DNA of 64,000 nt, from positions 1 through 64,000 of the forward strand of contig NZ_JACHJU010000006.1 in assembly GCF_014203795.1 (NCBI RefSeq), read 5' to 3'. This DNA is from Streptosporangium album (lineage in GTDB: Bacteria; Actinomycetota; Actinomycetes; Streptosporangiales; Streptosporangiaceae). Of this stretch, positions 1 through 64,000 are shown one piece after another. Numbering within the stretch: the stretch's first letter is position 1; each line of letters starts with the position of its first letter. The position numbers were made by a program, and so were the translations under genes. The notes beneath the pieces are model-generated. The model searched no databases. It was given only the letters and a program-made list of their open reading frames with translations, and was not told where the DNA came from.

Positions 1-3000
1 ACCCACGCCCTTGGGCGCCCCGGTGGAGCCGGAGGTATAGAGCAGGTACGCCAGATCCCCGGCCCGCACCTCCGGCAGCTCCGCCTGTTCGCCGTGGACG
101 GCCACCAGATGGTCCAGGTCCAGGGCGGACAGGCCCGGAACGGCCACACCGCCCCGGGTAAGCACCACGCGCACCCCGGCGTCCTCGGCCAGCCAGCGCA
201 GCCGCTCGACCGGGTGCTCCGGATCCAGCGGCAGATACGCCGCACCGGCCCGCCACACCGCCAGCAGGACCGCCGGCATCAGGTGGTCCCGCGGCAGGCA
301 GACCCCGACCACCTCGCCCGGCGCCACCCCGTGTTTCAGCAGCGCCGCCGCCACTCGGCCGGACCAGTCGTGCAGTTCGGCGTAGCTGAGCGAGGTGCCG
401 TCCGGGCCGACCACGGCCGTCCCGTCGGTGCGGGCCGCCAGCGCCTCCGGCACCGTCTGGAGAACCTCCGGCAGCTCCGGCCCGGCCGCGGCGGTCAGCA
501 GAGCGGCGCGTTCGCCCGGGGTGACCAGCTCGAACGCCGACAGCGGCCGGTCCGGGTCGGCCAGCGCGCACTGCAGCAGCCACATCAGCCGGTCCAGGTA
601 CGCCTCGGCCCGCGGCGGATCGAGGTGGGCGTCGCCGTACTCCAACTGCAGCTCGGTGCCGGCCGCGGTCCGGTTGACGAGCACGCTGAGCTCGTGGACC
701 GCGGCGCCCGAGCCCAGGTCGGTGAGCAGCTCCAGGTTGCCCAGGCGCACCGGCACCTCGGCGTGCTGCATGGCCAGCAGCACCGGGGCGCGGGGTAGGT
801 CGGCCTGCGGGATCTCCTGGTGGATCAGTGCCCGCGTGGTCGCGGCGGCGGCCTGCCGGACCAGGTCCCGGAAGGTCAGCGTGCCGGTCGGCCGCAGCCG
901 CGCCGGCACCGTGTCCACCAGCGGGCCGATGACCTCGGTCAGCTCCGGCCGGGCCCGCCGTGCCGCGACCACCCCGACCAGCGTGTCGGGCTCGCCGCTT
1001 GCCAGGGCCAGACCGGCCAGGTACACCCCGAACGGGGTGGCACCGCAGTCCCGGGCCAGCGCGGCCACGCCCGTCACGAACTCCTCGGGCAGCGGCCGGA
1101 TCACCCTGCCCGACGTCAGGTCCGCGGGCGCGGGGTCCGCCGCCGGCGCGCCGGCCAGCTCGGCTTGCCAGAACTCCCGCAGCCGCGCCAGATCCGTCTG
1201 TTCCCGCTGCTGCACGGCCACATCGCCGACCTGGACCGCCGGCCCGGGAACCGGCTCGCCGGCCAGCTCGGCGGCCAGCTCGCCCATCAGCACCCCGACC
1301 GAGCCACCGTCGAAGGCGATGTGGTCCACCACGACCACCAGCTCGGCCTCCGCATCGCCGAGCCGGCAGAGGCTGGCCCGCAGCAGTGGCACCTCGCTCG
1401 TCACGTCGAACACGTGTGCCGCCGCGGTCCTGGCCACCTTCTCCGGGTCCTCTCCCACGGCGTGCTCGACCAGGGGCACGGCGGCCGGCGGGTGCACCAT
1501 GGCGTACGGCACGCCGTCCTCGTCGACGGCTACGGTGCTGCGCAGCACCTCATGCCGGCGCACGACCTCATTCAGGGCCAAGCTCAACGGCGCGGTCTCG
1601 GGCAGGTCGCGCACGCGCAACCGGATTCCCAGCGTGGTGACCGGGCTGTCGGGGTGGAGCCGGCTCAGGGTCCAGAACTCGCGCTGCATGCCGGTGAGCG
1701 GATGCCGGGTCCGGCCGCCCTGCCGTACCAACTCGGGCCCGGCCTGGCGTAACCGGGTGGCCAGGCCCGCCGCGGTGGGGGCGGTCAGGAAAGCCGCCAG
1801 CGGCACGGTGTGCCCCAGTCTGCGGGACAGCTCGGTGACCACCCTGGCCGCGGCCAGGGAGTGCCCGCCCAGGTCGGTGAATTGATCGTGTACGCCGACC
1901 TGCGGCAGGCCAAGAACGTCGGCGATCACCTCGGCCACCAGGCGTTCGTCGTCGGTGCGGGGCGCGACCAGTGCCGCACCGGTCGACCGGAAGGCGCCAA
2001 GCCTGGGCAGGGCCGCACGGTCCACCTTGCCGTTGGGGCCGAGCGGAAGCTCCTCGGCCACGCCGATCCGGGTCGGCACCAGGTGATCGGGTATGCGGGC
2101 GCGCAGCCAGTCCCGCAGCTCCTGCTCGCTCACCCCGGAGGCCGCCACATGGCCGACCAGATAGGCGATCCCGTCGTCGTCGGTCGCGGACAGCACGGTG
2201 GCGCGGCGTACCGCGGGATGGCGGGTCAGCGTGGCCTCCACCTCGCCCAGCTCCACCCGGTAACCGCGGATCTTGATTTGGTCGTCGGCCCGGCCGGCGA
2301 AGCGCAGCTCGCCGTCCACCCGGCGGACCAGGTCTCCGCTGCGGTAGACCCTGCTGCCGTCCGGTCCGGTGCGGAACGCGGGCGAGTCGCGCCCCAGGTA
2401 GCCGCGGGTCACCACCGGCCCGCCGATCCACAACTCGCCCAGTTCTCCGTCCGGGACGGGGTTTCCCGCCGCATCGCGCACCGAGAACGTCGCACCGGCG
2501 ATCGGTTCACCCAGGGGCGGCTCACCCTCGTGGTCCCGGCCCACCTCGGCGATGGCGCAGGTGGTGGTGCACTCGGTCGGGCCGTACAGATTCAGCACCC
2601 GGCGCACTGCGGGGTTGGCGTAGATCCGCCGCACCAGGGCGCCGGTCAGCGGCTCGCCGCCGGAGAACACCGCGCGCACCCCGCTCGGGAGCGGCTCACG
2701 CAGCAACACCGCCAGCGCGGAGGGAACCCCGTAGACCATGGTCACCTCCTCGCGGGCGGGCAGGTCCGGCAGCGCCAGCAGGTTGTCGGCCAGGATCACC
2801 GTCCCGCCGGCGACCAGTGGCAGGAAGAGCTGGCTGATCGACGGGTCGAAACAGACCGAGGCGGTGGCCAGCATGCCGCTCAGTTCCTCGGCGGTGTACG
2901 CCGACGCCTCCCAGCGCAGCAGGTTCAGGGTGTTGCGGTGCTCCACCACCACGCCCTTAGGCGTTCCGGTGGAGCCGGAGGTGTAGATGACGTACGCCGC

Positions 3001-3444
3001 ATCGCTCGGATCCCCGGCCACATGGGGCGCCCCGTCGCCCGGCACCACGTCGTCGACGAGGACGGGCTCGGCCCCGGTGAGGGTGGCGGTCCGGCGCAGC
3101 GCGGCCGAGGTGAGCACCGCGGTCACGGCGGCGTCCTCGGCCATGAACCGTAACCGCTCGGCCGGGTAGGCGGGGTCCAGCGGCACGTAGGCCGCTCCCG
3201 CCTTCCACACCCCCACCAACGCGGGAATCAGCCACTCGTCGCGACCCAGGCAGACTCCGACCAGTTGGCCGCGTCCAATGCCCCGTTCGGCCAGGGTGCG
3301 TGCGATGTCGCCTGCTCTGCGGTCCAACTCGGCGTAGCTGAGTCGGCTGGTGCCCGCCACGACGGCGGTGCGTTCCGGGGTACGCCGGCTCTGGACCTCT
3401 ATCGCTTCGTGGACGCGACCTGGTGCGTCGAACGTCTCGGTCAC
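1..3444 (-). CDS. Non-ribosomal peptide synthetase, first 1148 residues (A-T-C-A...), 3' end outside window
   Basis: The GTG at 3444 opens a frame that runs off the left edge. An adenylation domain occupies about residues 1-480, with core A3 AYVIYTSGSTGTPKG, the YGPTE motif and the A10 lysine in GPNGKVDRAALP. A thiolation domain follows with the phosphopantetheine serine in DLGGHSLAAA near residue 529. A condensation domain covers about 555-985, with RHEVLR and a variant HHxxxDG reading DHIAFDG near 703. A second adenylation domain begins near 990 and is cut just after LLYTSGSTGAPKG. Starting with A-T is the architecture of an initiation module. Aligning the first A domain by eye to GrsA gives pocket residues D, P, S, S, F, G, L, T, T (Lys last); I assign no substrate. 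The ribosome binding site is weak. Upstream DNA is AT-rich and unrelated, so this looks like the edge of a biosynthetic cluster lying to the left. Confidence 0.95.
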   Translation of the reverse strand, partial: MTETFDAPGRVHEAIEVQSRRTPERTAVVAGTSRLSYAELDRRAGDIARTLAERGIGRGQLVGVCLGRDEWLIPALVGVWKAGAAYVPLDPAYPAERLRFMAEDAAVTAVLTSAALRRTATLTGAEPVLVDDVVPGDGAPHVAGDPSDAAYVIYTSGSTGTPKGVVVEHRNTLNLLRWEASAYTAEELSGMLATASVCFDPSISQLFLPLVAGGTVILADNLLALPDLPAREEVTMVYGVPSALAVLLREPLPSGVRAVFSGGEPLTGALVRRIYANPAVRRVLNLYGPTECTTTCAIAEVGRDHEGEPPLGEPIAGATFSVRDAAGNPVPDGELGELWIGGPVVTRGYLGRDSPAFRTGPDGSRVYRSGDLVRRVDGELRFAGRADDQIKIRGYRVELGEVEATLTRHPAVRRATVLSATDDDGIAYLVGHVAASGVSEQELRDWLRARIPDHLVPTRIGVAEELPLGPNGKVDRAALPRLGAFRSTGAALVAPRTDDERLVAEVIADVLGLPQVGVHDQFTDLGGHSLAAARVVTELSRRLGHTVPLAAFLTAPTAAGLATRLRQAGPELVRQGGRTRHPLTGMQREFWTLSRLHPDSPVTTLGIRLRVRDLPETAPLSLALNEVVRRHEVLRSTVAVDEDGVPYAMVHPPAAVPLVEHAVGEDPEKVARTAAAHVFDVTSEVPLLRASLCRLGDAEAELVVVVDHIAFDGGSVGVLMGELAAELAGEPVPGPAVQVGDVAVQQREQTDLARLREFWQAELAGAPAADPAPADLTSGRVIRPLPEEFVTGVAALARDCGATPFGVYLAGLALASGEPDTLVGVVAARRARPELTEVIGPLVDTVPARLRPTGTLTFRDLVRQAAAATTRALIHQEIPQADLPRAPVLLAMQHAEVPVRLGNLELLTDLGSGAAVHELSVLVNRTAAGTELQLEYGDAHLDPPRAEAYLDRLMWLLQCALADPDRPLSAFELVTPGERAALLTAAAGPELPEVLQTVPEALAARTDGTAVVGPDGTSLSYAELHDWSGRVAAALLKHGVAPGEVVGVCLPRDHLMPAVLLAVWRAGAAYLPLDPEHPVERLRWLAEDAGVRVVLTRGGVAVPGLSALDLDHLVAVHGEQAELPEVRAGDLAYLLYTSGSTGAPKGVG

Positions 3445-3802
3445 CGTTGACCGTCCGTGCTCGCCATCAGCGTTTCTGCCTTAAGTGCTTGCGTGTACAG
3501 GGGAATTTTTATTTACATATGACTTCTTTGCCGGACTTGCCGGGCCGACCTTATGGAGTGATTCGGTCGACCGTCAGGACCTTGATCAAATTGTTAGCCC
3601 GTTCTGCCCTATTCCCCCGATCTGCCCTATTTCTAGGGCGGTTTGGTCGGATCGTGGGCGCAGAAGAGGGTGATCTCCTCGGTGCCATGCCGCAACTGCC
3701 CCTGGCTGCGGCACCGTGCCACACGCCGCGGTCACATCGAGATATTGGTCCGCCCGGCTCGAAAATCGGTGAGTCGGTGGGCAGGCGGCAGCGAACCTCG
3801 AC
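3445..3802. other. AT-rich intergenic stretch with a short direct repeat
   Basis: No gene is visible here. The composition drops sharply in GC around 3480-3620 compared with both sides, as expected for the NRPS promoter region or for an insertion scar. The 11-mer TCTGCCCTATT occurs at 3603 and again at 3621 (18-bp spacing), followed by CTAGGGCGG. No recognisable terminator or RNA gene was found. Confidence 0.4.
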
Positions 3803-4051
3803 CGGATCGGCCGCCGGATCACCGGCGCCGAGTTGACCAAAGTCGATCACGCCGGAGAGCGCCCCGTCCGAGACGACGACGTTCGCCGGATGAAGGTCAC
3901 CGTGCAGCCATACCGGCGGGCCCTCCCCGTCGGGAGCCGACACGGCGTCGTCCCAGATCTCTCGGATGCCGGCGGGAACGCCGCTGGAGGCAATGGCGTG
4001 GACTTTCTTGTCGAACTCGTGTGTGAGCGTTGCGAGGGGAACGCCGCGCAT
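3803..4051 (-). pseudogene. Aminoglycoside-phosphotransferase family remnant (catalytic loop only)
   Basis: About 83 codons carry the catalytic core of an APH-fold kinase: WLHGDLHPANVVV (Brenner loop) and VIDFGQLGAGDPAADP (the metal-binding DFG-like motif). Family members run near 280-300 residues. The whole N-lobe is missing here because the neighbouring ADP-ribosyltransferase gene ends only about 40 bases upstream. After AADP the frame loses similarity and runs on as low-complexity arginine-rich sequence. Both ends are therefore lost, and I read this as a decayed fragment rather than a working kinase. It differs from the intact APH-fold gene at 14763-15659. Confidence 0.75.
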
Positions 4052-4093
4052 CGGAGTGGCCGGAGCTTCATGAACGGAGACACCCTCCGCTGC

Positions 4094-5181
4094 TCACGCC
4101 ACCTGGTGCTGCTCGGCCAGTTCGGTCAGCTTCACGGTATACAGGCCGCCGCGCTCGGCCTTCACATCGGTCACCTTGAGCTGCGTGCCGGGGGCGAGGA
4201 TGAACTCCTCCTCGCCGGTGAACGAGGAGAAACTGCGGATGCCCACGGCCCGCACGGGGAGCACCTCGAAGAGCGTCCGCTTGCCGCGGCGGCCGAGGAA
4301 CGCCTGGGCCACGTCGAGCTTCGACGTGCACGAGGACACGCCCCACCACGTCACGGTTCGGCCGAGAGGATACTGCGCTCGCAGGTCCAGCGATACCCCG
4401 CGCCACAGCGGCTCCTTGCGGGCCGGCAGACGCGACACGGCCGAGAACAAGAGTCGCAGGTACGGGACGATCCGGGTGCGGTCCGGGTTGCGCAGGGTGG
4501 CGTTGATCTGCCGGTAGAACGCCGACTCACAGGTGTAGAGGTAGAGGGCCGCGATCTCGTCGGCGGACAGGCCGCCGGCCGCGTCGCCCGCCTGCTTCTC
4601 GCCGAACTGGTACGACTGCTCCATGTGCCAGTCGAGACCCGACAGCAGCTTGGCCACCGGGGCGCCGGCCTCGCGGAAGTCCATGAGCGGGGTGTCGAAC
4701 ACGCCGATGATCGCCGGAAGTTCCAGCCCCTCGTCCTTGACGCTGGCGAGCCGTTCGAGGTAGAGCTTGTGCAACTCCATCGTGGAGGCGATGAACGCCC
4801 CCATGCGGTCGGCCGTGTCCGCGTCCGCCCCGCCGGCTTGCGCCGCGAGCTTGTTCCACCCCTTGCCGGGCAGCCAGTCGATCTCGTCGACCCCAAGCGC
4901 CTCGAGTGCCGTGTTCACGGCGGCGAAGTGGTTCCCGTCGCAGAAGATGTCGCCCTGTGCCACTTGTGCGGCGGGTGGGGCTTGATCGCCTGGAAGGTCA
5001 GTTCCCGGACGGGCACGACCATCGGGCTGCGGCCCAGGCCGATGAACGTGGCCGCGGCCGACTGCGCCTCGATGACCGGCTTCAAGAGCGGCAGCCACGG
5101 CTCGCCGCCGCTCTTGAAGAGTTCGGCGAGGGCCAGCGGGTCATTCGGGTCGGGCGGGGTGGAGGCGTTGACGTCGCTCAT
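4094..5181 (-). pseudogene. R-S-E class mono-ADP-ribosyltransferase, frameshifted near its 5' end
   Basis: The C-terminal ~90 residues form an arginine-type (ART, PF01129-like) ADP-ribosyltransferase. LWRGVSLDLR supplies the NAD-binding Arg, WWGVSSCTS the Ser motif, and FTGEEEFILAPGT the ExE catalytic turn. A ~200-residue helical region precedes it. The natural-looking start is the ATG at 5181 (MSDVNASTPPDPNDPLALAE), but that frame closes at 4915. The ART frame is open from 5098 to 4094, so a shift is needed near 4965-4972, where KPHPPHKW must join VAQGDIFCDG. The first ~75 codons resemble the N-terminus of uracil-DNA-glycosylase-like proteins (VPVRELTFQAIKPHPPHKW) up to just before the catalytic GQDPY motif, which is absent. 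I infer a deletion joining a glycosylase-like 5' end to a 5'-truncated ART. A sequencing error or recoding is possible. The macro-domain gene at 5501 is divergent. Confidence 0.7.
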
Positions 5182-5278
5182 CGTGAGCTCCCGGATCGGC
5201 GAGCCGTACCGGTGACGGCACGGGTGATTGAGGTGGGGGAATCGTGCCGTGCGAAGACCCCGGATGCGATGTCGGAGA

Positions 5279-5318
5279 ACCGGAAAGCCCACCCGTTGGA
5301 GTGGGTGGGCTTTCCGGT
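5279..5318. terminator. Perfect 16-bp hairpin between divergent genes
   Basis: ACCGGAAAGCCCACCC (5279-5294) is followed by an 8-base loop and its exact complement (5303-5318). The AAAG...CTTT edges give it the form of a bidirectional intrinsic terminator. It sits between two divergently oriented genes (starts at 5181 and 5501), where no transcript should end. It is therefore either the remains of a deleted gene's terminator or a regulatory palindrome. Confidence 0.6.
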
Positions 5319-5500
5319 CGTGAGCGTCAGTTCACTGTAGGGCCTGGTCCGCGGAAGGCTCAGGGCAGGGCAAGCCGGAGTCGGTGCGTTCGCAAGCGCG
5401 GAGATCGTTCCCAAGTCTCCAACCAAGATCTCGTTCGCCCGCGTGGCGCGGTATCTTCGTGGGCGTTGGAAACACTCCCTTCCCGCGCCCGGAGTGAGCC

Positions 5501-6175
5501 ATGACCGTCAAGCACGTGAAGCCGCTGCTCAAGGTGGTGCTGGTGGACATCAACGCGAAGGTGGTGCAGTCGTGGCGGGCGGCGTTCGCCGACACTCCCG
5601 AGGTCGAGATCCACAAGGGGTCAATCCTCGCCCGGCACGTCGATGCCTGGGTCAGCCCGACCAACTCCCGCGGGCGGATGGACGGCGGGGTCGATGCGGT
5701 CATCAAGCGGCACCTCGGGGCGGGGATCCAGCTGCGCGTCCAGCGGGCGATCCGTGATCAGTTCGAAGGGTCGCTGCCGGTGGGAAGTGCCGTGTGCGTA
5801 CCGTCCGGGGCGACCAACCCGAAGTTCCTGATCTCGACGCCGACGATGGTGCAGTCGGTGCAGAACGTGAGTGAGACGCTGAACGTGGCTCTGGCGTGCG
5901 CCGCCGCGTTCCAGGCCATCCACATGCAGAACGAGAAGGAGCCGGGCAGCATCGAGTCGGTGGCGCTGGTCGGCATGGGCATGGCGACGGGCCGGGTGCC
6001 GCCGCGGGTGTGCGCCAACTTGATGTGGACCGGCTACACCCTGTTCAACGACTACTACTTCCAGGACTACGACGACCTGCAGAAGACGATCCGCGAGCAA
6101 CTCGACGACATCGAGAGCCGCCCTGAAGAGGAGCGGGTGCGGATCAAGCCGCCCGCCGGCCAGTCCCGTGGTTGA
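5501..6175 (+). CDS. Macro-domain (ADP-ribose-binding) protein
   Basis: A 224-residue protein with a single macro domain. Such domains bind ADP-ribose and often remove it from proteins or nucleic acids. Visible signatures are the ligand loop VSPTNSRGRMDGGVDAVI near residues 46-65, corresponding to the usual VNAANxxLxGGGGVDGAI, and the phosphate-binding loop VGMGMATGRVPPRVCANLM near 155-175. The C-terminus (about 185-224) is charged and probably disordered. CCGGAG lies eight bases before the ATG. It is divergent from the ADP-ribosyltransferase at 4094-5181, so a writer and a candidate eraser or reader of ADP-ribose sit side by side, as in DarT/DarG. Neither partner is DarT- or DarG-like in detail. 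Hydrolase activity versus simple binding cannot be told from sequence. Confidence 0.85.
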   Translation: MTVKHVKPLLKVVLVDINAKVVQSWRAAFADTPEVEIHKGSILARHVDAWVSPTNSRGRMDGGVDAVIKRHLGAGIQLRVQRAIRDQFEGSLPVGSAVCVPSGATNPKFLISTPTMVQSVQNVSETLNVALACAAAFQAIHMQNEKEPGSIESVALVGMGMATGRVPPRVCANLMWTGYTLFNDYYFQDYDDLQKTIREQLDDIESRPEEERVRIKPPAGQSRG

Positions 6176-6317
6176 CGAAGTGAGCGCGACCCGATCGAGC
6201 GGCTTCCCGTGTTCCGGTTCAATCGAAGCTGCTCGCTTGGGGCTCGGCTGCCGTGTCCCGGCCTGGGCGGCTGGGTCCGCGTGAGCCCGGCCTCCAGGCG
6301 ACTGGGCAGGGTGTTAG

Positions 6318-6506
6318 GTGCGATTGGCCGAGAAGATCGGCGATGCGGGCGGGCACGCCGATACCGCGGCCTTCATCTACGCGCGCAAAGCCCTCACCCA
6401 CTTCGCCGACAACAGCAGACACGACGATCCTTGGGCCGCTGAGCTCTACCGGCGCGCCCGTGACCGCGGCAAACGCCATGCTCGACACGGCGCGACTACC
6501 GCCTAA
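6318..6506 (+). pseudogene. IS110-family transposase C-terminal remnant
   Basis: Frame text such as HADTAAFIYARKALTHF and SRHDDPWAAELYRRARDRG matches the C-terminal part of actinomycete IS110/IS116/IS902-type transposases. The rest of the protein is absent on both sides, and after RDRGKRHA the similarity breaks off. It is a small dead fragment next to the ADP-ribosylation locus and shows repeated element traffic here. Recognition is from memory of the family. Confidence 0.55.
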
Positions 6507-6549
6507 CGGGGTCGACAGCGGCAGGGTTCAGCGTGATCTGGCGTGGGAC

Positions 6550-6569
6550 CCCGGGCGTTCGCGCCCGGG
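6550..6569. repeat. Hairpin near the left end of the IS200/IS605 element
   Basis: CCCGGGCG (6550-6557), loop TTCG, CGCCCGGG (6562-6569). It sits about 70 bases beyond the tnpA stop, where IS200/IS605 elements carry a left-end hairpin recognised by the Y1 transposase. It could equally be a tnpA terminator. Confidence 0.45.
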
Positions 6570-6637
6570 AGGAAACGACAGCGCGGGAGGGCCGCCAAGG
6601 CCCGAGCGGTGTGGTGACCGGTAGGCCGTCGAGCGGC

Positions 6638-7066
6638 TCAGCCCGGACGTTTCTGGTTTTCGATGTACTCCTTGATGATCGATAGGGGTGCGCCGCCGCA
6701 GGAGGCGGCGAAGTACGACGGCGACCAGAAATGCCCGCCCCACAGATACTTACGGATATGTGCCGGATACTCCTTGCTGAGTAGCCGGGCAGACACGCCC
6801 TTGAGGCTGTTTACCAGCGTCGAGAGGGCGACTTTGGGTGGGTGGTGCACGAGCAGGTGCACGTGATCTTCCTCGCCGTTGAACTCGACCAGCTCCGCCC
6901 CGAAACTGTCGCACACCTCGATCATGATGTCTTCGCAGCGACGCAGAATCTCGTCGGTGAACACACCTCGCCGATACTTTGGGGTGAAGACCAAGTGGGC
7001 GTGCAGGTTGTGGACCACGGCACGGCCTCGGCGGATGTCGGGATTCGGTCCCCATCTCGGTGACAT
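6638..7066 (-). CDS. tnpA: IS200/IS605 Y1 transposase TnpA
   Basis: A 142-residue HUH-superfamily transposase that cuts and rejoins single-stranded element ends at hairpins. The HUH motif is HVH within EEDHVHLLVHHPP near residue 68, and the catalytic tyrosine is in IIKEYIENQ near the C-terminus. Length is typical (130-155). The N-terminus HNLHAHLVFTPKYRRGVFT is the usual family opening. It is divergent from tnpB, with 15 bp between the start codons, so the two promoters must overlap or reach into the opposite gene. Confidence 0.93.
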   Translation of the reverse strand: MSPRWGPNPDIRRGRAVVHNLHAHLVFTPKYRRGVFTDEILRRCEDIMIEVCDSFGAELVEFNGEEDHVHLLVHHPPKVALSTLVNSLKGVSARLLSKEYPAHIRKYLWGGHFWSPSYFAASCGGAPLSIIKEYIENQKRPG

Positions 7067-7081
7067 GGACCTAATGCTAGA

Positions 7082-8233
7082 GTGTTCGATATGAAGCTGG
7101 TGGTGCGGGTCAAGCTCCTGCCGACGCCTGAGCAGGCGGCGGCGCTGGAGGCGACTCTACGCGCGGTCAACGACGCGGCCACCTGGGTCTCGACGCTCGC
7201 CCACGACCAGCGGGTATTCCGCGATTACGACCTGCGCAAGCACGCCTACGGGCAGATCAAGGACAGGTACGGGCTGGCGGCTCAGGCCGCGCAGCATGTC
7301 ATCAAGAAGGTCACCGACGCCTACGCCACGCTGCACGCCAATCTCCGCAACGGCAATGTGGGCAAGCCCGGCTCCGCGCGGCGCGAGCGGGTCCAGGCCA
7401 AGCCGATCGTCTTTCGCCCCAGCGCGGCCCAGCCGTTCGACGACCGCTGTCTGTCCTGGCAGATGGACGCGCGGACGGTGTCGATCTGGACCACCTGGGG
7501 GCGAATGAAGAGCGTGGCGTTCACCGCCTCGGCCGATCAGCTCAAGACGTTGGCCGCCTACCGCAAGGGCGAATCGGACCTCGTATACCGCGATGGCATG
7601 TGGTTCCTCATCGCTACCTGCGACCTGCCGGATGTGCCGGTCACCGACCCGGACGGGTTCCTCGGCGTGGATCTGGGCATCGCCGACATCGCCACCACCG
7701 ACGACGGCACTCATCACTCGGGTAAAGGGCTGAACGCGGTCCGCCACCGCGACCGGGAACTGCGTCGCCGATTGCAGCGTAAGAACACCAAATCCGCGAA
7801 ACGGCTGCTGAAGAAACGCCGCCGCAAAGAAGCGCGTTTCGCCGCCGACACCAACCACACCATTGCCAAACGCATCGTGACCGAGGCGACACGCACCGGG
7901 CAAGGTATCGCCCTGGAAGATCTCCAGGGCATCCGCGACCGGGTACGGCTCCGTAAGCCCCAGCGGGTCACGCTGCATTCGTGGAGCTTCCACCGGCTCG
8001 GCCGGTTCATCGCCTACAAGGCGGCCCGTGCCGGTGTCGCTCTGGTCTACGTGGACCCGGCCTACACCTCGCAAGGCTGCTCGGCCTGCGGGCACGTGGA
8101 CAAGAAGAACCGGCCCGACCAGGAAACCTTTCTCTGTACGTCGTGCGGCTTCGCTGAGCACGCCGACGTCAACGCAGCTCGTAACATCGCCGCACGCGGT
8201 GTCACAAGCTGGGCAGTGAGTCACGCTGCCTGA
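7082..8233 (+). CDS. tnpB: TnpB, RNA-guided transposon nuclease (IS605 OrfB)
   Basis: A 383-residue TnpB, the ancestor-type relative of Cas12. It uses an RNA made from the element's right end to cut DNA next to a short motif, which helps the element persist. The RuvC-like residues are intact: Asp in FLGVDLGIADIA (~residue 198), Glu in GIALEDLQGI (~280) and Asp in HADVNAARN (~362). The zinc ribbon CSACG...CTSCG lies between the last two. An N-terminal helix-turn-helix-like region with LLPTPEQAAALEATL precedes. Length and order match full-size TnpB. Nothing suggests decay. Confidence 0.93.
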   Translation: MFDMKLVVRVKLLPTPEQAAALEATLRAVNDAATWVSTLAHDQRVFRDYDLRKHAYGQIKDRYGLAAQAAQHVIKKVTDAYATLHANLRNGNVGKPGSARRERVQAKPIVFRPSAAQPFDDRCLSWQMDARTVSIWTTWGRMKSVAFTASADQLKTLAAYRKGESDLVYRDGMWFLIATCDLPDVPVTDPDGFLGVDLGIADIATTDDGTHHSGKGLNAVRHRDRELRRRLQRKNTKSAKRLLKKRRRKEARFAADTNHTIAKRIVTEATRTGQGIALEDLQGIRDRVRLRKPQRVTLHSWSFHRLGRFIAYKAARAGVALVYVDPAYTSQGCSACGHVDKKNRPDQETFLCTSCGFAEHADVNAARNIAARGVTSWAVSHAA

Positions 8234-8305
8234 CGCGGACCAAACCGTCGAAGCCACCGACGGCGAGGAGCTGCAAGCTCAGTCCTTCAGGGCTGAGAAA
8301 CTGAC
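8234..8305 (+). ncRNA. Right end of the IS605 element with hairpin; likely 3' part of the TnpB guide RNA
   Basis: A stem CTCAGTCC (8278-8285), loop TTCA, GGGCTGAG (8290-8297; one G-T pair) follows tnpB. In characterised elements the guide (omega/re) RNA spans the 3' end of tnpB and the right end, with the guide coming from DNA just outside the element. If so, the guide here would be read from the sequence starting about 8300. Family knowledge plus position; exact ends unknown. Confidence 0.5.
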
Positions 8306-8329
8306 TGATCCACTGAACCACCGCCCCCG

Positions 8330-8699
8330 CTACGGAAGGGTTATATCGATAGCGCTGCGCGTCGCGAGCCGCACCCAGTCGGCGAATCGCCGGCCGTACT
8401 CATCCATGGCCGGCCAGGTGATGTCGTCGGCGTGGTCAGGCGGTGTGAGCCCGAAGTTCTGGTTCAGCCACGTGAGGTACTCCTGGCGCCCTGGGCGGCG
8501 GTCCTCCGGGTCCTCCGGCTCGCAGGCGAGTAACCGGAACAACTCTCGAAGGCCACGTGCGTCGACACTGAGATCGCCCTCGTCGCCGAACAGGATGACG
8601 GGCAGGGTGGCGAGGTCAGCGCGGTCGTCGCACCGCCACAGCGCGTAGTACGAACCGGAGCTGGTGGCGTAGGCGAATTGACCTGCTCCCTGCCCTGAA
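8330..8699 (-). pseudogene. C-terminal part of a small gene split by the IS1182-like element
   Basis: About 120 codons from the element edge to a stop at 8330. The text SGSYYALWRCDDRADLATL followed by PVILFGDEGDLSVDARGLRELFRLLA resembles SMI1/KNR4 (SUKH)-like proteins, many of which are immunity proteins to secreted toxins. No start codon or ribosome site of its own is present. The open frame extends rightwards only through the inverted repeat. Its 5' half is at 10486-10682 on the far side of the insertion. Family assignment is tentative. Confidence 0.6.
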
Positions 8700-8717
8700 G
8701 GACTCTGTTGGCCGATT
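8700..8717 (+). repeat. Left terminal inverted repeat of the IS1182-like element
   Basis: GGACTCTGTTGGCCGATT, identical over 18 bp to the inverted copy at 10468-10485, then diverging at once. Confidence 0.9.
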
Positions 8718-8721
8718 GACA

Positions 8722-10393
8722 TCAGGCTGCCAGGCCGAGATCGCAGGCGAGTCGGGTCAGGTGCGAGATGCGGGTACGGCCGCGTGTGGTGCCGGTCCAC
8801 CAGGCATCCAGGCGGATGAGGTTGATCGCGGTGGCGGTGAAGACGTGCCCAAGTGCGGTCTTGGGCAGGCCGTGGTAACGAGTCCGACGGATCTGGGTGG
8901 CCCGGACAGCTTGGGAGATCGTTCCTTCCACCCCTGCCCGGACGGCATAGCGGTCCTTCCATTCCTGGGTCTGCTGGTCGTATCGGCGCTGCTCCAGCAC
9001 CTGTTGCAGAGGCTGGGGTAACAGGGTCAGGGTGCGGCCGTACTTGCCGTGGGCAGCGCGTGTGCATGCCTGGCGTACCGGGCATGGACCGCAGTCGTCG
9101 TTGGAAAAACGGATCTGGGTGATCGGGGTTCCGTTGGATTTGCGCTGATCAGACCAGGAGACACTGACCGCGCCACGCGGGCAGGTGACCCGATGACGGT
9201 CCCAATCGATGGCGAAGTCCCCCTGCGTCAGCCCGGCCTGGGCCTGCCCCGGTTCGGTGGTGTCGATGCCGACCGGCCCGAGCAGGTCGATCCCGTAGGC
9301 GCTGTGGGCCGAAACGATGAGCGCGGCACTGGTGTATCCGGCATCGACCGCGTGTTCGCCGGGTCGTGGCCCGCGTCGCTCCAGTGCGGCATGGACCGGT
9401 GCGGTCAGCTCGATATCGCCGGTGCAGGCGTTGGTCGTGGCCACGTTGGTGATCAGATGTGGGGCGTCCTCGTCACAGGTCTCGCTCAGGTGGACCTTGT
9501 AGCCGCACCAGCCCGAGCCGCGTTTGACGCCGTAATGCGCCTGTGGATCGTAGGGCGAGGCCAGGCGGGTTCTGCCCGGCGGGAGATCTTTCGCCTCCCG
9601 CCGGCGCACCCCCTTCTCGTCGCGGTGATACTGCTGCACCCAGGCCACGCGCAGCACTTGAACCGCCGGGATCTGCCGCAACCAGGCCGGGGCGCCGGGC
9701 GCATAGACCGCCTCCAGCAGGGCGAACCCATCGGTTTCGACCCTTAGAGCCCACCGGGTCCGGGCATCTTCCCCCTTGGGGAACCGATAGGCGTCCACCC
9801 GCGCCCCATGCCGTTCGATCCACTCGGCCGAGACCACCTCGGCCAGCCAGCCAGCCGGGCGCCGCGGCGGCCAACGCCTCCAGCGCACAACGCAGCGTCT
9901 CGCCGACGAACTCCATCCGGTTCAGCGTCCGCACGGCCGCCAGCACATGGGTGGAATCGGTGCGCTGACGGCCACCGGCGCGCAACAACCCCAGTTGCGA
10001 ACACCGCTCCAGCAGCGTATCCAGCACCTTCTGCTCGATCCCGCGCGCGATGATGCGGTCGCGAAACTCACTCAGCACCGAGAAGTCGAATCCCGGATCT
10101 GTCAGCTCCAGGGCCAAGCCGTACTTCCAGTCGATCCGCCCGCGCACCGCGTCGGCGGCTTGCCGATCGCTCAGCCCTTCGGCGAACTGCAGTACCGACA
10201 CCGGCGCCGGTATCCCGGGAGACAGCCCAGGTCCGCCCCGCGCAGGGAACGCCTCGGCGAACTGCTCGTCTTCGAAGAGCGGACCGAGTTCATCACGGAC
10301 CCGCATCGCCAGACATCCCTTGGGGAAAGCCGCCCATGCTACCCGGACGGTCGATTCCGGCACCTCACCAGCGGGACGGGGACGCAGAGACAT
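8722..10393 (-). pseudogene. IS1182-family DDE transposase, frameshifted
   Basis: Start ATG at 10393 with GGAGG seven bases upstream (MSLRPRPAGEVPE). The N-terminal part has the DUF772-type segment RQAADAVRGRIDWKYGLALE and RQRTDSTHVLAAVR. The C-terminal part supplies HYGVKRGSGWCGYKVHLSE, HAVDAGYTSAAL, a CGPCPVRQACTRA cysteine region and RAGVEGTISQAVR. The two halves lie in different frames and meet near 9855. There the coding strand reads three tandem TGGC units. Removing one unit (4 nt) joins APGWLA to EVVSAEW in frame. The most likely history is slipped-strand expansion that inactivated the transposase. Programmed frameshifting is less likely, as this family normally uses one frame. Confidence 0.85.
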
Positions 10394-10467
10394 GGCAGAA
10401 CCTCCTCCACACACTGTCTGCAAGAGGGTTCCTCCACCGTGCCACGTCAAACGATGATCACCACTCG

Positions 10468-10485
10468 AATCGGCCAACAGAGTCC
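10468..10485 (-). repeat. Right terminal inverted repeat of the IS1182-like element
   Basis: Inverted copy of the 18-bp end at 8700-8717, followed by TGAA (10486-10489), the target duplication. Confidence 0.9.
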
Positions 10486-10682
10486 TGAAGGCCGAGGCTT
10501 TCTGCGGACCTTCGGTAAATCAGCCGGTCCAGGTACTCCGGATCCGCCCTACCGCAGAACCAGTCGAGGTCGTCGTCGTAGTCGAACAGCTCGAAGCCTG
10601 GAGCGAAGTACTGCCCCGCGAGCCGATCCTGCAGTTCCTTGAGCAAGTTCAGCTCGGGGATGGGTGAGTACGCGTCGCTCAT
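10486..10682 (-). pseudogene. N-terminal part of the small gene split by the IS1182-like element
   Basis: ATG at 10682 with GGAGG seven bases upstream. About 65 codons (MSDAYSPIPELNLLKELQDR ... DDLDWFCGRADPEYLDRLIYRR) run into the inverted repeat, and the frame closes inside the element at 10458. It is acidic and aromatic-rich and is the missing 5' half for the fragment at 8330-8699. Rejoining the flanks with one TGAA copy puts the halves one base out of frame. Keeping both copies puts them in frame. So either the gene already had a shift or the TGAA repeat existed before insertion. Confidence 0.65.
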
Positions 10683-10977
10683 GGAGAGCCTCCACCAGAA
10701 AGGGGTTCGGTCGGGTGGGGACTATAACCGCCGGCTGTGACATCCATGCTTCGAACCCCGAGAAGCGGCTCCGCGGTCATCATGTCGCCGTCCACACTCC
10801 GGCCGGCTACTCCGCCACCCCCCCAGGGCGCGGTGCGCCGCGCCGGACTCTACGGCGGCGGCCGGCCGCTGGGCCACGTGAGGACATCCTCGACCCCGAC
10901 CTTTACGAGCTCGTTCGTGGACGACCTCCACGACTGCGTCGCGTTCTGGCTGATCCGCCGCCGGGAATGCGAAGCTT
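10683..10977. other. Intergenic, no gene seen
   Basis: A 295-bp stretch between divergent starts. It should hold promoters for the interrupted gene (leftward) and for ppk2 (rightward). No open frame here has coding-like bias or a ribosome site, and I see no clear -10/-35 pair or palindrome. Confidence 0.4.
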
Positions 10978-11769
10978 ATGTCCATGAAACGGCTGTCCAA
11001 GGTTGACCTGTCACAGAAGCTGGGCAAGAAGGAGGCCGCCGAGCGCCTCGACGCCGCGCTGGACCGCCTGCTGCACCTGCGGCTCGTCCTGGGCGGTCAG
11101 ATCGGCGACAAACGCATCGGCCCCCCGCTGTGCGCGGTGTTCGAGGGATGGGACGCCTCGGGCAAGGGAGGAGCCATCAAACGGCTGGTGCGCCCGCTCG
11201 ACCCCCGGCATGTTCGGGTCGCCCAGTTCGCGGCGCCGACCTACGACGAGAAGCGGCACCACTTCCTGTGGCGGTTCTGGCCCGTCCTGCCCGGCTGGGG
11301 CGGCATGGCCGTGCTCGACCGCTCCTGGTACGGGCGGGTGCTGGTGGAGCGCGTCGAGGGCTTCGCCACCGAGGAGCAGTGGTCGCGCGCCTACGGCGAG
11401 ATCGTGGAGTTCGAGAGGACCCTGGTCGCCGAGGGCATGATCATCGTCAAGTTCTGGATGCACGTCTCCGAGAAGGAGCAGCTGCGGCGCTTCCAGGATC
11501 GGGCGGGCGACCCGCTGCGGGTCTGGAAACTCACCGACGAGGACTGGCGCAACCGTGAGAAGCGTCCGCAGTACGAGGCCGCCGTGGAGGACATGCTCGA
11601 CCGGACCGACCATCCGAAGGCTCCCTGGCACGTGGTGGCCGGAGACGACAAGCAGCTGGCCCGCGTCGTGGTCGTCGAGACGGTCTGCGCCGCGGTCGAG
11701 GCGGAACTGCTGGCCCGGGGCTACGACCTGAGCAGCCCCGTCATCCGCCAGCCGTTCTCACACGGATAG
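10978..11769 (+). CDS. ppk2: Polyphosphate kinase 2 family protein
   Basis: A 263-residue PPK2 enzyme, which transfers phosphate between polyphosphate and nucleotides (usually making ATP/GTP or ADP from polyphosphate). Walker A is FEGWDASGKGGAIKRL (~residues 55-70), the lid/Walker B region is VLDRSWYGRVLVERVEGF (~113-130), and the C-terminal DEDWRNREKRPQYEAAVEDM helix is typical. Two in-frame starts exist, 10978 and 10984; neither has a strong ribosome site. The length fits single-domain PPK2. Class (ADP- or AMP-phosphorylating) cannot be decided by eye. The lipid phosphatase/kinase fusion follows 115 bp downstream on the same strand. Confidence 0.9.
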   Translation: MSMKRLSKVDLSQKLGKKEAAERLDAALDRLLHLRLVLGGQIGDKRIGPPLCAVFEGWDASGKGGAIKRLVRPLDPRHVRVAQFAAPTYDEKRHHFLWRFWPVLPGWGGMAVLDRSWYGRVLVERVEGFATEEQWSRAYGEIVEFERTLVAEGMIIVKFWMHVSEKEQLRRFQDRAGDPLRVWKLTDEDWRNREKRPQYEAAVEDMLDRTDHPKAPWHVVAGDDKQLARVVVVETVCAAVEAELLARGYDLSSPVIRQPFSHG

Positions 11770-11884
11770 CGTCTCCTGGCGGATCACTTGAGATCCGGTA
11801 AAGGGGACATACGCCGGGCAGCGGGGTATGCGATGGAAATCAGGGGCCTGTTCGCCGGGCCGCCGTTCGACAGGGGTGTGACAT

Positions 11885-13324
11885 ATGCGGTTGAGCTCAC
11901 GGCTCGGCAGACTGGACCGGCGGCTGTTCGCCATGGTGGCGGGCGCGAAGCTTCCCGGCCTCGAGCGTCTCGTCCCCGTCCTGTCGCGTTCCGCCGACAA
12001 CTCGCTGCTGTGGGCCGGTCTCGCCGGGGCGCTGGCGGTCAGCGGGCGGCGGCCGCTGCGCCGCGCCGCGACCCGCGGGCTGCTCGCGGTCAGCCTGGCC
12101 AGTCCCCTGGTGAATCTGGTCGGCAAGCAGGCCTTCGGCCGGACCCGCCCGTCACTGGACGGCCTGCCCCTGAGAAGAATGATCAAGATGCCCGCGTCGG
12201 CGTCGTTCCCCTCCGGTCATTCGGCCTCGGCCGCCGCGTTCGCCACCGCCGTGGCCGTCGAGGCGCCCGCCGTGGTCGCGGCCCCCGTCGCACTGCTCGC
12301 GGCGGCCGTCTGCTTCTCCCGCGTCTACACCGGCGTGCACTACCCGGGAGACGTCCTGGCGGGGGCAGCGATCGGCGTCGCTACCGGGCTGCTCACCCGG
12401 CGGCTCTGGCCGGAGGCCGTGACGGGCGCGCCGCGGGTGGTCACCGCGCCGCCGGTGCCCGGGCACGACCCCGACGGCCAGGGCGTGGTCGCCGTGATCA
12501 ACCCCTCTGCGGGAGGTGCCCCGGCCGTGGTCGCCGCGGTGCGGTCCTGGCTGCCCAAGGCCGAGGTGGTCGAGGTGGACGGACCGGACGTGGCCCGGGT
12601 GATGGACGAGGCCGCAGCCCGTGCCCGGGTGCTCGCGGTCGCCGGAGGCGACGGCACGGCCGGTTGCGGGGCGCAGGCCGCGCTGCGATACCGCAAACCC
12701 CTGATGATCATCCCGGCGGGGACGCTGGACCACTTCGCGGCCGCCCTGGGCCTACGCGGACCCGAGGACGCGATGGCCGCCTACCGTTCGGGCGGGGTGG
12801 TCGCGGTGGACGTGGGGGAGGTGGCCGGCCGGATCTTCCTCAACAACGCCGGCCTCGGCGTCTATCCGCAGATCGTCGACCGGCGTGAGTCCGTCGAGCA
12901 GCGCATCGGCAAGTGGCCGGCGCTGTTGTGGGCACTGGGCCGCGTGCTGCGCACCGCCGAGCCCGAGGAGGTGGTCGTCGACGGCGTGCCCCAGCGGATA
13001 TGGCTGCTGTTCGTCGGCAACTGCCGCTACGACTCGCGCGGAGCCGCCCCACGCCTGCGGCGGAGACTGGAGGACGGATTGCTGGACGTCCGGCTGCTGA
13101 CCGCCACCTCCCGGCTGCCCCGGCTGCGCGCCCTCACCAGCGTGTTGCTGGGCGGGATCGGCCTGTCCCGGCACTACCAGCAGTGGCAGGCCGACACGCT
13201 GAGACTCTCCTCGCCCTCCGGCACGGTACGGCTGGCCCGCGACGGTGAGACGTTCACCGTGCCCGGGGACGTGGAGTTCACCAAGCGGCCCCGCTCCCTG
13301 CTCGTGATCCGCCCGGCGGGTTAG
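11885..13324 (+). CDS. PAP2 phosphatase fused to a diacylglycerol-kinase-like lipid kinase
   Basis: A 479-residue two-domain protein. The N-terminal ~190 residues are a membrane PAP2 phosphatase with all three motifs: KQAFGRTRP, FPSGHSAS and SRVYTGVHYPGD, with hydrophobic segments around each. From about residue 200 a DAGK catalytic domain follows, with VVAVINPSAGG, the nucleotide loop LAVAGGDGTAGCGAQ, and IIPAGTLDHFA where kinases usually have GTxNDFA. Both domains act on lipid phosphates, so the fusion could recycle isoprenoid or glycerolipid phosphates at the membrane; the substrate is unknown. AGGGG lies nine bases before the ATG. Confidence 0.9.
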   Translation: MRLSSRLGRLDRRLFAMVAGAKLPGLERLVPVLSRSADNSLLWAGLAGALAVSGRRPLRRAATRGLLAVSLASPLVNLVGKQAFGRTRPSLDGLPLRRMIKMPASASFPSGHSASAAAFATAVAVEAPAVVAAPVALLAAAVCFSRVYTGVHYPGDVLAGAAIGVATGLLTRRLWPEAVTGAPRVVTAPPVPGHDPDGQGVVAVINPSAGGAPAVVAAVRSWLPKAEVVEVDGPDVARVMDEAAARARVLAVAGGDGTAGCGAQAALRYRKPLMIIPAGTLDHFAAALGLRGPEDAMAAYRSGGVVAVDVGEVAGRIFLNNAGLGVYPQIVDRRESVEQRIGKWPALLWALGRVLRTAEPEEVVVDGVPQRIWLLFVGNCRYDSRGAAPRLRRRLEDGLLDVRLLTATSRLPRLRALTSVLLGGIGLSRHYQQWQADTLRLSSPSGTVRLARDGETFTVPGDVEFTKRPRSLLVIRPAG

Positions 13325-13399
13325 ACGGTCCGCCCGGCGGGACGGGGCGGACCGGGCGCCTGTTGACGGGGCGTGATCGATCCGGCGATAGTGGGGCAG

Positions 13400-14371
13400 G
13401 TGACTACCCCCCGTCTGCTGTCCTGTGCCGTGGTCACCATGCTGACCCTGAGCGCCTGCACCTCCGGCGTCCCCGACGAACCCGTGGTCGGCCCGGCCAG
13501 CGCCAGTGGCGTGGTCGGAGAGACCGGGGAGACGGCCGGCCCCAGCGGGACGCCCGCCCCCGCGGAGCTGACCACCGAGGACTACCGGGCCGAGCTCGAC
13601 AAGGCTCGCGGCCCCATCAGGGACGCGTTGAAGAAGCTGAACGCCACCGGCGGCAAGGGGCTCGACAAGCGGCTGGAGCAGACGGTCTCCGCGATGGAGG
13701 ACGCGGTCGCCGGGCTGGAGGCGCTGGCCCCGCCCTCCGAGGTGAAGATCGAGCACGGAAACTACGTGGGCACGCTCCGGCAGTTCCTGAGCGCGCTGTC
13801 GGCCGCCCAGGAGGACGTGCGGGCGCAGGACGTGTGCACCGGGCCCGCGGTTCTGACCGGGGTGGAGGAGATCGGGCAGCTCTCGCCTGTCCGCAAGAGC
13901 GCCGCCGCGCTGGCCGAGCGGGGTGACTACCGCACCGACGTCATCCCGGTGAAGGTCACGGAGGAGAGGTCCCGCCGGCTGTCCAACGGCAAGTACATCA
14001 GGTCCGAGGGCCGTCCCGGGCGCGCCTATCTCGAACTGAAGAACGGCAACAAGCAGGACGCGGTCGTCGTGCTGGTGCGCGGCAAGAAGAAGGCGATCCG
14101 CGTCTACGTCCGCAAGAAGTCGAAGTTCAGGATCCAGGGCGTGCGGGACGGCAGCTACAAGGTCTACTACACCCTCGGCTCGGACTGGGATTCCAGGGCC
14201 GGCAGTTTCACCCGGTCGTGCACCTTCGAGCAGTTCGGCAAGTCCGTGCGGTTCAAGACGGTCTACACCGCGACCCAGATCCGCTGGACCGACTGGACCA
14301 TCACCTTGAACGCCGTCGCGGGCGGCACCGTGCCGCCCAAACGCATCAAACCGGGCGACTTCCCCGGTTGA
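13400..14371 (+). CDS. Secreted lipoprotein of unknown function
   Basis: I do not recognise the family. From the GTG at 13400 the protein has 323 residues and opens with a lipoprotein signal, MTTPRLLSCAVVTMLTLSAC, whose LSAC lipobox would be cleaved before Cys20. A Pro/Gly/Ser-rich linker follows to about residue 55. Next comes a helical region (residues 60-160, ELDKARGPIRDALKKLNATG) and then a probable beta-rich domain (about 185-310). That C-terminal part is lysine-rich and aromatic (KSKFRIQGVRDGSYKVYYTL, FGKSVRFKTVYTATQIRW) and resembles carbohydrate- or polymer-binding beta sandwiches only in a general way. An earlier in-frame ATG at 13373 would spoil the signal peptide. Confidence 0.75.
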   Translation: MTTPRLLSCAVVTMLTLSACTSGVPDEPVVGPASASGVVGETGETAGPSGTPAPAELTTEDYRAELDKARGPIRDALKKLNATGGKGLDKRLEQTVSAMEDAVAGLEALAPPSEVKIEHGNYVGTLRQFLSALSAAQEDVRAQDVCTGPAVLTGVEEIGQLSPVRKSAAALAERGDYRTDVIPVKVTEERSRRLSNGKYIRSEGRPGRAYLELKNGNKQDAVVVLVRGKKKAIRVYVRKKSKFRIQGVRDGSYKVYYTLGSDWDSRAGSFTRSCTFEQFGKSVRFKTVYTATQIRWTDWTITLNAVAGGTVPPKRIKPGDFPG

Positions 14372-14391
14372 CGCCTCCCGCAGGTTACGCG

Positions 14392-14424
14392 GAGACCGCG
14401 ACCCCGTGAGGGGATCGCGGTCTC
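14392..14424. terminator. Bidirectional terminator hairpin
   Basis: GAGACCGCGA (14392-14401) pairs exactly with TCGCGGTCTC (14415-14424), extended by CCCC/GGGG in the loop region. It lies between the convergent stops at 14371 and 14438. Confidence 0.75.
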
Positions 14425-14437
14425 GGCGTGCCTCTGA

Positions 14438-14716
14438 TCAGGTCGAGAAGAGCATCCCCACCCAGCTGCGCTGGCGGTGGTGGCCGTAGTGACCCCCGTG
14501 ATGCGGCGCGCCCCAGGCGGGGGCGCCGTGCATGGGCGGCGGCGGCGGAGGCGGGGGCGGAGCGGCGTGCGACTGGGACCACTGGCTCTCCATGCGAGTC
14601 AGGGTCTCGAGCTCGCCATAGTCCAGGAAGATCCCGCGACAGCTCTCACACTGGTCGATGTGGACGCCGTTGCGCTCATAAGTGCGCATGGCGCCGCGAC
14701 ACTTCGGGCACTGCAT
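14438..14716 (-). CDS. TFIIB-type zinc-ribbon protein
   Basis: A 92-residue small protein of the zf-TFIIB family. The N-terminal ribbon is CPKCRGAM ... IDQCESCRGIFLDYGELE, i.e. two CxxC pairs. The C-terminal half is a proline run (nine consecutive) followed by a His/Gly-rich tail (HHGGHYGHHRQR). Start at ATG 14716 is preferred over upstream codons because AAGGAG precedes it and the zinc ribbon begins immediately. The molecular role of this family is not established. The polyproline/His tail might bind metal or protein partners (inference). Confidence 0.85.
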   Translation of the reverse strand: MQCPKCRGAMRTYERNGVHIDQCESCRGIFLDYGELETLTRMESQWSQSHAAPPPPPPPPPMHGAPAWGAPHHGGHYGHHRQRSWVGMLFST

Positions 14717-14762
14717 CTGGCTGATCTCCTTGCCCTTGGCATTGTCTTGAACTAACCACAAC

Positions 14763-15659
14763 CTACTCGGTGGGCGCGCTGTAGCAGGCGCTTCGGAGCC
14801 GGATAATCCTCTCGCAGGTGTCGATCAGCACCTGCTCGACCTCGTCCGGCGGCCGTCCCTCCCGTTCCGCGGTGGCCAGCGCGGCCGCCGTCAGCTGCAC
14901 CGTCATCGCCTGCGCCGGTAGATCCAGCCACTCCCACGGGTCGCCGTCGGCTCCGGCGGCGTGTCCGCCCGCGGCGCGGTAGGCCCCCAGGAAACGGTGC
15001 CACACCTCCGGGTCCAGCAGCCCGGCCGCGAACCAGGCCGCCGGCCGGGCCAGGTCCCACGCCGGGTCGCCGATCCCCAGATCGTCGACGTCGATGAGGA
15101 TCCACCCGTCCCCGGTGCGGACCAGCTGGCCCATGTGCCAGTCGCCGTGGGTCGTCGAGCGCGGCCCGGCGTCGAAAGAGGGCAGGCAGGCCAGGGCGCG
15201 GCGCACGACGCGCTCGGCGGCGGAGTCGCCGCCCAATCGGGCGACCGTGGCTCCCACCCGGGCGGGCCCGCCCGCGGCCGGCAGCGGGGGCAGCGCCCCG
15301 GCCGGTACGGCGTGCAACCCGGCCAGCAGCCGCGCGGACGCCTCCCAGGGTGCCGCGTCCGGATCACCGTGGTCCACCGGAACCCCGGCCGGCCACACGG
15401 TGACCAGCCGATCGCGGACGACCGTGACCTCCTCGGTCACCGGGCCGAGCATGATGCCGCGCAGCGCCGGGTGGGCGACGGCCCGCATCCGCTCCACCAG
15501 CGGTGCCTTCTCCGCCCCGGGGGCGTGCGCCTTCACCACGACGGATCCCGCCCGGACGATGATCACGTCCGGTCTGGTGGGCAGTACCTCGGCGGGCGCG
15601 CCGCCGTACCGGACGCCGATCCGGCGCAGCTCGTCGATCAGGTCCCCGCTGTCGTTCAC
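14763..15659 (-). CDS. APH-fold kinase (aminoglycoside phosphotransferase family)
   Basis: A 298-residue intact protein kinase-like phosphotransferase. The catalytic loop is TTHGDWHMGQLV (~residues 172-183) and the metal-binding motif is ILIDVDDLGIGDPAWDL (~190-206). The N-lobe has a VVVKAHAPG lysine segment. The family includes antibiotic and small-metabolite kinases, and this genomic setting does not point to an antibiotic. It is convergent with nothing and divergent from the LLM oxidoreductase at 15726, with about 65 bp between starts. The target is unknown. Confidence 0.85.
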   Translation of the reverse strand: MNDSGDLIDELRRIGVRYGGAPAEVLPTRPDVIIVRAGSVVVKAHAPGAEKAPLVERMRAVAHPALRGIMLGPVTEEVTVVRDRLVTVWPAGVPVDHGDPDAAPWEASARLLAGLHAVPAGALPPLPAAGGPARVGATVARLGGDSAAERVVRRALACLPSFDAGPRSTTHGDWHMGQLVRTGDGWILIDVDDLGIGDPAWDLARPAAWFAAGLLDPEVWHRFLGAYRAAGGHAAGADGDPWEWLDLPAQAMTVQLTAAALATAEREGRPPDEVEQVLIDTCERIIRLRSACYSAPTE

Positions 15660-15725
15660 CGGTCAAGTGAACCACTGATCCACTGATCCACGTCTCCGTC
15701 GCAGGGGGCGCATAAAGTGCAGGGT

Positions 15726-16625
15726 ATGAGGATCGGATTCGCGGTGCCGGTGTCGGGATCCTGGGCGACGCCCGCCAACATGGTGCGGGTCGCGCAGCGG
15801 GCGGAGGCGCTCGGCTATCACGAGGTGTGGACCTTCCAGCGCCTGCTGTATCCGCAGGGGCATCCGATGGGGCCGGTCTACCGCAGCGTGCACGACCCGG
15901 TGGTCACGCTGGCCTACCTGGCGGGGGTGACCAGCCGTGTCCGGCTCGGCGTGGCGGTGCTCAACATGCCCTTCTCCTCGCCGGCGATGCTGGCCAAACA
16001 GCTGGCCAGCCTGCAGACCGTGTCCGGTGGCAGGCTGGACGTGGGGCTCGGGCTGGGCTGGCTCCCGGAGGAGTTCGCGGCGTCGGGGGTGTCCTCCGAA
16101 CGGCGCGGGCGGCGCGGGGAGGAGTTCGTCCACGTGCTGCGCCGGCTCTGGTCGGAGGAGGTCGTGGAGCACAGAGGGGAGTTCTACGAGCTGCCGCCCG
16201 TGCACCAGGACCCCAAGCCGCTCCCGTCGCCGCCGATCCTGCTGGGCGGGAGCGCGGAGGTGGCGCTGCGCCGGGCGGGACGGCTGGCGGACGGCTGGAT
16301 CAGTTCGAGCCGCGAGGATCTCGACCGCATCGACGAGAAGATCGCCATCGTGAAGGAGTCGGCGCGTGCCGCCGGGCGGGACCCGGAGGCGCTGCGTTTC
16401 GTCACCCGCGGCGTCACCCGGATCCGCCCGTCCGGAGACGCCGGGCGTGCCCCGCTGACCGGCTCGTTCGAGGAGATCCGGCAGGACGTGGCCATGCTGG
16501 AGTCCAGAGGTGTCACCGACGTCTTCCACGACCTCAACTTCGATCCGGAGATCGGCTCACCCGACGCCGATCCGGAGGAGTCGATGCGCCGGGCCGAAGC
16601 GGCGCTGGAGGCTCTCGTGCCCTGA
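15726..16625 (+). CDS. LLM-class F420-dependent oxidoreductase
   Basis: A 299-residue TIM-barrel oxidoreductase of the luciferase-like monooxygenase class, TIGR03619-like. It probably uses coenzyme F420 as in other actinomycete members. Visible features are [11 protein letters not shown] at the N-terminus, the active-site strand [32 protein letters not shown], and [19 protein letters not shown] with [17 protein letters not shown]. The start at ATG 15726 gives the standard first strand; an in-frame GTG nine bases upstream adds only three residues. The substrate cannot be inferred from the neighbours. Confidence 0.9.
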
Positions 16626-16747
16626 GCGGGCCACCGGCCGGGGGAGGAGACTCCGATAGGGCCGTCGCAGGTGCGGACCTGACGATGCCGTGCCCGTCTC
16701 GGACCTGTCATCCTTGTTCTGTACCTGTTGGCGTGGAGTGCGGGGGA

Positions 16748-17542
16748 ATGGTGGACGAGCGCAAGCCGATCGAGTGCTGGTTGTCGGACATGGACGGGGT
16801 CCTCGTCCATGAGGGGCAGCCGGTGCCCGGTGCCGACGAGTTCATCCGCCGTCTGCGCGAGTCCGGCAAGCGGTTCCTGGTGCTCACCAACAACTCCATC
16901 TACACCCAGCGCGACCTCGCCGTACGGCTGCGGATGGCGGGTCTTGAGATCCCGCCGGAGTCGATCTGGACCTCGGCGCTCGCCACCGCGAGGTTCCTGG
17001 ACTCCCAGCGTCCGGGTGGCTCCGCCTACGTGATCGGCGAGGCCGGGCTGACCACCGCCCTGCACGAGGTCGGCTATGTTCTCACCGACATCGAGCCCGA
17101 CTACGTGGTGCTCGGTGAGACCCGCACCTACAGCTTCACCCAGATCACCCGGGCCATCCGGCTGATCGAGGGCGGCGCGCGGTTCATCGCCACCAACCCC
17201 GACCCGGTCGGCCCGTCCAACGAGGGGTCGCTGCCCGCCTGCGGCGCGGTCGCGGCGATGATCACCAAGGCGACCGGTGTGGAGCCGTACTTCGTGGGCA
17301 AGCCCAACCCGATGATGATGCGCAGCGCGCTGCGGGCCATCGACGGTCACAGCGAGAGCACCGCCATGATCGGGGACCGGATGGACACCGACATCGTCTC
17401 CGGCATGGAGGCGGGGCTGCACACGATCCTGGTGCTCACCGGTGTCATGAGCAGGGGGCAGGTGGACCGCTATCCGTTCCGTCCGTCTCAGGTGGTCGAC
17501 TCGATCGCCGACCTGATCGGGATGATCGACGGAGATACCTGA
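16748..17542 (+). CDS. HAD-IIA family phosphatase (NagD-like)
   Basis: A 264-residue HAD hydrolase. Motif I is [18 protein letters not shown] with both aspartates, motif II the TNN in FLVLTNNS, motif III the Lys in [11 protein letters not shown], and motif [19 protein letters not shown]. The class IIA (C2) cap lies between motifs II and III, including [19 protein letters not shown]. Members dephosphorylate small phosphometabolites (p-nitrophenyl phosphate, phosphoglycolate, nucleotides); the natural substrate is unknown. Start ATG 16748 is chosen because motif I then sits at its usual distance. The long frame extending upstream overlaps the LLM gene and is not coding. Confidence 0.9.
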
Positions 17543-17578
17543 CCGTAGCTGTCAGGTATCGGTGCGAGGCTGTCGCGC

Positions 17579-18217
17579 ATGACAGACGTTTATCTGGAGA
17601 CCGGACCGAAGAAGGTCTTCGCTTGTTCCGCGGAGTGGCCGGGGTGGTGCCGCATCGGGAAGTCCGAGGAGCTCGCGCTGGACGCGCTGGCGGACTACGC
17701 GCCGCGTTACCGGGTGATCGCCGAGCGGGCCGGGCTGGTGTTCGAGCCCGGTGATCCGGTGGTCGTGGAGCGGGTCCGGGGAGGGACGACCACCGATTTC
17801 GGGGCGATCGAGGCGATTCCCGGGCTGGACGGCAGACCTGTGGACGCGGCCGAGTCCGCGCGCACCGCGGCGCTGGTCAGGGCGGCATGGGAGCTCTTCG
17901 GCGAGGCCGTGGCCGGTTCGCCGGAGGAGCTGAGGAAGGGCCCGCGCGGGGGTGGCCGGGACCGGGACAAGATGGCCACCCACGTCACCGAGGCCGAGCG
18001 TGCGTACGCCCGCAAGGTCGGTGTGCGGCACAAGGCGTTCCGCGACCCCTCCGGCCTGGCGGCGATGCGCGCGGAGCTCGCGGAGGTGCTGGCCACGCCC
18101 TCGGACGGGATGCCCGTGGTCTCCGGCGGCTGGCCCGTCCGCTACGCCGCCCGCCGGATCGCCTGGCATGTCATCGACCATCTGTGGGAGATGGAGGACC
18201 GTCGCCCCACCCCTTGA
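17579..18217 (+). CDS. Conserved hypothetical protein with DinB-like C-terminal helix
   Basis: A 212-residue protein I cannot name. The N-terminal part (KVFACSAEWPGWCRIGKSEE, ALDALADYAPRYRVIAERAG) has a strand-plus-helix pattern recalling HicB-type ferredoxin-like folds, with two conserved-looking tryptophans. The C-terminal part, AARRIAWHVIDHLWEMEDR, resembles the last helix of DinB/YfiT-like four-helix bundles, where histidines bind metal. It begins 36 bp after the HAD gene on the same strand and may be cotranscribed with it. Function unknown. Confidence 0.75.
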   Translation: MTDVYLETGPKKVFACSAEWPGWCRIGKSEELALDALADYAPRYRVIAERAGLVFEPGDPVVVERVRGGTTTDFGAIEAIPGLDGRPVDAAESARTAALVRAAWELFGEAVAGSPEELRKGPRGGGRDRDKMATHVTEAERAYARKVGVRHKAFRDPSGLAAMRAELAEVLATPSDGMPVVSGGWPVRYAARRIAWHVIDHLWEMEDRRPTP

Positions 18218-18347
18218 GGACGTCGGTCGCCCGGTCTCTGCAAGCTCTGTGAAATATCGCTATGAATCAGGATTAGCTCTTCCACCGCGCCGGAGCCGCG
18301 TTTACCGTCGATGCAGGGCCGGGGGCCGACGAGAGGCGGTCGCGCGC

Positions 18348-19004
18348 ATGCGGCGATGGAGAGCGACCTGGCTGGTGCTCGCCCTGACGTCCCTGATCAC
18401 CGTCGGCGCGGGCGGCGGGGTCGCCTCCGCGACCGCACGGCAGGCGGACGACATGGACAAGGACATCTCCGCGGCCGTTTACGTGGTCAACCGTTACTGG
18501 TCGAGCCACTGGTCCCGGTTCTTCACCGGAAGGTACTCCAGCCCCGGCGTTTTCGGCGGTTACCGGAGAGGGGGGCGTAAGCCGCCTCTCTGCGGCCCGG
18601 ACCGGCTCACCTACGACAACGCGTGGTACTGCCGGAACGGCGACTACATCGCATGGGACGTCGACCTCATGAGGGAGGGCTACCGTTTCGGGGACGCGTG
18701 GGTGTATCTGGTCATCGCCCACGAATGGGGGCACGCCGTGCAGGGGCGGCTCAACCGCTCGCTGGTCATGCGCACCTACGAACTCCAGGCGGACTGCCTG
18801 GCGGGAGCCGTCCTGTACGGCGCCGCCGCGGACGGGATCCTGTGGTTCGAGAAGGGGGACGTGGAGGAGATCGAGGCGGCGCACCGGAGGCTGGGGGACG
18901 CGACCTCGTGGACCGACGTCAGCGACCACGGAACCGCCGCCCAGCGGATGTCCGCTTTCAGGCGGGGCGCGAAGTACGGGGTGCCCGGCTGTCTGCCCGG
19001 CTGA
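18348..19004 (+). CDS. Secreted neutral zinc metallopeptidase (YpfJ-like)
   Basis: A 218-residue protein. An arginine-containing N-terminus and hydrophobic stretch (MRRWRATWLVLALTSLITVG, then AGGGVASA) form a signal peptide ending near residue 28. The zinc site is AHEWGHAVQ (HExxH-type, ~residue 125) with the third ligand likely in YELQADCLAGAV about 25 residues later, as in PF04228. Conserved CGPDRLTYDNAWYC cysteines may form a disulfide. GAGAGG lies 11 bases before the ATG. It ends 18 bp from the oppositely oriented arfB. Probably extracytoplasmic; substrate unknown. Confidence 0.85.
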   Translation: MRRWRATWLVLALTSLITVGAGGGVASATARQADDMDKDISAAVYVVNRYWSSHWSRFFTGRYSSPGVFGGYRRGGRKPPLCGPDRLTYDNAWYCRNGDYIAWDVDLMREGYRFGDAWVYLVIAHEWGHAVQGRLNRSLVMRTYELQADCLAGAVLYGAAADGILWFEKGDVEEIEAAHRRLGDATSWTDVSDHGTAAQRMSAFRRGAKYGVPGCLPG

Positions 19005-19022
19005 CGTCCGTGGCGGGAAGGT

Positions 19023-19445
19023 TCAGTGGTCGCCCCGGCGCAGCCGCTTGAGGTCGGAGCGCTGCTTCTTGGCGGTGATCCGCCGCTCGACGGCCCCCCT
19101 GCTCGGCTTGGTCGGCCGGCGTTTCTTGGGTGGCGGGGCGATGGCCTCGCGCAGGAGCTGGGCCAGGCGCATCTCGGCGGCCTCGCGGTTGCGCAACTGG
19201 GAGCGGAACTCCGAGGCGGCGATGGTGATGACGCCGTTCACCAGGCGGGGAGCGAGGCGTTCTGCGGCGCGGGCCTTCAGGAACGGACTGATCGACTCGG
19301 TGGCGGCCAGGTCGAAGCTGAGCTCGACCCGGCTGTCGGTGGTGTTGACCCCCTGCCCGCCGGGGCCCGAGGAGCGAGAGAACCGCCAGCGGAGCTCGGC
19401 CTCGGGGACCGAGACCGAGCCGCTGATCTGAAGCGGACCGGGCAT
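19023..19445 (-). CDS. arfB: Alternative ribosome-rescue factor ArfB (peptidyl-tRNA hydrolase)
   Basis: A 140-residue release-factor-like protein. The catalytic GGQ is in FSRSSGPGGQGVNTTDSRVE (~residues 22-41), followed by the class I release-factor fold. The C-terminal tail is strongly basic (KKRRPTKPSRGAVERR ... KKQRSDLKRLRRG), which threads into the empty mRNA channel of stalled ribosomes. Length is exactly as expected. It hydrolyses peptidyl-tRNA on non-stop ribosomes in the cytoplasm. Confidence 0.93.
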   Translation of the reverse strand: MPGPLQISGSVSVPEAELRWRFSRSSGPGGQGVNTTDSRVELSFDLAATESISPFLKARAAERLAPRLVNGVITIAASEFRSQLRNREAAEMRLAQLLREAIAPPPKKRRPTKPSRGAVERRITAKKQRSDLKRLRRGDH

Positions 19446-19624
19446 GGCGGGTGACTCCTTTGTACGGGTGGGCGTTCAGGATAACGGGAGAGCAAACCCT
19501 TGTATCAAGCGATTTATGCCCAATCGAAGTCGTGTCAACGAGGGTGGGCTTGTGGCGCCCGGTTCCTTCCGTCACAGTGACTCGGGGCAGATCATGGATA
19601 TCCGTCAGCGGGAGGCGGGGGCGC

Positions 19625-20458
19625 GTGGGCGACATCGTCGGTGTGCACGGGATAGGCAAGTACCACTACTACCGCGACGCGGGGAACTCGGTCGCCGGCG
19701 CCGCCGCCGCGGTGCGCGACAAGTGGGACCGTTACCTGCACAAGGGCCTGACCGGCGGCAGGCCGTACGCCGGAGAGCGCTACATCGCCGAGATCGCCTA
19801 CTACGCGCACCTGCTGGGCGAGCACAAGGACGACTCCCTCCGTGCCGTGCAGACCATGGACGTCGGGGCGCAAGAGGTCTTCGTCGCCTGGGCCAAGCAG
19901 TTCGACGCGGTGGGGGAGGGGCTGACCGGCGCGCTGCACCGGATGACCGGCTGGCTCCTGGACCGCCTGCAGGGCAACGCCGCCGAGTTCGCCACGTTCT
20001 TCTGCCCGGAGGTCGCCGCCTACATGGCCGCCGGCGGCGAGGCACGGTCGGCGGCGCGTGCGGCGGTGGCCGGGGTGATCAGGCGCAACCGGCCGAAGGT
20101 GGTGATCGCGCACTCGCTCGGCAGTGTGGTGGCCTACGAGACGCTCTGGGAGAATCCCGACCTGGAGGTGGAACTGCTGATCACCCTCGGCAGCCCCCTC
20201 GGCATGCGCAACGTGATCTTCGAACGCCTGCTGCCGGCCCCGGTCAACGGCTGGGGCGCGCGGCCCCGGCAGGTCAGGCGCTGGGTCAACATCGCCGACA
20301 AGGACGACATCGCGGCCATCCCCCCGGGGTTGCGGGCCTGCTTCACCGGGGTTGACCAGGAGGCCCTGGTCAACCTGGACTGGCTCGACTTCCACACCGT
20401 GGAGAAGTATCTGGGCTGCGGCGCGCTCAACGACCACCTGAAGCCCTATCTGCGTTGA
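19625..20458 (+). CDS. Alpha/beta-hydrolase fold serine hydrolase
   Basis: A 277-residue protein from the GTG at 19625, preceded by GGGAGG about 10 bases upstream. Upstream in-frame codons would overlap the arfB promoter and do not look coding. The oxyanion-loop strand is VGDIVGVHGIGKYHYYRD. The nucleophile elbow is VVIAHSLGSVVAYE (~residue 160). ITLGSPLGM and a late His in DWLDFHTVEKY complete a plausible catalytic triad with an Asp in NIADKDDIAAIP. It has a soluble, cytoplasmic look with no signal peptide. The substrate (ester or lipid) is not predictable. The family is seen in actinomycetes as PGAP1/lipase-like proteins. Confidence 0.8.
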   Translation: MGDIVGVHGIGKYHYYRDAGNSVAGAAAAVRDKWDRYLHKGLTGGRPYAGERYIAEIAYYAHLLGEHKDDSLRAVQTMDVGAQEVFVAWAKQFDAVGEGLTGALHRMTGWLLDRLQGNAAEFATFFCPEVAAYMAAGGEARSAARAAVAGVIRRNRPKVVIAHSLGSVVAYETLWENPDLEVELLITLGSPLGMRNVIFERLLPAPVNGWGARPRQVRRWVNIADKDDIAAIPPGLRACFTGVDQEALVNLDWLDFHTVEKYLGCGALNDHLKPYLR

Positions 20459-20685
20459 CGGGGTCGCGGAAGGGCTGCGTTGTCGTGTCTGGGGAGCCAC
20501 CTGAGAGCCGTTGACGACACGCCCGGCCGGCCGTCGGCGCGAGGGGAGTTCTTCGCCCCGATGTCGCCCGCCGGCTGGACGGTGTTCAACGACGGTGGGT
20601 AATGCGCTTGCCTGTGCAACAGCTGTTAACCCTGCCTTGACGTGCAGGCCACAGCGGGGACAGGGAGAGGCGTTGCACTGGCGGT

Positions 20686-22227
20686 GTGGAGCAGAAGCCG
20701 TCACGCAGAGTGTTCCTTTCCGTTGCCGCCGCGGGTGCGGGCGGCCTGTTGCTCACCGGGGCCGGTCTCGCTCCGGCCCGGACCCTCCGCAGCGATCCGT
20801 TCACCCTCGGGATCGCCTCCGGTGACCCGTCACGGGACGGATTCGTGCTCTGGACCAGGCTCGCTCTCGACCCGCTGGGCCCGGAGGGGCGAGGCGGGAT
20901 GCCTGCCCGGGACGTGGACGTCGAATGGCAGGTCGCCACGGACGAGCGGTTCGCGAAGGTCGTCCGTGACGGCACCGCGACCGCGCGGTGGAGGCGGGCG
21001 CACAGCGTCCATGTCGAGCCGGACGGGCTGGAGCCCGGACGGGAGTACTTCTACCGTTTCCGCGCCGACGGCCACCTGTCGCCGACCGGCCGGACCCGCA
21101 CCACCCCGGCCGCGCCGTCCCCGCTCACCTTCGCCGTGGCCGCCTGCGCCCACTACGAGCACGGTTACTACACGGCGTACAGGAGGCTGGCCGAACAGGA
21201 TCCCGACCTGGTCGTGCACCTGGGCGACTACATGTACGAATACGCGCCCCAGGGGTACACCGCGCTCGGCGGGGGCGTCCGCCGGCACACCGCGGGCAAG
21301 TGCGCCACACTGGCCGACTACCGGATGCGGCACGCGCAGTACAAGAGTGACGCCGACCTGCAGGCCGCGCACGCGGTCGCGCCCTGGCTGGTCGCCTTCG
21401 ACGATCACGAGATCGAGAACAACTGGGCCGCCGACGTCTCCAGCAACGACGTTCCGGGGTTCGCCCGGCGCCGGGCCAACGCCTTCCAGGCCTACTACGA
21501 GAACATGCCGCTACGCCGGGCGAGCCTGCCGCACGGGGCGTCGATGCGGATCCACCGCCGGGTGGACTGGGGGCCGCTGGCCCGCTTCCACCTGCTCGAC
21601 ACCCGCCAGTTCCGCGACGACCAGGCATGCGAGGACGGGCTCAGGTCCGGCTGCGACGACCGGCTGGCGACGGGCCGCACCCTGCTGGGGGAGGACCAGC
21701 GGCGCTGGCTGCTCGACGGGCTGGCCGCCTCCGGCGCGCGATGGAACCTGGTCGGCCAGCAGGTCCTCATGGCCCGGCGGGACTCCAAGATCGGCCCCGG
21801 CACCGAGGCCAACATGGACTCCTGGGACGGCTACGCCGCCGAGCGCACCCGGCTGCTGACCGGTTTCCGGGACTCCGGAGCGGCCAACCCGGTCGTGCTG
21901 ACCGGTGACGCGCACATGCACCACGCGGCCGACCTCAGGCTCGACTTCGACGACCCCGGCTCACCCCAGGTGGCGGTGGAGCTCGTCACCTCGTCGATCG
22001 CCAGTGACGGCGACGGATATCGGGACAGGGGCCGGATCGCCGAAACCCTCGCGGAGAACCCCCACATTTCCTACCTCGACCAGCGGCGGGGCTACATCGT
22101 CTGCCGGCTCACCCCCGAGGAACTGCGGGCCGATTTCCGTACGCTGGAATACATCAGCCGCCGTGGTGCTCCTGCGAAAACCGGGGCTCATTTCACTATT
22201 CCAACGGGTAGCTCCTCTTTGGTGTAA
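20686..22227 (+). CDS. phoD: PhoD-family alkaline phosphatase, Tat-exported
   Basis: A 513-residue secreted phosphodiesterase/phosphomonoesterase. The twin-arginine signal SRRVFLSVAAAGAGGLLLTG directs folded export. An N-terminal PhoD_N beta domain (FTLGIASGDPSRDGFVLWTR) precedes the metallophosphatase core: HLGDYMYEY, VAFDDHEIENNW, HLLDTRQFRDDQ and VLTGDAHMHHAADL carry the metal ligands. It starts at GTG 20686. The 230-bp upstream gap contains GTTAACC and CTTGACG spaced like an actinomycete PHO-box repeat, but the match is weak. Releases phosphate from organic phosphates outside the cell. Confidence 0.92.
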   Translation: MEQKPSRRVFLSVAAAGAGGLLLTGAGLAPARTLRSDPFTLGIASGDPSRDGFVLWTRLALDPLGPEGRGGMPARDVDVEWQVATDERFAKVVRDGTATARWRRAHSVHVEPDGLEPGREYFYRFRADGHLSPTGRTRTTPAAPSPLTFAVAACAHYEHGYYTAYRRLAEQDPDLVVHLGDYMYEYAPQGYTALGGGVRRHTAGKCATLADYRMRHAQYKSDADLQAAHAVAPWLVAFDDHEIENNWAADVSSNDVPGFARRRANAFQAYYENMPLRRASLPHGASMRIHRRVDWGPLARFHLLDTRQFRDDQACEDGLRSGCDDRLATGRTLLGEDQRRWLLDGLAASGARWNLVGQQVLMARRDSKIGPGTEANMDSWDGYAAERTRLLTGFRDSGAANPVVLTGDAHMHHAADLRLDFDDPGSPQVAVELVTSSIASDGDGYRDRGRIAETLAENPHISYLDQRRGYIVCRLTPEELRADFRTLEYISRRGAPAKTGAHFTIPTGSSSLV

Positions 22228-22267
22228 TCCCGAGGAATTCCGATTAATTTGTTAGATAATGCGCCGT

Positions 22268-22780
22268 ATGAGTCACCTCGCCCAGAGACTCAGCGCCGCG
22301 GCTCTTGTCGCTGCGCTGGGCGGCACCCTCCTCGTCCAGAGCCCCGCCCAGGCCGCGGCTCCCGCGTCCGTCACGTCTGCCGCGTCCGCCGCAGCCTTCC
22401 GCTTTGAGGTCTACTTCCCCAAATACGTCCGCCGCGGCGGATACCTCACCTACACCGTCAAGGTGCGCAACCGGACGGTCCGAGGCCAGCACTACGTGGC
22501 GCTCTTCGGGAGGTTCTCCAGCCATTTCCGCGCGATCAAAGTGATCCGTAAGCCGCGCAGCGTCAAGTGCTCCGTCAAGCGCCCGGCCGTGACCTGCTGG
22601 ATCGCCTCCCTCGACAAGGGGGACTCCACGACCGTCGTCATCCGCGCGTGGGTCGGCTCGCACCGCGGCACCACCACGGCCAGGTTCGGCGGGGTCGCCA
22701 CCCAAGATCGCGACGCCCGCCTCAGCGAGCTGAAGAAGGATCTCCGCGGCAGCATCACGGCCAGGGCTAGGGTCCTGTGA
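22268..22780 (+). CDS. Small secreted protein with DUF11-like beta domain
   Basis: A 170-residue exported protein. The signal peptide MSHLAQRLSAAALVAALGGT runs to a cleavage site after AQA near residue 31. The mature part is one beta-sandwich domain (YVRRGGYLTYTVKVRNRTV, HYVALFGRFSS, CSVKRPAVTCWIASLDKGDS, TTTARFGGVAT), similar to conserved-repeat (DUF11) domains of surface proteins. Two cysteines probably form a disulfide. An ATG nine bases upstream is also possible. It lies 40 bp after phoD, and its stop overlaps the oppositely oriented FG-GAP gene by 14 bp. Confidence 0.75.
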   Translation: MSHLAQRLSAAALVAALGGTLLVQSPAQAAAPASVTSAASAAAFRFEVYFPKYVRRGGYLTYTVKVRNRTVRGQHYVALFGRFSSHFRAIKVIRKPRSVKCSVKRPAVTCWIASLDKGDSTTVVIRAWVGSHRGTTTARFGGVATQDRDARLSELKKDLRGSITARARVL

Positions 22781-24173
22781 GCGCATAGCCGAAGAGCGCG
22801 CCCCCGGCGGTGGTGGCGAGGGTCCTCGCCGTCGTCGCCGGGCTCACGCCCGGATACGCGCCCTTCTTCACGCTTCCCCGCAGCAGGGTGAGCCTGCCGT
22901 CGTCCGGGGCGGCCACGACCAGGCCCCGGCCCGTGACCGTGGCGAGGGCCGAGCCGAAGCCGCCGCCCCGGCCGGGGACCAGCACGTTGTTCTTCCGGGT
23001 CAGGCCGCCCGCGCCGCTGCCGGCGAGCACCTGGACGGCGTTCTCTCCCGGCACGCCCACCACCAGCTCGTCGTCGCCGTCGCCGTTGAGGTCACCGGCG
23101 GCCAGCGCGGCGCCGAACCGGTCGAAGTAGCGGGGCTCACCCGCGAGCGACCGCTGTGACCAGGCCTGCGCGCGTCCGCCCCGCAGCCCGTGGGGCGAGC
23201 CGTAGAGCACGTCCACGGTGCCGTCGCCGTAGTCCATCGCGCGCTGGTTGTCGGTCAGGCCCTCGCCCGGCACTCCGATCGCCAGGTCGGCGCGGCCGTC
23301 GGCGTCGAAATCGCCGCTGGCCAGCGCCGAGCCGAAGAAGTCCCAGGGCTCGCCGAGACCGGCGACCCCCGGGCTGTCCTGGGTGAACAGGGTGGCCTCC
23401 CTGCGGTGGACGTCGAGCACGGTGACCGAACCCTGGCCGTTCCTCTTCGGGAACGAGTCGCCCGGCGCGCCCACCGCGATCTCGGCGCGGCCGTCGCCGT
23501 CGAAGTCGCCTGTCGCGAGTACCGCCCCGAACTGGTCGGTCTCCTTCGCGCTCTGGCCGACCCAGCCACTGTCCTGCTCGATCACCTGCGGCCCGCTCCC
23601 CTTGAGGCCGTACACCCCGACCCCGCCTCCGCCCAGACCGGGCACACCGATCACCAGCTCGTCGTCGCCGTCGCCGTCCAGGTCACCGGCGGCCAGCGCG
23701 GCGCCGAACCGGTCGGGGCCACGCCTGCGGCCCAGATCCCCGGCGTCGAGCACCTCGGCGGGGCGCAGGCCGCCCGCGGAGCCGTGGAAGATCTGCACGG
23801 CACCGTCGCCGTCGGCGCCCGGCCGGGAGCGGTCCTCCTCGGAGACGCCCACCGCCAGGTCGGCGCAGCGGTCGCCGTCGAAGTCCCCGGTCGCCAGCGC
23901 CGAACCGAAGGCGTCCCCCGTCTCGGCCTCGCCGGGCACGCCGGAATCGTCCTGGGTGAGCCGTCTCTCGGTACGCATGCCGTACAGGACGGTGACGGAT
24001 CCGGCGCGGGCGTGACCGCCGACGGCGGTGTACGGCGCGGCGACCGCGAGGTCGGCGCGGCCGTCGGCGTCGAAGTCGGACGGGACTCCGGAGCAGGACG
24101 CCACGGCGGTGGCGGGTGAGGCGGGGACCAGAAAAGTGACGAGGACGGCGGAGGCGAGAAACGCGGCTCTCAT
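22767..24173 (-). CDS. Secreted FG-GAP repeat (integrin-type beta-propeller) protein
   Basis: A 468-residue protein. The signal peptide MRAAFLASAVLVTFLVPASP ends at ATA. At least six calcium-binding FG-GAP repeats follow at 60-70-residue spacing: DFDADGRADLAVAAP, DFDGDRCADLAVGVS, DLDGDGDDELVIGVPG, DFDGDGRAEIAVGAPG, DFDADGRADLAIGVPG and DLNGDGDDELVVGVPG. A seventh degenerate blade (VTGRGLVVAAPDDG) closes the propeller. DxDxDG loops bind calcium. Start 24173 is chosen for the signal peptide, with no clear ribosome site, so translation may be leaderless. A binding or adhesive role is likely; the ligand is unknown. Divergent from the P450. Confidence 0.88.
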   Translation of the reverse strand: MRAAFLASAVLVTFLVPASPATAVASCSGVPSDFDADGRADLAVAAPYTAVGGHARAGSVTVLYGMRTERRLTQDDSGVPGEAETGDAFGSALATGDFDGDRCADLAVGVSEEDRSRPGADGDGAVQIFHGSAGGLRPAEVLDAGDLGRRRGPDRFGAALAAGDLDGDGDDELVIGVPGLGGGGVGVYGLKGSGPQVIEQDSGWVGQSAKETDQFGAVLATGDFDGDGRAEIAVGAPGDSFPKRNGQGSVTVLDVHRREATLFTQDSPGVAGLGEPWDFFGSALASGDFDADGRADLAIGVPGEGLTDNQRAMDYGDGTVDVLYGSPHGLRGGRAQAWSQRSLAGEPRYFDRFGAALAAGDLNGDGDDELVVGVPGENAVQVLAGSGAGGLTRKNNVLVPGRGGGFGSALATVTGRGLVVAAPDDGRLTLLRGSVKKGAYPGVSPATTARTLATTAGGALFGYALTGP

Positions 24174-24268
24174 ATATGTAATGCTTTCTGATGATTCAGG
24201 CACCCGGTCTATCAGGACATGAAATTCGCATGACCATTACGGGTAAGGAACGTGCCAGGATTGGCTTC

Positions 24269-25498
24269 ATGGAAACCGACCTGGCTGACCTGGGGTTCTG
24301 GCGTCGCCCGCTCAAAGAGCGGCACGAGGCGTTCTCGCGCCTGAGAGACCTGGACAGGCCGGTGTTCTTCGAGGAGAAGCGGGTACCGCTGCTCCGCTCG
24401 GGCAAGGGGTTCTACGCGCTCGTCCGGCACGCCGACGTGGTGGAGGCCGGCCGCAACGCCAAGGTGTTCTCCAGTAGGCCCGGGGTGACCAGCCCCGAGC
24501 CGCCCGGCTGGGTGAAGCACGTGTTCGGCGAGTCCATGGTCAACATGGACGACCCCCGCCACGCGCGGCTGCGCCGCATCGTCTCCCGGGCGTTCAGCCC
24601 CAAGATGCTGACCGGCCTGCAGGACGGCATCGACGCCGCGTGCGCGCGGATCGTCGACGACGTGCTCACGGCCGGGGCCGGCGACTTCGTCGGCCAGGTC
24701 GCCTCCCGGCTGCCCATCCACGTCATCTGCGACATGATGGGGATCCCCGAGGCCATGCGGGCCAAGGTGCACGAGCATGTGGACGTCTCCACCGCCTACA
24801 GCGGGATCCGCCCCAGCCTGACGCAGACCGTCAGGATGGCCGCCCGCAACACGCGCGCCCTGTTCGCCCTGCAGCGCCTGGTGATCGAGCTCGGCCGGGA
24901 GCGCGCCGCGACGCCGCGAGGCGACCTGGTCTCGGCATTGGTCACCGCCAACGTCGACGGCGAAAGGCTGACCGACAGGGAGCTGGGCTCGTTCTTCGCG
25001 CTCCTGCTCGTCGCGGGTAACGAGACGGCGCGCAACACCATGGCACACGGCATCAAGCTGCTCACCGACAACCCGGACCAGCGGCGCCTGCTGGTGGAGG
25101 ACTTCGACGCGCGGATCGGCGGGGCGATCGAGGAGATGGTCCGCCACGTCTCACCCATCATGCAGTTCCGCCGCACCGTCACCGAGGACTACGACCTGCG
25201 CGGCCTGCGCCTGAAGGCCGGGGACAAGGTCGTGCTCTTCTACGGCTCGGCCAACCGGGACAGGGAGGTCTTCCCCGACCCCGACCGGTTCGACATCACC
25301 CGCGACACCAAGCCGCACGTCGGCTTCGGCGGCCCCGGGCCGCACTTCTGCCTGGGGGCCAACCTCGCCCGCCAGGAGATCAGGACGATGTTCCGCGAGC
25401 TGTTCACCCGGTTGCCGGAGATCCGTTCGCTCGGTGAGCCGGAGCTGCTGGTGTCCAACTTCGACAACAGCGTCCGGCGTCAGGGGTTCACCTTCTAG
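24269..25498 (+). CDS. Cytochrome P450
   Basis: A 409-residue bacterial class I P450. Motifs are the C-helix region DDPRHARLRRIVSRAFSP, the I-helix oxygen-activation motif LLVAGNETARNT (Gly-Asn-Glu-Thr), the K-helix ExxR in EEMVRHVSPIMQFRRTV, and the heme loop VGFGGPGPHFCLGANLAR with the cysteine ligand. The pattern is close to actinobacterial CYP124/125/142-like lipid or sterol hydroxylases, from memory. ATG 24269 with AGGA eight bases upstream is preferred; ATG 24230 is in frame. No ferredoxin or reductase gene lies next to it, so electrons must come from elsewhere. Confidence 0.92.
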   Translation: METDLADLGFWRRPLKERHEAFSRLRDLDRPVFFEEKRVPLLRSGKGFYALVRHADVVEAGRNAKVFSSRPGVTSPEPPGWVKHVFGESMVNMDDPRHARLRRIVSRAFSPKMLTGLQDGIDAACARIVDDVLTAGAGDFVGQVASRLPIHVICDMMGIPEAMRAKVHEHVDVSTAYSGIRPSLTQTVRMAARNTRALFALQRLVIELGRERAATPRGDLVSALVTANVDGERLTDRELGSFFALLLVAGNETARNTMAHGIKLLTDNPDQRRLLVEDFDARIGGAIEEMVRHVSPIMQFRRTVTEDYDLRGLRLKAGDKVVLFYGSANRDREVFPDPDRFDITRDTKPHVGFGGPGPHFCLGANLARQEIRTMFRELFTRLPEIRSLGEPELLVSNFDNSVRRQGFTF

Positions 25499-25716
25499 TC
25501 GGTGCTTTGTCAGGGCGGAACCTGTGGTGGCGGGGCCGTCCTTGCGGTCTCCGTCGAATTCTTCTGGGAACCCGGTGAACACGGCCGGACCATGAACGGC
25601 CCTTCCGAGACACGCTCCAGCCTGGACGAGATGACCGGGCTGATCGCCGAACGCGACGCGCTTCGCCGGGAGTTGGGTAACCTTCGGGCCGGGCTCCGCG
25701 TCATCACCCACCCGAC

Positions 25717-26262
25717 TCATCGCACCAGGGCCACACCGCCGTCGCCGACCGCCGCGGATGCCTCACCACCGGTGTCGACCAAGGAAAACCCGACCCCCCG
25801 CATCGACTCCACCATGACGGTCGCACTGGCGTTGCGGAGCTTGGCGCGCAGCCGCTTGACAGCCGATCGGACCGCGGACGCGTCGTCCAGATAGTCGGCG
25901 CCCCAGGCCCGTCCGTAGAGCTGCCCGTAGGTCCAGACCCGTAGCGGCGGGCTGGCGAGTGCGGCGAGCATCTCCCGTTCGATGCGGGTCAGTGGAAGGG
26001 CCATACCGGCCCAGCTGACCTGTTGCCGGTCAGGATCGACAACCAGGCGGCCCAGCGCCACCACTTCCGCCCCCGGGATGGCGGGGGTGGTCACCTCCGT
26101 TTCGCTGAACAACACCTTACGGACTGACTCCAGGTCGGGAAACATCAACAAGGTTCCGTGGCCGCCCATCAACCGGGCCATCTGCACCCGCTTGCTGCGA
26201 CTGGATGTCACGCACAAGATAACCGGCTGTTCGTCGAAATTCTCCGCCGGGCTAACGCTCAT
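25717..26262 (-). CDS. OmpR/PhoB-type winged-helix regulator with degenerate N-terminal domain
   Basis: A 181-residue protein. The N-terminal ~60 residues (VILCVTSSRSKRVQMARLMG) have a receiver-like start but lack phosphoacceptor Asp motifs. The C-terminal ~100 residues form a Trans_reg_C DNA-binding domain: LGRLVVDPDRQQVSWAGMAL, LTRIEREMLAALASPPLRVW, AVRSAVKRLRAKLRN (recognition helix) and VESMRGVGFSLVD (wing). It probably works without phosphorylation. It is divergent from the large secreted protein at 26574, with a perfect 9-bp palindrome between them at 26380-26404 that could be its target (inference). Confidence 0.85.
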   Translation of the reverse strand: MSVSPAENFDEQPVILCVTSSRSKRVQMARLMGGHGTLLMFPDLESVRKVLFSETEVTTPAIPGAEVVALGRLVVDPDRQQVSWAGMALPLTRIEREMLAALASPPLRVWTYGQLYGRAWGADYLDDASAVRSAVKRLRAKLRNASATVMVESMRGVGFSLVDTGGEASAAVGDGGVALVR

Positions 26263-26379
26263 GGGCTAAGGAAAGCAACAGCACTGACCGTAGTCAATAT
26301 CCATGTTTGCTCGCTCGCTCTGCGGAAGTCAGGGCGAAAGTGCCCATTTTGAGCCGATTTTGCCCCACCGCCGCCCCAT

Positions 26380-26404
26380 TTCTGATCTTGAAGTGAGATC
26401 AGAA
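26380..26404. promoter_or_regulatory. Palindrome between winged-helix regulator and large secreted protein
   Basis: TTCTGATCT (26380-26388), seven bases, AGATCAGAA (26396-26404): a perfect 9-bp inverted repeat in an AT-richer 310-bp divergent intergenic region. Its loop is too long and its tail too poor in T for a terminator, so an operator is more likely. Confidence 0.5.
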
Positions 26405-26573
26405 GCGGGTGACGATGATCACGGGCTGCCACCAACCAAGCAGCGCCCTCATCCTCCCTTTCCCTGCGGGCTGAGACACCCCTCTTGGCACGCCAGCCAT
26501 GCGGCATCACCCATCCCGCATCTCCCGGCGGCCGACATACTCCTTGTCCGCCGTCAGCAAGGAGTCCCCCCCA

Positions 26574-29500
26574 ATGCGACAAGCACGACGACGAATGTTA
26601 CGAGCGGGACCATTGGTGGCCGGCTTCGCCGGCCTGCTCCTGTTCCTTAACGGCCTACCGGCCACCGCCCAATCCGCAGGCCCGGAGCCCGCCGCGGCCG
26701 TGCCCGCCAAGGCGGAGGTACGGCAAGCCGTCAAGAACGACGTCTCTCGTAAGCTGCGCGATCTCTCCCCCAAGAGCAGCACCCGTGACCGGGGGGCCAA
26801 GGTCGAGGAGCAATCGAATCGGCAGTTGCCGCGAGAGCTGACGGCCCCGGACGCCAAGACCGGCAGCGATGCGGTGCAACGAGATCTCACCGCCACTCAG
26901 GTACCCGAATTCGTCGCCAACTTCGAGGGAATCGGCAACGTCGACGGAGTGCTGCCGCCGGACATCAACGGTGACGTGGGCCCCAACCACTACGTACAGA
27001 TGGTGAACCTCTCGTACGCGGTCTACAACAAGAGCGGCAATCTGCTGCTCGGTCCGCTGCCCGGCAACGCGCTGTTCGCCGGCTTCGGTGGGCCGTGCGA
27101 GACCAGGAACGACGGGGACCCGGTGGTGCTCTACGACGAGACCGCCGACCGGTGGATGGTCACCCAGTTCGCCCTGCCCGGCGGATCCGCCGGCTACCAC
27201 CAGTGCATGGCGATCTCACAGACCCCGGACCCGACCGGGGCGTACTACCGGTACGACTTTCTCTACCACCAGAGCCGGATGAACGACTATCCGAAGTACG
27301 GGATCTGGCCGGACGCCTACTACATGACCACCAACGAGTTCGCCCCGTCGTTCGTCGGCGCCGGCGCGGTGGCGTTCGAACGGGAAAAGATGCTCGCCGG
27401 CCAACCGGCCAGGATGGTGTACTTCCACCTCGGACCGGACTTCGGCGGTCTACTGCCCGCCGACGCGGAGGGCGTTGCCCCGCCCGCCGGAGCGCCGAAC
27501 CCATTCGTGATGTTCGACGACGACGCATGGGGTATCTCACCCACCGACCGGTTGCTGATGTGGGACTTCAAGGTCGACTGGACCAACCCGACGAGCTCCA
27601 CGTTCGGCAACAACCTGACACCGAACCGGTATCTGGAGACCGCACCGTTCGACTCGAACATGTGCAACTACGCCCGCGCCTGCATCCCGCAACAGGGCAC
27701 CTCGGCCAAGTTGGATTCGATCTCCGACCGATTGATGTACCGGGCCGCGTATCGCAACTTCGGCGATCACGCCTCGATCGTGCTCAACCACACGGTGGAC
27801 GTCAACAACACTGACCACGCGGGCATGCGCTGGTACGAGTTGCGGAGCACCAGCCCCAGCAACTGGACCGTTCACCAGCAGGGCACGTACGCACCGGACG
27901 CCGAGCACCGCTGGATGGCCAGCGGGGCGATCGACGTCTCCGGCAACATCGCGTTCGGATACTCGGCCTCGGGAAGCACGTCGTTCCCGTCGATCCGGAT
28001 GGCGGGCCGGCTCTCCGGCGACCCGCTGGGCCAGCTGGGGCAGAGCGAGCGAACGCTGATCGCCGGCACCGGGGCACAGACCCACTCGGCGGCCCGCTGG
28101 GGCGACTACACCTCGATGTCGGTGGACCCGACCGACGGCTGTACGTTCTGGTTCACCTCCGAATACCTGACCACGACCAGCTCCGCCGACTGGCACACCC
28201 GGATCGGCGCGATGAAGTTCCCGAACTGCGTGGCCGGCCCGCGTGGTGAGGTGACCGGCAAGGTCACTTCGCAGGCGGGCGCGCCGATCGCCGGCGCCTC
28301 GGTACGGGTGGGGGGCAGCGGCACCACCACCGACCCGCAGGGTGGGTACAAGCTGACCATGCCGGTCGGTGAGCACGAGCTGACCGTCTCGGCCTTCGGG
28401 TACACGTCGAAGACCACGACGGTGACCGTACCCGACGGCGGCACGGTGACGGCCAACTTCACGCTCGACGCCGTGTCCAAGCACCGATTCTCCGGTGTGG
28501 TGAAGGACGGCTCCGGACACGGCTGGCCGCTGTACGCGCGGATCGACGTGGCCGGCAAGCCCGGCGGGCCGGTGTTCACCGACCCGGCCACCGGCGCGTA
28601 CAGCGTCGACCTGCCGAGCGGTGACTACGGCCTGACCGTCAAGGCGATGTACCCGTCGTACCAGCAAGCCACCGCGCAGCTCCAGATCGGTGACAGCGAC
28701 CAGGTGAAGGACATCGGCCTGGCCGTGGAGAACACCTGCGTGGCCGCCGGCTACCGGTTCAACTACGGCACACCGCTGTTCACGGAGCAGTTCGAGTCCG
28801 GGACGACCCCGGAGGGCTGGAACGTGATGAACCACACCACCAGCGGCGGCTGGGGGTTCACCGACCCGAAGAACCGGGGCAACCTCACCGGCGGCACCGG
28901 TAAGTACGCGATCGCGGACAGCGACGCGGCCGGATCGGGTGCGACCGTTGACACCGATCTGATCACCCCGGCCCTGGATCTGTCGGCGGTACCCGCACCC
29001 GTACTGCGGTTCAACAGCGACTACCGGGCCCTCAACGGGTTCGCCAACGTCGAGGTGAGCATCGACGGCGGCGCCACCTGGGGCGTCGTGTCGAACTGGA
29101 CCACCGCCAGCCGGCGCGGGCCGGTCGTGGAGGAACTGGCGATCCCGAACGCCGGCGGTAAGTCCGACGTACGGGTCCGGTTCCACTACCGGGGCAGCTA
29201 CGCCTGGTGGTGGGAGCTGGACAACGTCTCCCTCGTCAACCGGTCGTGCGACCCGATCCCGGGAGGTCTCGTCGTCGGCCAGGTGCTCGACAGCAACACC
29301 GACACCGGGCTCAACGGCGCAACCGTGACCAGTGTTGACAAGCCGGCCGAGAAGACGACCACGGCGCCGACGCCCGACGACGACAACCTCGGCGACGGAT
29401 TCTACTGGTTGTTCTCCTCCCTGACCGGGGACCACCCGTTCACCGGGGCGAGCGGGAACTACGGGGTCGTCACCTCCGCGGTGGACGTGGCGGCAGACCG

Positions 29501-31136
29501 GGCCACCCGGGCGAACTTCAACCTCAAGGCCGGTCGGCTGGTCATCACTCCACCGTCGGTGAGTAGCAACATGACGGTGGGCCAGAGCAAGACGGCGACG
29601 GCGACGATCCGCAACGACGGCGATGCACCGGCCACGGTGGAGCTGTCCGAGCGGCGCGGCGGATTCGAGATCCTCGGGCCACGTGGGGCACCGCTCCAGC
29701 TCAACATGGTCAAGGGCGGTGTCTCACCTGCATGGCGGGGTGACAGCAAGCCCGGTGACCCGTTCGAGCCGTCACCGTACGCGCCACCGTGGGTCAACAC
29801 GGTCAACTACCCGACAGCGGTCATGGACAATGCCGCGGCGGCGTTCGACGGCAAGGTGTACTCGGTCGGCGGTGCCTCCGCCACCGCCGTCCTCGCCAAC
29901 GGCTATGCGTACGACCCGGCGGCGAACACCTGGACGCGGATCGCCGATCTGCCCGCGGCCCTGGAGAAGCCGGCGGCGGCCTTCGCCGACGGGAAACTGT
30001 ACGTCTTCGGCGGCTGGGACTCGGCCGGCAACACATCGAGCAAGGTCTACGTCTACGACCCGGCGACCAACACGTGGCAGACCCGGGCCGCGGTCAACCC
30101 CGCACCGCGTGCCGCGCCCGGCGTGGCCGTGGCAGACGGCCAGATCTACCTTGTCGGCGGCTGTACTGACGGCAACTGCGCCAAGTCCAACGTGGTCGTC
30201 CGGTACAACCCGGGCAGCGACGCGTTCACCACGGTCGCGCCATACCCGGTCGCGGTGGCCTGGCAGGGCTGCGGCGGGATCAACGGCACGGTGTACTGCG
30301 CCGGCGGTAACGGGCCGACGACGCTGAAGAGCACCTACGCCTACAATCCGGGGAGCAACGCCTGGACTCAGCTGGCCGACCTGCCGGTCGACTTCTGGGC
30401 CGCCGGCGCGGACACCGCCAACGGGCTGCTGCTGCTCTCCACCGGTGTCATCAACAACTCCACCACGGTGACCAACCAGGGCTGGGCGTACGACCCGGCG
30501 GCCAACTCCTGGTCGGCACTGCCCAACGCCAACCACGCTCGTTACCGGGCCGGGGCGGCGTGCGGATTCGTGAAGGTCGGTGGATCGACCGGTGGGTTCA
30601 CCCCGACGCCGGAAAGCGAGTTGCTTCCCGGCTTCGACCAGTGCGCTGCCGTCACCGACGTACCGTGGCTGTCCGCGTCGCCGACCACGGCGACACTGCA
30701 GCCCGGGCAGAGCGCCACAGTGACCGTCACGCTCGACGCCACCTCGGCCAAGGGCGTTGCCCAACCCGGCACCTACACCGCTCAGCTGGGCGTCAAGTCC
30801 AGCACGCCGTACCCGGTGGCACCGATCGACGTGACGATGACCGTGCAGCCGCCCAGCGACTGGGGCAAGCTGGCGGGCATCGTCACCGGGGTCGACTGCC
30901 AGAACGGCAGCGCCGCCTTGCGCGGTGCGACCGTCCAGGTCAACGGCAAGAAGGCCTGGACGGTCACCCTGAAGACCGACCCGAGCGGCCGGTACGCGAT
31001 CTGGGCGCCCCAGGGCGCCAACCCGCTCCAGGCGATCGTGGCCCGGGATGGTTGGATACCGCAAACCAAGCAACTGACACTCAAGGCGGGCAAGACGGTA
31101 ACCGCCGACTTCGCCCTACGCCCCGAGACCTGTTGA
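26574..31136 (+). CDS. Large secreted multidomain protein with CarboxypepD-like, MAM-like and Kelch repeats
   Basis: 1520 residues from ATG 26574 (AAGGAG upstream). The signal region MRQARRRMLRAGPLVAGFAG continues hydrophobically to ATA. Residues ~95-555 form a large domain of unknown class (PPDINGDVGPNHYVQMVNLS, GDPVVLYDETADRWMVTQFA), probably a propeller. CarboxypepD-regulatory-like beta domains follow at ~570-740 (VTGKVTSQAGAPIAGASVRV). Next is a MAM/lectin-like region (FESGTTPEGWNVMNHTTSGG) near 765-910 and another regulatory-like domain. A Kelch propeller spans ~1095-1365 (NTWTRIADLP, KLYVFGGWDSAG, NTWQTRAAV, IYLVGG), then a BACON/NEW-like domain and a final regulatory-like domain (RGATVQVNGKKAW) follow. 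Related proteins often carry an S8 protease; no His/Asp/Ser triad motifs are visible here. Probably cell-surface or extracellular binding; role unknown. Confidence 0.85.
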   Translation: MRQARRRMLRAGPLVAGFAGLLLFLNGLPATAQSAGPEPAAAVPAKAEVRQAVKNDVSRKLRDLSPKSSTRDRGAKVEEQSNRQLPRELTAPDAKTGSDAVQRDLTATQVPEFVANFEGIGNVDGVLPPDINGDVGPNHYVQMVNLSYAVYNKSGNLLLGPLPGNALFAGFGGPCETRNDGDPVVLYDETADRWMVTQFALPGGSAGYHQCMAISQTPDPTGAYYRYDFLYHQSRMNDYPKYGIWPDAYYMTTNEFAPSFVGAGAVAFEREKMLAGQPARMVYFHLGPDFGGLLPADAEGVAPPAGAPNPFVMFDDDAWGISPTDRLLMWDFKVDWTNPTSSTFGNNLTPNRYLETAPFDSNMCNYARACIPQQGTSAKLDSISDRLMYRAAYRNFGDHASIVLNHTVDVNNTDHAGMRWYELRSTSPSNWTVHQQGTYAPDAEHRWMASGAIDVSGNIAFGYSASGSTSFPSIRMAGRLSGDPLGQLGQSERTLIAGTGAQTHSAARWGDYTSMSVDPTDGCTFWFTSEYLTTTSSADWHTRIGAMKFPNCVAGPRGEVTGKVTSQAGAPIAGASVRVGGSGTTTDPQGGYKLTMPVGEHELTVSAFGYTSKTTTVTVPDGGTVTANFTLDAVSKHRFSGVVKDGSGHGWPLYARIDVAGKPGGPVFTDPATGAYSVDLPSGDYGLTVKAMYPSYQQATAQLQIGDSDQVKDIGLAVENTCVAAGYRFNYGTPLFTEQFESGTTPEGWNVMNHTTSGGWGFTDPKNRGNLTGGTGKYAIADSDAAGSGATVDTDLITPALDLSAVPAPVLRFNSDYRALNGFANVEVSIDGGATWGVVSNWTTASRRGPVVEELAIPNAGGKSDVRVRFHYRGSYAWWWELDNVSLVNRSCDPIPGGLVVGQVLDSNTDTGLNGATVTSVDKPAEKTTTAPTPDDDNLGDGFYWLFSSLTGDHPFTGASGNYGVVTSAVDVAADRATRANFNLKAGRLVITPPSVSSNMTVGQSKTATATIRNDGDAPATVELSERRGGFEILGPRGAPLQLNMVKGGVSPAWRGDSKPGDPFEPSPYAPPWVNTVNYPTAVMDNAAAAFDGKVYSVGGASATAVLANGYAYDPAANTWTRIADLPAALEKPAAAFADGKLYVFGGWDSAGNTSSKVYVYDPATNTWQTRAAVNPAPRAAPGVAVADGQIYLVGGCTDGNCAKSNVVVRYNPGSDAFTTVAPYPVAVAWQGCGGINGTVYCAGGNGPTTLKSTYAYNPGSNAWTQLADLPVDFWAAGADTANGLLLLSTGVINNSTTVTNQGWAYDPAANSWSALPNANHARYRAGAACGFVKVGGSTGGFTPTPESELLPGFDQCAAVTDVPWLSASPTTATLQPGQSATVTVTLDATSAKGVAQPGTYTAQLGVKSSTPYPVAPIDVTMTVQPPSDWGKLAGIVTGVDCQNGSAALRGATVQVNGKKAWTVTLKTDPSGRYAIWAPQGANPLQAIVARDGWIPQTKQLTLKAGKTVTADFALRPETC

Positions 31137-31153
31137 CCGGGGCTTGATCCACC

Positions 31154-31182
31154 GGGCCCGCGCCGCTGGTCGGCGCGGGCCC
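31154..31182 (+). terminator. Terminator hairpin after the large secreted protein
   Basis: GGGCCCGCGCCG (31154-31165), loop CTGGT, CGGCGCGGGCCC (31171-31182): perfect 12-bp stem 17 bases after the stop at 31136, and on the downstream side of the convergent MFS gene (stop 31258). Confidence 0.8.
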
Positions 31183-31257
31183 GGCCCGTACGCGACGACC
31201 GCGCCAGTGTCCTGGCAATCTTCGAAAACCCCACCGCTGGAGGCGCCGTGGGGGCAC

Positions 31258-32685
31258 TCAACGGCCCTGCTGGGGAGCCTCCACCGGGCAGCCGGTCGGC
31301 GGCTCCGCGTCGATCAGGATGTTCCCGCGGATGGAGAGGAAGGTGATCAGCGAGGCCACGGCCATCATCGCCGCGCTGACCAGCATCGTCGTGTGGAAAC
31401 CGGTGGTGAAGGCGGCCGGGTTCTTGAAGACGTCGCCGGTCAGGCCGGCCAGCGGCGGGATCGCGGCGACCGCCAGCAGCCCGCCGGTCCGGGCGACGGC
31501 GTTGTTGATGCCGCTGGCCACACCCGCGTAACGCTCCTCGGTACTGGCGAGCACGGTCGCGGTGAGCGGCGCGACCGCCGCCGACAGCCCCAGGCCGAAC
31601 AGGGCCGTCGGGACCAGCACGCCCACCACGTAGGAGGTGCCCTCACCGATCCTCGACATCAGCAGCAGCGCGGCGGCGCAGATCAGAATGCCCGCCGTCA
31701 TCGGGATCCGGGGCCCGATCCGCTTGGCCAGCTCACCCGACCGGGGCGACAGCAGCAGCATCAGGACCGTCACCGGGATCATCGCGGATCCGGCCGTCAC
31801 CGGCGAGAAACCCGCCGAGACCTGGAGTTGGACGACCAGCAGGAAGAACACCACGCCCATCGCGGCGTACATGATGAACGTGACGACGTTGACCGCGGTG
31901 AACACCTTCGAGGTGAAGACTCCGATCGGCACCAGCGCGCCGGGTGAGCGCCTGATCTCCAGCCAGACGAACGCCACGCCCAGCAGGACGCCCACCGCGA
32001 CCGGGATCGGCTGGAGGGCGATCAGGCCGTAGGTGATCCCGGCCAGCGCCAGCGCGGCCAGCGCCGCACCGAGCACGTCGAACCGCCCGGTGGCCTCGAC
32101 GTCCCTGCTCTCCGGCGCGTGCCGCAGGCCGACGGCCACCACGAGCGCGGCCAGCGGCAGGTTGATCAGGAACACCCACCGCCATCCGACGGTCTCCACC
32201 AGCCACCCGCCGAGCAGCGGCCCGACCGCCGCGGCCATCCCGCCCAGTCCCGACCACGCGCCGATCGCCTTGGGCCGGTCCTCGCGGACGTAGGACGCCT
32301 GGATGATGGCCAGGGAGCCCGGTGTGAGCAGTGCCCCGCCGACGCCCTGGAGCGCCCGGGCCGCGATCAGCGTCTCCACGTTCGGGGCCAGCCCGCACAG
32401 GGCCGACGCGATCGCGAACCAGACCACGCCGATCAGGAAGACCTTGCGCCTGCCGTACCGGTCGCCGAGCGAGCCGCCCAGCAGGATCAGGCCCGCCAGG
32501 GTGAGGGTGTAGGCGTTGACGGTCCACTGCAGTCCCGCCATGTCGGCTCGGAGATCGTCGCCGAGCGCGGGCAGCGCCACGTTGACGACGGTGCCGTCCA
32601 GCAGCGCGATGCCCGATCCGAGCACGGTGGTGAGCAGGACCCAGCGCCCCTGGGCTGAGCTGAGCCGAATATGGCCGTTATCCAT
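31258..32685 (-). CDS. MFS drug:H+ antiporter, DHA2 (EmrB/QacA) type, 14 TM segments
   Basis: A 475-residue membrane transporter. Motif A GDRYGRRKVFLIGVV follows TM2; LDGTVVNVALPAL in TM1 is the DHA2 motif D1 signature. TM5 antiporter motif C is seen as GGMAAAVGPLLGGWLVETVGWRWVFLINLP. About 14 hydrophobic segments are visible. Start ATG 32685 is preferred, with GAGGGG just upstream and MDNGHIRLSSAQGRW leading directly into TM1. It is divergent from the STM4015 gene with 114 bp between starts, so it could export a product linked to that operon (inference only). Substrate unknown. Confidence 0.9.
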   Translation of the reverse strand: MDNGHIRLSSAQGRWVLLTTVLGSGIALLDGTVVNVALPALGDDLRADMAGLQWTVNAYTLTLAGLILLGGSLGDRYGRRKVFLIGVVWFAIASALCGLAPNVETLIAARALQGVGGALLTPGSLAIIQASYVREDRPKAIGAWSGLGGMAAAVGPLLGGWLVETVGWRWVFLINLPLAALVVAVGLRHAPESRDVEATGRFDVLGAALAALALAGITYGLIALQPIPVAVGVLLGVAFVWLEIRRSPGALVPIGVFTSKVFTAVNVVTFIMYAAMGVVFFLLVVQLQVSAGFSPVTAGSAMIPVTVLMLLLSPRSGELAKRIGPRIPMTAGILICAAALLLMSRIGEGTSYVVGVLVPTALFGLGLSAAVAPLTATVLASTEERYAGVASGINNAVARTGGLLAVAAIPPLAGLTGDVFKNPAAFTTGFHTTMLVSAAMMAVASLITFLSIRGNILIDAEPPTGCPVEAPQQGR

Positions 32686-32799
32686 ACCCCTCATCATCGC
32701 CGACTGTTTCGCGTGATCCACCACGGAGCCATGATTCCGGAAGTGTCGGTGATCTCTGGTAGGACGTCCTCTGTCACGTTTCGCCGGACAGGAGCACTG

Positions 32800-33750
32800 A
32801 TGGACCACACCGAGTTCAACGACGATGTCGACGGTCTCTACGACGGCACCTACGCCGGCCTGCCGATAGCGGTCCTGACCTCCGACGACGAGGAGCTACC
32901 CGCCGCGGACCAGGCGGCCTGGCGGCTCTCGGAACACGTCTACGACTCGGAGGAGAACTTCGAACAGCAACTCGCCCTGTTCCTGGAGAAGGTGGACACC
33001 ACCGCGGTCAAGGCGGTCGTCATCGGCGGCTGGGAGGACGCCTACGACGACGACAGTTCGAAGGTCGTCGGCCTGCTCGCCGAGAACGCCGCCCGCCTCC
33101 CGGCGCTGCGTTCGCTGTTCCTCGGCGCGATGACGTCGGAGGACTGCGAGATCTCCTGGATCCAGCAGAGCGACATCACCCCCCTGCTGGAGGCGTTCCC
33201 CCTGCTGGAGCGGCTGGAGGTGCGCGGCGGTTCCGGGCTCCGGCTGCGCCCCATCCGGCACGAGAACCTCAGGGTGCTGAGGTTCGAGACGGGCGGTCTC
33301 CCCGCCGAGGTCGTCCGCGGGGTCGGCGGGTGCGCGTTTCCCGCCCTCGAACACCTGGAGCTGTGGCTGGGCGTCTCTCAGTACGGCGGCGACGCCACGG
33401 TGGCGGACCTGGCACCGATCCTGTCCGGCGAGAACCTCCCCGAGCTGCGGCATCTCGGCCTGCAGGACAGCGAGATCCAGGACGAGATCGCGGCCGCGGT
33501 GGCGGCGGCGCCGGTGGTGGCGCGACTGGAGTCGCTGGCCCTCTCCATGGGGGCGCTGACCGACGAGGGCGCCGAGGCGCTGCTGTCCGGTCAGCCGCTG
33601 ACCCACCTCGGGCGATTGGACCTGCACCACCACTTCCTGACCGACGCCATGGTCAAGCGCGTCGAGGACGCCTTCACCGGTGTCGAGGTGGATCTGTCCG
33701 GACAGGAGAAATCCGACGACGACTGGCGCTACGTCGCGGTCGCGGAATGA
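32800..33750 (+). CDS. STM4015 family leucine-rich-repeat protein
   Basis: A 316-residue cytoplasmic protein matching the database family named after Salmonella STM4015. AGGAG lies six bases before ATG 32800. The N-terminal part is acidic (EFNDDVDGLYDGTYAGLPIA). Residues ~90-300 form leucine-rich repeats (LPALRSLFLGAM, FPLLERLEVRGGSGL, FPALEHLELWLGV, LPELRHLGLQDSEI, LTHLGRLDLHHHFLTD), a curved protein-binding surface. It is first in a five-gene operon; its stop overlaps the next start (ATGA). In such a set it may hold a substrate or partner for the radical SAM enzymes. No activity is known for the family. Confidence 0.85.
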   Translation: MDHTEFNDDVDGLYDGTYAGLPIAVLTSDDEELPAADQAAWRLSEHVYDSEENFEQQLALFLEKVDTTAVKAVVIGGWEDAYDDDSSKVVGLLAENAARLPALRSLFLGAMTSEDCEISWIQQSDITPLLEAFPLLERLEVRGGSGLRLRPIRHENLRVLRFETGGLPAEVVRGVGGCAFPALEHLELWLGVSQYGGDATVADLAPILSGENLPELRHLGLQDSEIQDEIAAAVAAAPVVARLESLALSMGALTDEGAEALLSGQPLTHLGRLDLHHHFLTDAMVKRVEDAFTGVEVDLSGQEKSDDDWRYVAVAE

Positions 33751-34835
33751 CCTCCCTGACGGTCGTCGGCACACCGGGGGAGCGGCGGGTGACCCTGTTC
33801 GCCGAGGCCTGCGCCCGGTACGGCCTGCGTGAGCCCGGCGTCGTCCCATGGACCGCGGTGCTCCGGGGCGAGGACCTCCGCCTGGAGCCCGGAACGCTCG
33901 TGCGGATCGAATCCCCCGGAGAGGACGCCGAGGCCGACGCGCTGCTGCGCGGTCCGGGCGAGCCGTCCAGGGTCGGCGGCGGCGGCGCCTGGCACGCCGC
34001 CCTCACCACCGCGACGGCGCGGATCCGCGAGGCCGTCGAGCGGACGCCCGGCGCCGTGCTGCTCGCCGATGTGGACGAGATCGCGGTGATGTTCGACAAG
34101 CGGCTGTGCCACGCGAGGCTGTCGGCGGCCGGAGTGCCGGTGCCGCCCGCACTGCCTGGTCCGGTCGGAGACTACGCCGGGCTGCGCGAGCAGATGGACC
34201 AGGCCGGTTGGGGCCGGGTGTTCGTCAAACCCGCACACGGATCGTCGGCCTCCGGGATCATCGCCCTGCACGCCTCCGCGGACCGGGTCAGGGCGGTGAC
34301 CTCGGTGGAGCTGGCCGGAGACGGTCTGCACAACTCGCTGCAGGTGCGCTCCTACGAGGACGAGATCGACGTGGCCGCGATCGTCGACATGCTGGCGGGG
34401 GACGGGCTCCACGTGGAGCGGTGGTTTCCCAAGGCGGGCGTCGGCGGGCGGACCATCGATCTGCGGGTGGTCGTGGTGGACGGCACACCCACTCACGCGG
34501 TGGTCCGGGCGAGCCGTACTCCCATGACGAACCTGCACCTCGGCGGCGAGCGGGGCGATCTCGACGTGGTCAGGGAGAAGGTCGGCCCGCAGGGCTGGGG
34601 GCGGGCGCTCGACGTCTGCGCGCGGGCGGCGGCCTGCTTCCCGGGGAGCCTGGCCGTCGGGGTCGACCTGATGATCGGCGTCGGCTGGCGGAGCGTGGCC
34701 GTGGCCGAGGTCAACGCCTTCGGCGATCTGCTGCCCCGGCTGACCGGCTTCCCCGGCGGCGGCGCCGAGGGCCTGGACACCTACGACGCGCAGGTCAGGG
34801 CCATCGCCGCGCGCCGTACGGCGGGAGCGCGGTGA
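33747..34835 (+). CDS. STM4014 family ATP-grasp-like protein
   Basis: A 362-residue protein. The fold is ATP-grasp-like: VMFDKRLCHARLSAAGVPVP marks the preceding helix, VFVKPAHGSSASGIIAL the ATP-binding Lys strand, and RWFPKAGVGGRTIDLRVVVV plus AVAEVNAFGDLLPRL the metal-binding region (Glu, Asn). ATP-grasp enzymes join carboxylates to amines or thiols. If active, this one would ligate or activate a small molecule or peptide within the STM401x pathway. It overlaps STM4015 and the next gene by four bases each, implying strict cotranslation. Confidence 0.85.
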   Translation: MTSLTVVGTPGERRVTLFAEACARYGLREPGVVPWTAVLRGEDLRLEPGTLVRIESPGEDAEADALLRGPGEPSRVGGGGAWHAALTTATARIREAVERTPGAVLLADVDEIAVMFDKRLCHARLSAAGVPVPPALPGPVGDYAGLREQMDQAGWGRVFVKPAHGSSASGIIALHASADRVRAVTSVELAGDGLHNSLQVRSYEDEIDVAAIVDMLAGDGLHVERWFPKAGVGGRTIDLRVVVVDGTPTHAVVRASRTPMTNLHLGGERGDLDVVREKVGPQGWGRALDVCARAAACFPGSLAVGVDLMIGVGWRSVAVAEVNAFGDLLPRLTGFPGGGAEGLDTYDAQVRAIAARRTAGAR

Positions 34836-35656
34836 GCATGACGCGGGACATGAACGCGATCGTGGGGAGCCACGACCTGCTGCTGGTGACGCTCGACACG
34901 CTCCGCTACGACGTGGCCGACGAGCTGATCAGAGCGGGACGGCTGCCCACCCTGGCCAGGGCGCTGCCCGGCGGGCGATGGCAGCGGCGGCACAGCCCCG
35001 GAAGCTTCACCTACGCCGCGCACGCCGCGATCCTCGCCGGGTTCCTGCCGACCCCGGCCGATCCCGGACCCCATCCCCGGCTTTTCGCGGCCGCGTTTCC
35101 CGGTAGCGAGACCACGGCGGACGGGACCTGGGCGTTCGACGCGCCCGACCTGCCCGGCGGGCTGGCGGAGGCCGGCTACCACACGGTCTGCGTCGGGGGA
35201 GTGGGGTTCTTCAACAAGCTCACCCCGCTGGGGTCCGCGCTGCCCGGCCTGTTCGCCGAGAGCCACTGGGAGCAGGGGTTCGGGGTCACCTCGCCGACCT
35301 CGTTCGAGGAGCAGATCGCCTGCGCCGAGCGGGCGGTCGCGGGAGTGGCAGGGCCGGTGTTCCTGTTCGTCAACGTCTCGGCGCTGCACCAGCCGAACTG
35401 GTTCCATCTGCCGGGAGCCACCCGCGAGCACGGGGACAGCCGGCAGAGCCAGGCAGCCGCGCTGGAGTATGTGGACCGGCACATCGGCAGGCTGTTCGCC
35501 CTGATGAGCGCCCGGCGGCCGGGTTTCGCGATCGTCTGTTCCGACCACGGCACCGCTTACGGCGAAGACGGATACACCGGGCACCGGATCGGCCACGAGG
35601 TCGTCTGGACCGTGCCCTACGGAGATTTCACGATGGAAAAGGGGGGATGGCGGTGA
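34832..35656 (+). CDS. STM4013/SEN3800 family hydrolase (alkaline-phosphatase/sulfatase fold)
   Basis: A 274-residue protein. GTG 34832 overlaps the previous stop (GTGA); ATG 34838 is in frame. The fold is that of sulfatases and phosphoglycerol transferases. LLLVTLDTLRYDVADEL holds the first metal Asp, SPGSFTYAAHAAILAGFLPT the position of the nucleophile (a Thr or Ser candidate, with no CxPxR sulfatase signature), and FAIVCSDHGTAYGEDGYTGH the second Asp-His metal pair with a following His. A phosphatase or phosphodiesterase is therefore more likely than a true sulfatase. No signal peptide, so it acts in the cytoplasm. Confidence 0.85.
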   Translation: MSMTRDMNAIVGSHDLLLVTLDTLRYDVADELIRAGRLPTLARALPGGRWQRRHSPGSFTYAAHAAILAGFLPTPADPGPHPRLFAAAFPGSETTADGTWAFDAPDLPGGLAEAGYHTVCVGGVGFFNKLTPLGSALPGLFAESHWEQGFGVTSPTSFEEQIACAERAVAGVAGPVFLFVNVSALHQPNWFHLPGATREHGDSRQSQAAALEYVDRHIGRLFALMSARRPGFAIVCSDHGTAYGEDGYTGHRIGHEVVWTVPYGDFTMEKGGWR

Positions 35657-37152
35657 CTGCGGATCTCGGTGAGACGCGGGTGCCGGAGGGCGGGCCGGAC
35701 ACGCGGGCGGTTCGGACGGGTCAGGCGCTCCCGGCGGCACACACGGTTCAGGGGCTCCCCGCGTCCCCGCCGGCCGTCGACGGCCCGTTCGACGCGGGGC
35801 CGTACCAGGGCTACGTCTACGCCTACCCGCACAAGACGGCCTACCGGCCGCTGGAGCCGCGCCCGTCGCTGCGGGAGGTATGGGCGGCCGAACCGCTCGG
35901 GAGTCTCTCCCTCTACCTGCACATCCCGTTCTGCGAGATGCGCTGCGGGTTCTGCAACCTGTTCACCCGGACCGGCGCCCCGGAGCGGCTCGTCGCCGCC
36001 TATCTGGACGCTCTGGAACGCCAGGCGCGGGCCGTACGGGACGCCCTGGAGGGGCCGAGGTTCGTGACCGCGGCCATCGGCGGCGGCACGCCGACCTACC
36101 TGAGCGCGGCCGAGCTCACCCGGATGTTCGACCTCACCGAGCGGATCATGGGCGCCGACCTGCGGGCCGTGCCGCTGTCGGTGGAGACCTCACCGGCGAC
36201 CGCGACGGCGGACCGGCTCGCCGTCCTGGCCGAACGGGGCACCACCCGCGTCTCGATCGGTGTGCAGAGCTTCGTCGACGCCGAGGCCCGCGCGGCGGTG
36301 CGCCCGCAGAGACGGCGGGAGGTCGAGGCGGCGCTCGACCGGATCAGGGAGGTGGGGTTCGAGACGCTCAACCTCGACCTGATCTACGGGATCGACGGGC
36401 AGACCGAGCGGTCCTGGCGCCACTCACTGGACGCCGCGCTCGGCTGGAAGCCCGAGGAGATCTACCTCTACCCGCTGTACGTCCGCCCGCTCACCGGTCT
36501 CGGCCGTCGTGCCCACGACTGGGACGACCACCGGCTCGGCCTCTACCGGCAGGGCCGCGACCATCTGCTGGCCGCCGGGTACGAGCAGGTGTCGATGCGG
36601 ATGTTCCGGCTGCCGGGCTCGGCCGGCGCGACCGAGTACTGCTGCCAGAGCGACGGCATGGTCGGCCTCGGCTGCGGCGCCCGGTCCTACACCTCCAGCC
36701 TCCACTACTCCTACGAGTACGCGGTCGGCGCCGGCCAGGTGCGCGCGATCATCGACGACTACGTACGGCTCGCGCCCGAGGAGTTCGCGGTCGCCAACGT
36801 GGGGTTCCGGCTGGGGGAGGACGAACGGCGGCGCCGCCACCTGATCCAGTCGCTGCTCCAGGCCGAGGGACTGGAGACGGCCGCCTACCGGGAGCGCTTC
36901 GGCACCGAGGTGACGGCCGGCTTCGGAGCGGAGCTCGACCTCCTGTCCGGCCGGGGCTGGCTGGAGCCGGCCGTCCCCGGAGCCCCGGGGACCCTCGAAA
37001 ACCCGGGTGCGCCCGAGCCCGCCGGGAGCGGGGCACGCGGTGCCGACCGACTCCGGCTCACTGCCGAGGGTCTCGCGTACTCCGACGCGATCGGCCCGGC
37101 GCTGTTCTCCGGCCGGGTCCGCGAGCTGATGGCCGGGTACGAGGCGTGCTGA
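35647..37152 (+). CDS. STM4012 family radical SAM protein (HemW-like)
   Basis: A 501-residue radical SAM enzyme. LYLHIPFCEMRCGFCNLFTR (~residues 93-112) has the CxxxCxxC iron-sulfur motif, followed by AAIGGGTPTYLS (GGE-like SAM site), SVETSPATATADRL, RVSIGVQSFVDAEARAAVRP and NLDLIYGIDGQTERSW, all in the HemN/HemW order. A C-terminal ~130-residue domain (YEYAVGAGQVRAIIDDYVRL ...) resembles the HemN C domain. The first ~70 residues are variable. It overlaps the preceding gene by 10 bases and the next by seven. The substrate is unknown. HemW relatives handle heme, but that cannot be assumed here. Confidence 0.9.
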   Translation: MAVTADLGETRVPEGGPDTRAVRTGQALPAAHTVQGLPASPPAVDGPFDAGPYQGYVYAYPHKTAYRPLEPRPSLREVWAAEPLGSLSLYLHIPFCEMRCGFCNLFTRTGAPERLVAAYLDALERQARAVRDALEGPRFVTAAIGGGTPTYLSAAELTRMFDLTERIMGADLRAVPLSVETSPATATADRLAVLAERGTTRVSIGVQSFVDAEARAAVRPQRRREVEAALDRIREVGFETLNLDLIYGIDGQTERSWRHSLDAALGWKPEEIYLYPLYVRPLTGLGRRAHDWDDHRLGLYRQGRDHLLAAGYEQVSMRMFRLPGSAGATEYCCQSDGMVGLGCGARSYTSSLHYSYEYAVGAGQVRAIIDDYVRLAPEEFAVANVGFRLGEDERRRRHLIQSLLQAEGLETAAYRERFGTEVTAGFGAELDLLSGRGWLEPAVPGAPGTLENPGAPEPAGSGARGADRLRLTAEGLAYSDAIGPALFSGRVRELMAGYEAC

Positions 37153-38132
37153 CCCCCTCTCCGGAGCCGGAGGCCCGGAATCTCCACGCCCAGGGAGTCT
37201 CGACGGGAACCGGGGAAGGGCCGCCGCCGCGCGCCGACGTCCAGGACCCCCGCCACCTGACGATCCTCTACCGCGGCCCGCTGTCGAGCTGCGACTACGA
37301 CTGTCCCTACTGCCCGTTCGCCAAGCGCCGCGACAGCCCCGACCGGCTCCGCCAGGACCGGGCGGCGCTGGAGCGGTTCACCGGGTGGGTGGCCGGGCGC
37401 GACCATCCGGTCTCGGTGCTGTTCACACCGTGGGGCGAGGGACTGGTCCGCTCCTGGTACCGGCGGGCGATGGTCGAGCTCAGCCACCTTCCGCACGTCC
37501 GGCGGGTCGCCATCCAGACCAACTTCAGCTGCCGCCCCGACTGGCTGGCCGAGGCCGATCTCGGCACGCTCGCCCTCTGGGTGACCTACCACCCCGGCCA
37601 GGTCTCCTACGAGCGTTTCCTGGGCAGGTGCCGGGAGCTGGCCGGGCGCGGGGTCCGCTTCAGCGTCGGCATCGTCGGCCTGCCGGAGCACCTGGAGCGC
37701 GCGCGGAGACTCCGGGCCGACCTGCCGGCGGAGGTGTATCTGTGGGTGAACGCCGCCGAGGGCCACCTCTACACCGATCCCGAGGCGGCCCGCTGGACGG
37801 CGATCGACCCGCTCTTCTCCTACAGCCGGACACCGCACCGCAGCGCCGGGCGGCCCTGCCGTACCGGAGACACCGTGATCTCCGTGGACGGCGAGGGCAC
37901 CGTGCGGCGCTGCCACTTCGTCCCGGCCGTCCTCGGCAATCTCTACGACGGGACGTTCCGCCCGAGCGCCAGGATGTGCCCGGCGGCCCTGTGCGACTGC
38001 CACATCGGCTACGTCCACCTGGAGCAGACCGGTCTCTACGACGTCTTCGCCGGCGGGATCCTGGAGCGCGTCCCGCACATGGACCGGCCCGGGCGGCCCG
38101 CCGGGCCTCAGGTCTCCCGGTCCGGCCGGTAG
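37146..38132 (+). CDS. STM4011 family radical SAM protein
   Basis: A 328-residue radical SAM enzyme from GTG 37146. The cluster motif is SSCDYDCPYCPFAKRRDS (~residues 49-66, CxxxCxxC), then VLFTPWGEGLVRSWYRRAM. A C-terminal set of cysteines (GRPCRTGD, VRRCHFVPAVLGNLYDG, MCPAALCDCHIGYVH) forms a SPASM-like or twitch auxiliary-cluster site. SPASM enzymes typically modify peptides. Two different radical SAM proteins back to back, with an ATP-grasp and a phosphatase-fold enzyme, suggest a multistep modification pathway. The stop lies 25 bp inside the 3' end of the convergent DUF6745 gene. Confidence 0.9.
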   Translation: MLTPSPEPEARNLHAQGVSTGTGEGPPPRADVQDPRHLTILYRGPLSSCDYDCPYCPFAKRRDSPDRLRQDRAALERFTGWVAGRDHPVSVLFTPWGEGLVRSWYRRAMVELSHLPHVRRVAIQTNFSCRPDWLAEADLGTLALWVTYHPGQVSYERFLGRCRELAGRGVRFSVGIVGLPEHLERARRLRADLPAEVYLWVNAAEGHLYTDPEAARWTAIDPLFSYSRTPHRSAGRPCRTGDTVISVDGEGTVRRCHFVPAVLGNLYDGTFRPSARMCPAALCDCHIGYVHLEQTGLYDVFAGGILERVPHMDRPGRPAGPQVSRSGR

Positions 38133-39139
38133 TCGGCCTCGGACAGGCCGAAGGTCCAGGCCACGCCCTCGCGGGCGGTGCGGGTGGCCGGCGGGACCCG
38201 GAGCCAGTATTTACGGAAGGTGCCGTCGGGCTCGGCGGTGGAGTTGACCACCTCGACCATCACCACCGGCTCGTCCTCGGGCAGATCGATGCGCCACAGG
38301 ACGCCGGTCTCGTCCCGATGGCGCGGGGTCGCCCCCGACTCGGCGAGGTAGCGGTCGTAGCCGAAGTGCTCCAGCATGACCCGGCGCAGCTCCGCGTTCT
38401 CCTGGGCACGGATGCGCTCCGGGGTCAGCTTCGCCATGGAGGCGGCGAAGTCGGCCGGGATCGGCGTGCCGCCCCAGGCGTGCACGGCGAAGCCGTCGGG
38501 GAACAGCAGCGCCGGGCCGTCGGCTCGGTGCAGGCGCGACAGCTCGTCGCGGTGCAGCTCGGCCGGGCGCTCGCAGACGATGGCCACCCGTTCGAACGGC
38601 CACCACCAGCCCGCCGCCCGGGCGACCTGGACCAGCCCCTCCACCTCCGGCCTGCCCAGCGCGTCGAACAGCGAAAGCCAGGGCGCGTCCTGCTGGCCCA
38701 GCACCGCGTCCAGGGTCGAGGCGCGCAGCGCGGCCGCGGCCTCCTGCGACTCCTCGGTCGCGGCGATGCCCCGGCGGATCCGGCTGACCAGGGCGCCCAC
38801 CGGCTCCCAGAGCCGTCCGCCGGTCAGCGACCAGGCCAGTGGCCAGGCCGTGGGGCCGAGTGAGGCGTGCACGTCGGCCCTGGCCCGCTCCCACGGCCCG
38901 GTCCGCACCGCGTCGCGCACCGGCTTTCCGGCGCCGAGCAGGGCGATGGCCCTCGCGCCCGCGGCGGGGGAGTCGACCCAGATGATCTTCTCTGGCTCCG
39001 CCAGCCCGGCGATCCGGTAGGCCAGCCGCACTCCCGCCTCGGCCCCGGGCCGGTCGGCGGGGCCGGATCGGAAGGCCACCTCCTCCCAGCGGAGCGCGGC
39101 GGCGGTCAGGACGTCGGCCAGTTCGGTGGTGACGGTCAT
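38108..39139 (-). CDS. DUF6745 protein
   Basis: A 343-residue protein of unknown function. ATG 39139 has GAGGAG eight bases upstream. The N-terminal half (WEEVAFRSGPADRPGAEAGV, LYRIAG, IIWVDSPAAGARAIALL) is helical. The centre has WWWPFERVAIVCERPAELHR. The C-terminal third contains the family hallmark LHRADGPALLFPDGFAVHAW plus GGTPIP, and then GYDRYLAESGATPRHRDETG, LWRIDLPEDEPVVMVEVVNS. Such proteins often sit with leucine-rich-repeat genes, and here the STM4015 operon converges on it. A small gene at 39546 lies 80 bp upstream on the same strand. Confidence 0.8.
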   Translation of the reverse strand: MTVTTELADVLTAAALRWEEVAFRSGPADRPGAEAGVRLAYRIAGLAEPEKIIWVDSPAAGARAIALLGAGKPVRDAVRTGPWERARADVHASLGPTAWPLAWSLTGGRLWEPVGALVSRIRRGIAATEESQEAAAALRASTLDAVLGQQDAPWLSLFDALGRPEVEGLVQVARAAGWWWPFERVAIVCERPAELHRDELSRLHRADGPALLFPDGFAVHAWGGTPIPADFAASMAKLTPERIRAQENAELRRVMLEHFGYDRYLAESGATPRHRDETGVLWRIDLPEDEPVVMVEVVNSTAEPDGTFRKYWLRVPPATRTAREGVAWTFGLSEADYRPDRET

Positions 39140-39219
39140 GATCGAAAGCTCCTCAGCTGAACGGGGACACATGCCCCGGCGGCGCCTCCGGACGGGGGGA
39201 CCGGGGTGGGACGGGAAGG

Positions 39220-39546
39220 TCAGTCGGCGACGACGCGGAAGGCGCCGGGGATGTATTCGCGCTGACGTCGCACGGCGTACCAGCCCTTGGGCAGCGAGAT
39301 CGCGGCGTGCTCCTCGTGCACGACGCGCCCGCCGGAGGGCAGGTGCAGGAAGTGCGGATCCATCGGCCGCAGGCCGCGGACCAGGGTGCCGGGGCCGACC
39401 ACCGCGTGGGCATGGCCGGTGGCCTCGCCCAGGGCCAGCACCAGACGGCCACGGGCGTCAGGCGGCGCGGACGGCGAGTTCCTGGCCGAGGTGGGCACGG
39501 CCTCCTCGCGGACGGGCATGATCAGGATGTCTCCCTGGCGGTACAT
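39220..39546 (-). CDS. Small conserved protein upstream of DUF6745
   Basis: A 108-residue protein from ATG 39546 (GAGGAG upstream) opening MYRQGDILIMPVREEAVPTS. Other clear blocks are GRLVLALGEATGHAHAVVGP and VVHEEHAAISLPKGWYAVRR followed by QREY. The His-rich GEATGHAH and HEEH elements could bind metal. From memory, similar proteins commonly precede DUF6745 genes. The 80-bp spacing and shared strand suggest one transcript. Function unknown. Confidence 0.75.
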   Translation of the reverse strand: MYRQGDILIMPVREEAVPTSARNSPSAPPDARGRLVLALGEATGHAHAVVGPGTLVRGLRPMDPHFLHLPSGGRVVHEEHAAISLPKGWYAVRRQREYIPGAFRVVAD

Positions 39547-39749
39547 CTGGCTGGCTCCTCGGATCGGGGGTAGATCGAAGCTAGCCATCGCCACTGACAT
39601 TTCCGCGGCCCCGCGGAGAGGGGATCGCGGCAGGGATCTCCCCGCTCGCGACGGGACCGGAGGCGGTGGATCGCGCGACGGACCGGGAGGCGCGCCAGGC
39701 GGGCCTGGTCATGACGCCGGCGCTCCGCGCGGCTTCACCGGGACGGGCG

Positions 39750-40343
39750 TCAGGCGCCCAGCCCCCGCAGCAGGAACCCGCAGACGGTCTCCCCGGCCTC
39801 CTCCGGCGTCACCGCGCCACTGAGCAGGGGCATCCGCTCGGCGCCGATGACGGCGAGGATCATCCGGGCGGCGGCGGCCACGTCGGGGGCCTCGAAGTCA
39901 CCCGAGGCCACTCCGCTGTCGATGATGCCCGTCAGGATGTCCTGCATCGGCGCGACGTGGTCGGCCAGGCGCTGGTAGGCGTCGGGCCCCAGGGCCGCCG
40001 ACAGGTCGGCGGGGCCGGGGTGGGGATGGGCGAGCAGCCCGGCGAGCTGGAGCCGGACGAACGCCCGCAGCCGCTCGGCGGGGGAGGCCTGCTCGGGCAG
40101 CTCACGCTCGTAGCTCTCGATGAAGTAGTGCGTCACCCGCTCGGTGAAGGCCAGCAGCAGGGCGGCCTTGTCGGGGAAGTAGTTGTAGAGGACGGTCCTG
40201 GTGATCCCGGCCTCGCCCGCCACGTCGGTCATCGAGATGGTGTCGATGCCCTGGTCGCGGGAGAGGCGCGAGACCGCCTGCAGGATGCGGTCCTGCGTCT
40301 GGGCGCGGTGCTCGCCGATCGTCGGGGCCGAAATCCGGGGCAT
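39750..40343 (-). CDS. TetR-family regulator
   Basis: A 197-residue repressor. The N-terminal helix-turn-helix is DRILQAVSRLSRDQGIDTIS followed by MTDVAGEAGITRTVLYNYFP, the standard TetR_N pattern. The C-terminal ligand domain (residues 70-197) is variable and helical. No obvious target gene lies directly beside it: the region to its right encodes the 3' end of a second TetR gene. It is probably autoregulatory. Ligand unknown. Confidence 0.9.
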   Translation of the reverse strand: MPRISAPTIGEHRAQTQDRILQAVSRLSRDQGIDTISMTDVAGEAGITRTVLYNYFPDKAALLLAFTERVTHYFIESYERELPEQASPAERLRAFVRLQLAGLLAHPHPGPADLSAALGPDAYQRLADHVAPMQDILTGIIDSGVASGDFEAPDVAAAARMILAVIGAERMPLLSGAVTPEEAGETVCGFLLRGLGA

Positions 40344-40477
40344 GCTCCCATGGTGGCACAGGGGCGGCGGCGCGGACGGCCCATGAGCCGTACGGCCTCA
40401 GCCTCCGAGCCTTCCCGGTCCCGTCCGTGTTTCCGCGACTCCGCGTCGGTGCCGGGGCGGTGCCGGGTCGGTGTCGG

Positions 40478-41128
40478 TCAGCGGTGCGGGCGGGTCGCGA
40501 GCATCGCGGCGTGCAGACTCTCGGCCGTGGGGGCGGGAGGGAGGGGGAGACCGGCCCGGTCGGCGCGGCAGGCGTCGAGGATCAGGGAGACCAGCCGCCG
40601 CCACGCCTCCGGGGCCGCGCAGCGGGTCGCGCCGAGAACCCCGGCGTTGGCCATGAGGATCAGCATCAGGTCCTGGCCGGTGAAGTCGGCACGCAGCGTC
40701 CCCGCGGCTTTCGCGCGCTCGATCACCCGGTCCGTCGCCGCCATCGCCCGCTCGCGCGGGCCCTCCAGTGACCGGGAGCCGGGGAAGCAGACCGTGAAGG
40801 CCTCGGTCACCCCCTGATCGGCCGCCTGCATGCCGCAGATGTGCTCGACCAGCCCGTGGAACCCCTCCCAGGGGTCGGTGGCCCGCACCGCCTTCTCGGC
40901 GGCGTCGGCGAACTGGGCCATCCGGTCGGCCAGGATCGCCTCGATGAGCGCCTCCCGGTCGGGGAAGCGACGGTAGAGGGTGGCGATGTTCACCTCGGCC
41001 CGGCGGGCTATCTCCTCCAGCGGGACGTCGAGACCCCGCTCGCCGAAGGCGGCTCGGGCGGCCTCCAGGATGCGCTCCCGATTGATCTCGGCGTCCTTGC
41101 GCAGCCCCCGCCGCTTGCACGATTCCAT
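40478..41128 (-). CDS. TetR-family regulator divergent from doxX
   Basis: A 216-residue repressor. The DNA-binding domain is RERILEAARAAFGERGLDVP followed by LEEIARRAEVNIATLYRRFPDR. The C-terminal domain is typical of actinomycete TetR proteins of the SCO-type (MAATDRVIERAKAAGTLRAD). It is divergent from the DoxX-family gene at 41221, with a clear palindromic operator at 41182-41203 and a further half-site at 41143. It most likely represses itself and doxX, responding to an unknown ligand or oxidant. Confidence 0.9.
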   Translation of the reverse strand: MESCKRRGLRKDAEINRERILEAARAAFGERGLDVPLEEIARRAEVNIATLYRRFPDREALIEAILADRMAQFADAAEKAVRATDPWEGFHGLVEHICGMQAADQGVTEAFTVCFPGSRSLEGPRERAMAATDRVIERAKAAGTLRADFTGQDLMLILMANAGVLGATRCAAPEAWRRLVSLILDACRADRAGLPLPPAPTAESLHAAMLATRPHR

Positions 41129-41142
41129 GCGTCGATTCTATG

Positions 41143-41203
41143 AAGTGAAGGCAATCCTGCGTTTATGCTACGGTCCGTATCAAGCGAAGGGTCGCCTTCA
41201 CTT
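41143..41203. promoter_or_regulatory. TetR operator region between tetR and doxX
   Basis: A 22-bp near-palindrome at 41182-41203 has half-sites AAGCGAAGGG and CGCCTTCACTT (core AAG-GAAGG inverted). A second half-site AAGTGAAGGC lies at 41143-41152 and is the exact inverse of GCCTTCACTT at 41194-41203. The spacing places them over both divergent promoters. The sequence TTTATGCTAC between them may contain a -10 box for doxX. Confidence 0.7.
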
Positions 41204-41220
41204 ATTCTTCGGAGCTCATC

Positions 41221-41592
41221 ATGAACGTCGCCCTCTGGATCGCCCAGGGACTGCTCGCCGCAGCCTTCCTCTTCGGTGGCCTCACCAAGGCCACCCAGCC
41301 CCGGGAGAAGCTGGCCGGCAACATGCCGTGGGTGCAGGACTTCTCCGACGGCCAGGTCAAGGCCATCGGAACCGTCGAGGTGCTGGCCGCGATCGGGCTG
41401 ATCGCGCCCGCGGTCACCGGGATCCTGCCCGTGCTGACCCCGCTCGCCGCCGTGGGCCTGGTGATCACCATGATCGCCGCCGCGGTCGTGCACGCGCGAC
41501 GCGGGGAATATCCCGGCATCGCCGTCAACGTCGTGCTCCTCGCGCTGGCCGCCTTCGTGGCCTGGGGCCGGTTCGGGCCCTACGCCTTCTGA
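41221..41592 (+). CDS. DoxX-family membrane protein
   Basis: A 123-residue protein with four hydrophobic helices (VALWIAQGLLAAAFLFGGLT, VKAIGTVEVLAAIGLIAPAV, PLAAVGLVITMIAAAVV, AVNVVLLALAAFVAW), the DoxX layout. The conserved KATQPREKLAGNMPWVQDF loop lies between helices 1 and 2. DoxX proteins are linked to redox and membrane stress in actinobacteria, but their biochemical role is not settled. GGAG lies eight bases before the ATG. Expression is probably controlled by the divergent TetR. Confidence 0.88.
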   Translation: MNVALWIAQGLLAAAFLFGGLTKATQPREKLAGNMPWVQDFSDGQVKAIGTVEVLAAIGLIAPAVTGILPVLTPLAAVGLVITMIAAAVVHARRGEYPGIAVNVVLLALAAFVAWGRFGPYAF

Positions 41593-41693
41593 GAGGGCTC
41601 GCGGTGTCTTCCCGGGGAGCGGCCCGTGTCCTTGTCATGGCGGGTCTGGGGCCTCGATGCCCGGTGAGAACTCACGGCCGCACCCCTTCCGGC

Positions 41694-41738
41694 GACAGGG
41701 CGCTCCGGTACGGCGACGCCGTACCGGAGCGCCCTGTC
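41694..41738. terminator. Long bidirectional terminator between doxX and heme oxygenase
   Basis: An exact 22-base inverted repeat starting GACAGGGCGCTCC and ending GGAGCGCCCTGTC around a single central A (41694-41715 and 41717-41738). It lies between the convergent stops at 41592 and 41758. Confidence 0.85.
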
Positions 41739-41757
41739 CGGCGAGGCGCGGGGGAGG

Positions 41758-42411
41758 TCACGCCGCGAGCCCGGCCCGCACCACCCGGCCGAGGTCGCCG
41801 AGCACCTCGGTGTTGAGCAGGTAGGCGAGCCTGGTCTCACGGATGATCCGCCGCTTCTCGTCGTCGTCCACGGGCAGGGCGTCCAGCCGGGCGCGATACT
41901 CGTTCTTGAACCGGGGCAGGCTGCCGACCTCGTCGAACAGGTAGAAGTCGACGCCGCCACCCGGCTGGTAGCCGTAGATCTTCTGCAGCTCCATCCGGAT
42001 GAACTGCCCGCCGGACAGGTCTCCCATGTAACGGGTGTAGTGGTGGGCGACGTAGCCGCCCGGCCAGGTGGCGACCTGGTTGATCCGGGCGACCAGTGTC
42101 CGGGTCGGCTTGGAGGGCGCGATCCTGCTCCGCCAGTCGGCACCGTAGATCGTCTCCAGATCGCGGGCCAGCGCCTCCTCGCGGTAGAGCTCGGGGAGGA
42201 CGAACGGCGCAGCGACCGGGTCGCCGGCGAGCGACCGGGAGGCGCCGTCGAGCGCGGCGTAGGCGAAGTAATGCTGGGCGACCATCTCCCCGTAGGCCTC
42301 GCGGCTGAGCTCGCCCGCCATCAGAGCCTTGAGGTAGCTCTCGTCCTCGGCGGACCCGTGGTCGCCCCGGGTGGCGTCCCTGAGCACTTCGGAGAACGGC
42401 GACTCGCTCAT
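41758..42411 (-). CDS. Heme oxygenase
   Basis: A 217-residue biliverdin-producing heme oxygenase, releasing iron and CO from heme in the cytoplasm. The proximal histidine is in LRDATRGDHGSAEDESYLKALM, and the distal helix is TRYMGDLSGGQFIRMELQKIYG with the flexible Gly-Gly. Also typical are FYLFDEVGSLPRFKNEYRARLD and LAYLLNTEVLGDLG. ATG 42411 has GGAG five to six bases upstream. Two copies of TGACA-N3-TGTC lie upstream (42448-42460 and 42492-42504), suggesting repressor control, perhaps by heme or iron. The acyltransferase gene ends 77 bp upstream on the same strand. Confidence 0.92.
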   Translation of the reverse strand: MSESPFSEVLRDATRGDHGSAEDESYLKALMAGELSREAYGEMVAQHYFAYAALDGASRSLAGDPVAAPFVLPELYREEALARDLETIYGADWRSRIAPSKPTRTLVARINQVATWPGGYVAHHYTRYMGDLSGGQFIRMELQKIYGYQPGGGVDFYLFDEVGSLPRFKNEYRARLDALPVDDDEKRRIIRETRLAYLLNTEVLGDLGRVVRAGLAA

Positions 42412-42447
42412 GATCACTCCACGTCGACGGGCCTTCCATATCTTTCA

Positions 42448-42504
42448 TGACATAGTGTCACAAAAACTGCGGGGCTCCGTCAAGCTGATCACGACACTCT
42501 GTCA
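42448..42504 (-). promoter_or_regulatory. Duplicated palindromic operator upstream of heme oxygenase
   Basis: TGACATAGTGTCA (42448-42460, perfect) and CGACACTCTGTCA (42492-42504, one mismatch) share TGACA-N3-TGTC(A/G), with centres 44 bp apart (about four helical turns). TTGACG on the minus strand between them could be the -35 box, with the first site covering the -10 region. The second site overlaps the 3' end of the acyltransferase gene. Confidence 0.6.
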
Positions 42505-43598
42505 TTAAAACTCCCTCGTCTGAGAGGGGACAGCCACGCCACACCCAGCAGCGCGGCGAACACCGGGAGCCAGGCCAGCCGGTGCAGCACCCAGAGCGGT
42601 TCGGTGGGCGGTGCCAGCAGGCCGGGCACGTCACCGAAACGCAGCGCCGCGAGGACGGTCACGGCCGGCGCGGTCTGGTGCCACAGGAAGATCGTCATCG
42701 CCGACAGGTTGGCCAGCGCCACCGCCGCCCAGATCCGGGGCCGCCGCATCAACCGGGCCAGCGGTTCGCGGGCCAGCAGCGCCAGCCCCACCTGCGCGAT
42801 GCCGAAGCAGACCACGGCGAGCGTGGGCGGGCTCAGGTTGGAGAGCTTCGCCCCCGTCACCCCCACCATGCTGGCCGGATACCCGAACCCGGTGACCAGC
42901 ACCACGGCCCCGGCCGTCCCGCCCGCCAGCAGACCGGCCGCCGCCCGGCGTGAGGTGAGCGCACCGTTCGCCCAGCAGATCCCCAGCGCGTACGGCACCA
43001 GCCACCCGGCCGCCAGATTCACCCATCCCAGCCAGTCCGGTCCCCCCTGCCCGAACCTGAGCGCGTCCACCACGAGCACGACCGCGACCGCCGAGACGGC
43101 CACGGCGCCCGGCCGCAGGAGCAGGAGCAGCGGGGTGGCCGCGCTGAGCGCGGCGAAGACCGCCAGGAACCACAGCGGCCCGACGGCCGGAAGCACCAGA
43201 GACCTGACCGCCCGCTCGGGCAGGCCGTGCAGCGCCATGCCGGCCGCGACCCCCGTCCAGAGCAGGGCGAGCGGCACCACCGGCCGCAGCAGCCGTCCCA
43301 TCCTGGCCCGCACCCAGGCAGGGCGGTCCACGGCCGACCGCAGGCTCCGGGCCGCGGCGTAGCCGCCCACGAAGAAGAACACCGCCAGGGTCTGCAGCAC
43401 CCACGACAGGGGAGTGAGCGCGGGCAGGTAACTGAGCGGGCTGGAGACGTACACCTTCCCGCCGGGCCCGTGCACCCATGCCGTGACCAGCCAGTGCCCC
43501 GCGACCACTCCGAGGATCGCCAGCGCGCGCAGCGCGTCCATTCCCCGGTCCCTGCCCGCCGGGGTGGCTGCCTCGATCCGGGCGGCGACGCTAACCAC
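42489..43598 (-). CDS. Acyltransferase family 3 membrane protein
   Basis: A 369-residue multi-spanning protein of the OafA/acyltransferase-3 family. The N-terminus has RGMDALRALAILGVVAGHWL with the conserved His and the FFFVGGYAAARSLR segment (usually FFVLSGF). About ten hydrophobic helices are visible. ALANLSAMTIFLWHQTAP carries the usual late His. Members transfer acetyl or other acyl groups to sugars, lipids or antibiotics. Its start overlaps the preceding serine hydrolase gene by eight bases, so the two are coupled. Confidence 0.87.
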   Translation of the reverse strand: MVSVAARIEAATPAGRDRGMDALRALAILGVVAGHWLVTAWVHGPGGKVYVSSPLSYLPALTPLSWVLQTLAVFFFVGGYAAARSLRSAVDRPAWVRARMGRLLRPVVPLALLWTGVAAGMALHGLPERAVRSLVLPAVGPLWFLAVFAALSAATPLLLLLRPGAVAVSAVAVVLVVDALRFGQGGPDWLGWVNLAAGWLVPYALGICWANGALTSRRAAAGLLAGGTAGAVVLVTGFGYPASMVGVTGAKLSNLSPPTLAVVCFGIAQVGLALLAREPLARLMRRPRIWAAVALANLSAMTIFLWHQTAPAVTVLAALRFGDVPGLLAPPTEPLWVLHRLAWLPVFAALLGVAWLSPLRRGSFNDRVS

Positions 43599-44331
43599 GT
43601 GACACCTCGCCCGTCCGGCCGAGGGCGATCAGGGTCAGGTTGCGCAGGGACACGCCGCCGGGCGCGAAGTAGTCGCTGTGCCCGGCGTCGCCCGCCGCGA
43701 ACAGCCGGGCGCCGAAGGACGGGTCCACCGGGTCGGGGCCGAAGCCGAGCGGGCCGATCCGGAGCTTGGGCACATCACGCATCCAGTCCCGGCTGCCGCT
43801 GCCCACCCAGAGCGGGACGTCGCCGAGCTCGGACGCAGCGGAGACGCCGAGCCCGGGACTGCCGACGACGGCCATGCTCGCGACACCCGGCCCGGGCGCG
43901 GCCTTGGCGCACACGACCGACCCGTAGCTGTGGCACAGCAGGCTGACCTGCTTGCCCGCAAGCGTCTCGGCGATGTATCGCCGCAGCGCCACGGCTCCTC
44001 TCTCGGCGGCCCCGCTGGTCACCACCTCAAGGCTGACGGTCGCCGGGCTGTCGTATCCGAGCCAGGCCACCACCGCCAGCCGGGCCCCGGGGTCCAGCGC
44101 CCGCGCCTCGGCCAGCACCGCCTTGGCGCCACCGCCCGGAGTGCTGTACGCCTTGGCCCTGCCGCCGTCGAAGCTGGCGACCGTGGTGTCGGAGCCCGGG
44201 ACGACGACCGCGACGTGCTCGGCCGTACGGAGATCGCCGTAGATCCTGACGACGCGGTCGCCCGGGGGCGCGGGGACGATCACATAGGTGAGCGCGGCGG
44301 CGGTGACCACGGCGAGCGCGCGGCGGAACAT
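43591..44331 (-). CDS. DUF1023-like alpha/beta hydrolase
   Basis: A 246-residue protein with an N-terminal hydrophobic signal or anchor (MFRRALAVVTAAALTYVIVP). The fold is alpha/beta hydrolase: VAVVVPGSDTT oxyanion strand, nucleophile elbow VSLLCHSYGSVVCA (Ser), WVGSGSRDWM acid region and AGDAGHSDYF late histidine. The DUF1023 family includes secreted lipases and esterases. It starts right after a perfect 11-bp hairpin that partly covers its ribosome site (44339-44364). It is coupled to the downstream acyltransferase. Confidence 0.82.
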   Translation of the reverse strand: MFRRALAVVTAAALTYVIVPAPPGDRVVRIYGDLRTAEHVAVVVPGSDTTVASFDGGRAKAYSTPGGGAKAVLAEARALDPGARLAVVAWLGYDSPATVSLEVVTSGAAERGAVALRRYIAETLAGKQVSLLCHSYGSVVCAKAAPGPGVASMAVVGSPGLGVSAASELGDVPLWVGSGSRDWMRDVPKLRIGPLGFGPDPVDPSFGARLFAAGDAGHSDYFAPGGVSLRNLTLIALGRTGEVSRG

Positions 44332-44338
44332 GGAGCCT

Positions 44339-44364
44339 CCTGTCCGGTTGGGGAACCGGACAGG
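44339..44364 (-). promoter_or_regulatory. Hairpin overlapping the ribosome-binding site of the DUF1023-like gene
   Basis: On the coding (minus) strand: CCTGTCCGGTT, loop CCCC, AACCGGACAGG, then AGGCTCC and ATG. The 3' arm's terminal AGG forms part of the AGGAGG ribosome site. Folding in mRNA would hide it. As DNA it could also be an operator at the transcription start. Confidence 0.55.
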
Positions 44365-44441
44365 ACATTAGGGACCAAGATCCGTCGTCGGCGTCGTCCC
44401 GCGGTGCTCACCCCGCGGGTCCCTCCCTGGGGTGAGGGGGG

Positions 44442-45098
44442 TCACCCGCCGGGGCGGACCAGGCCCGTCTCGTAGGCGTGGACGATCGCCTGGGCGCGGT
44501 CGCGCAGGTTCAGCTTCGCCAGGATCCGCCCCACATGGGTCTTGACGGTCTGCTCCGACAGCACGAGCTCTTCGGCGATCTCCTGGTTGGAACGGCCCTG
44601 GGCGATGAGGGTGAGCACCTCGGTCTCCCGCTCGGTGATGTCGTCCAGCCGGCCGCGCGGGCGGCGCGGTCCGACGCGGGCGAACTCCGTGATCAGCCGC
44701 CGGGTCACCGAGGGTGCGAGCAGCGCCTCCCCGGAGGCCACCACCCGGACCGCCTCGGCGAGCTGCTGGGCGGAGGCGTCCTTGAGCAGGAACCCGCTGG
44801 CTCCGGCCCGCAGCGCCTCGTAGACGTAGTCGTCGAGGTCGAACGTCGTCAGGATCAGGATCTTCGGCGGGAAGTCCCCGGACGCCTGGATCTCCCGCGT
44901 CGCGGCCAGGCCGTCCATGACCGGCATCCGCACGTCCATCAGCACGACGTCCGGCCGCAGCTCGGCCGCCCGGGTCACGGCCTCGCGTCCGTCGGCGGCC
45001 TCGCCCACGACCTCGATGTCCGGCTGCGCGCCCAGGAAGACGGTGAATCCAGTCCGCACCATGCCCTGGTCGTCGGCGATGAGCACCCGGATCGTCAC
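44442..45098 (-). CDS. NarL/LuxR-type response regulator
   Basis: A 218-residue regulator. Receiver domain: IRVLIADDQGMVRTGF (acidic pair), VVLMDVRMPVMDG (phospho-Asp), ILTTFDLDDYVYEAL (Thr) and GFLLKDA (Lys). The LuxR helix-turn-helix spans ~150-215 (ITERETEVLTLIAQGRSNQE, IAEELVLSEQTVKTHVGRIL). GTG 45098 overlaps the kinase stop (GTGA), which decides the start; upstream codons would lie inside the kinase gene. It acts with the adjacent sensor kinase. Confidence 0.93.
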   Translation of the reverse strand: MTIRVLIADDQGMVRTGFTVFLGAQPDIEVVGEAADGREAVTRAAELRPDVVLMDVRMPVMDGLAATREIQASGDFPPKILILTTFDLDDYVYEALRAGASGFLLKDASAQQLAEAVRVVASGEALLAPSVTRRLITEFARVGPRRPRGRLDDITERETEVLTLIAQGRSNQEIAEELVLSEQTVKTHVGRILAKLNLRDRAQAIVHAYETGLVRPGG

Positions 45099-46369
45099 GT
45101 GGCCTCCACGATCGGCAGTATGGCAGTGATCGCGAAGCCTGTCCCTACCGGTCCGGCCCACAGGCGTCCGCCGAGCATGGACACCCGTTCCCGCATCCCG
45201 ATCAGGCCGTGCCCTATGTGTCCCGGTTCCGTGGGGGAGCGGTATCCGGCGTCGTTCGTCACATTGATGTGAAGTTCGGCGCCGGAGCGGTTGATCTTCA
45301 CCAGGACGGTCGAGCCGGGTGCGTGCCGCATGGCGTTGCTCGTCGACTCCTGCACGATCCGGTAGGCGGACAGGCTCACCGCCGTGGGCAACCCGGTCAA
45401 GTCGCCGCCCAGCTTGAGTGTCACGGCGAGCCCGGCCGAGCGCGCGGTGGCGATCAGCTCCTCCAGGCGGCCGAGGCCCGGTTGCGGCGCGGTTTCGGTG
45501 AGCCCGTCCCCGTCGCGGAGCACGCCCAGCACGCGGCGCATCTCGGTCATGGCCGTGAGCGAGAGCGCGCGGATCTCGCCCAGCCCCTCCTCAAGTCGCC
45601 TGGCGTCCCCGGCCGCCTGCAGTGGCACGGCCTCCGCCTGGATGGCGATCACCGACATGTGGTGGGCGACGACATCGTGCAGTTCCCTGGCGATCCTGGC
45701 CCGCTCCTCCAGCACCGCCTGTCCGGCCAGCGCCTGCTCGCTGCGCTGCTCCTCCTCGGCCAGCCGCCTGGTGGCCAGCCGCCTGGTCCGGACGTTGTAG
45801 CCGAAGAGCGCTGTGACGCCCAGCAGGATCGCGGCTATGACGATCTCGTCCCTGCTGGAGGGCGAGATCGCCATGCAGAGCACGGAGGCGATCCACACGC
45901 CCAGAGTGGTATCCCGCTCGCAGCGGACGGCGACGGAGTAGACGACGAGGAGATAGGTGAGGATCCCGATGACCGGCACGGGATTGCCGAGCAGGGTGTC
46001 CGTGAGCGGAGCGGTGGTGACCATGGCCACCGCGCTGATCCGCCATGCGGCGAGCGGCCAGTGCTCACGTAGCAGCAGGGGGAGGGCGCAGGCCGCGACG
46101 GCATAGTAGATCTGCCACTCAGGGTAGGGGGCGGGTGGCGCCCCGTTGTTCTCCAGGAAGGCGGACAGGTTCCCGCTGTATGCGAACCAGAAGATCAGCA
46201 GGTTGGCCACCACGACCAGGTCGACGGTCCGGAACGGCAGGAGCCCCAGGGACGCGGGAATCGGTATCCGCAGGCCGCGAGAGCGCGGGAACGGGGGATC
46301 GGCTTTCCCGCTGACCACCGCCAGGGCCAGCGGCCGGGTGAGCCGTACGAGGCCGGCGGGCAGGTTCAC
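45095..46369 (-). CDS. NarL-type sensor histidine kinase
   Basis: A 424-residue membrane sensor. Five or six hydrophobic helices fill residues ~45-200 (VDLVVVANLLIFWFAYSG, WQIYYAVAACALPLLL, VIGILTYLLVVYSVAV). The HisKA_3 phosphorylation site is RIARELHDVVAHHMSVIAIQ with His ~260. The HATPase has LSAYRIVQESTSNAMRHAPG (N box) and GHGLIGMRERVSMLGG. There is no extracytoplasmic sensor domain of size, so it probably senses through the membrane, as in DesK- or LiaS-like kinases. Translationally coupled to the regulator. The stimulus is unknown. Confidence 0.92.
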   Translation of the reverse strand: MNLPAGLVRLTRPLALAVVSGKADPPFPRSRGLRIPIPASLGLLPFRTVDLVVVANLLIFWFAYSGNLSAFLENNGAPPAPYPEWQIYYAVAACALPLLLREHWPLAAWRISAVAMVTTAPLTDTLLGNPVPVIGILTYLLVVYSVAVRCERDTTLGVWIASVLCMAISPSSRDEIVIAAILLGVTALFGYNVRTRRLATRRLAEEEQRSEQALAGQAVLEERARIARELHDVVAHHMSVIAIQAEAVPLQAAGDARRLEEGLGEIRALSLTAMTEMRRVLGVLRDGDGLTETAPQPGLGRLEELIATARSAGLAVTLKLGGDLTGLPTAVSLSAYRIVQESTSNAMRHAPGSTVLVKINRSGAELHINVTNDAGYRSPTEPGHIGHGLIGMRERVSMLGGRLWAGPVGTGFAITAILPIVEAT

Positions 46370-46530
46370 CCGGCCAGCCTAGGCGGGCGCGGCCCGGCCG
46401 GCGTCACACCCATGGGTGATCCCCCCCGTCACACCTGGGAGCTACGGCTGCCGGAGAGGGATAATTACACAATTACGATCGCTCACAGCGAACACGCTCA
46501 ATCTCGGGAACATTTTAAGGCTCCCATTAA

Positions 46531-46549
46531 TTGAGTCGATGTAACTCAA
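46531..46549 (+). promoter_or_regulatory. HAIR element (HspR binding site) upstream of lon
   Basis: TTGAGTCGATGTAACTCAA fits TTGAGT-N7-ACTCAA, the core of the HspR-associated inverted repeat (CTTGAGT-N7-ACTCAAG). It ends 14 bases before the lon start, so a bound repressor would block early transcription. HspR control of lon is established in Streptomyces. Confidence 0.85.
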
Positions 46550-46563
46550 CCTTTGGAGTTCAG

Positions 46564-48933
46564 ATGAGTGAGAGCTTGATCCTCCCGGTCCTTCCGCTCG
46601 ACGACGAGGTCGTGCTGCCGGGCATGGTGGTTCCGTTGGACCTGTCGGAGAACGAGGTCCGGGCTGCGATCGACGCGGCTCAGGCACTCAGCGACAACAA
46701 GCCGGAAGTGTTGCTCGTTCCCCGGATCGACGGGCGATACGGTTCCGTGGGCGTCCGTGCCGTCGTCGAGCAGGTGGGCAGGCTGCCCGGTGGCGAGCCC
46801 GCCGCGGTGGTGCGCGGTGTCGACCGCGTCCGCGTGGGCACCGGCACGACCGGCCCCGGCGCGGCCCTGTGGGTGCAGGCCACCCTGGTCGAGGCCGTCC
46901 CGGCGGGCGAGCGCGCCGAGGAACTGGCCAAGGAGTACAAGGCGCTGACCACCACCATCCTGCAGAAGCGGGGCGCGTGGCAGGTCGTCGACGCGGTCAA
47001 CCAGATGGACGACCCGTCGGTCCTCGCCGACAGCTCCGGCTACGCCCCCTGGCTGGGCACGCCGCGCAAGGCCGAGATCCTTCAGACCGCCGACCCGGCC
47101 GACCGGTTGGAGAAGCTGGTCGAGTGGGCGCGTGAGCACCTGGCCGAGCTCGACGTGGCCGAGACGATCCGCAAGGACGTCCAGGAGGGCATGGAGAAGC
47201 AGCAGCGGGAGTTCCTGCTCCGCCAGCAGCTCGCCGCGGTCCGCAAGGAGCTGTCCGAGCTCAACGGCACCTCCCCGGAGACCGAGGAGGAGGACTACCG
47301 CGCCCGCGTCGAGGCCGCCGACCTGCCCGAGAAGGTGCGCGAGGCCGCGCTCAAGGAGGTCGACAAGCTGGAGCGGACCTCCGACCAGTCTCCCGAGACC
47401 GGCTGGATCCGCACCTGGCTCGACACCGTCCTCGACATCCCGTGGAACGAGCGGACCGAGGACTCCTACGACATCGCCGCGGCCCGCGCCGTCCTGGACG
47501 CCGACCACACCGGCCTCGACGACGTCAAGGACCGCATCATCGAATACCTCGCCGTCCGCGGCCGCCGGGCCGAGAAGGGTCTCGGCGTGGTCGGCGGGCG
47601 CCGCAGCGGCGCCGTGCTCGCGCTGGCCGGCCCTCCCGGAGTCGGCAAGACCTCGCTGGGCGAGTCCGTGGCCCGCGCCATGGGCCGTAAGTTCGTCCGC
47701 GTCGCCCTCGGCGGCGTCCGCGACGAGGCCGAGATCCGCGGTCACCGGCGCACCTACGTCGGCGCCCAGTCCGGCCGGATCGTCCGCGCCATCCGCGAGG
47801 CCGGGTCGATGAACCCGGTCGTGCTGCTGGACGAGGTCGACAAGGTCGGCTCCGACTACCGGGGCGACCCGACGGCCGCGCTGCTGGAGGTGCTCGACCC
47901 GGCGCAGAACCACACCTTCCGCGACCACTACCTGGAGGTCGAGCTCGACCTCAGCGACGTGCTCTTCCTGGCGACCGCCAACGTGCTGGAGGCCGTCCCC
48001 GGCCCGCTGCTGGACCGCATGGAGATCGTGACGCTCGACGGCTACACCGAGGACGAGAAGGTCGTGATCGCCCGCGACCACCTGCTCCCGCGCCAGCTCG
48101 ACAAGGCCGGCCTCACCGCCGCCGACGTCACCGTCGAGGAGGACGCGCTGCGCAGGCTGGCGGGCGAATACACCCGGGAGGCCGGAGTCCGGTCCCTGGA
48201 GCGCTCGATCGCCAGGATCCTGCGCAAGGTGACCGCCAACGTCGCCCTCGGCGAGGGCGAGCTGCCCGTGACGGTGGGCGACCTGGTCCCCTACCTCGGC
48301 CGTCCGCGCCACGTGCCGGAGTCCTCGCTCCCGGAGTCCCGCCAGCGTACGTCGGTGCCCGGTGTGGCCACCGGCCTGGCGGTCACCGGCGCCGGTGGCG
48401 ACGTCCTCTACGTGGAGGCGTCGCTGGCCGACCCGGAGACCGGCGACACCGGCCTGACCCTGACCGGTCAGCTCGGTGACGTGATGAAGGAGTCGGCCAG
48501 GATCGCGCTGTCCTACCTGCGCTCTCGCGGCGCGGAGCTGGAACTGCCGGTGGCGTCCCTCAAGGACCGCTCGGTGCACGTCCACTTCCCCGCGGGCGCG
48601 GTTCCCAAGGACGGCCCGTCGGCGGGTGTCACCCTGACCACGGCCCTGGCCTCGCTGCTCTCGGGCCGCCCGGTCAGGAACGACGTGGCCATGACCGGCG
48701 AGGTCTCCCTCACCGGCCGGGTGCTGCCCATCGGCGGGGTCAAGCAGAAGCTGCTGGCCGCCCACCGGGCGGGCATCACCACCGTGCTGATCCCGGCCCG
48801 CAACGAGCCCGACCTGGACGACGTCCCCGAGGCCGTGCGCAACGAGCTCACCGTTCACGTGGTGAGCGACGTGCGCGAGGTCCTGGAGATCGCGCTCACC
48901 CCGGCCAAGGTCGCCGAGCGCGTCGTCGCCTGA
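46564..48933 (+). CDS. lon: ATP-dependent Lon protease
   Basis: A 789-residue Lon. ATG 46564 has GGAG seven bases upstream. N-terminal substrate-binding LON domain ~1-200 (LILPVLPLDDEVVLPGMVVP), coiled coil ~200-260, AAA+ with Walker A GPPGVGKTSLGESVA and Walker B NPVVLLDEVDK, and the C-terminal protease with catalytic Ser in PKDGPSAGVTL and Lys in GGVKQKLLAAHRAG. It degrades damaged and some regulatory proteins in the cytoplasm. The HAIR element just upstream places it in the HspR/heat-shock regulon. A 12-bp terminator hairpin follows. Confidence 0.96.
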   Translation: MSESLILPVLPLDDEVVLPGMVVPLDLSENEVRAAIDAAQALSDNKPEVLLVPRIDGRYGSVGVRAVVEQVGRLPGGEPAAVVRGVDRVRVGTGTTGPGAALWVQATLVEAVPAGERAEELAKEYKALTTTILQKRGAWQVVDAVNQMDDPSVLADSSGYAPWLGTPRKAEILQTADPADRLEKLVEWAREHLAELDVAETIRKDVQEGMEKQQREFLLRQQLAAVRKELSELNGTSPETEEEDYRARVEAADLPEKVREAALKEVDKLERTSDQSPETGWIRTWLDTVLDIPWNERTEDSYDIAAARAVLDADHTGLDDVKDRIIEYLAVRGRRAEKGLGVVGGRRSGAVLALAGPPGVGKTSLGESVARAMGRKFVRVALGGVRDEAEIRGHRRTYVGAQSGRIVRAIREAGSMNPVVLLDEVDKVGSDYRGDPTAALLEVLDPAQNHTFRDHYLEVELDLSDVLFLATANVLEAVPGPLLDRMEIVTLDGYTEDEKVVIARDHLLPRQLDKAGLTAADVTVEEDALRRLAGEYTREAGVRSLERSIARILRKVTANVALGEGELPVTVGDLVPYLGRPRHVPESSLPESRQRTSVPGVATGLAVTGAGGDVLYVEASLADPETGDTGLTLTGQLGDVMKESARIALSYLRSRGAELELPVASLKDRSVHVHFPAGAVPKDGPSAGVTLTTALASLLSGRPVRNDVAMTGEVSLTGRVLPIGGVKQKLLAAHRAGITTVLIPARNEPDLDDVPEAVRNELTVHVVSDVREVLEIALTPAKVAERVVA

Positions 48934-48951
48934 CCCCGTCTCCCCCGAAGT

Positions 48952-48981
48952 CGGCCCGTCCTCCGAGGAGAGGACGGGCCG
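48952..48981 (+). terminator. lon terminator
   Basis: CGGCCCGTCCTC (48952-48963), six-base loop, GAGGACGGGCCG (48970-48981), 19 bases after the lon stop. Confidence 0.85.
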
Positions 48982-48997
48982 TCCCCTTCTCCGGACC

Positions 48998-49240
48998 GTG
49001 TCCGCCCTGTACGAGGTGTTCGTCACCCGGCGGCTGCGCCGCACCCGGTACCAGCTGGACGAGTCGCTCAGCCAGGGGCAGGCGGCCAGGGACCTGCGCG
49101 AACTCGCGGCCAAGGGTTGGCTGCGGTCGTACGGGGAGACCAAGGGGCGTTTCTACGCGCCCGGCCCGAGGATGCAGGCGATCAAGGACGACTCCGCCGC
49201 CCGGGCCGCTCCGCTCCGTGACCCTTGTCGGAACGGGTGA
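48998..49240 (+). pseudogene. Winged-helix DNA-binding fragment
   Basis: An 80-residue frame from GTG 48998. QLDESLSQGQAARDLRELAAKG then WLRSYGETKGRFYAPGPRM is the recognition helix plus wing common at the C-terminus of Fic-type or DeoR-like proteins. The rest of such a protein is missing, no ribosome site is seen, and the frame begins 17 bases after the lon terminator. Probably a truncated remnant; a small stand-alone regulator cannot be excluded. Confidence 0.5.
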
Positions 49241-49286
49241 CCGACATCACATAACGTGTCGGGAATAGGGGTAACCGGGGTCTGTG

Positions 49287-49316
49287 TTGACGCAGACGTG
49301 AAAACGAGCGTGGCAC
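49287..49316 (+). promoter_or_regulatory. Candidate metNIQ promoter
   Basis: TTGACG (49287-49292), 18 bases, TGGCAC (49311-49316). The -35 is good and the -10 poor. Transcription would start around 49323-49328, almost at the ATG of the longer leader peptide reading, which would then be leaderless. Confidence 0.4.
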
Positions 49317-49360
49317 GTCATACCCGCATGGCTTCGCAGGGGCGAGGCACGTGTTGTGAC

Positions 49361-49414
49361 ATGCGCGAGATGTCGAGCATGTGTGCCATGTGCCGCATGT
49401 GCTCCGTGCGCTGA
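49361..49414 (+). CDS. Met/Cys-rich leader peptide upstream of metNIQ
   Basis: The 17-codon frame reads MREMSSMCAMCRMCSVR then TGA: five Met and three Cys codons, with Met at every third position. The DNA is a 9-base repeat (ATG plus six bases, five times). An in-frame ATG at 49328 would extend it to 28 codons with two more Cys and one more Met. Another frame over the same repeats (GTG 49356) gives Cys at every third codon and runs 60 codons to 49538. The methionine transporter operon begins 180 bases downstream. Codon runs for the regulated amino acid are the hallmark of translation-dependent attenuation. No classical terminator/antiterminator pair is obvious. No strong ribosome site; leaderless translation from 49328 is plausible. 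Confidence 0.55.
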   Translation: MREMSSMCAMCRMCSVR

Positions 49415-49593
49415 ACGCGCCGAGCCTCCGGACCCCGCCCGCGCTTCTCACGAAAGCTCCGAGACCATGACCTGCCCCGCGGATGACCTCATCCTGCGCC
49501 GTCTGAGCCACCGCCCCTTCCACCCCGGCACCCGCTAGCCCTCCCCAGGTCCTGAGATCTTTTCGACGATCCACTCGTGTTGGGGAACAAGCT

Positions 49594-50556
49594 GTGATTG
49601 ATGTGTCGGGCCTGCGGAAGGTCTATCGAGATCGGGGGCGCGAGGTGGTCGCCATCGACGGCGTCGACCTCCACGTCCGCGAGGGTGAGATCTTCGGTGT
49701 GCTGGGGCAGAGCGGTGCCGGCAAAAGCACCTTGCTGCGCTGCGTGAACCTGCTGGAACGGCCCACCGAGGGCACCGTCACCGTGGCCGGGCGGGAGCTG
49801 ACCGCGCTGCGGGAGGCCGAGCTGCGCGGCGCCCGGCAGCGGATCGGGATGATCCACCAGCACTTCGCGCTGCTGTCCTCCCGTACGGTGGCCGGAAACG
49901 TGGCCTTCCCGCTGGAGGTCATGAAGGTCGCCAAGGCCGAACGGGCCAGGCGCGTCGCCGAGCTGCTGGAGCTGGTCGGGCTGGCCGACAAGGCCGGAGC
50001 GCACCCGGCCCAGCTGTCCGGCGGGCAGAAGCAGCGGGTCGGCATCGCCCGCGCGCTGGCCGGCAGTCCCTCGGTGCTGCTGTCGGACGAGGCCACCTCG
50101 GCGCTCGACCCGGGCACCACGCAGTCGATCCTGGCGCTGCTCAGAAGCCTGAACCGGGAGCTCGGCCTGACCATCCTACTGATCACCCACGAGATGAACG
50201 TCGTCAAGTCGATCTGCGACTCGGCCGCCATCATGCGTGACGGCCGGATAGAGGAGTCCGGGGCGCTCCCGGAGCTGATCGCCAGGCCGGGCTCCCGTCT
50301 CACCGCGGAGCTGTTCCCCCTCCCCGCACCGGATCCCGGCAGCGTCACGATCACCTTCACCGGGCAGGCCGACGAGCCCGTGGTCTCGGAAGTGGTCTGC
50401 AAGTTCGACGTGGACGTCAACATTCTCGGCGGGGCACTGGAGGAGGTGGCCGGCGCCTCCGTCGGGCGTCTGCGCCTGCGCCTCACCGGTGACGAGCGCG
50501 CCGCCGCCCTGACCTACCTGTCCGAGCGCGGCCTGCTGGTCGAGGAGAGCCGTTGA
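49594..50556 (+). CDS. metN: Methionine ABC transporter ATPase MetN
   Basis: A 320-residue ATPase. GTG 49594 with GGGGA nine bases upstream. Walker A VLGQSGAGKSTLLRC, signature LSGGQKQRVGIARAL, Walker B SVLLSDEATSALDP and H-loop ITHEMNVVK. After residue ~245 the NIL regulatory domain (VTITFTGQADEPVVSEVVCK, VDVNILGGALEEVAGASVGR) binds methionine and shuts the transporter down (trans-inhibition). Powers uptake with MetI and MetQ immediately downstream. Confidence 0.95.
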   Translation: MIDVSGLRKVYRDRGREVVAIDGVDLHVREGEIFGVLGQSGAGKSTLLRCVNLLERPTEGTVTVAGRELTALREAELRGARQRIGMIHQHFALLSSRTVAGNVAFPLEVMKVAKAERARRVAELLELVGLADKAGAHPAQLSGGQKQRVGIARALAGSPSVLLSDEATSALDPGTTQSILALLRSLNRELGLTILLITHEMNVVKSICDSAAIMRDGRIEESGALPELIARPGSRLTAELFPLPAPDPGSVTITFTGQADEPVVSEVVCKFDVDVNILGGALEEVAGASVGRLRLRLTGDERAAALTYLSERGLLVEESR

Positions 50557-50611
50557 GCGCGTACACCGGAGGGCACGGCGTCGAGAGGCTGCGGCCGGCG
50601 GGGGAGATCGC

Positions 50612-51268
50612 ATGACATGGGACGAGATGGTTCCCCTGCTGTGGGAGTCGACCTGGCAGACGGTCCAGATGGTGCTGTGGTCCACCCTGTTCACCGTGCT
50701 GATCGGCCTGCCGCTCGGGGTGGCGCTGGTCGTCACCGGCAGGGACGGGCTGCTGCCCTCGTGGACGCTGAACCGGGTGCTCGGACTGGTCGTCAACATC
50801 GGCCGCTCGCTGCCGTTCGTCATCCTGATGATCGCGGTGATCCCGCTGACCCGGCTGATCGTCGGCACCACCATCGGCACGATCGCCACCGTGGTTCCGC
50901 TGACGCTGGGCGCCGCGCCGTTCTTCGCCCGGCTGGTGGAGACCGCGCTGCTCGAGGTCGGCAGGGACAAGGTGCAGGCGGCCCAGGCGATGGGCGCCAG
51001 CCGTACGACCGTCGTGGGCAAGGTCCTACTGCCCGAGGCGATGTCCGGCCTGGTCGCGGGGCTCACCGTGACCGTGGTCGCGCTGATCTCCTACTCGGCG
51101 ATGGCCGGGGCGATCGGCGGCGGCGGCCTGGGCGACCTGGCCATCCGTTACGGCTACCAGCGCTTCGAGACCACGCTCATGGTGGTCACGGTCGTCGTGC
51201 TGGTCGTCGTCGTCCAGCTCATGCAGACCCTGGGCGAGACCGTCGCCCGCCGTCTCGCGCGTCGCTGA
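50612..51268 (+). CDS. metI: Methionine ABC transporter permease MetI
   Basis: A 218-residue permease with five hydrophobic helices. The EAA coupling loop is VQAAQAMGASRTTVVGKVLLP. YSAMAGAIGGGGLGDLAIRYGYQ is the MetI signature near the C-terminus. GGGGGAG lies six bases before the ATG. It lies 55 bp after metN on the same strand. Confidence 0.95.
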   Translation: MTWDEMVPLLWESTWQTVQMVLWSTLFTVLIGLPLGVALVVTGRDGLLPSWTLNRVLGLVVNIGRSLPFVILMIAVIPLTRLIVGTTIGTIATVVPLTLGAAPFFARLVETALLEVGRDKVQAAQAMGASRTTVVGKVLLPEAMSGLVAGLTVTVVALISYSAMAGAIGGGGLGDLAIRYGYQRFETTLMVVTVVVLVVVVQLMQTLGETVARRLARR

Positions 51269-51364
51269 CCCTCTTACGGAAACCCGTCCCGGGCGGGTTT
51301 CCCACCCTTCAGGACCCTGCCGCCAGGAGGGCCCTCCGATTTTCCACGCCCGAAGGAGCACGTA

Positions 51365-52201
51365 ATGCGTAAGTTCATGGGGATCGCGTCCGCGATCACC
51401 GCCCTGGCCCTGGCGCTGACGGCCTGCGGCTCGACCGAGACCGCCACATCCGGAGACACGGGCAAGGCCTCCGCCGCCGAGGTGCTCAAGGTCGGCGCGA
51501 GCCCCGTCCCGCACGCGCAGATCCTGAAGTTCGTCAAGGACAAGCTCGCGGCCAAGGAGGGGCTGAACCTGGAGATCGTCGAGTTCACCGACTACGTCCA
51601 GCCGAACGTCCAGCTCAACGACGGCCAGCTCGGCGCCAACTTCTTCCAGCACAAGCCCTACCTGGACGACTTCAACGCCTCCAAGGGCACCAAGCTGAGC
51701 TTCGTCCAGCCGGTCCACCTGGAGCCGCTGGGCGTCTACTCCAAGAAGCTCACCGATCTCACCGCGCTGGCCCAGAACGCGACCGTCGCGGTGCCCAACG
51801 ACGCCACCAACCTGGGACGGTCGCTGAAGCTGCTCGCCGACAACGGCGTGGTCACGCTGAAGGAGGGGGTCGGCACCGCGGCCACCGAGCGTGACGTCAC
51901 CGGCAACCCCAAGAACCTGAAGTTCCAGCCGCTGGAGGCCGCCCAGCTGCCCCGCTCGCTGGAGGACGTGGACGTGGCCGTCATCAACGGCAACTACGCC
52001 CTGGAGGCCGGTCTCGACCCGGCGAACAAGGCCCTGGTGCTGGAGAAGGCCGAGGGGAACCCCTACGTCAACGGTCTGGTCGTGGCGGCCGGCAACGAGA
52101 AGGACCCGCGCGTGGTCAAGCTCGTCAAGCTGCTCGCCGGCCCCGAGGTGAAGCAGTTCATCGAGCAGACCTACAAGGGAGCCGTCATCCCCGCCTCCTG
52201 A
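51365..52201 (+). CDS. metQ: Methionine-binding lipoprotein MetQ
   Basis: A 278-residue NlpA/MetQ-family lipoprotein. The signal MRKFMGIASAITALALALTA leads to a lipobox LTAC with Cys21. The binding fold begins LKVGASPVPHAQILKFVKDK and carries the diagnostic LNDGQLGANFFQHKPYLDDF and the hinge region VAVPNDATNLGRSLKLL. Captures methionine outside the membrane for MetNI. AAGGAG lies eight bases before the ATG. Confidence 0.95.
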   Translation: MRKFMGIASAITALALALTACGSTETATSGDTGKASAAEVLKVGASPVPHAQILKFVKDKLAAKEGLNLEIVEFTDYVQPNVQLNDGQLGANFFQHKPYLDDFNASKGTKLSFVQPVHLEPLGVYSKKLTDLTALAQNATVAVPNDATNLGRSLKLLADNGVVTLKEGVGTAATERDVTGNPKNLKFQPLEAAQLPRSLEDVDVAVINGNYALEAGLDPANKALVLEKAEGNPYVNGLVVAAGNEKDPRVVKLVKLLAGPEVKQFIEQTYKGAVIPAS

Positions 52202-52212
52202 CGTCCCTCTCT

Positions 52213-52256
52213 GGAGGGGCCGTGGCTTCCCGCACCACGGGGGCCACGGCCCCTCC
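52213..52256 (+). terminator. metNIQ terminator
   Basis: GGAGGGGCCGTGGC (52213-52226) and GCCACGGCCCCTCC (52243-52256), a perfect 14-bp stem 11 bases after the metQ stop. Confidence 0.85.
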
Positions 52257-52266
52257 ATGCCTTCTC

Positions 52267-52295
52267 ACCGAACATCAAACCGAGTAATGTTCGGT
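52267..52295 (+). promoter_or_regulatory. Palindrome covering the start of the acyl-CoA synthetase gene
   Basis: ACCGAACAT (52267-52275), 11 bases, ATGTTCGGT (52287-52295). A perfect 9-bp inverted repeat whose right arm contains the first possible ATG. It is typical of a TetR-type operator. There is no ribosome site between it and the gene. Confidence 0.6.
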
Positions 52296-53852
52296 TTTAT
52301 GCACCCGGGAGCCATCGCGGCGACCTCGCCGGACAAGCCCGCTGTGATCATGGCGGGCTCCGGGCAGGTCGTGACCTTCCGCGAGTTGGACGAGGAGTCC
52401 AACCGCCTCGCCCACCTGTTCCGCGCCGCGGGGCTCCAGCCGGGCGACCACATCGCCTTCATGCTGGAGAACCATCCGCTCTTCCTGGTGATCGCCTGGG
52501 CCGCGCACCGGTCCGGCCTGTACTACACGGCCGTCGGCTCGCGGCTGAAGGCCGACGAACTCGCCTACATCGTCGACAACTGCGAGGCGCGTGTCTTCAT
52601 CTCCTCCGCCAAGCTGGCCGAGGTCGCCACCTCGATCACTCCCGCGACGCCGAAGGTCGAGCTCAGGCTCATGCTGGACGGTGTCGCCCCCGGCTTCGAC
52701 TCCTTCGAGGAGGCGGTGGCCTCCCACCCCGCCACCCCCATCGAGGACGAGTGCCAGGGCATGGACATGCTCTACTCCTCCGGCACGACCGGCCGGCCCA
52801 AGGGCGTCAAGCCTCCCCTGTCCAAGGCCACGCTGGACACCCCGGGGCCGTTGCTGCAGCTCATCCAGTTCCTGTTCGCGCCGTCCGCCGACAGCGTCTA
52901 CCTCTCCCCGGCGCCGCTCTACCACGCCGCCCCGCTGCGCTACTGCATGAACTTCCAGCGCGTGGGCGCGACGCTCGTGGTGATGGAGCGGTTCGACCCC
53001 GAGCAGGCGCTCGCGCTGATCGAGAAGTACGGCGTCACGCACTCGCAGTGGGTGCCGACCATGTTCATCAAGATGCTCAAGCTGCCGGAGCAGGTGCGGA
53101 CACGCTACGACCTCTCGTCGCTGGTGTGCGCGATCCACGCCGCCGCGCCCTGCCCCGTCCCGGTCAAGGAGGAGATGATCGAGTGGTGGGGGCCGATCAT
53201 CCACGAGTACTACGCGGGGACCGAGGGCAACGGCTTCCTGTACGTCGGTCCGGAGGACTGGCTCAAGCACAGGGGCACGGTCGGCCGCTCGCTGCTCGGC
53301 GTCGTGCACGTGTGCGACGAGGACGGCAACGAGGTGCCGCCGCGTGAGCACGGCACGGTCTATTTCGCAGACGGCCCCCAGTTCGTCTACCACGGCGACG
53401 AGGACAAGACGAGATCCTCGCGGGACCCGCTGGGCCGTGGGTGGACCACCCTCGGTGACATCGGCTATCTCGACGAGGAGGGCTTCCTCTACCTCACCGA
53501 CCGGCGCTCCTACATGATCATTTCTGGTGGGGTGAACGTCTACCCGCAGGAGGCCGAGAACGTCCTGTCGGTCCATCCGAAGGTGGCGGACGTGGCGGTC
53601 TTCGGCGTCCCGGACGAGGAGATGGGCGAGCAGGTCAAGGCCGTCGTCCAGCCCGTCTCCATGGACCTCGCCGGCCCGGCGCTCGCGGCCGAGCTGATCG
53701 ACTACTGCCGCTCCCGGCTCGCGTCCTACAAGTGCCCCACGTCGGTGGACTTCCGCGACGAGCTTCCCCGTCATCCCACGGGGAAGCTCTACAAGCGCCT
53801 CCTGCGCGACGAGTACTGGCCGCGGCCTCAGACGGGCAAGTCCGATGTCTGA
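52287..53852 (+). CDS. Acyl-CoA synthetase / AMP-dependent ligase
   Basis: A 521-residue ANL-superfamily ligase. AMP-binding P-loop MLYSSGTTGRPKGVKPPLSK, A5-type HEYYAGTEGNGF, GWTTLGDIGYLDEEGFLYLTDR (the ribose-binding Asp) and C-terminal RHPTGKLYKRLLRDEYW with the catalytic Lys. It activates a carboxylic acid to acyl-AMP and then acyl-CoA. The FadD3/caiC-like set of motifs suggests a medium or branched acid. Start candidates are ATG 52287 and 52299. Neither has a ribosome site, so leaderless translation is likely. A palindrome covers the start. Confidence 0.9.
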   Translation: MFGFMHPGAIAATSPDKPAVIMAGSGQVVTFRELDEESNRLAHLFRAAGLQPGDHIAFMLENHPLFLVIAWAAHRSGLYYTAVGSRLKADELAYIVDNCEARVFISSAKLAEVATSITPATPKVELRLMLDGVAPGFDSFEEAVASHPATPIEDECQGMDMLYSSGTTGRPKGVKPPLSKATLDTPGPLLQLIQFLFAPSADSVYLSPAPLYHAAPLRYCMNFQRVGATLVVMERFDPEQALALIEKYGVTHSQWVPTMFIKMLKLPEQVRTRYDLSSLVCAIHAAAPCPVPVKEEMIEWWGPIIHEYYAGTEGNGFLYVGPEDWLKHRGTVGRSLLGVVHVCDEDGNEVPPREHGTVYFADGPQFVYHGDEDKTRSSRDPLGRGWTTLGDIGYLDEEGFLYLTDRRSYMIISGGVNVYPQEAENVLSVHPKVADVAVFGVPDEEMGEQVKAVVQPVSMDLAGPALAAELIDYCRSRLASYKCPTSVDFRDELPRHPTGKLYKRLLRDEYWPRPQTGKSDV

Positions 53853-54069
53853 GGGCCGGCTCATCCGTCCAGATCGCGACGGCCGCCTACCGCGACTGAG
53901 CGCCTCGCGGCCGGCGAATGCACCGCGCGGGCTTACACACGCCCTGAACGCTTTGAGGCGACCTTCGAAGGCCTGAACCGGACCCGTTCGACACCGCTGT
54001 CGCGCAGCGGGCGCAGTCCCAGTCGTCGGCCTCCAGCAGTTCGTGGCCCACCTCCACTCGGGGGACGCC
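53853..54069. other. Non-coding or decayed DNA
   Basis: A 217-bp stretch after the acyl-CoA synthetase. Open frames here are arginine/serine-rich products of the wrong frame, with no family similarity or start signals. It adjoins the FAD-oxidoreductase remnant and may be its unrecognisable 3' part. Confidence 0.4.
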
Positions 54070-54385
54070 GTCGCCGCGCGGGCGTCCGTGTTGCCCACGC
54101 GCTGGACCTCGCCCACGACGGCATCGGCCGTACGGGCACGGGCCTCGACACGGTCCTGCGCCGCACGCAGTTTCCCCTCGTCCGCGCTGACGAGGAGGGC
54201 GCCGTTGCGGGCGGTAGCCGGTCCGGGTGCTGCCCGCTTCGGCGAGAAGCTCGATGACCTGCGGGTAGTAGGCCGCGCCGGCCGCGTAGAGCTCGTGGAA
54301 GGGCCCCTCGGCGGTGGACGCCCAGGGGGAGATGATGCCCGCGCTGGCGTCCGTCGCCTGTCCCGTATCTGCGGAATCGACGTGC
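54070..54385 (-). pseudogene. FAD-dependent oxidoreductase (DadA-like) remnant
   Basis: Reading leftwards from about 54385: SADTGQATDASAGIISPWAS, then ELYAAGAAYYPQVIELLAEA and TRTGYR, typical of the region just after the FAD-binding Rossmann motif in DadA/glycine-oxidase-like enzymes. A one-base shift at about 54221 then moves the match (RNGALLVSADEGKLRAAQDR, GEVQRV) into another frame. Similarity ends near 54080. The GxGxxG start and the whole C-terminal part are missing, so it is a dead fragment of a once ~400-residue gene. Confidence 0.6.
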
Positions 54386-54685
54386 GGGGCCGCTCAGCCC
54401 CCACCGGTTCTTCCGCAACGGTAGAGGCCCTGTCCGGTGAATCCCCGGCCGGGGCATCTGGTTGGGGATTCACCGGTGCGCGACACGGGAAGAGCCGATT
54501 TTCTCGGACAGGTCAAGATCGATCTCTGTCTTGACCAGCTTCGATAAAGCGGCCGTCAGAGGATCCGGGCAACCGAGATCATCCCCTTAAGCTGCTCTTA
54601 CGCGCCTTCAGGCATTGTTTGAGTCGCCGGGAGGACCGGTCGCCGCCCGGCTACTCACGGGCGGACGCAAGACTTGGGGGAAGAC
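54386..54685. promoter_or_regulatory. Upstream region of htrA
   Basis: A 300-bp region without a gene. GGTCAAGA (54511-54518) and TCTTGACC (54529-54536) form an 8-bp inverted repeat with a 10-base centre, a possible operator. No convincing -10/-35 pair was identified. Confidence 0.4.
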
Positions 54686-56017
54686 ATGGACCCGAACAAG
54701 AATGAGCAGGACACCACTCCGGCCGACGCGACCCCCAGGAACGACGGCTGGACCCAGTTCGGCAAGACGCCGCCGCGCACCGGCGAGTACGCCATGGGCA
54801 GGGGGGCGGACCAGAGCGCGGGTGACGCCGGGCCGCAGCCGACGCTGATCCATCCGGTGCCGGAACCGCTCGCGGCCCCGGTGCCCGCCCAGCGGGCCAG
54901 GCTGACCACCGGGCAGAAGGTGGGGGCGGGGCTCGCGCTGGCCGCGATGGCGGTCGGCGGTGGAGTGGTGGGCGCCCTGGCCGCGACCTCGTTCGGCGGC
55001 TCCGGCACCACGCTCGCCTCCTCCGCCGGCCCGGTCGTCAACCCGGTCGGCAATGTGACCACCGTCGCCGACGTGGCCAAGGCCGTCCAGCCCGCGGTGG
55101 TGTCCATCCAGATCAAGACCAGTGCCGGCGGTGGTGAGGGTTCCGGCGTGGTGCTGTCGACCGACGGACTGATCCTGACCAACAACCACGTGGTGGAGGC
55201 CGGCGGGCTGGGTCAGGGCGCCCAGGTGAGCGTCAAGTTCAGCGACGGCAAGTCCGTCGGGGCAAAGGTCGTCGGCACCGATCCCGTCACCGACCTCGCG
55301 GTCATCAGGGCGGACGACGTCTCCGGCCTCACCGCGGCCTCGATCGGTGACAGCGACCGGCTCAAGGTGGGCGACTCCGTGCTCGCCATCGGCAGCCCGC
55401 TCGGCCTGTCCGGCTCGGTCACCGCCGGAATCGTCAGCGCGCTGAACCGCACGGTGACCGTCGGCGGCGAGCAGCAGCAACAGCTCCCGCCGGGCTGGGG
55501 CGGTGGCCAGCAGCAGCAGAGCGGCAGCGCGCCCACGGCCATCGGCGGTGCCATCCAGACCGACGCGGCGATCAACCCCGGCAACTCCGGCGGCGCGCTG
55601 GTCAACGCGTCCGGGCAGGTGATCGGTATCAACACCGCCATCGCCACCAACGGCGGCGAGGGCAACATCGGCGTCGGTTTCGCCATCCCGATCAACACCG
55701 CCAAGCAGGTCGCCCAGCAACTCATCGAGAAGGGCAAGGTCACCCACGCCTTCCTGGGTGTCTCCCTCGCCTCCGCCGCCGAGGGCACGAGTGGGGCCCT
55801 GGTCAGCGAGGTGACCGCGGGCAGCCCCGCAGCCCAGGCGGGGATCAAGCAGGGCGACCTCATCACCAAGATCAACGACACCGTGGTCGACGACGGCACC
55901 ACCGTCGTCGGCGCCGTCCGCGGGTTCAAGCCGGGGCAGAAGGTGACCGTGACCTACGTCCGCGACGGCCGGCCCCAGACCGCCACGGTGACCCTCGCCG
56001 AGAAGACCGGCGAGTAG
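54686..56017 (+). CDS. htrA: HtrA/DegP-type S1C serine protease, membrane-anchored
   Basis: A 443-residue protein. ATG 54686 follows GGGGGAAG. The cytoplasmic N-terminus (~1-80) is polar and disordered, and one TM helix follows (GAGLALAAMAVGGGVVGALAA). The trypsin-like domain has His in LILTNNHVVEAG, Asp in TDPVTDLAVIRA and Ser in INPGNSGGALVNASG. A Q/G-rich insert (EQQQQLPPGWGGGQQQQSGS) sits in a surface loop. The C-terminal PDZ domain spans ~350-440 (AFLGVSLAS, GSPAAQAGIKQGDLITKIND). It degrades misfolded exported proteins outside the membrane. A 20-bp terminator follows. Confidence 0.93.
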   Translation: MDPNKNEQDTTPADATPRNDGWTQFGKTPPRTGEYAMGRGADQSAGDAGPQPTLIHPVPEPLAAPVPAQRARLTTGQKVGAGLALAAMAVGGGVVGALAATSFGGSGTTLASSAGPVVNPVGNVTTVADVAKAVQPAVVSIQIKTSAGGGEGSGVVLSTDGLILTNNHVVEAGGLGQGAQVSVKFSDGKSVGAKVVGTDPVTDLAVIRADDVSGLTAASIGDSDRLKVGDSVLAIGSPLGLSGSVTAGIVSALNRTVTVGGEQQQQLPPGWGGGQQQQSGSAPTAIGGAIQTDAAINPGNSGGALVNASGQVIGINTAIATNGGEGNIGVGFAIPINTAKQVAQQLIEKGKVTHAFLGVSLASAAEGTSGALVSEVTAGSPAAQAGIKQGDLITKINDTVVDDGTTVVGAVRGFKPGQKVTVTYVRDGRPQTATVTLAEKTGE

Positions 56018-56026
56018 TCCCCGCCG

Positions 56027-56071
56027 ACGGCCGTGCCGCCGGGGTCGCGGTGACCCCGGCGGCACGGCCGT
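56027..56071. terminator. htrA terminator (bidirectional)
   Basis: A perfect 20-bp stem starting ACGGCCGTGCCGCC (56027-56046), loop GCGGT, complement at 56052-56071. It lies between the convergent stops at 56017 and 56112. Confidence 0.9.
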
Positions 56072-56111
56072 TCCCGGCATCCCGAGAGCGTCTCGTCTCG
56101 GACCGCGGCGC

Positions 56112-56849
56112 TCAGGAGAAGCGGTTGCCCTCGTCGCGCCGGTAGGCCCACACGGCCAGGGCCCCGGCCACCACGGTCCAGACGCCGAACATGGCCATCG
56201 ACAGGGTCCCCGGGGTGCCGTGGCCGACCGCGGCCCAGACCAGTTCGACGGCGCCCCGGCTGGGCAGGAAGGGCGCGACCACCTCGATGAACGCCGGGGT
56301 GTACATCGGGTTCATGAACAGCCCCCCGCCCACCGCCATCGGGAACAGTGTCAGCTGCACCACCGCGATCGCGGCCTTGGACGGCAGCGCGTAGCCGATG
56401 AACAGGCCCAGGAGCTGGAACGGGACCGACGCGACCACCAGGGCTCCGAGGCCCAGCAGCAGCCGGCCGGGTGTCACGGTGGCCTCGGTGAGCAGTGCGG
56501 AGACGATCAGCACCGGCACGATCCCGATCGCCGTCATGATCAGCGCGGTGAGGATCCGGGCCCCGAACCTCGGCCAGGAGCCCGCGGGAAGAGTGCGGGT
56601 GTAGGGGTCCCAGGGCTGGGCGCGATCCTCGGAGACCCCCAGGCCGTGGGTGAACAGGCCGCTGGACATCACCGCGAAGATCAACATCGAGGCGGTGGCC
56701 AGAGTGGCCCCGAGGGGATCGTCTCCGGCGAACGGCACCACGAAGAAGAGCATTGAGGCGGCGGGGAAGAAACCGTTTCCGATCAGCGCGATCGGCACGC
56801 GGACGGTCTCCAGTAACTGATACCGGGTATGGGTAAGAAGAAGTGACAT
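56112..56849 (-). CDS. ABC-2 type transporter permease
   Basis: A 245-residue permease with six hydrophobic helices (IALIGNGFFPAASMLFFVVP, ATASMLIFAVMSSGLF, ILTALIMTAIGIVPVLIVSA, ALVVASVPFQLLGLFIGYA, and others). The ABC-2 hallmarks are the first cytoplasmic helix TRYQLLETVRVP and the GLGVSEDRAQPWDPYTRTLP loop. It pairs with the ATPase gene 123 bp upstream. An exporter of unknown substrate (drug, lipid or peptide). Confidence 0.88.
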   Translation of the reverse strand: MSLLLTHTRYQLLETVRVPIALIGNGFFPAASMLFFVVPFAGDDPLGATLATASMLIFAVMSSGLFTHGLGVSEDRAQPWDPYTRTLPAGSWPRFGARILTALIMTAIGIVPVLIVSALLTEATVTPGRLLLGLGALVVASVPFQLLGLFIGYALPSKAAIAVVQLTLFPMAVGGGLFMNPMYTPAFIEVVAPFLPSRGAVELVWAAVGHGTPGTLSMAMFGVWTVVAGALAVWAYRRDEGNRFS

Positions 56850-56972
56850 GGGGGTGTCCTCTCGGGGGACGGGACGCGTGGGAGCGGGGCCGTACAGGGA
56901 CCGGGCCGGGGTCGCCGGTGTGCGCTGCCGGCGGGGGAGGGTGCTTCGAGGAGGGGGCGCCGGGGCGGTGCC

Positions 56973-57914
56973 TCAGGCGGCCTGCGGCTCGCGGGCGGTG
57001 AGGGTGAGGAACGCCTCCTCCAGGGAGGTGGCGCGGATCTCCAGGTCGGAGAAGGGGATCTCGGCGCGGACCAGGGCGCGCACCAGGGTGTCGGCGTCGG
57101 CGGTGAGCAGGTGGGTCCGGGCGCCCTCCCGCTCCGTGCTCAGGACGCCGGGCAGGTCGGGAAGGGCGTCGGCGGTCAGGGTGACGCGCCGGACACCCGC
57201 GATGCCCCGCACGTCGGCGGTGGTGCCGTCGGCGAGGACACGGCCCTCCCCGATGACCACGACCCGCTCGGCCAGCGCCTCGACCTCCTCCAGATAGTGG
57301 CTGGTGAGAACGACGGTGCCGCCGTCGGCGTGGAAGTGCCGGATGCCGTCCCAGAGCGCCCGGCGGGCCTCGACGTCCAGCCCCGTGGTCGGCTCGTCCA
57401 GGAAGACCAGCCGGGGGGCGCCGACGAAGGCCAGTGCCACCGCGAGCCGTCGCTTCTGCCCGCCCGACAGCCCCCCGATCTGGCGGCGCTCCATCCCGGA
57501 CAGGGCGAACTGTTCCAGCAGCGCCCCCCGTGCGACGCTCCGCGGGTAGTGGGCTGCGACGAAGTCCACGACCTCGCCGATCCGCAGGGTCGACGGCAGT
57601 CCGGTCTCCTGGGGGGTGACGCCGATGCCGCGCCGCAGCCGCGGGTCGGCGGGGGAGCCGCCGAACAGCTCGACCCGGCCCGCGCTGGGCCTGCGCAGCC
57701 CCACGAACAGGTTGATCAGGGTGGACTTGCCCGCACCGTTGGGGCCGAGCAGGCCGACCAGCTCGCCTGCGTGGATGTCGAGGGAGAGCCCGTTCAGGGC
57801 GAGCACGTCCCCGTAGCGCCTGGTGACCCCGACGGCGCGCGCCAGGACCTCAGCCACCGGCTCGGAGGTCGGCTCCGTGAGCCCTGTCAGAGGGTCCGTC
57901 GTCTGTTCTGCCAT
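56973..57914 (-). CDS. ABC transporter ATPase (drug/lipid exporter type)
   Basis: A 313-residue ATPase. Walker A GLLGPNGAGKSTLINLFVGL, Q-loop GVTPQETGLP, signature GLSGGQKRRLAVALAF, Walker B LVFLDEPTTGLD and H-loop VLTSHYLEEVEALA. A C-terminal ~80-residue extension (VRRVTLTADALPDLPGVLST ... LEEAFLTLT) is the DrrA/CcmA-like dimerisation part. It works with the downstream ABC-2 permease. It follows the winged-helix regulator and its membrane partner in one leftward operon. Confidence 0.92.
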   Translation of the reverse strand: MAEQTTDPLTGLTEPTSEPVAEVLARAVGVTRRYGDVLALNGLSLDIHAGELVGLLGPNGAGKSTLINLFVGLRRPSAGRVELFGGSPADPRLRRGIGVTPQETGLPSTLRIGEVVDFVAAHYPRSVARGALLEQFALSGMERRQIGGLSGGQKRRLAVALAFVGAPRLVFLDEPTTGLDVEARRALWDGIRHFHADGGTVVLTSHYLEEVEALAERVVVIGEGRVLADGTTADVRGIAGVRRVTLTADALPDLPGVLSTEREGARTHLLTADADTLVRALVRAEIPFSDLEIRATSLEEAFLTLTAREPQAA

Positions 57915-57944
57915 CGGTGGAACCTTCCTTTCTCGGATCGTGTG

Positions 57945-58265
57945 TCAGCTGTCGCCGGAAGGCGGTGTCATGGTCGTGTTCAGCAGTTGGCGGATGGCCG
58001 CGGTGTAGTCCTCGAAGGCGAGGCGTCCCCGCCGGGTGAGGGCGGCGTAGGTGACGGGGGTCCGGCCCTTGTGGGCTTTGACGATCTCCACGTATCCGGC
58101 CTCCTCAAGCTTGGTGAGGTGCACCGACAGGTTGCCCGCCGTCATCCCGAGGAGATCCTTCAGCCCGGGGAAGGTGATCCGGTCACCCTCGTTCAGCGTG
58201 TTGAGCGTGACGACCACCCGCAGCCGGGCCTGCGCGTGGATCACCGGGTCGAGTTCGGGGGTCAC
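57945..58265 (-). CDS. Winged-helix transcriptional regulator (HTH_27 type)
   Basis: A 106-residue regulator from GTG 58265, which overlaps the preceding gene's stop (GTGA). PELDPVIHAQARLRVVVTLN, FPGLKDLLGMTAGNLSVHLT, KLEEAGYVEIVKAHKGRTPV and YAALTRRGRLAFEDYTAAIR give the full winged helix seen in small MarR/ArsR-like transporter regulators. It probably controls its own operon through the palindromes at 58906-58944. Confidence 0.88.
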   Translation of the reverse strand: MTPELDPVIHAQARLRVVVTLNTLNEGDRITFPGLKDLLGMTAGNLSVHLTKLEEAGYVEIVKAHKGRTPVTYAALTRRGRLAFEDYTAAIRQLLNTTMTPPSGDS

Positions 58266-58888
58266 CGGTGGGTTCTCCGGCGGAGCACCAGCCCGGCGGC
58301 GATCGATCCGCCGCCCGCGCCCACCGACATCAGCAGGGCGTGCCAGCCCGGTCCGGCGGTCGTGCCGATCGCGTTGAGAACGGCCAGCCCCGCGCCGAAG
58401 ACGAACATCGGCCGGACGTGCCAGATGGCGCCGCCCGCCATGTAGAGGACGGCGACCACCGTCATCGACAGGCTCGCCCAGAGCAGGCTCCGTTCCGCCT
58501 CGGGAAGCTGCGCGCCGACCCGGATGGCGATCGCCGCGGCGGAGAGGAAGCCGAACGTCCAGGCGAAGCCGTACATCATGCCGCGCGCCTGGGACATGCC
58601 ATGCACCGGGCTGCCGAGCTGCCACATGGTGAGCGCGCTGACCAGCATCGCCAGTGTCATCATCCCGAGCAGCAGCGCCATCGCGACGCCGATCGGGATC
58701 GGCAGGTACGGCGTGCCGGACAGGCCGTGGTGGAGGAAGAACGCTCCGAACCCGACGAGCCAGGCGACTCCCCATGCCAGGTAGTGCGGCACCGGGTCGG
58801 GGGTGAACCGGTCGGCCGCCGCCGAGCCTTGCTTCTCGATCAGCCGGAGCGTCTCCTCGGGGCTCAGCACCCGCTCGTCGTCGTCCAT
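58262..58888 (-). CDS. Membrane protein coupled to the winged-helix regulator
   Basis: A 208-residue protein from ATG 58888 (AAGGAG six bases upstream). A soluble N-terminal segment (MDDDERVLSPEETLRLIEKQ) is followed by six hydrophobic helices (YLAWGVAWLVGFGAFFLHHG, IGVAMALLLGMMTLAMLVSA, GMMYGFAWTFGFLSAAAIAI, LLWASLSMTVVAVLYMAGGA, and others). I know no function for the family. Its stop overlaps the regulator start, so it may be a membrane-bound sensor or modulator of that regulator (inference). Confidence 0.82.
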   Translation of the reverse strand: MDDDERVLSPEETLRLIEKQGSAAADRFTPDPVPHYLAWGVAWLVGFGAFFLHHGLSGTPYLPIPIGVAMALLLGMMTLAMLVSALTMWQLGSPVHGMSQARGMMYGFAWTFGFLSAAAIAIRVGAQLPEAERSLLWASLSMTVVAVLYMAGGAIWHVRPMFVFGAGLAVLNAIGTTAGPGWHALLMSVGAGGGSIAAGLVLRRRTHR

Positions 58889-58905
58889 GGCCAACTCCTT
58901 GAGCA

Positions 58906-58944
58906 TGCAAAGCGGTTTGCAGTTCAAACCTTGTGGTTTGAACT
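58906..58944 (-). promoter_or_regulatory. Double palindrome at the promoter of the ABC/winged-helix operon
   Basis: AGTTCAAACC (58921-58930), TTGT, GGTTTGAACT (58935-58944) is a perfect 10-bp inverted repeat. TGCAAA-GCGG-TTTGCA (58906-58921) abuts it and shares the AAACC/GGTTT core. On the minus strand TTGAGT, 18 bases, TATAGT forms a promoter whose -10 overlaps the first palindrome. This is a strong autoregulatory operator candidate. Confidence 0.75.
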
Positions 58945-58980
58945 ATAAACCACATTGCTCCATCAACTCAAGAGGTGCGC

Positions 58981-60660
58981 TCAGCGCCCGGCGGCCAACG
59001 CCTCCGACCGCCACAGGTCGCGGTAGTAGCCGGCCGTACCCACCAGCTCCTCGTGGGTGCCGCGCTGGATCACCGAACCGTTCTCCAGCACGACGATCTC
59101 GTCCACCTCCTCCAGCCCGTGCAGGCGGTGGGTGACCAGCAGCGTCGTGTGGCCATGGGTGGCGTCCAGCAGGTCGGCCATGAGGGCGTCGGCGGTCTCC
59201 TCGTCCAGCGCTTCTGCGGGTTCGTCCAGCAGCAGCACAGGCGGGTCGTTCAGCAGCGCCCGCGCCAGCGCCAGCCGCTGCAGCTGCCCCCCGGACACCG
59301 TCCGCCCGTCCTCCCCGAGCACCGTGTCCCACCCGGTCCGCTCCACCCACCGCTCCAGGCGTGCCCGCCGTACGGCCTCCGCCAGCGCGTCCTGGCCCGC
59401 GTCCGGTCCGGCCAGCCGAAGGTTGTCCCGGACCGAGGCCTGGAACACGTACGGATCCTGCGTCAGCCCCGTCATCACCCGCCGGACGTCGTCGGCGGAC
59501 AGCTCCCCGATCTCCACCCCGCTCAGCCGGATCGTGCCGGACTCGGGTTCCACCAGGCGCATGAGGGCCGACAGCAGCGTGCTCTTGCCGGCGCCGCTGG
59601 GGCCGACCAGGGCGACGCGCCTGCCGGGGGTGAGGGTGAGGCTGACACCGTTGAGGGCGGGGGAGCGGTCGGCGCTGTGCCGGACCACCAGGCCGTCGAT
59701 CTCGACGGTCGGCGGGCCGCCGGGGACGGCGGCGGGGGTGGCGGGGTCGGTCACGGCGGGCGGGGTCGCGCGGACCTCTCTGAGTCGGCGGAGGGCGGCG
59801 AGCACCCCGGTCAGCCGCTCCCCGGCCGCGGCCATCGGCAGCACCGGCTCGAACGACACCAGCGAGACCAGCGCGAGCACCGCCGTGGGGACCGCCCCGG
59901 CCCCGGCGCCCCGCGCGGTTAGGACGACCGCCAGCACGGTGAGGCCCTGGGCGAGCACGCCCAGAGCCATGGCCACCGCGTTCGCCCTGGCCTGCCGGCG
60001 TTCCAGCGAGGCCAGCCGCGCGTCGGCCTCGGCGCAGGCCGCCAGCGCCCGGTCACCGGCTCCGTAGGCGGCCAGGTCCGCGGAGCCGTGCACCAGGTCG
60101 GCGACCCTGGCGGCCAGCTCGGCCCGTGCGGGGGCGATCCGCGCAGACCATCGCCTGGCCGCGGCGGCCGTGCCCGCCGGGATCAGTGCCCCGGCCACCA
60201 CCAGCCCGGCCAGCAGCACCAACGCCGCGACCGGGAGCAGGAACAGCGCGAGCACGACCGCGGTCACCGTGGTGACCAGCGCGGCCACCGCCGGGAGCAG
60301 GCAGCGGACCAGCAGGTCCTGTGCCGCGTCGGTGTCGTCGACCATCCGGCTGAGCAGGTCGGCGCCCCGCTGCTTCAGCGGCCCGGCCGGGATGAGCGCC
60401 GCGTACAGCCGCTCCCGGGTCGTCGCCTGAGCCCGCAGCGCGACGTCGTGCCCGGCCAGGCGCTCGCCGTACCGGAAGACGCCCTTGCTCGTCGCGAACG
60501 CCCGGACCCCGACGATCGCCACGCTCAGCGCGGCCAGCGGGGGCTGCTCGGCTGCCCTGGTGATCAGCCACGCGGCCGATCCGATCAGCCCGAGCCCGGC
60601 CAGCTCGGCCGCCGCTCCCGCCGAGGCGGCGAGAGCCAGCCGTCCACCCATCCGGTTCAC
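58981..60660 (-). CDS. cydC: Heterodimeric ABC exporter subunit CydC (thiol export)
   Basis: A 559-residue fused permease-ATPase. Six TM helices cover ~1-300 (LAASAGAAAELAGLGLIGSA, LLPAVAALVTTVTAVVLALF). The nucleotide-binding domain has Walker A VALVGPSGAGKSTLLSAL, signature RTVSGGQLQRLALARAL, Walker B PVLLLDEPAEALDEET and VTHRLHGLEEVD. The non-canonical DEPAEALD is typical of CydC. With CydD it exports cysteine/glutathione-type thiols needed to assemble cytochrome bd. GTG 60660 overlaps the cydD stop. Confidence 0.93.
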   Translation of the reverse strand: MNRMGGRLALAASAGAAAELAGLGLIGSAAWLITRAAEQPPLAALSVAIVGVRAFATSKGVFRYGERLAGHDVALRAQATTRERLYAALIPAGPLKQRGADLLSRMVDDTDAAQDLLVRCLLPAVAALVTTVTAVVLALFLLPVAALVLLAGLVVAGALIPAGTAAAARRWSARIAPARAELAARVADLVHGSADLAAYGAGDRALAACAEADARLASLERRQARANAVAMALGVLAQGLTVLAVVLTARGAGAGAVPTAVLALVSLVSFEPVLPMAAAGERLTGVLAALRRLREVRATPPAVTDPATPAAVPGGPPTVEIDGLVVRHSADRSPALNGVSLTLTPGRRVALVGPSGAGKSTLLSALMRLVEPESGTIRLSGVEIGELSADDVRRVMTGLTQDPYVFQASVRDNLRLAGPDAGQDALAEAVRRARLERWVERTGWDTVLGEDGRTVSGGQLQRLALARALLNDPPVLLLDEPAEALDEETADALMADLLDATHGHTTLLVTHRLHGLEEVDEIVVLENGSVIQRGTHEELVGTAGYYRDLWRSEALAAGR

Positions 60661-62375
60661 ACGGACCCCCCGGTCGTCTCCATTGCGGTGGCGCCGCCGG
60701 TCCGGTCGTCTACGGAACGGACGGCCACCCGGTCCGACACCACGCGGCCGTCGGCGATCCGGATCACCCGGTCGGCCACGTCGATCATCGCGGGTCGATG
60801 GGCCACGATCACCGAGGTACGGCCCTCGGCGAGGTCGCGGGTGGCGCTCACGACCGCGCCCTCGCTGCGGCCGTCGAGCCGTGCGGTCGGCTCGTCGAGC
60901 AGCAGGACGTCCGCCGACGGGCGGCAGAACGCGCGGGCGAGTGCGACCCGCTGCCGCTGCCCGGCCGACAGGTTGGCGCCGCGCTCGCCGAGCACCGTCT
61001 CGTATCCGCCGGGTAGCCCGGCCACGAACTCGTCGGCGTACGCGCCCTCGGCCGCCGCCCGCACCTCGTCGATCGTCGCGTCGGGGGAGCCGAGCCTGAT
61101 GTTGTCGGCCACCGAGGTGGCGAACAGGTGGGGGCGCTGCGGCACGGACGCCAGCCGCCGGCGCCAGGAGTCGAGGTCGGTGAGCTCGGCCCCGTCGATC
61201 AGGACCCTGCCGGAGGCGGGAGAGACGGAGCCGAGCAGCAGGTGGAGCAGGGTGCTCTTGCCCGCGCCGCTCTCACCGACCAGCGCGACCCGTTCGCCGG
61301 GCGCGATCACCAGCGAGACGTCCTCCAGCGCGGCCTCCTCGCTGCCCGGATAGCGCACCGTGACGTTCTCCAGCCGGATCTCCGGTGCCCCGCGCCGGCC
61401 GGTGCCCGCCCCGGGCCGGGACCCGCCCTCCGCGGGGCCTTCCGCCTGCCCGTCCAGCACGGCGAAGGCCTGGTCGGCCGCCGCGACCCCTTCCATCGCC
61501 GCGTGGAACCTGCTGCCCATGGTGCGCAGCGGCAGATACGCCTCGGGGGCGAGCAGCAGCACCAGCAGCGCGGTCGACAGGTCGAGCGACCCCGACAGCA
61601 GCCGCAGGCCCACCGGTACGGCGACCAGTGCCAGCGACAGCGAGGCGGCCAGCTCCAGCACCAGCGACGACAGGAACGCCACCCGCAGCGTGCGCATCGT
61701 CGCGTTCCGGTGGGCGTCGGCGACCTGCTGGATCACCCCGGCCTGGAAGCGGGCCCGGCCGAAGGCGCGGAGCGTGGGCAGGCCGCGGACCACGTCCAGG
61801 AAGTGCCCGCCGAGCCGTGACAGGGCCCGCCACTGCTGTTCGGTGACCACCTTGGTGTGCATGCCGACCAGCGCGCCGAAGATCGGGATGAGCGGCAGCG
61901 TGACCAGCACGATCACCGCGCTGGTCAGGTCGGCGGCCAGCAGCCGGACGAGCACGGCGATCGGCACGACCCCGGCGACCGCGACCGCCGGGAGATATCC
62001 CGACAGGTAGGGGTCGAGGGCGTCCAGGCCCCGGCCGGTCAGCGTCACCAGCTCCCCGGAGCGGTGGGAGGCCAGCCGGGCCGGGCCCAGCTCCTGAAGC
62101 CGCGACAGCAGCCGGTGGCGCAGCGCCGACTTCACTCCGGTGGTCGTGCGTCCGGCGGCGATGCCCTGCACCAGGCCCAGCGCCCCTCGGACGGCGACGA
62201 CCAGTGCCAGGAGAACCAGCGCCGAGGTCGCGAACCGCCCGGACAGCACTCCGGCCAGCACCTCCGCCTGGACCAGTACGAGCAGCCCGGCGAGGACCGC
62301 CGCGCCCAGGCAGAGGGCCAGGTGGCGGCGGACGGCCCGTTCGCTCCGGGCAAGCCGTAGAAGATCCTTGTGCAT
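60657..62375 (-). CDS. cydD: Heterodimeric ABC exporter subunit CydD
   Basis: A 572-residue ABC exporter half. ATG 62375 has AAGG six bases upstream. Six TM helices (LALCLGAAVLAGLLVLVQAE, AVAVAGVVPIAVLVRLLAAD, SLVLELAASLSLALVAVPVG). ELGPARLASHRSGELVTLTG is the coupling-helix region. NBD: VALVGESGAGKSTLLHLLLG, NLSAGQRQRVALARAF and DVLLLDEPTARLD. Partner of CydC. It begins 17 bp after cydB on the same strand, completing the cydABDC order usual in actinobacteria. Confidence 0.93.
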   Translation of the reverse strand: MHKDLLRLARSERAVRRHLALCLGAAVLAGLLVLVQAEVLAGVLSGRFATSALVLLALVVAVRGALGLVQGIAAGRTTTGVKSALRHRLLSRLQELGPARLASHRSGELVTLTGRGLDALDPYLSGYLPAVAVAGVVPIAVLVRLLAADLTSAVIVLVTLPLIPIFGALVGMHTKVVTEQQWRALSRLGGHFLDVVRGLPTLRAFGRARFQAGVIQQVADAHRNATMRTLRVAFLSSLVLELAASLSLALVAVPVGLRLLSGSLDLSTALLVLLLAPEAYLPLRTMGSRFHAAMEGVAAADQAFAVLDGQAEGPAEGGSRPGAGTGRRGAPEIRLENVTVRYPGSEEAALEDVSLVIAPGERVALVGESGAGKSTLLHLLLGSVSPASGRVLIDGAELTDLDSWRRRLASVPQRPHLFATSVADNIRLGSPDATIDEVRAAAEGAYADEFVAGLPGGYETVLGERGANLSAGQRQRVALARAFCRPSADVLLLDEPTARLDGRSEGAVVSATRDLAEGRTSVIVAHRPAMIDVADRVIRIADGRVVSDRVAVRSVDDRTGGATAMETTGGSV

Positions 62376-62392
62376 GCGAACCTTTGAAAGCG

Positions 62393-63160
62393 TCAGAAGA
62401 ACGACGGGATCCGGTCGGCCGCACGCCGGGGACCGAACGTGCGCCATACCCATACTTGCGCCCCCACCATGAGCGGTGCGAACGGCAGAAGCATGACACT
62501 CAACACATTCAGTGTCCCGGCGGGGGCGGTGTGTTCCAGCAGCCACGGAACGAGCGCGGCGAGCAGCGCCGTGACGGGCGCGGCCGCGGCGCACGCCGAG
62601 ACCAGCAGAGCCCTGCCGGTCCGGCTCGCGCCGGTCACCTGTCCCGGCAGCCGCCAGGAGACGAAGGTCCAGCCGTGGAAGGCGAACGCCGCGGCCACCA
62701 CCAGCCCGCCGCCGAGGCCGGGCAGGCTGATCGGCGGTCCGGACAGGCCGCCGGCCATCGCCACCAGCGCCATGCCCCAGCTCAGCGCCAGGCCGTAGGA
62801 GCCGACGCAGATCACCCAGTCCCAGCCCGCCCGCCAGGCAGGGCCGTCGAGACGGCGACGGAACCACAGTCCCGCGTCGCGCAGGATCCACGAGACCAGC
62901 AGGGAGACCACCAGCGGGTAGAGGCCGAACAGCGTGTCTCCCTCGATCGAGGGGAAGGCGCCGAACAGCACACCCGCCACGGCCACCAGCCAGACCTCGT
63001 TCGCCAGGACGAACGGCGCCATGGCGGCGACGACGCGGTCGCGGCCCTCCTGGGTCCGGCCGAGCACGGGCAGCAACATGCCCAGGCCGATGTCGAAGCC
63101 CTCCAGGGCGAAGTAGCCGATCAACAGAAGGGCGAACACGCCCGTCCAGAGGATGTCCAC
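62393..63160 (-). CDS. cydB: Cytochrome bd oxidase subunit II (short form)
   Basis: A 255-residue membrane subunit of the bd quinol oxidase. The N-terminus MDILWTGVFALLLIGYFALE GFDIG is the clear CydB signature, followed by GRDRVVAAMAPFVLANEVWL and FGLYPLVVSLLVSWILRDAG. About seven TM helices are seen. Usual CydB proteins have 330-380 residues and eight or nine helices, so this one is about 80-100 residues shorter, mainly in the C-terminal half. The frame is intact between its own start and stop. It lies 10 bp after cydA. Confidence 0.9.
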   Translation of the reverse strand: MDILWTGVFALLLIGYFALEGFDIGLGMLLPVLGRTQEGRDRVVAAMAPFVLANEVWLVAVAGVLFGAFPSIEGDTLFGLYPLVVSLLVSWILRDAGLWFRRRLDGPAWRAGWDWVICVGSYGLALSWGMALVAMAGGLSGPPISLPGLGGGLVVAAAFAFHGWTFVSWRLPGQVTGASRTGRALLVSACAAAAPVTALLAALVPWLLEHTAPAGTLNVLSVMLLPFAPLMVGAQVWVWRTFGPRRAADRIPSFF

Positions 63161-63170
63161 GGTCTTCTCC

Positions 63171-64000
63171 CTAGAAGCTGAGCGCGTGCGCGCGCTCGGT
63201 GGAGCCGGCGGGGCCGTCGCCCGCGCCGAGCGCGGCGGCGCCGGGTCCGCGACGGACGGTCTGGGCGATCAGGAGGTAGTCGACGAGCGCCAGCAGGCCG
63301 AGCACGCCTGCGAACCCGAAGAGCGAGAGGGTGACCATCCCCGTGGTCAGGCCCGGGGACATGGCGTCGGCGACGGTCAGCTTGCCGTTGATCAGCCACG
63401 GCTGGCGGCCCACCTCGCGGGCCAGCCAGCCGCAGATCGCGGCGAGGAAGGGCAGCGGGGTCATGAGCAGGAGGATCGGGTGGGCCCAGCGCCAGCGCGG
63501 CAGCCAGTACACCGTGGGCAGCAGCACGAACATGATGAGGAGCTGGAGCGTCTGCCCGATCGTGATCATGACGCCGAGCCCGGCCCCTGCCAGGGTGGCA
63601 TCGTTGAACTTGTCCGGCTGGAAGATGCCGACCGGACCGAACTGGGCGTAGCCGAAGCCGACCGTGACCAGCGAGCCGATGAACGCGGCCACCACCCCCA
63701 GACGGAGCGATCTCGTGAAGAACTCCCGCTCGGCGGTCCGCCTGAGCAGCTGGTACGCGCTCGCGCCCATCACCACGAACCCGCCGGTCCACAGGCCCGC
63801 ACCGAGCACGTGGGGGAGTGACATGGCCAGCATGGGGTTGGTGACCAGCGCGCCGAAGTCGGTCAGCGCCAGGTGGTCGCCCCGCTCCACGGCTCCCGCC
63901 GGGTTCTGCAGGAACGAGTTGGCCACCATGATCCAGAAAGCGGAGGCGTAGGCGGTCAGGGTCACCAGCCAGATGCACGCCAGGTGGAGCCACTTGGGCA
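63171..64000 (-). CDS. cydA: Cytochrome bd oxidase subunit I, C-terminal part (5' end outside window)
   Basis: The last ~276 codons of CydA; the frame is open to the right edge. WLHLACIWLVTLTAYASAFW, IMVANSFLQNPAG, LPHVLGAGLWTGGFVVMGAS and the diagnostic GWLAREVGRQPWLINGKL (GRQPW) are present. The region between, with GFGYAQFGPVGIFQPDKFND, matches a short Q-loop type. The oxidase reduces O2 with quinol at high affinity. It is first in the cydABDC operon. Confidence 0.93.
   Translation of the reverse strand, partial: PKWLHLACIWLVTLTAYASAFWIMVANSFLQNPAGAVERGDHLALTDFGALVTNPMLAMSLPHVLGAGLWTGGFVVMGASAYQLLRRTAEREFFTRSLRLGVVAAFIGSLVTVGFGYAQFGPVGIFQPDKFNDATLAGAGLGVMITIGQTLQLLIMFVLLPTVYWLPRWRWAHPILLLMTPLPFLAAICGWLAREVGRQPWLINGKLTVADAMSPGLTTGMVTLSLFGFAGVLGLLALVDYLLIAQTVRRGPGAAALGAGDGPAGSTERAHALSF

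Follow-up and report, generated by a model that had tools for sequence, protein, structure and literature searches.

Judged from its sequences, the head-to-head gene pair found near the start of the Streptosporangium album window, i.e., a macro-domain gene and a broken ADP-ribosyltransferase (ART) gene, is a two-gene unit, sometimes one gene, common to many soil actinobacteria, and its ART is carried by the same polypeptide as a predicted uracil-DNA-glycosylase (UDG) domain. We estimate at an even chance that the intact system is a DNA-damage-inducible, DNA-directed and reversible ADP-ribosylation module. The UDG-ART-macro architecture has no model in Pfam, NCBIfam, PADLOC or PHROGs, and we found no UDG-ART fusion in the open papers searched; a mention in a subscription journal is possible. 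The window, i.e., the whole 64,000-nucleotide stretch analysed here, corresponds to positions 1-64000 of NZ_JACHJU010000006.1, in an actinobacterial genome of 9.02 Mb (14 contigs) that contains one copy each of the ART and macro genes. An earlier note, made from the letters of this DNA, had described a minus-strand ART with Arg, Ser and ExE motifs and a plus-strand macro domain, with starts 320 bp apart. Both genes were recovered as described, and their starts lie at 5181 and 5501. The features of the locus are:

4094..4959, minus strand: C-terminal piece of the broken UDG-ART gene (PF01129; conserved invariant columns)
4960..5181, minus strand: N-terminal piece of the broken UDG-ART gene, coding for 74 aa with which the UDG domain begins (homology to residues 1-74 of intact copies)
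4959..4960, minus strand: deletion junction, 520 bp being absent compared with the nearest relative, L003
4394..4408, minus strand: ART Arg motif LWRGV (motif position and alignment of intact homologues)
4322..4336, minus strand: ART Ser motif SSCTS (motif position and alignment of intact homologues)
4202..4213, minus strand: ART ExE motif EEEF (motif position and alignment of intact homologues)
5501..6175, plus strand: intact macro-domain gene, 224 aa (PF01661; phrog_2613, E=1.6e-40; predicted model)
5452..5457, plus strand: -10 box TATCTT, 43 nt 5' of the macro start codon, at the site of the PafBC/RecA-NDp -10 in relatives
5436..5443, plus strand: degenerate -35-like half CGCCCGCG, with 4 mismatches to TGTCRGTG
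5279..5318, no strand: inverted repeat, arms of 16 bp, in the region that separates the ART and macro genes (seen in the sequence)

The C-terminal piece of the broken gene holds the tail of the UDG domain (AQGDIFCDGNHF...), a linker and the whole R-S-ExE ADP-ribosyltransferase domain, and the N-terminal piece is out of frame with it. Shorter versions of the inverted repeat occur in L003, in L014 and upstream of an orphan ART in L083, and it is absent elsewhere. The flanks, which had been described as insertion sequence (IS) remnants, are only partly so. A frameshifted IS, whose DDE transposase is divided between two overlapping frames (a DUF772 part and a DDE_Tnp_1_6 part), is indeed present at 8722-10477, but the IS200/IS605-type element adjoining the macro gene (6638-8233), in which a Y1 transposase (tnpA, minus strand) diverges from a TnpB with a Cas12f-like TNB domain (plus strand), looks intact. 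The other side carries an APH-type phosphotransferase gene just downstream of the ART gene, truncated to the C-terminal part of PF01636 (3551-4051), and a gene that is NRPS-like as judged from its open reading frame. Elsewhere in the window, a PAP2 phosphatase fused to a diacylglycerol-kinase/YegS-like domain (11885-13324) lies beside a PPK2 polyphosphate kinase gene.

Scanning the genomes of 84,980 species with the macro protein gave 182 relatives, of which the closest 80, all actinobacterial, were kept as loci. Among these, the ART adjoins the macro gene in 77, and in the other three the macro gene lies 194-328 bp from a contig end. Because such an end would cut off a divergent ART, the linkage holds in 77 of 77 testable loci. 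The paired genes are divergent in 65 loci, as in the window, and run in the same direction, macro first, in 12. Profile searches found macro and ART in the identical 13 genomes among 151 of the window's family, and in the identical 3 among 396 of the phylum. By chance, the 13/151 co-occurrence would have a probability of around 10^-18 if the genes were independent, a figure to be read knowing that related genomes are not independent draws. Hence, the 77 testable loci and the identical genome sets rule out chance neighbours. The two genes are even found as one: macro-UDG-ART forms a single polypeptide in several Streptomyces; one open frame spans all three domains in L059, L079 and L080; frames of 850 and 923 aa contain both macro and UDG-ART in G502 and G332; and WP_251091506.1 is an annotated 801-aa macro-UDG-ART fusion on a Streptomyces plasmid. 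The search for recurrent neighbourhood that the earlier note had called for thus came out in its favour, natural fusions included. The gene tree implies a single change of arrangement and about two origins of the fusion. Compared with the families, this tree requires 8 changes against a minimum of 5; being mostly family-coherent, it rules out rampant horizontal transfer. No other neighbour is conserved, the next commonest family being present in 8 of these closest 80 loci. As only ART and macro are conserved in the neighbourhood, a separate lost third gene is ruled out. The third component whose loss had been suspected corresponds to the UDG-like domain of this same protein.

PF01129 (NAD:arginine ADP-ribosyltransferase) recognises the ART reading frame at E=2.6e-10 and 40.4 bits, against a cut-off of 22.3, and all 75 intact homologues share R440, S462, E503 and E505. 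The Arg, Ser-x-Ser/Thr and ExE residues, together with the ART fold, place it in the R-S-ExE class. Modelling, proposed earlier as a check, gave this fold for the ART part of an intact homologue (AF2 model; ART2.2 Z 17.9, Tre1 Z 17.7). The enzyme is, as had been argued, PF01129-like rather than a DarT: no DarT model of Pfam, NCBIfam or PADLOC matched it, only PF01129 and, weakly, PF03496, and a DarT or PADLOC-listed system was discarded for lack of any match. The macro protein matches PF01661 above its cut-off (E=6.3e-11, 42.7 bits, cut-off 22) and has no PADLOC match. Its model (pLDDT 86) matches macrodomain folds at Z 13-17, and its relatives conserve Asn55 and the GGVD loop, Asp65 included, without or almost without exception. 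The best match is yeast YMR087W (1njr), an ADP-ribose-1''-monophosphatase (Z 16.6, 188 residues aligned); Escherichia coli YmdB scores Z around 15 and Mtb DarG Z 13.3, several other macrodomains scoring higher than the latter.

Upstream of the macro gene, the motif TGTCRGTG-N8-TANNNT is exact in 60 of the closest 80 loci (of 182) and present with at most two mismatches in 72. It corresponds to RecA-NDp, the promoter motif of the PafBC damage regulon, whose consensus reportedly comes from Gamulin et al. It mostly ends 38-44 nt 5' of the ATG, the sequence further upstream being near random, and shuffled intergenic DNA contains no exact match. On the ART side of the 65 divergent loci, the motif is exact in 9 and within one mismatch in 20, and in the fused copies L059, L079, L080 and L088 one motif stands ahead of the whole macro-UDG-ART gene. 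In a control on one whole 10.1-Mb genome, a stricter form gave 15 matches and the reversed pattern none, and it precedes recA, ung, SWIM-finger and WGR genes as well as this macro gene. Two other module-bearing genomes contain no match to this stricter A-form, and their macro genes have the G-form or no clear copy. LexA boxes in the intergenic regions were not above shuffles and were discarded. Present in most relatives, the RecA-NDp-type promoter is degenerate in the window, with its four mismatches in the -35 half, and L003 has the same degenerate half although its ART is intact. As a side observation, one genome with an intact module also encodes a WGR-domain protein (L099:1-1437) preceded by an exact PafBC-type promoter; WGR domains also occur in PARPs, and this may be another ADP-ribose-linked damage gene. 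The role of PafBC in the actinobacterial damage response has been described (PMC6789036, PMC11804915), and a DNA-damage promoter shifts the likely role of the pair from a plain toxin-antitoxin system towards a damage-response module.

Intact UDG-ART homologues are of around 538 aa, and their N-terminal 280 residues constitute a family-1 UDG domain. Its alignment profile matches solved UDGs (E=2.6e-14), the best being 5x3g, presumably BdiUNG of Bradyrhizobium. The NCBIfam ung models match it at 4.6e-21, below those models' own cut-offs, and the Pfam search of UDG-ART did not report the Pfam UDG model. In the AF2 model, the UDG half has a low pLDDT and only the ART part is confident. The pocket residues Gln84, Tyr87, Asn168 and His246 (L010 numbering, as below) are invariant in 75 of 75 intact copies, and dN/dS, below 1 in every domain of the module, is low here (0.08-0.32 over nine pairs). 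This invariance and these low ratios argue that the pocket is still in use. On the other hand, the catalytic Asp is replaced by Asn85 in all 75 copies, Phe77 by Met98 and the intercalating Leu191 by Ala250. From general knowledge of Ung, D64N-type changes nearly abolish activity, and such substitutions should cripple base excision. Family-1 UDGs have GQDPY with the catalytic Asp as motif A and HPSPLS as motif B (PMC10359453), while the 75 copies carry GQNPYP and H[PACS]NPAA. These observations bear on the possibility that the protein is a base-excision repair enzyme, in which the UDG would excise uracil or another base, the ART would modify the abasic site or nearby DNA ends, and the macro protein would clear the modification later. 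The conserved pocket and an ung gene under the same promoter motif in a module-bearing genome are consistent with it; given the altered catalytic positions, we consider it unlikely. With Asn in every copy, the UDG-like domain looks more like a reader of DNA than a glycosylase of repair, and it probably binds a base or lesion.

In the reading that we prefer, of a damage-inducible and DNA-directed module, PafBC, activated by single-stranded DNA, would induce the macro gene. The UDG-like domain would dock on uracil, on another modified base or on an abasic site, thereby delivering the R-S-ExE ART to this DNA. There, the enzyme would transfer ADP-ribose from NAD to a DNA-bound protein (ExE enzymes usually modify arginine) or to DNA itself, and the macro protein would take the mark off again. 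The architecture, linkage, fusion, invariant active sites and damage-type promoter can be read in the sequences themselves; against this reading stand the low-confidence model of the UDG half, the silence of the Pfam UDG model, and the loss of the promoter in the window and in L003. Its weakest step is the pairing of an arginine-type ART with macrodomain chemistry. Macrodomains are not known to cleave the arginine-ADP-ribose linkage, and since an ExE ART is expected to act on arginine, the chemistries of writer and eraser do not obviously match. The macro protein could then be an ADP-ribose reader or a processor of free ADP-ribose derivatives rather than the eraser of the ART product; indeed, its closest fold being the yeast ADP-ribose-1''-phosphatase, it might process a small molecule. 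This we regard as improbable, considering its strict linkage and fusion to the ART, its invariant N55 and GGVD loop with D65, and the precedent of SCO6735, a Streptomyces macrodomain protein with a RecA-NDp promoter, UV-inducible (PMC5087735), that removes thymidine-linked ADP-ribose (PMC9411070, PMC5087735).

In the window, the writer has been destroyed by deletion, the macro gene is intact and the damage promoter has apparently decayed. The earlier note had located a frameshift at 4950-5000. The frame is indeed shifted, but the lesion is not a local one: relative to L003, 520 bp are absent at a junction with a 2-bp GG microhomology (4959/4960), which removes the UDG core, including the GQNPYP motif. 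This rules out a simple frameshift or sequencing error as the main lesion; the 520-bp loss itself may be an assembly error. As had been anticipated, this host keeps only the macro half, with an intact macro reading frame and its single-copy ART gene broken. The deletion looks recent, because none of the 95 covered invariant columns is violated in the ART piece and its three relatives assigned to this genus are intact. For the macro gene, dN/dS is 0.53 between the window and L003 and 0.59 for L003-L010, compared with 0.05-0.36 in the eight other pairs, so that selection on the module may have been relaxed in the window/L003 lineage. Another decayed copy is the orphan UDG-ART of L083 (8856-10583; genome G062), whose genome contains an intact pair as well; the orphan has no macro gene beside it and violates 21 of 211 invariant columns, while intact copies violate at most 4.

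Such losses would be predicted where an active ART is costly in the absence of its partner, and they lead to the main rival, a toxin-antitoxin or abortive anti-phage module, in which UDG-ART would be a toxin sensing uracil or a modified base of phage DNA, and the macro protein an antitoxin reversing its action like DarG. It would account for the decayed orphan and for the window, where the ART is broken and the macro kept, as well as for the patchy distribution (13/151 and 3/396 genomes); an interbacterial toxin, Tre1, is among the closest ART folds, and UDG-superfamily proteins can act in phage defence, as does Brig1 (PMC11078745). It accounts less well for the damage promoter before the macro gene and the single-protein fusions, both unusual for a plain pair, and for the absent defence or phage context: there is no PADLOC match, no defence gene recurs in the 80 loci, and viral contigs contain no confirmed relative. 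The gene tree, which mostly follows families, also speaks against it. All in all, we consider this rival possible and distinctly less probable than the damage module. A phage or prophage origin was discarded on the same viral contigs, and the named-phage collection contains only distant macro proteins (around 30-36% identity) or plain UDGs.

In eukaryotes, PARP biology is characterised by reversible ADP-ribosylation at DNA lesions, and it may be asked whether a comparable physiological response to damage exists in bacteria. A PARP1-like logic may operate in Actinobacteria, in which a glycosylase-derived reader, no longer able to excise bases, brings an ART to DNA that contains uracil, is abasic or is modified, its macrodomain partner erases the mark, and PafBC, as sensor of single-stranded DNA, switches the system on; we hold this more specific proposal tentatively, at somewhat less than an even chance. 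A lesion-binding fold, an ART and a macrodomain under an actinobacterial damage promoter make the PARP-like question directly testable in Streptomyces. Should the module prove to act in defence or as a toxin-antitoxin system, this writer/eraser pair would differ from DarTG and carry a nucleobase sensor of its own.

Among known systems, we file the module as a variant of the reversible ADP-ribosylation pairs, and not as a member of DarTG. In DarTG, the toxin acts on thymidine or guanosine of single-stranded DNA and DarG reverses the modification. Both systems associate an ADP-ribosyltransferase with a macrodomain partner and probably share a link to DNA; they differ by the PF01129 R-S-ExE ART found here in place of DarT, the additional UDG domain, the PafBC/RecA-NDp promoter, the natural single-chain fusions, and a macro protein outside the PADLOC models. 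The fold and catalytic residues of this ART are common to the R-S-ExE mono-ARTs of the Tre1 and ART2.2/Vis type. Tre1 is secreted as an effector and has an ARH for immunity protein, whereas the ART analysed here is partnered by a macro protein and has a UDG as its N-terminal domain. With family-1 UDGs such as 5x3g, UDG-ART shares the GQxPYP motif, the LLLN pocket, the catalytic His, the WG motif and the C-terminal HF..VN..L, and it departs from them by the Asp to Asn, Phe to Met and Leu to Ala changes and by the fused ART. Brig1, an anti-phage DNA glycosylase that resembles family-4 UDGs and excises glucosyl-hmC (PMC11078745), has in common a UDG-superfamily domain and a possible defence role, but no fusion to an ART is described for it. 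Finally, SCO6735 is an actinobacterial macrodomain with the promoter type seen before the macro gene in relatives. It lies beside an amino-acid permease gene, is present in almost all Streptomyces (PMC9411070) and is not described with an ART, whereas the macro gene analysed here is patchy and always paired.

Follow-up and report, generated by a model that had tools for sequence, protein, structure and literature searches.

ATP-grasp folds are widespread, and among the ligases that have them RimK and LysX/ArgX join amino acids to the C-terminal glutamate of a protein. LysX-type enzymes activate the γ-carboxylate of the C-terminal glutamate of a carrier protein and couple an amine to it, and in LysW-type systems the building block is altered while it is on the carrier (PMC9303977). 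For pearlins, a carrier peptide supplies the C terminus on which the small molecule is assembled, and a radical SAM enzyme takes part in one such case (PMC9303977). The five protein families STM4011 to STM4015 are common and are named after Salmonella loci only. An earlier note on the present DNA had stated that the families have no assigned function, and we found none demonstrated in the open-access literature: searches with locus names, family names and related terms returned no functional study, and two older Salmonella papers contain the STM genes only as table entries.

The window, a stretch of 64000 nucleotides of Streptosporangium album DNA, contains all five genes between positions 32800 and 38132 on the plus strand, co-directional, intact and overlapping, in the order STM4015-4014-4013-4012-4011 (Table 1). 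Successive genes overlap by 4, 4, 10 and 7 nt, which bears out the overlaps of four to ten bases given in the earlier note, and its gene identities were upheld by NCBIfam scores far above the curated cut-offs: 396.3 bits for STM4015 against NF038076 (cut-off 275), 423.8 for STM4014 against NF038074 (175), 403.4 for STM4013 against NF038075 (250), 621.6 for STM4012 against NF006067 (380) and 395.4 for STM4011 against NF038073 (200). All five proteins are clear members of the respective families. The start of STM4011 is a GTG at 37146 that overlaps the STM4012 stop; it was masked in a mechanical ORF list because its reading frame stays open upstream of this codon. The nearest loci are those of Streptosporangium and Planobispora, with 84–91% identity in STM4011.

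Table 1. Features of the operon and of its immediate surroundings; the start of the MFS gene was assigned from a reading of the sequence
Feature	Position	Strand	Basis
Divergent DHA2-type MFS exporter, neighbour outside the system	31258..32685	-	TIGR00711, 230.0 bits against a cut-off of 230.2
STM4015 family leucine-rich-repeat (LRR) protein, 316 aa, pI 4.3; proposed carrier/substrate	32800..33750	+	NF038076
Acidic linker GQEKSDDDW between LRR body and tail of STM4015	33700..33726	+	Entropy, paralogue identity
STM4015 C-terminal tail RYVAVAE ending in Glu316; proposed attachment site	33727..33747	+	Conservation
STM4014 family ATP-grasp ligase, LysX/ArgX/RimK-like	33747..34835	+	NF038074, PDB profile, fold
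STM4013 alkaline-phosphatase-superfamily metallohydrolase, predicted Thr60 nucleophile	34832..35656	+	NF038075, motifs
STM4012 radical SAM protein, HemN/HemW-like	35647..37152	+	NF006067, PDB hits, CxxxCxxC
STM4011 radical SAM protein, C-terminal SPASM-like cysteine region	37146..38132	+	NF038073, motifs
DUF6745 protein, frequent but not obligate companion	38108..39172	-	PF20530, 372.5 bits
Small His-rich companion (YRQGD..GHAHA..VHEEHAAI), without Pfam family	39220..39546	-	Locus counts

We analysed the co-occurrence of the five families in 197 genomes of the class using the NCBIfam cut-offs. The identical 19 genomes exceeded the cut-off for each family and no other genome did so for any of them, a co-occurrence whose significance is inflated by the relatedness of the genomes, the identity of the lists being exact. 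The five-gene set is thus all-or-none in the 197 genomes, which exceeds a chance grouping, and the proposal of a conserved multi-enzyme unit inherited or transferred whole is supported. Copies on plasmids or plasmid-like replicons in several phyla (Streptomyces, Embleya, Methylobacterium, Deinococcus, Paenibacillus and Salmonella) also support transfer of the whole unit, as does its presence in 154 of 5426 complete E. coli genomes, where it is chromosomal. In E. coli LF82 (L098) the operon is flanked by the yih sulfosugar genes and typA-glnA. A plasmid or plasmid-like copy in Bacteroides is damaged; on the Bacteroides finegoldii plasmid (L016:7572-9527) an internal deletion has removed the sequence between the start of STM4013 and the end of STM4012, joining the two, and STM4011 is fused to a HAD hydrolase. 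Viral spread was considered and rejected: no relative of STM4011 was found in viral contigs, and the STM4015 matches in a few short phage records of Salmonella and E. coli may be host DNA. STM4015 is present in one to five copies per genome and the enzymes are nearly always single. One of the few extra enzyme copies is a second full-length STM4013 homologue (338 bits) located off the operon (G161:C52:2609-3379).

Examination of the neighbourhood showed that a gene pair encoding a DUF6745 protein and a small His-rich protein flanks the operon in 75 of 88 loci. Several genomes with the operon lack this pair, and Deinococcus ficus and Skermanella plasmids have the pair without the operon; for this reason neither gene was accepted as a core part. 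The small His-rich protein gave a weak match to PHROG 27831. Salmonella and E. coli have a HAD-IIB phosphatase gene next to STM4011, and in Bacteroides the two form a single fusion. This phosphatase and the gene pair, as well as the tail and the multiple copies of STM4015, are features beyond those described in the earlier note. Its suggestion that the divergent MFS exporter handles the product was not supported, as the MFS gene was present in only nine of the 88 operon loci and was rejected as a local neighbour. Nor was an invariant small precursor ORF, which it had raised, found: the genes overlap and therefore leave no room for one inside the operon, and no further conserved neighbour was detected nearby. 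In 16 to 22 loci a cluster for a methionine-type ABC transporter lies ~7 kb upstream, apparently by synteny, and several conserved-neighbour clusters were spurious reading frames. The same neighbourhood screen revealed no conserved releasing peptidase and no conserved set of amino-acid-modifying enzymes like LysZYJK.

The best PDB profile matches of STM4014 were to LysX (1uc8, 1uc9 and 3vpd), and RimK was among those listed. An AlphaFold2 model of STM4014, predicted like the others from alignments of sequences of the window and related loci, had a pLDDT of 92.3, and its top Foldseek match was LysX/ArgX 5k2m, which is bound to LysW-γ-AAA. VIA-align gave Z scores of 23.7 for ArgX, 23.1 for LysX and 23.1 for RimK, which count as tied since they are less than 1 Z apart. 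Glutathione synthetase came next (21.8); together with D-Ala ligase and PurK it lies 2 to 4 Z units below the top matches. The motifs DxR, [TS]NL[HD] and ExNxxGD were kept in 99 of 99 STM4014 sequences. Judged by profile and modelled fold, LysX/ArgX and RimK are the closest solved relatives of STM4014.

Both radical SAM proteins have the radical SAM motif, CxxxCxxC, in 108 of 109 sequences for STM4011 and 102 of 105 for STM4012. The C-terminal cysteine pattern of STM4011, CxxG..C..C-C-x-C, was present in 109/109, and the sole PDB profile match of this protein was SkfB, over the SPASM region; the Pfam SPASM model matched weakly, with a score below the Pfam cut-off. SPASM-type cysteines are typical of enzymes acting on peptides or proteins. 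For STM4012 the PDB matches were HemN (1olt, 2.9e-54) and the HemN-like methyltransferase NocN (1.4e-32), and its scores were under the curated cut-offs for both HemW (150.2 against 205.4) and HemN (130.3 against 324.95). The labels 'SPASM-like' and 'HemW-like' given to these two proteins previously stand as resemblances. A role in anti-phage defence was also rejected, its sole support being a weak PADLOC match of STM4012. In STM4013 the motifs LD[TS]LRxD, FT[YW]xxH, DHGT and HxxxH, which represent the metal sites and the threonine nucleophile of the alkaline phosphatase superfamily, were found in 104 of 105 sequences. The best sequence match was NPP, and the fold matched sulfatases and phosphoethanolamine transferases about equally. 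Despite the sulfatases among the fold matches, we rejected a sulfatase assignment, as the formylglycine motif [CS]xPxR was absent (0/105) and the threonine of FT[YW]xxH stands in its place.

We then turn to STM4015 itself. Its profile matched PDB entry 2RA8 over the full length (E 1.4e-106), a structural-genomics entry from Bacteroides fragilis for a WGR+LRR protein that ends in YPMITE. The terminal residue was glutamate in 166 of 168 distinct STM4015 copies from several phyla, which are not independent observations because most of the sampled copies are actinobacterial. One exception comes from a frameshifted contig (L046), and the other is the second STM4015 gene of this genome, which now ends in the decayed tail VYNFVADGRDF. 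The LRR frame of this decayed-tail copy is intact, and it lies far from the enzymes (G000:C1:909488-910228; L109:4932-5885). A third copy in this genome (G000:C1:882736-883029; L110) is interrupted by an in-frame stop. Most copies follow the consensus [YF][VITP]xV[SAGT]-Glu-stop after a variable acidic linker. The entropy of the tail was 0 bits at position −1, 1.95 at −2, 0.62 at −3, 1.05 at −4, 1.73 at −5 and 0.94 at −6, and that of the linker (−9 to −30) was about 3 bits per position across 166 copies, with a sharp border between the conserved tail and the linker, which differs among homologues in both length and sequence. Copies distant from the operon (L101, L103, L104 and L113) retain the tail, and the other four operon proteins showed no common C-terminal residue.

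A terminal glutamate might be an artefact of the ATGA or GTGA overlap with the next gene. This was excluded: the glutamate is encoded by both GAA and GAG, all three stops are used, and in 49 copies no start codon overlaps the end, and hence the residue is not forced by gene overlap. A search with the tail DNA pattern plus stop, which is stringent and represents only one common tail form, gave 17 matches in operon-bearing genomes, all 17 at STM4015 3′ ends, and 17 scattered matches in other genomes, a number close to that of the reversed-pattern control.

Because the present set, with its invariant terminal glutamate, a LysX/RimK-like ligase and tailoring enzymes, has the outline of the LysW and pearlin systems, we propose that STM4015 is a carrier or substrate which STM4014 may load at its C-terminal glutamate, and that the radical SAM enzymes may act on the tethered group. 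Based on sequence and modelled folds, we put the probability of this reading at roughly 55%. The previous suggestion that the LRR protein holds the substrate would then have been right in direction, the LRR protein probably being itself the substrate or carrier, as its invariant glutamate tail suggests. STM4015 would be ribosomally made, with the LRR domain as the recognition body and the flexible acidic linker presenting the short tail that ends in glutamate. STM4014 would phosphorylate a carboxylate of this terminal residue and couple it to an amine, probably supplied by an amino acid or another small compound with an amino group. STM4011 (SPASM type) and STM4012 (HemN/NocN-like) would then alter the tethered group, and the STM4013 metallohydrolase would remove a phosphoryl-type group, perhaps with the HAD phosphatase as well in enterics and Bacteroides. 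The final product would be either released or retained on STM4015. In this scheme we infer the tail as the site of chemistry, the attached group, the order of the steps, the role of STM4013 and the release.

The chief rival, because a release enzyme is missing from the surroundings of the operon, is permanent modification, in which the enzymes would alter the tail or another part of STM4015 for good and the mature LRR protein would be the functional product, as for RiPP-like or cofactor-bearing proteins. The SPASM-type features of STM4011 and the protein-directed kind of ATP-grasp ligase are consistent with such a maturation, and so are the aromatic residue at −6 and the arginine at −7, which are conserved in most copies. 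It is also consistent with copies that have diverged LRR bodies and like tails: for 72 paralogue pairs from 36 multi-copy loci, identity averaged 77% over the last six residues, 63% over the body and 41% over the linker. However, the glutamate alone is invariant. Enteric copies, with the tail YMN[AP]M[YF]TE, do not have the aromatic residue at −6, and Tyr and Phe interchange freely, so that a fixed modified side chain other than the glutamate is disfavoured. We regard permanent maturation of STM4015 as rather unlikely.

Invariance of the C-terminal residue would be just as compatible with a recognition element, and a further possibility is that the tail is a docking tag only, with STM4015 scaffolding or recruiting enzymes whose substrate is an unrelated small metabolite. 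Binding of partners is common among LRR proteins, and a free carboxylate on a conserved tail can serve as a binding motif. The variants of the tail are also relevant. Two forms were recognized, [YF][VIT]AV[SAG]E and [YF]P[SEA][VIL]TE, the second being common to Paenibacillus, Bacteroides and some actinomycetes, and just one of 39 multi-copy loci contained mixed forms. The tail classes track the enzyme phylogeny, with two changes compared with 5.9 expected for shuffled labels, which is not taken as proof of co-evolution because one clade was not rejected (p-AU 0.276) and long branches are present. A docking role appears distinctly unlikely to us, since the sole ligase of the set is nearest to enzymes that have a C-terminal glutamate as substrate, and it would be unusual for a genome to encode several near-identical docking proteins. 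Finally, a graspetide-like reaction, in which STM4014 would link the side chain of the tail glutamate to a nucleophile within STM4015 to form a ring, is brought to mind by the graspetide ligase PsnB among the top Foldseek matches of the STM4014 model and is extremely improbable, as no Ser, Thr or Lys is conserved in the tail as a partner and position −2 is occupied by S, A, G, T or D only.

Returning to STM4015 as a protein loaded at its terminal glutamate, the invariant tail allows a precise prediction for a radical SAM operon, namely that a single peptide of one protein changes in mass. If true, this reading would bring a large folded carrier and radical SAM chemistry into the range of carrier-tethered biosynthesis, and would hint at a metabolite common to soil actinomycetes and gut bacteria. 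We give somewhat less than an even chance to the suggestion that the combination of a full-size LRR amino-group carrier, an ATP-grasp loader and two radical SAM enzymes is a new type of tethered biosynthesis, by which a metabolite is made in actinomycetes, Deinococcus, Paenibacillus, Bacteroides, Salmonella and some E. coli.

Compared with the known systems, the operon shares with LysW and LysX/ArgX a protein with an acidic C-terminal stretch and a terminal glutamate, together with an ATP-grasp ligase that is nearest to LysX/ArgX by profile and fold, although RimK is tied and other ATP-grasp enzymes are close. It differs in that LysW is a small protein with an unlike tail, whereas STM4015 is an LRR protein of 316 residues ending in RYVAVAE, and in having two radical SAM enzymes and a metallohydrolase in place of LysZYJK-type enzymes. 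RimK and ribosomal protein S6 likewise provide an ATP-grasp ligase acting on the C-terminal glutamate of a folded protein, a near-tied fold match and a [TS]NLH motif shared with STM4014; however, RimK adds glutamate residues and works without radical SAM partners. The pearlins have the same outline of C-terminal building on a ribosomal carrier, a radical SAM enzyme being involved in one instance, but the present operon has neither a PEARL ligase nor a short carrier peptide, and its ligase is an ATP-grasp enzyme. In SPASM RiPP pathways the C-terminal cysteine region of STM4011 finds its nearest relative, SkfB; here there is no short precursor peptide, and the candidate substrate is a whole folded protein. 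Unlike in graspetides, no nucleophile that could pair with the acidic residue is conserved in the STM4015 tail. The NCBIfam STM4011–STM4015 families carry no assigned function, and we add the reading based on the tail. Tethered chemistry has so far been known for carriers of quite another kind, such as LysW, and an LRR protein as the carrier would thus appear to be new.

Follow-up and report, generated by a model that had tools for sequence, protein, structure and literature searches.

The classical attenuators of the trp, his and leu operons carry a run of regulatory codons in a leader ORF placed before the cognate operon. Rho-dependent or translational attenuators do not need mutually exclusive structures with an intrinsic terminator. 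SAM riboswitches (S-box, SAM-IV) and Met T-boxes control genes for methionine transport and biosynthesis. In Actinobacteria, Seliverstov et al. (2005) described Cys leader peptides before cys operons that lack obvious terminators and suggested Rho-dependent attenuation, and, by the account of that study, actinobacterial methionine operons are not preceded by a conserved RNA element (PMC1262725). Likewise, leaderless polycysteine upstream ORFs (uORFs) of mycobacteria attenuate the downstream operon, as PMC9031893 and PMC13236596 state in the parts citing Canestrari et al. (2020). The closest described system is metL (SLIV_29928) of Streptomyces lividans TK24, a short leader ORF ending in ..RCMCRRMCAF-stop before metNIQ and termed an attenuator; its transcript is reported to be leaderless, and no Rho-independent terminator was seen (PMC8079986).

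Here, we analysed a leader upstream of metNIQ in a 64,000-nucleotide stretch of DNA from Streptosporangium album (the window) and in related genomes. A preliminary description had proposed a translation-dependent methionine attenuator and asserted that no such Met leader was known for metNIQ. This assertion does not hold, as metL was reported upstream of metNIQ in S. lividans TK24 in 2021. As far as the accessible texts go, metL in PMC8079986 is the only Met attenuator before metNIQ that our literature search found, and the search found nothing on the second leader ORF described below.

A methionine-codon leader upstream of metNIQ

The features of the locus are listed by position in the window.

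49237..49250, no strand assigned: CRP/Fnr-like palindrome GTGA-N6-TCAC upstream of the leader, recognised by motif conservation
49298..49414, + strand: ORF1, Met/Cys-rich leader ORF of 38 aa, VKTSVARHTRMASQGRGTCCDMREMSSMCAMCRMCSVR, likeliest start GTG 49298, based on GTG conservation and ATG frame counts
49361..49414, + strand: Met-codon block with five Met, one every third codon, plus three Cys, based on the sequence and a single occurrence in the genome
49415..49579, + strand: C-rich, G-poor leader stretch from the ORF1 stop to the metN ribosome-binding region, a candidate Rho-loading region by composition
49467..49538, + strand: ORF2, second conserved upstream ORF, MTCPADDLILRRLSHRPFHPGTR-stop, based on homology in the genus, codon differences and fixed stop spacing
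49580..49593, + strand: metN ribosome-binding region, GGGGA ahead of GTG, from the sequence
49594..50556, + strand: metN, methionine ABC transporter ATPase with NIL domain (Pfam ABC_tran and NIL)
50612..51268, + strand: metI, permease (BPD_transp_1, E 1.3e-17)
51365..52201, + strand: metQ, NlpA-type methionine-binding lipoprotein (Lipoprotein_9, E 2.6e-90)

Sequence and translation bear out the 17-codon frame with Met at every third position, five Met and three Cys, from which the proposal had started: ATG 49361 to TGA 49412-49414 encodes MREMSSMCAMCRMCSVR, with the layout M-x-x-M-x-x-M-C-x-M-C-x-M-C-S-V-R-stop. Over its whole length, ORF1 contains one CC pair and three single Cys amid the Met codons. 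The leader had been said to end about 180 bases before a methionine transporter operon; we measured 179 nt from the ORF1 stop to GTG 49594 of metN and found the domains of metN, metI and metQ downstream. The best NCBIfam model for metN was TIGR02314 MetN with 352.5 bits, below its cut-off of 499.7. No repeat of at least 12 bases was found in the block, and the 9-base repeats of which it was said to consist are a loose codon period. The pattern ATG(N6 ATG)x4 occurs once in the 9,022,456-base genome, at the Met-codon block, with zero occurrences on the reverse strand and zero of a control pattern.

The longer form had been assumed to begin at ATG 49328, which gives 28 codons, and the same frame is open upstream to GTG 49298, giving 38 codons. 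The in-frame GTG 49298 is kept in all 17 related species, whereas ATG 49328 is ATG in only 13 of the 17 and is replaced by ACG, ACG, GCG and CCG in the other four. GTG 49298 is therefore the likelier start, and the assignment of ATG 49328 is not supported. A second frame with Cys at every third codon had also been noted over the block. Such an open frame exists at 49356-49538, but it is not conserved, being open in 13 of the 17 species of list A (see below). Most of its TGY triplets reflect an ATG with T or C behind it, read in the +1 frame, and its frame relation to ORF2 varies by species, which together mark the Cys frame as a by-product. Its fusion with ORF2 into a 60-aa ORF (49356-49538) was rejected, since the frame of ORF2 with respect to that of ORF1 is 0, 1 or 2 depending on the species.

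Conservation of ORF1

We compared the leader among distinct species hand-picked from 129 upstream regions into the group lists A (17), N (21) and M (22). Near-duplicates (L005, L015, L141, L159, L166, L206) and three loci that have lost the leader (L009, L010, L024) were dropped, and some Nonomuraea-like regions, such as L168, L172, L174, L177, L178 and L156, were left out of N. With ORF1 picked as the frame richest in Met+Cys, which favours in-frame counts, the ATGs in its last 25 codons were distributed over the three frames as 84:0:1 in 17 Streptosporangium/Planobispora-group species, 69:0:3 in 21 Nonomuraea-group species and 56:3:3 in 22 Actinomadura-group species. The same choice of frame was made in 500 dinucleotide-preserving shuffles of each upstream region, scored by the highest Met+Cys count that any frame attained over its final 25 codons, and at most 1 of the 500 reached the observed count for each of the 17 related species. 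The Met-codon leader is thus not a product of chance. The ORF1 peptides themselves differ among species (e.g. MCGMPAMRAMSCMRLTH, CCRMRMGRMPAR, RTCCRRMCDR), so that it is the codon content that has been conserved.

A search for the same leader before metN in related genomes, as the preliminary description had recommended, revealed Met/Cys-rich leaders in the Streptosporangium, Nonomuraea, Actinomadura and Streptomyces-like groups. For the last of these, 41 genomes were searched, 39 had metN and 30 loci were examined, all 30 of which have a Met/Cys-rich leader (..TPGARCMCRMCAF-like) before metN. These leaders are of the same type as S. lividans metL, as described in the accessible part of PMC8079986. 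The comparison of sequences thus leaves the role of ORF1 as a putative Met sensor well supported.

Cys codons are also enriched, in some groups as strongly as Met, which leaves room for cysteine as a co-signal. One could go further and suppose that the leader senses cysteine or the general supply of sulfur amino acids, like the mycobacterial polycysteine leaders, given that in-frame Cys codons are frequent (57, 48 and 91 in the Streptosporangium, Nonomuraea and Actinomadura groups versus 84, 69 and 56 ATG) and that MC pairs recur in the Streptomyces-like leaders. However, the operon transports methionine, and in the Streptosporangium group Met exceeds Cys and the other two frames contain hardly any ATG. 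We therefore regard a leader that senses cysteine or general sulfur amino-acid supply in place of methionine as decidedly unlikely.

A second conserved ORF between ORF1 and metN

ORF2 was absent from the preliminary description. Its N-terminus is variable, its C-terminus follows LSHxP(F/Y)xPGxx-stop with F and Y exchanged at the aromatic position, and MIAPGFVLRRLSHLPFHPGTR and MIFQRHLLSHAPYPPGLA are examples of its orthologues. It was detected in 12 of 16 genomes of the genus at E<=1e-7. Within the window's group, we counted 492 synonymous and 441 nonsynonymous codon differences in the frame of ORF2, compared with 167/819 and 101/905 in the two alternative frames, and base differences fall on the three codon positions as 243/282/658, with 658 of 1183 at third positions. 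The synonymous excess in this frame only, together with the third-position bias, indicates that ORF2 is a constrained coding sequence. Among 63 distinct motif-bearing sequences, the stop (TGA 37, TAG 25, TAA 1) lies exactly two codons past PG in all 63, and a looser motif gave 77 ORF2 matches in the 129 upstream regions, 72 with the two-codon spacing and five in which the stop comes 19-20 codons later; both counts, 63 and 77, are conditional on motif expressions derived from the same data. A scan of 394 genomes of the class produced 33 ORF2 matches at E<=0.05. The 13 at E<=1e-7 and two at 4e-5 are all just upstream of metN in the family, and the remainder resemble chance.

ORF1 and ORF2 tend to occur together. 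Among 107 distinct family upstream regions, a table from which L023, L045-L059 and exact duplicates were excluded, 70 have both ORFs, 27 neither, six ORF2 alone and four ORF1 alone, as raw counts that ignore shared ancestry. For six family members that have ORF2, no more than one Met is present among the final 25 codons of the best upstream frame. The distance from the ORF1 stop to the ORF2 stop is 105-136 nt in 17 species, whereas the spacing between ORF2 and metN ranges from 50 to 259 nt among the groups, so that ORF1 and ORF2 look like one unit. In five of five species, L147-L150 (genus g82) and L153 (g59), the stop codon of ORF2 and the start codon of metN share bases as GTGA, a layout typical of translationally coupled genes. 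These five loci have a distinct Met-rich leader, ..VMTVDVMCDGAMARLTRGVMMCCCRPA, and an ORF2 extended to the metN start codon. For the Streptomyces-like leaders, no second conserved ORF was seen by eye in the 24 rows viewed of a hairpin-to-metN alignment of the 30 loci minus those without the CCCCGAA anchor.

The pattern of conservation raises the question of whether ORF2 could be the main sensor, namely a nascent-chain arrest peptide that would stall ribosomes at or near termination, with methionine or SAM as a possible trigger and ORF1 adding a tRNA-supply input. Conservation concentrated at the C-terminus, the fixed distance to the stop in 63/63 sequences, the F/Y exchange at the aromatic position, the variable N-terminus and PPG or HPG before the end would all fit an arrest peptide, as would the class scan of 394 genomes, in which the 15 near-metN family matches place ORF2 solely upstream of metN. 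But arrest at termination does not predict a stop 19-20 codons past the motif, as found in five species, and we consider ORF2 as the main sensor unlikely. A related two-stage leader, in which ORF1 would read tRNA charging and the ORF2 peptide LSHxP[F/Y]xPGxx-stop would arrest or pause the ribosome, possibly when methionine or SAM is bound, would read two signals of one pathway before releasing metNIQ expression; we entertain it as a tentative idea that is somewhat improbable.

Structure and composition of the leader RNA

No Rfam match was obtained at the gathering score in the 64-kb window, at E<=5 for 49200-49650, or across 20 loci, and a known riboswitch (SAM riboswitch or T-box) was rejected on these null results. 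No intrinsic-terminator-like site was found in 49100-49700. The stretch 49415..49579 after the ORF1 stop consists of 46% C and 22% G, and its excess of C over G is matched or exceeded by only 0.12% of 8512 same-length overlapping windows from both strands of the 64-kb window. Group means of C/G in three family groups are 1.4-2.25 after the ORF1 stop versus 0.58-0.84 upstream of ORF1. Segments between the ORF1 stop and metN in the window's group have C/G of 2.1-2.25, versus 0.58 before ORF1 and 0.56 in early metN. This composition would fit Rho loading, the route that Seliverstov et al. suggested for terminator-less cys leaders (PMC1262725), but is no proof of it.

Predicted RNA structures gave weak support for a switch. 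The whole-leader covariation term is -0.67 kcal/mol, and 241 of 500 shuffles matched the observed count of pairs changed on both sides. GUUGGGG, in the metN ribosome-binding region, could base-pair with CCCCGGC of the ORF2 HPG codons, and 92.4% of cells are paired; this pairing, however, is nearly invariant and thus uninformative. Sequestration of the same region by bases just past the ORF2 stop was unsupported, with poor pairing in several species. With a ribosome mask placed at the ORF2 stop, the metN ribosome-binding region gained more than 0.05 in predicted accessibility in only 7/17 and 7/19 species. A 5' hairpin of ORF1 at about 49327-49352 has some compensatory changes but only 76% of cells paired, and we do not claim it.

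A different element was found in other groups. A hairpin CUCGC-GCCCCGAA-GCGAG is present in 51 of 52 Actinomadura-group and Streptomyces-like loci, with 48 of 51 stems fully paired and with compensatory changes. It is preceded by GAGGGCC and lies between ORF1 and ORF2 in the Actinomadura group and after ORF1 in the Streptomyces-like loci; its loop may possibly form a pseudoknot with GGGC, and the loci scanned gave no Rfam match. GAGGGCC with the hairpin occurs within about 60 nt past the ORF1 stop in L023, L244-L272, L037-L040, L043, L060 and L193-L214. In the group of the window itself, the hairpin is either degenerate or missing, and GAGGGCC and the CUCGCGCCCCGAAGCGAG element after ORF1 are absent from the window sequence.

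Such genes are usually controlled by SAM riboswitches, and the compensatory stem changes of this hairpin in the Actinomadura-group and Streptomyces-like leaders could be taken to favour a metabolite-binding riboswitch of an undescribed class, for methionine or SAM, to which the ORFs would be incidental. Against this stand the absence of any Rfam match, the degenerate or missing hairpin in the window's group, the coding constraint on ORF1 and ORF2, and the weak covariation in the window's group. A new riboswitch class is accordingly very improbable in our estimation.

Promoter side and loss of the leader

The preliminary description had placed ATG 49328 about 12 bases past a candidate -10, an arrangement in which the longer form would be leaderless. 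A consensus promoter scan found no sigma-70-like site. The palindrome at 49237..49250 is probably part of the promoter region, judging from its conservation. The exact GTGA-N6-TCAC is present in the metN upstreams of 16/17 members of the Streptosporangium group and 21/21 of the Nonomuraea group (37/38 together), and in 1/22 of the Actinomadura group, 0/5 of the L147-L153 set and 0/30 Streptomyces-like loci. Within the 64-kb window, it has three matches versus 0.83 expected. The conserved palindrome suggests a Crp-family input to methionine uptake. Further upstream, between lon and the metN leader, lies an 80-aa ORF at 48998-49240 with no Pfam match.

In the genus sample, 15 of the 16 genomes have metN, and three of these lack the leader (L009 in G008, L010 in G004 and L024 in G002). 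L009 and L024 retain a degenerate copy of the leader, and metN of L024 matches residues 1-198 only and has an internal stop. At L010, the whole leader is missing, while the promoter-side palindrome is kept and metN is intact, indicating that the leader block is a removable control element. A stretch related to the 80-aa ORF also occurs upstream of the metN promoter in L010. In the Microbispora-like loci (g86; L036, L184, L185, L187, L188, L190, L191), no Met-rich ORF1 was found; ORF2 is kept in L190 (MTLSPLPDLILRRITHLPFPPGTR) and truncated in L036.

A proposed two-ORF model for the control of metNIQ

On balance, we think it rather likely that a ribosome-mediated two-ORF leader controls metNIQ according to how much charged methionyl-tRNA is available. 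In methionine shortage, a ribosome would slow or stall at the Met (and Cys) codons of ORF1. The stall would alter the fate of the RNA behind the ribosome, most likely permitting translation of ORF2. Ribosomes on ORF2 would then allow metN expression by covering the C-rich RNA from Rho, by coupling or re-initiation at the metN start, or by both. We infer in this scheme that the leader is co-transcribed with metN, that ribosomes stall, that expression rises in methionine shortage, what the effector is, and that ORF2 relays the signal by Rho or coupling. The first link, sensing by ORF1, is supported because the Met-codon content is conserved, and the ORF2 link is supported because of its coding constraint, the co-occurrence of ORF1 and ORF2, and the GTGA overlap in five species. 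Weak covariation, the modest effect of the ribosome mask, structure predictions without a convincing switch, the enrichment of Cys codons and the six family members that pair ORF2 with hardly any upstream Met speak against the two-ORF switch. The translation-dependent Met attenuator proposed at the outset thus survives in its core, a conserved Met-codon frame before metNIQ with no riboswitch match, and was revised as to its novelty, its start at ATG 49328 and its Cys frame.

Amino-acid attenuators for methionine are barely described, and the present comparison extends a single annotated case from S. lividans to a widespread family spanning the Streptomyces-like, Actinomadura, Nonomuraea and Streptosporangium groups. 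ORF2 is an added, protein-constrained uORF and the unexplained and most interesting part of this leader. Should it indeed arrest ribosomes, ORF2 would represent a new arrest peptide linked to the supply of methionine.

Comparison with known systems

Like the classical trp, his and leu attenuators, the window has a codon run, here of Met, in the same orientation and upstream of the cognate operon, metNIQ. In contrast to them, no terminator/antiterminator pair could be shown in its leader. Unlike SAM riboswitches and Met T-boxes, the leader has no Rfam match. With the cys leaders described in the accessible part of PMC1262725, it shares a leader peptide in Actinobacteria and the lack of an intrinsic terminator. 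The mycobacterial polycysteine uORFs, as far as the citing articles describe them, are likewise actinobacterial uORFs in which codons for a sulfur amino acid report supply, but their Cys codons are contiguous, whereas the window has spaced Met codons and a second ORF. In comparison with the Streptomyces-like genomes, the window leader is without the GAGGGCC...CUCGCGCCCCGAAGCGAG element after ORF1. The nearest counterpart is S. lividans metL as portrayed in the accessible part of PMC8079986, since ORF1 of the window is also a leader ORF before metNIQ with a Met/Cys-rich C-terminus; the window leader departs from metL in that Met recurs five times, once every third codon, and in having a candidate GTG start and ORF2. 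By content and position, the leader of the window belongs with S. lividans metL, as far as the latter is documented there, from which it is set apart by the codon run, by the presence of ORF2 and by the lack of the hairpin.
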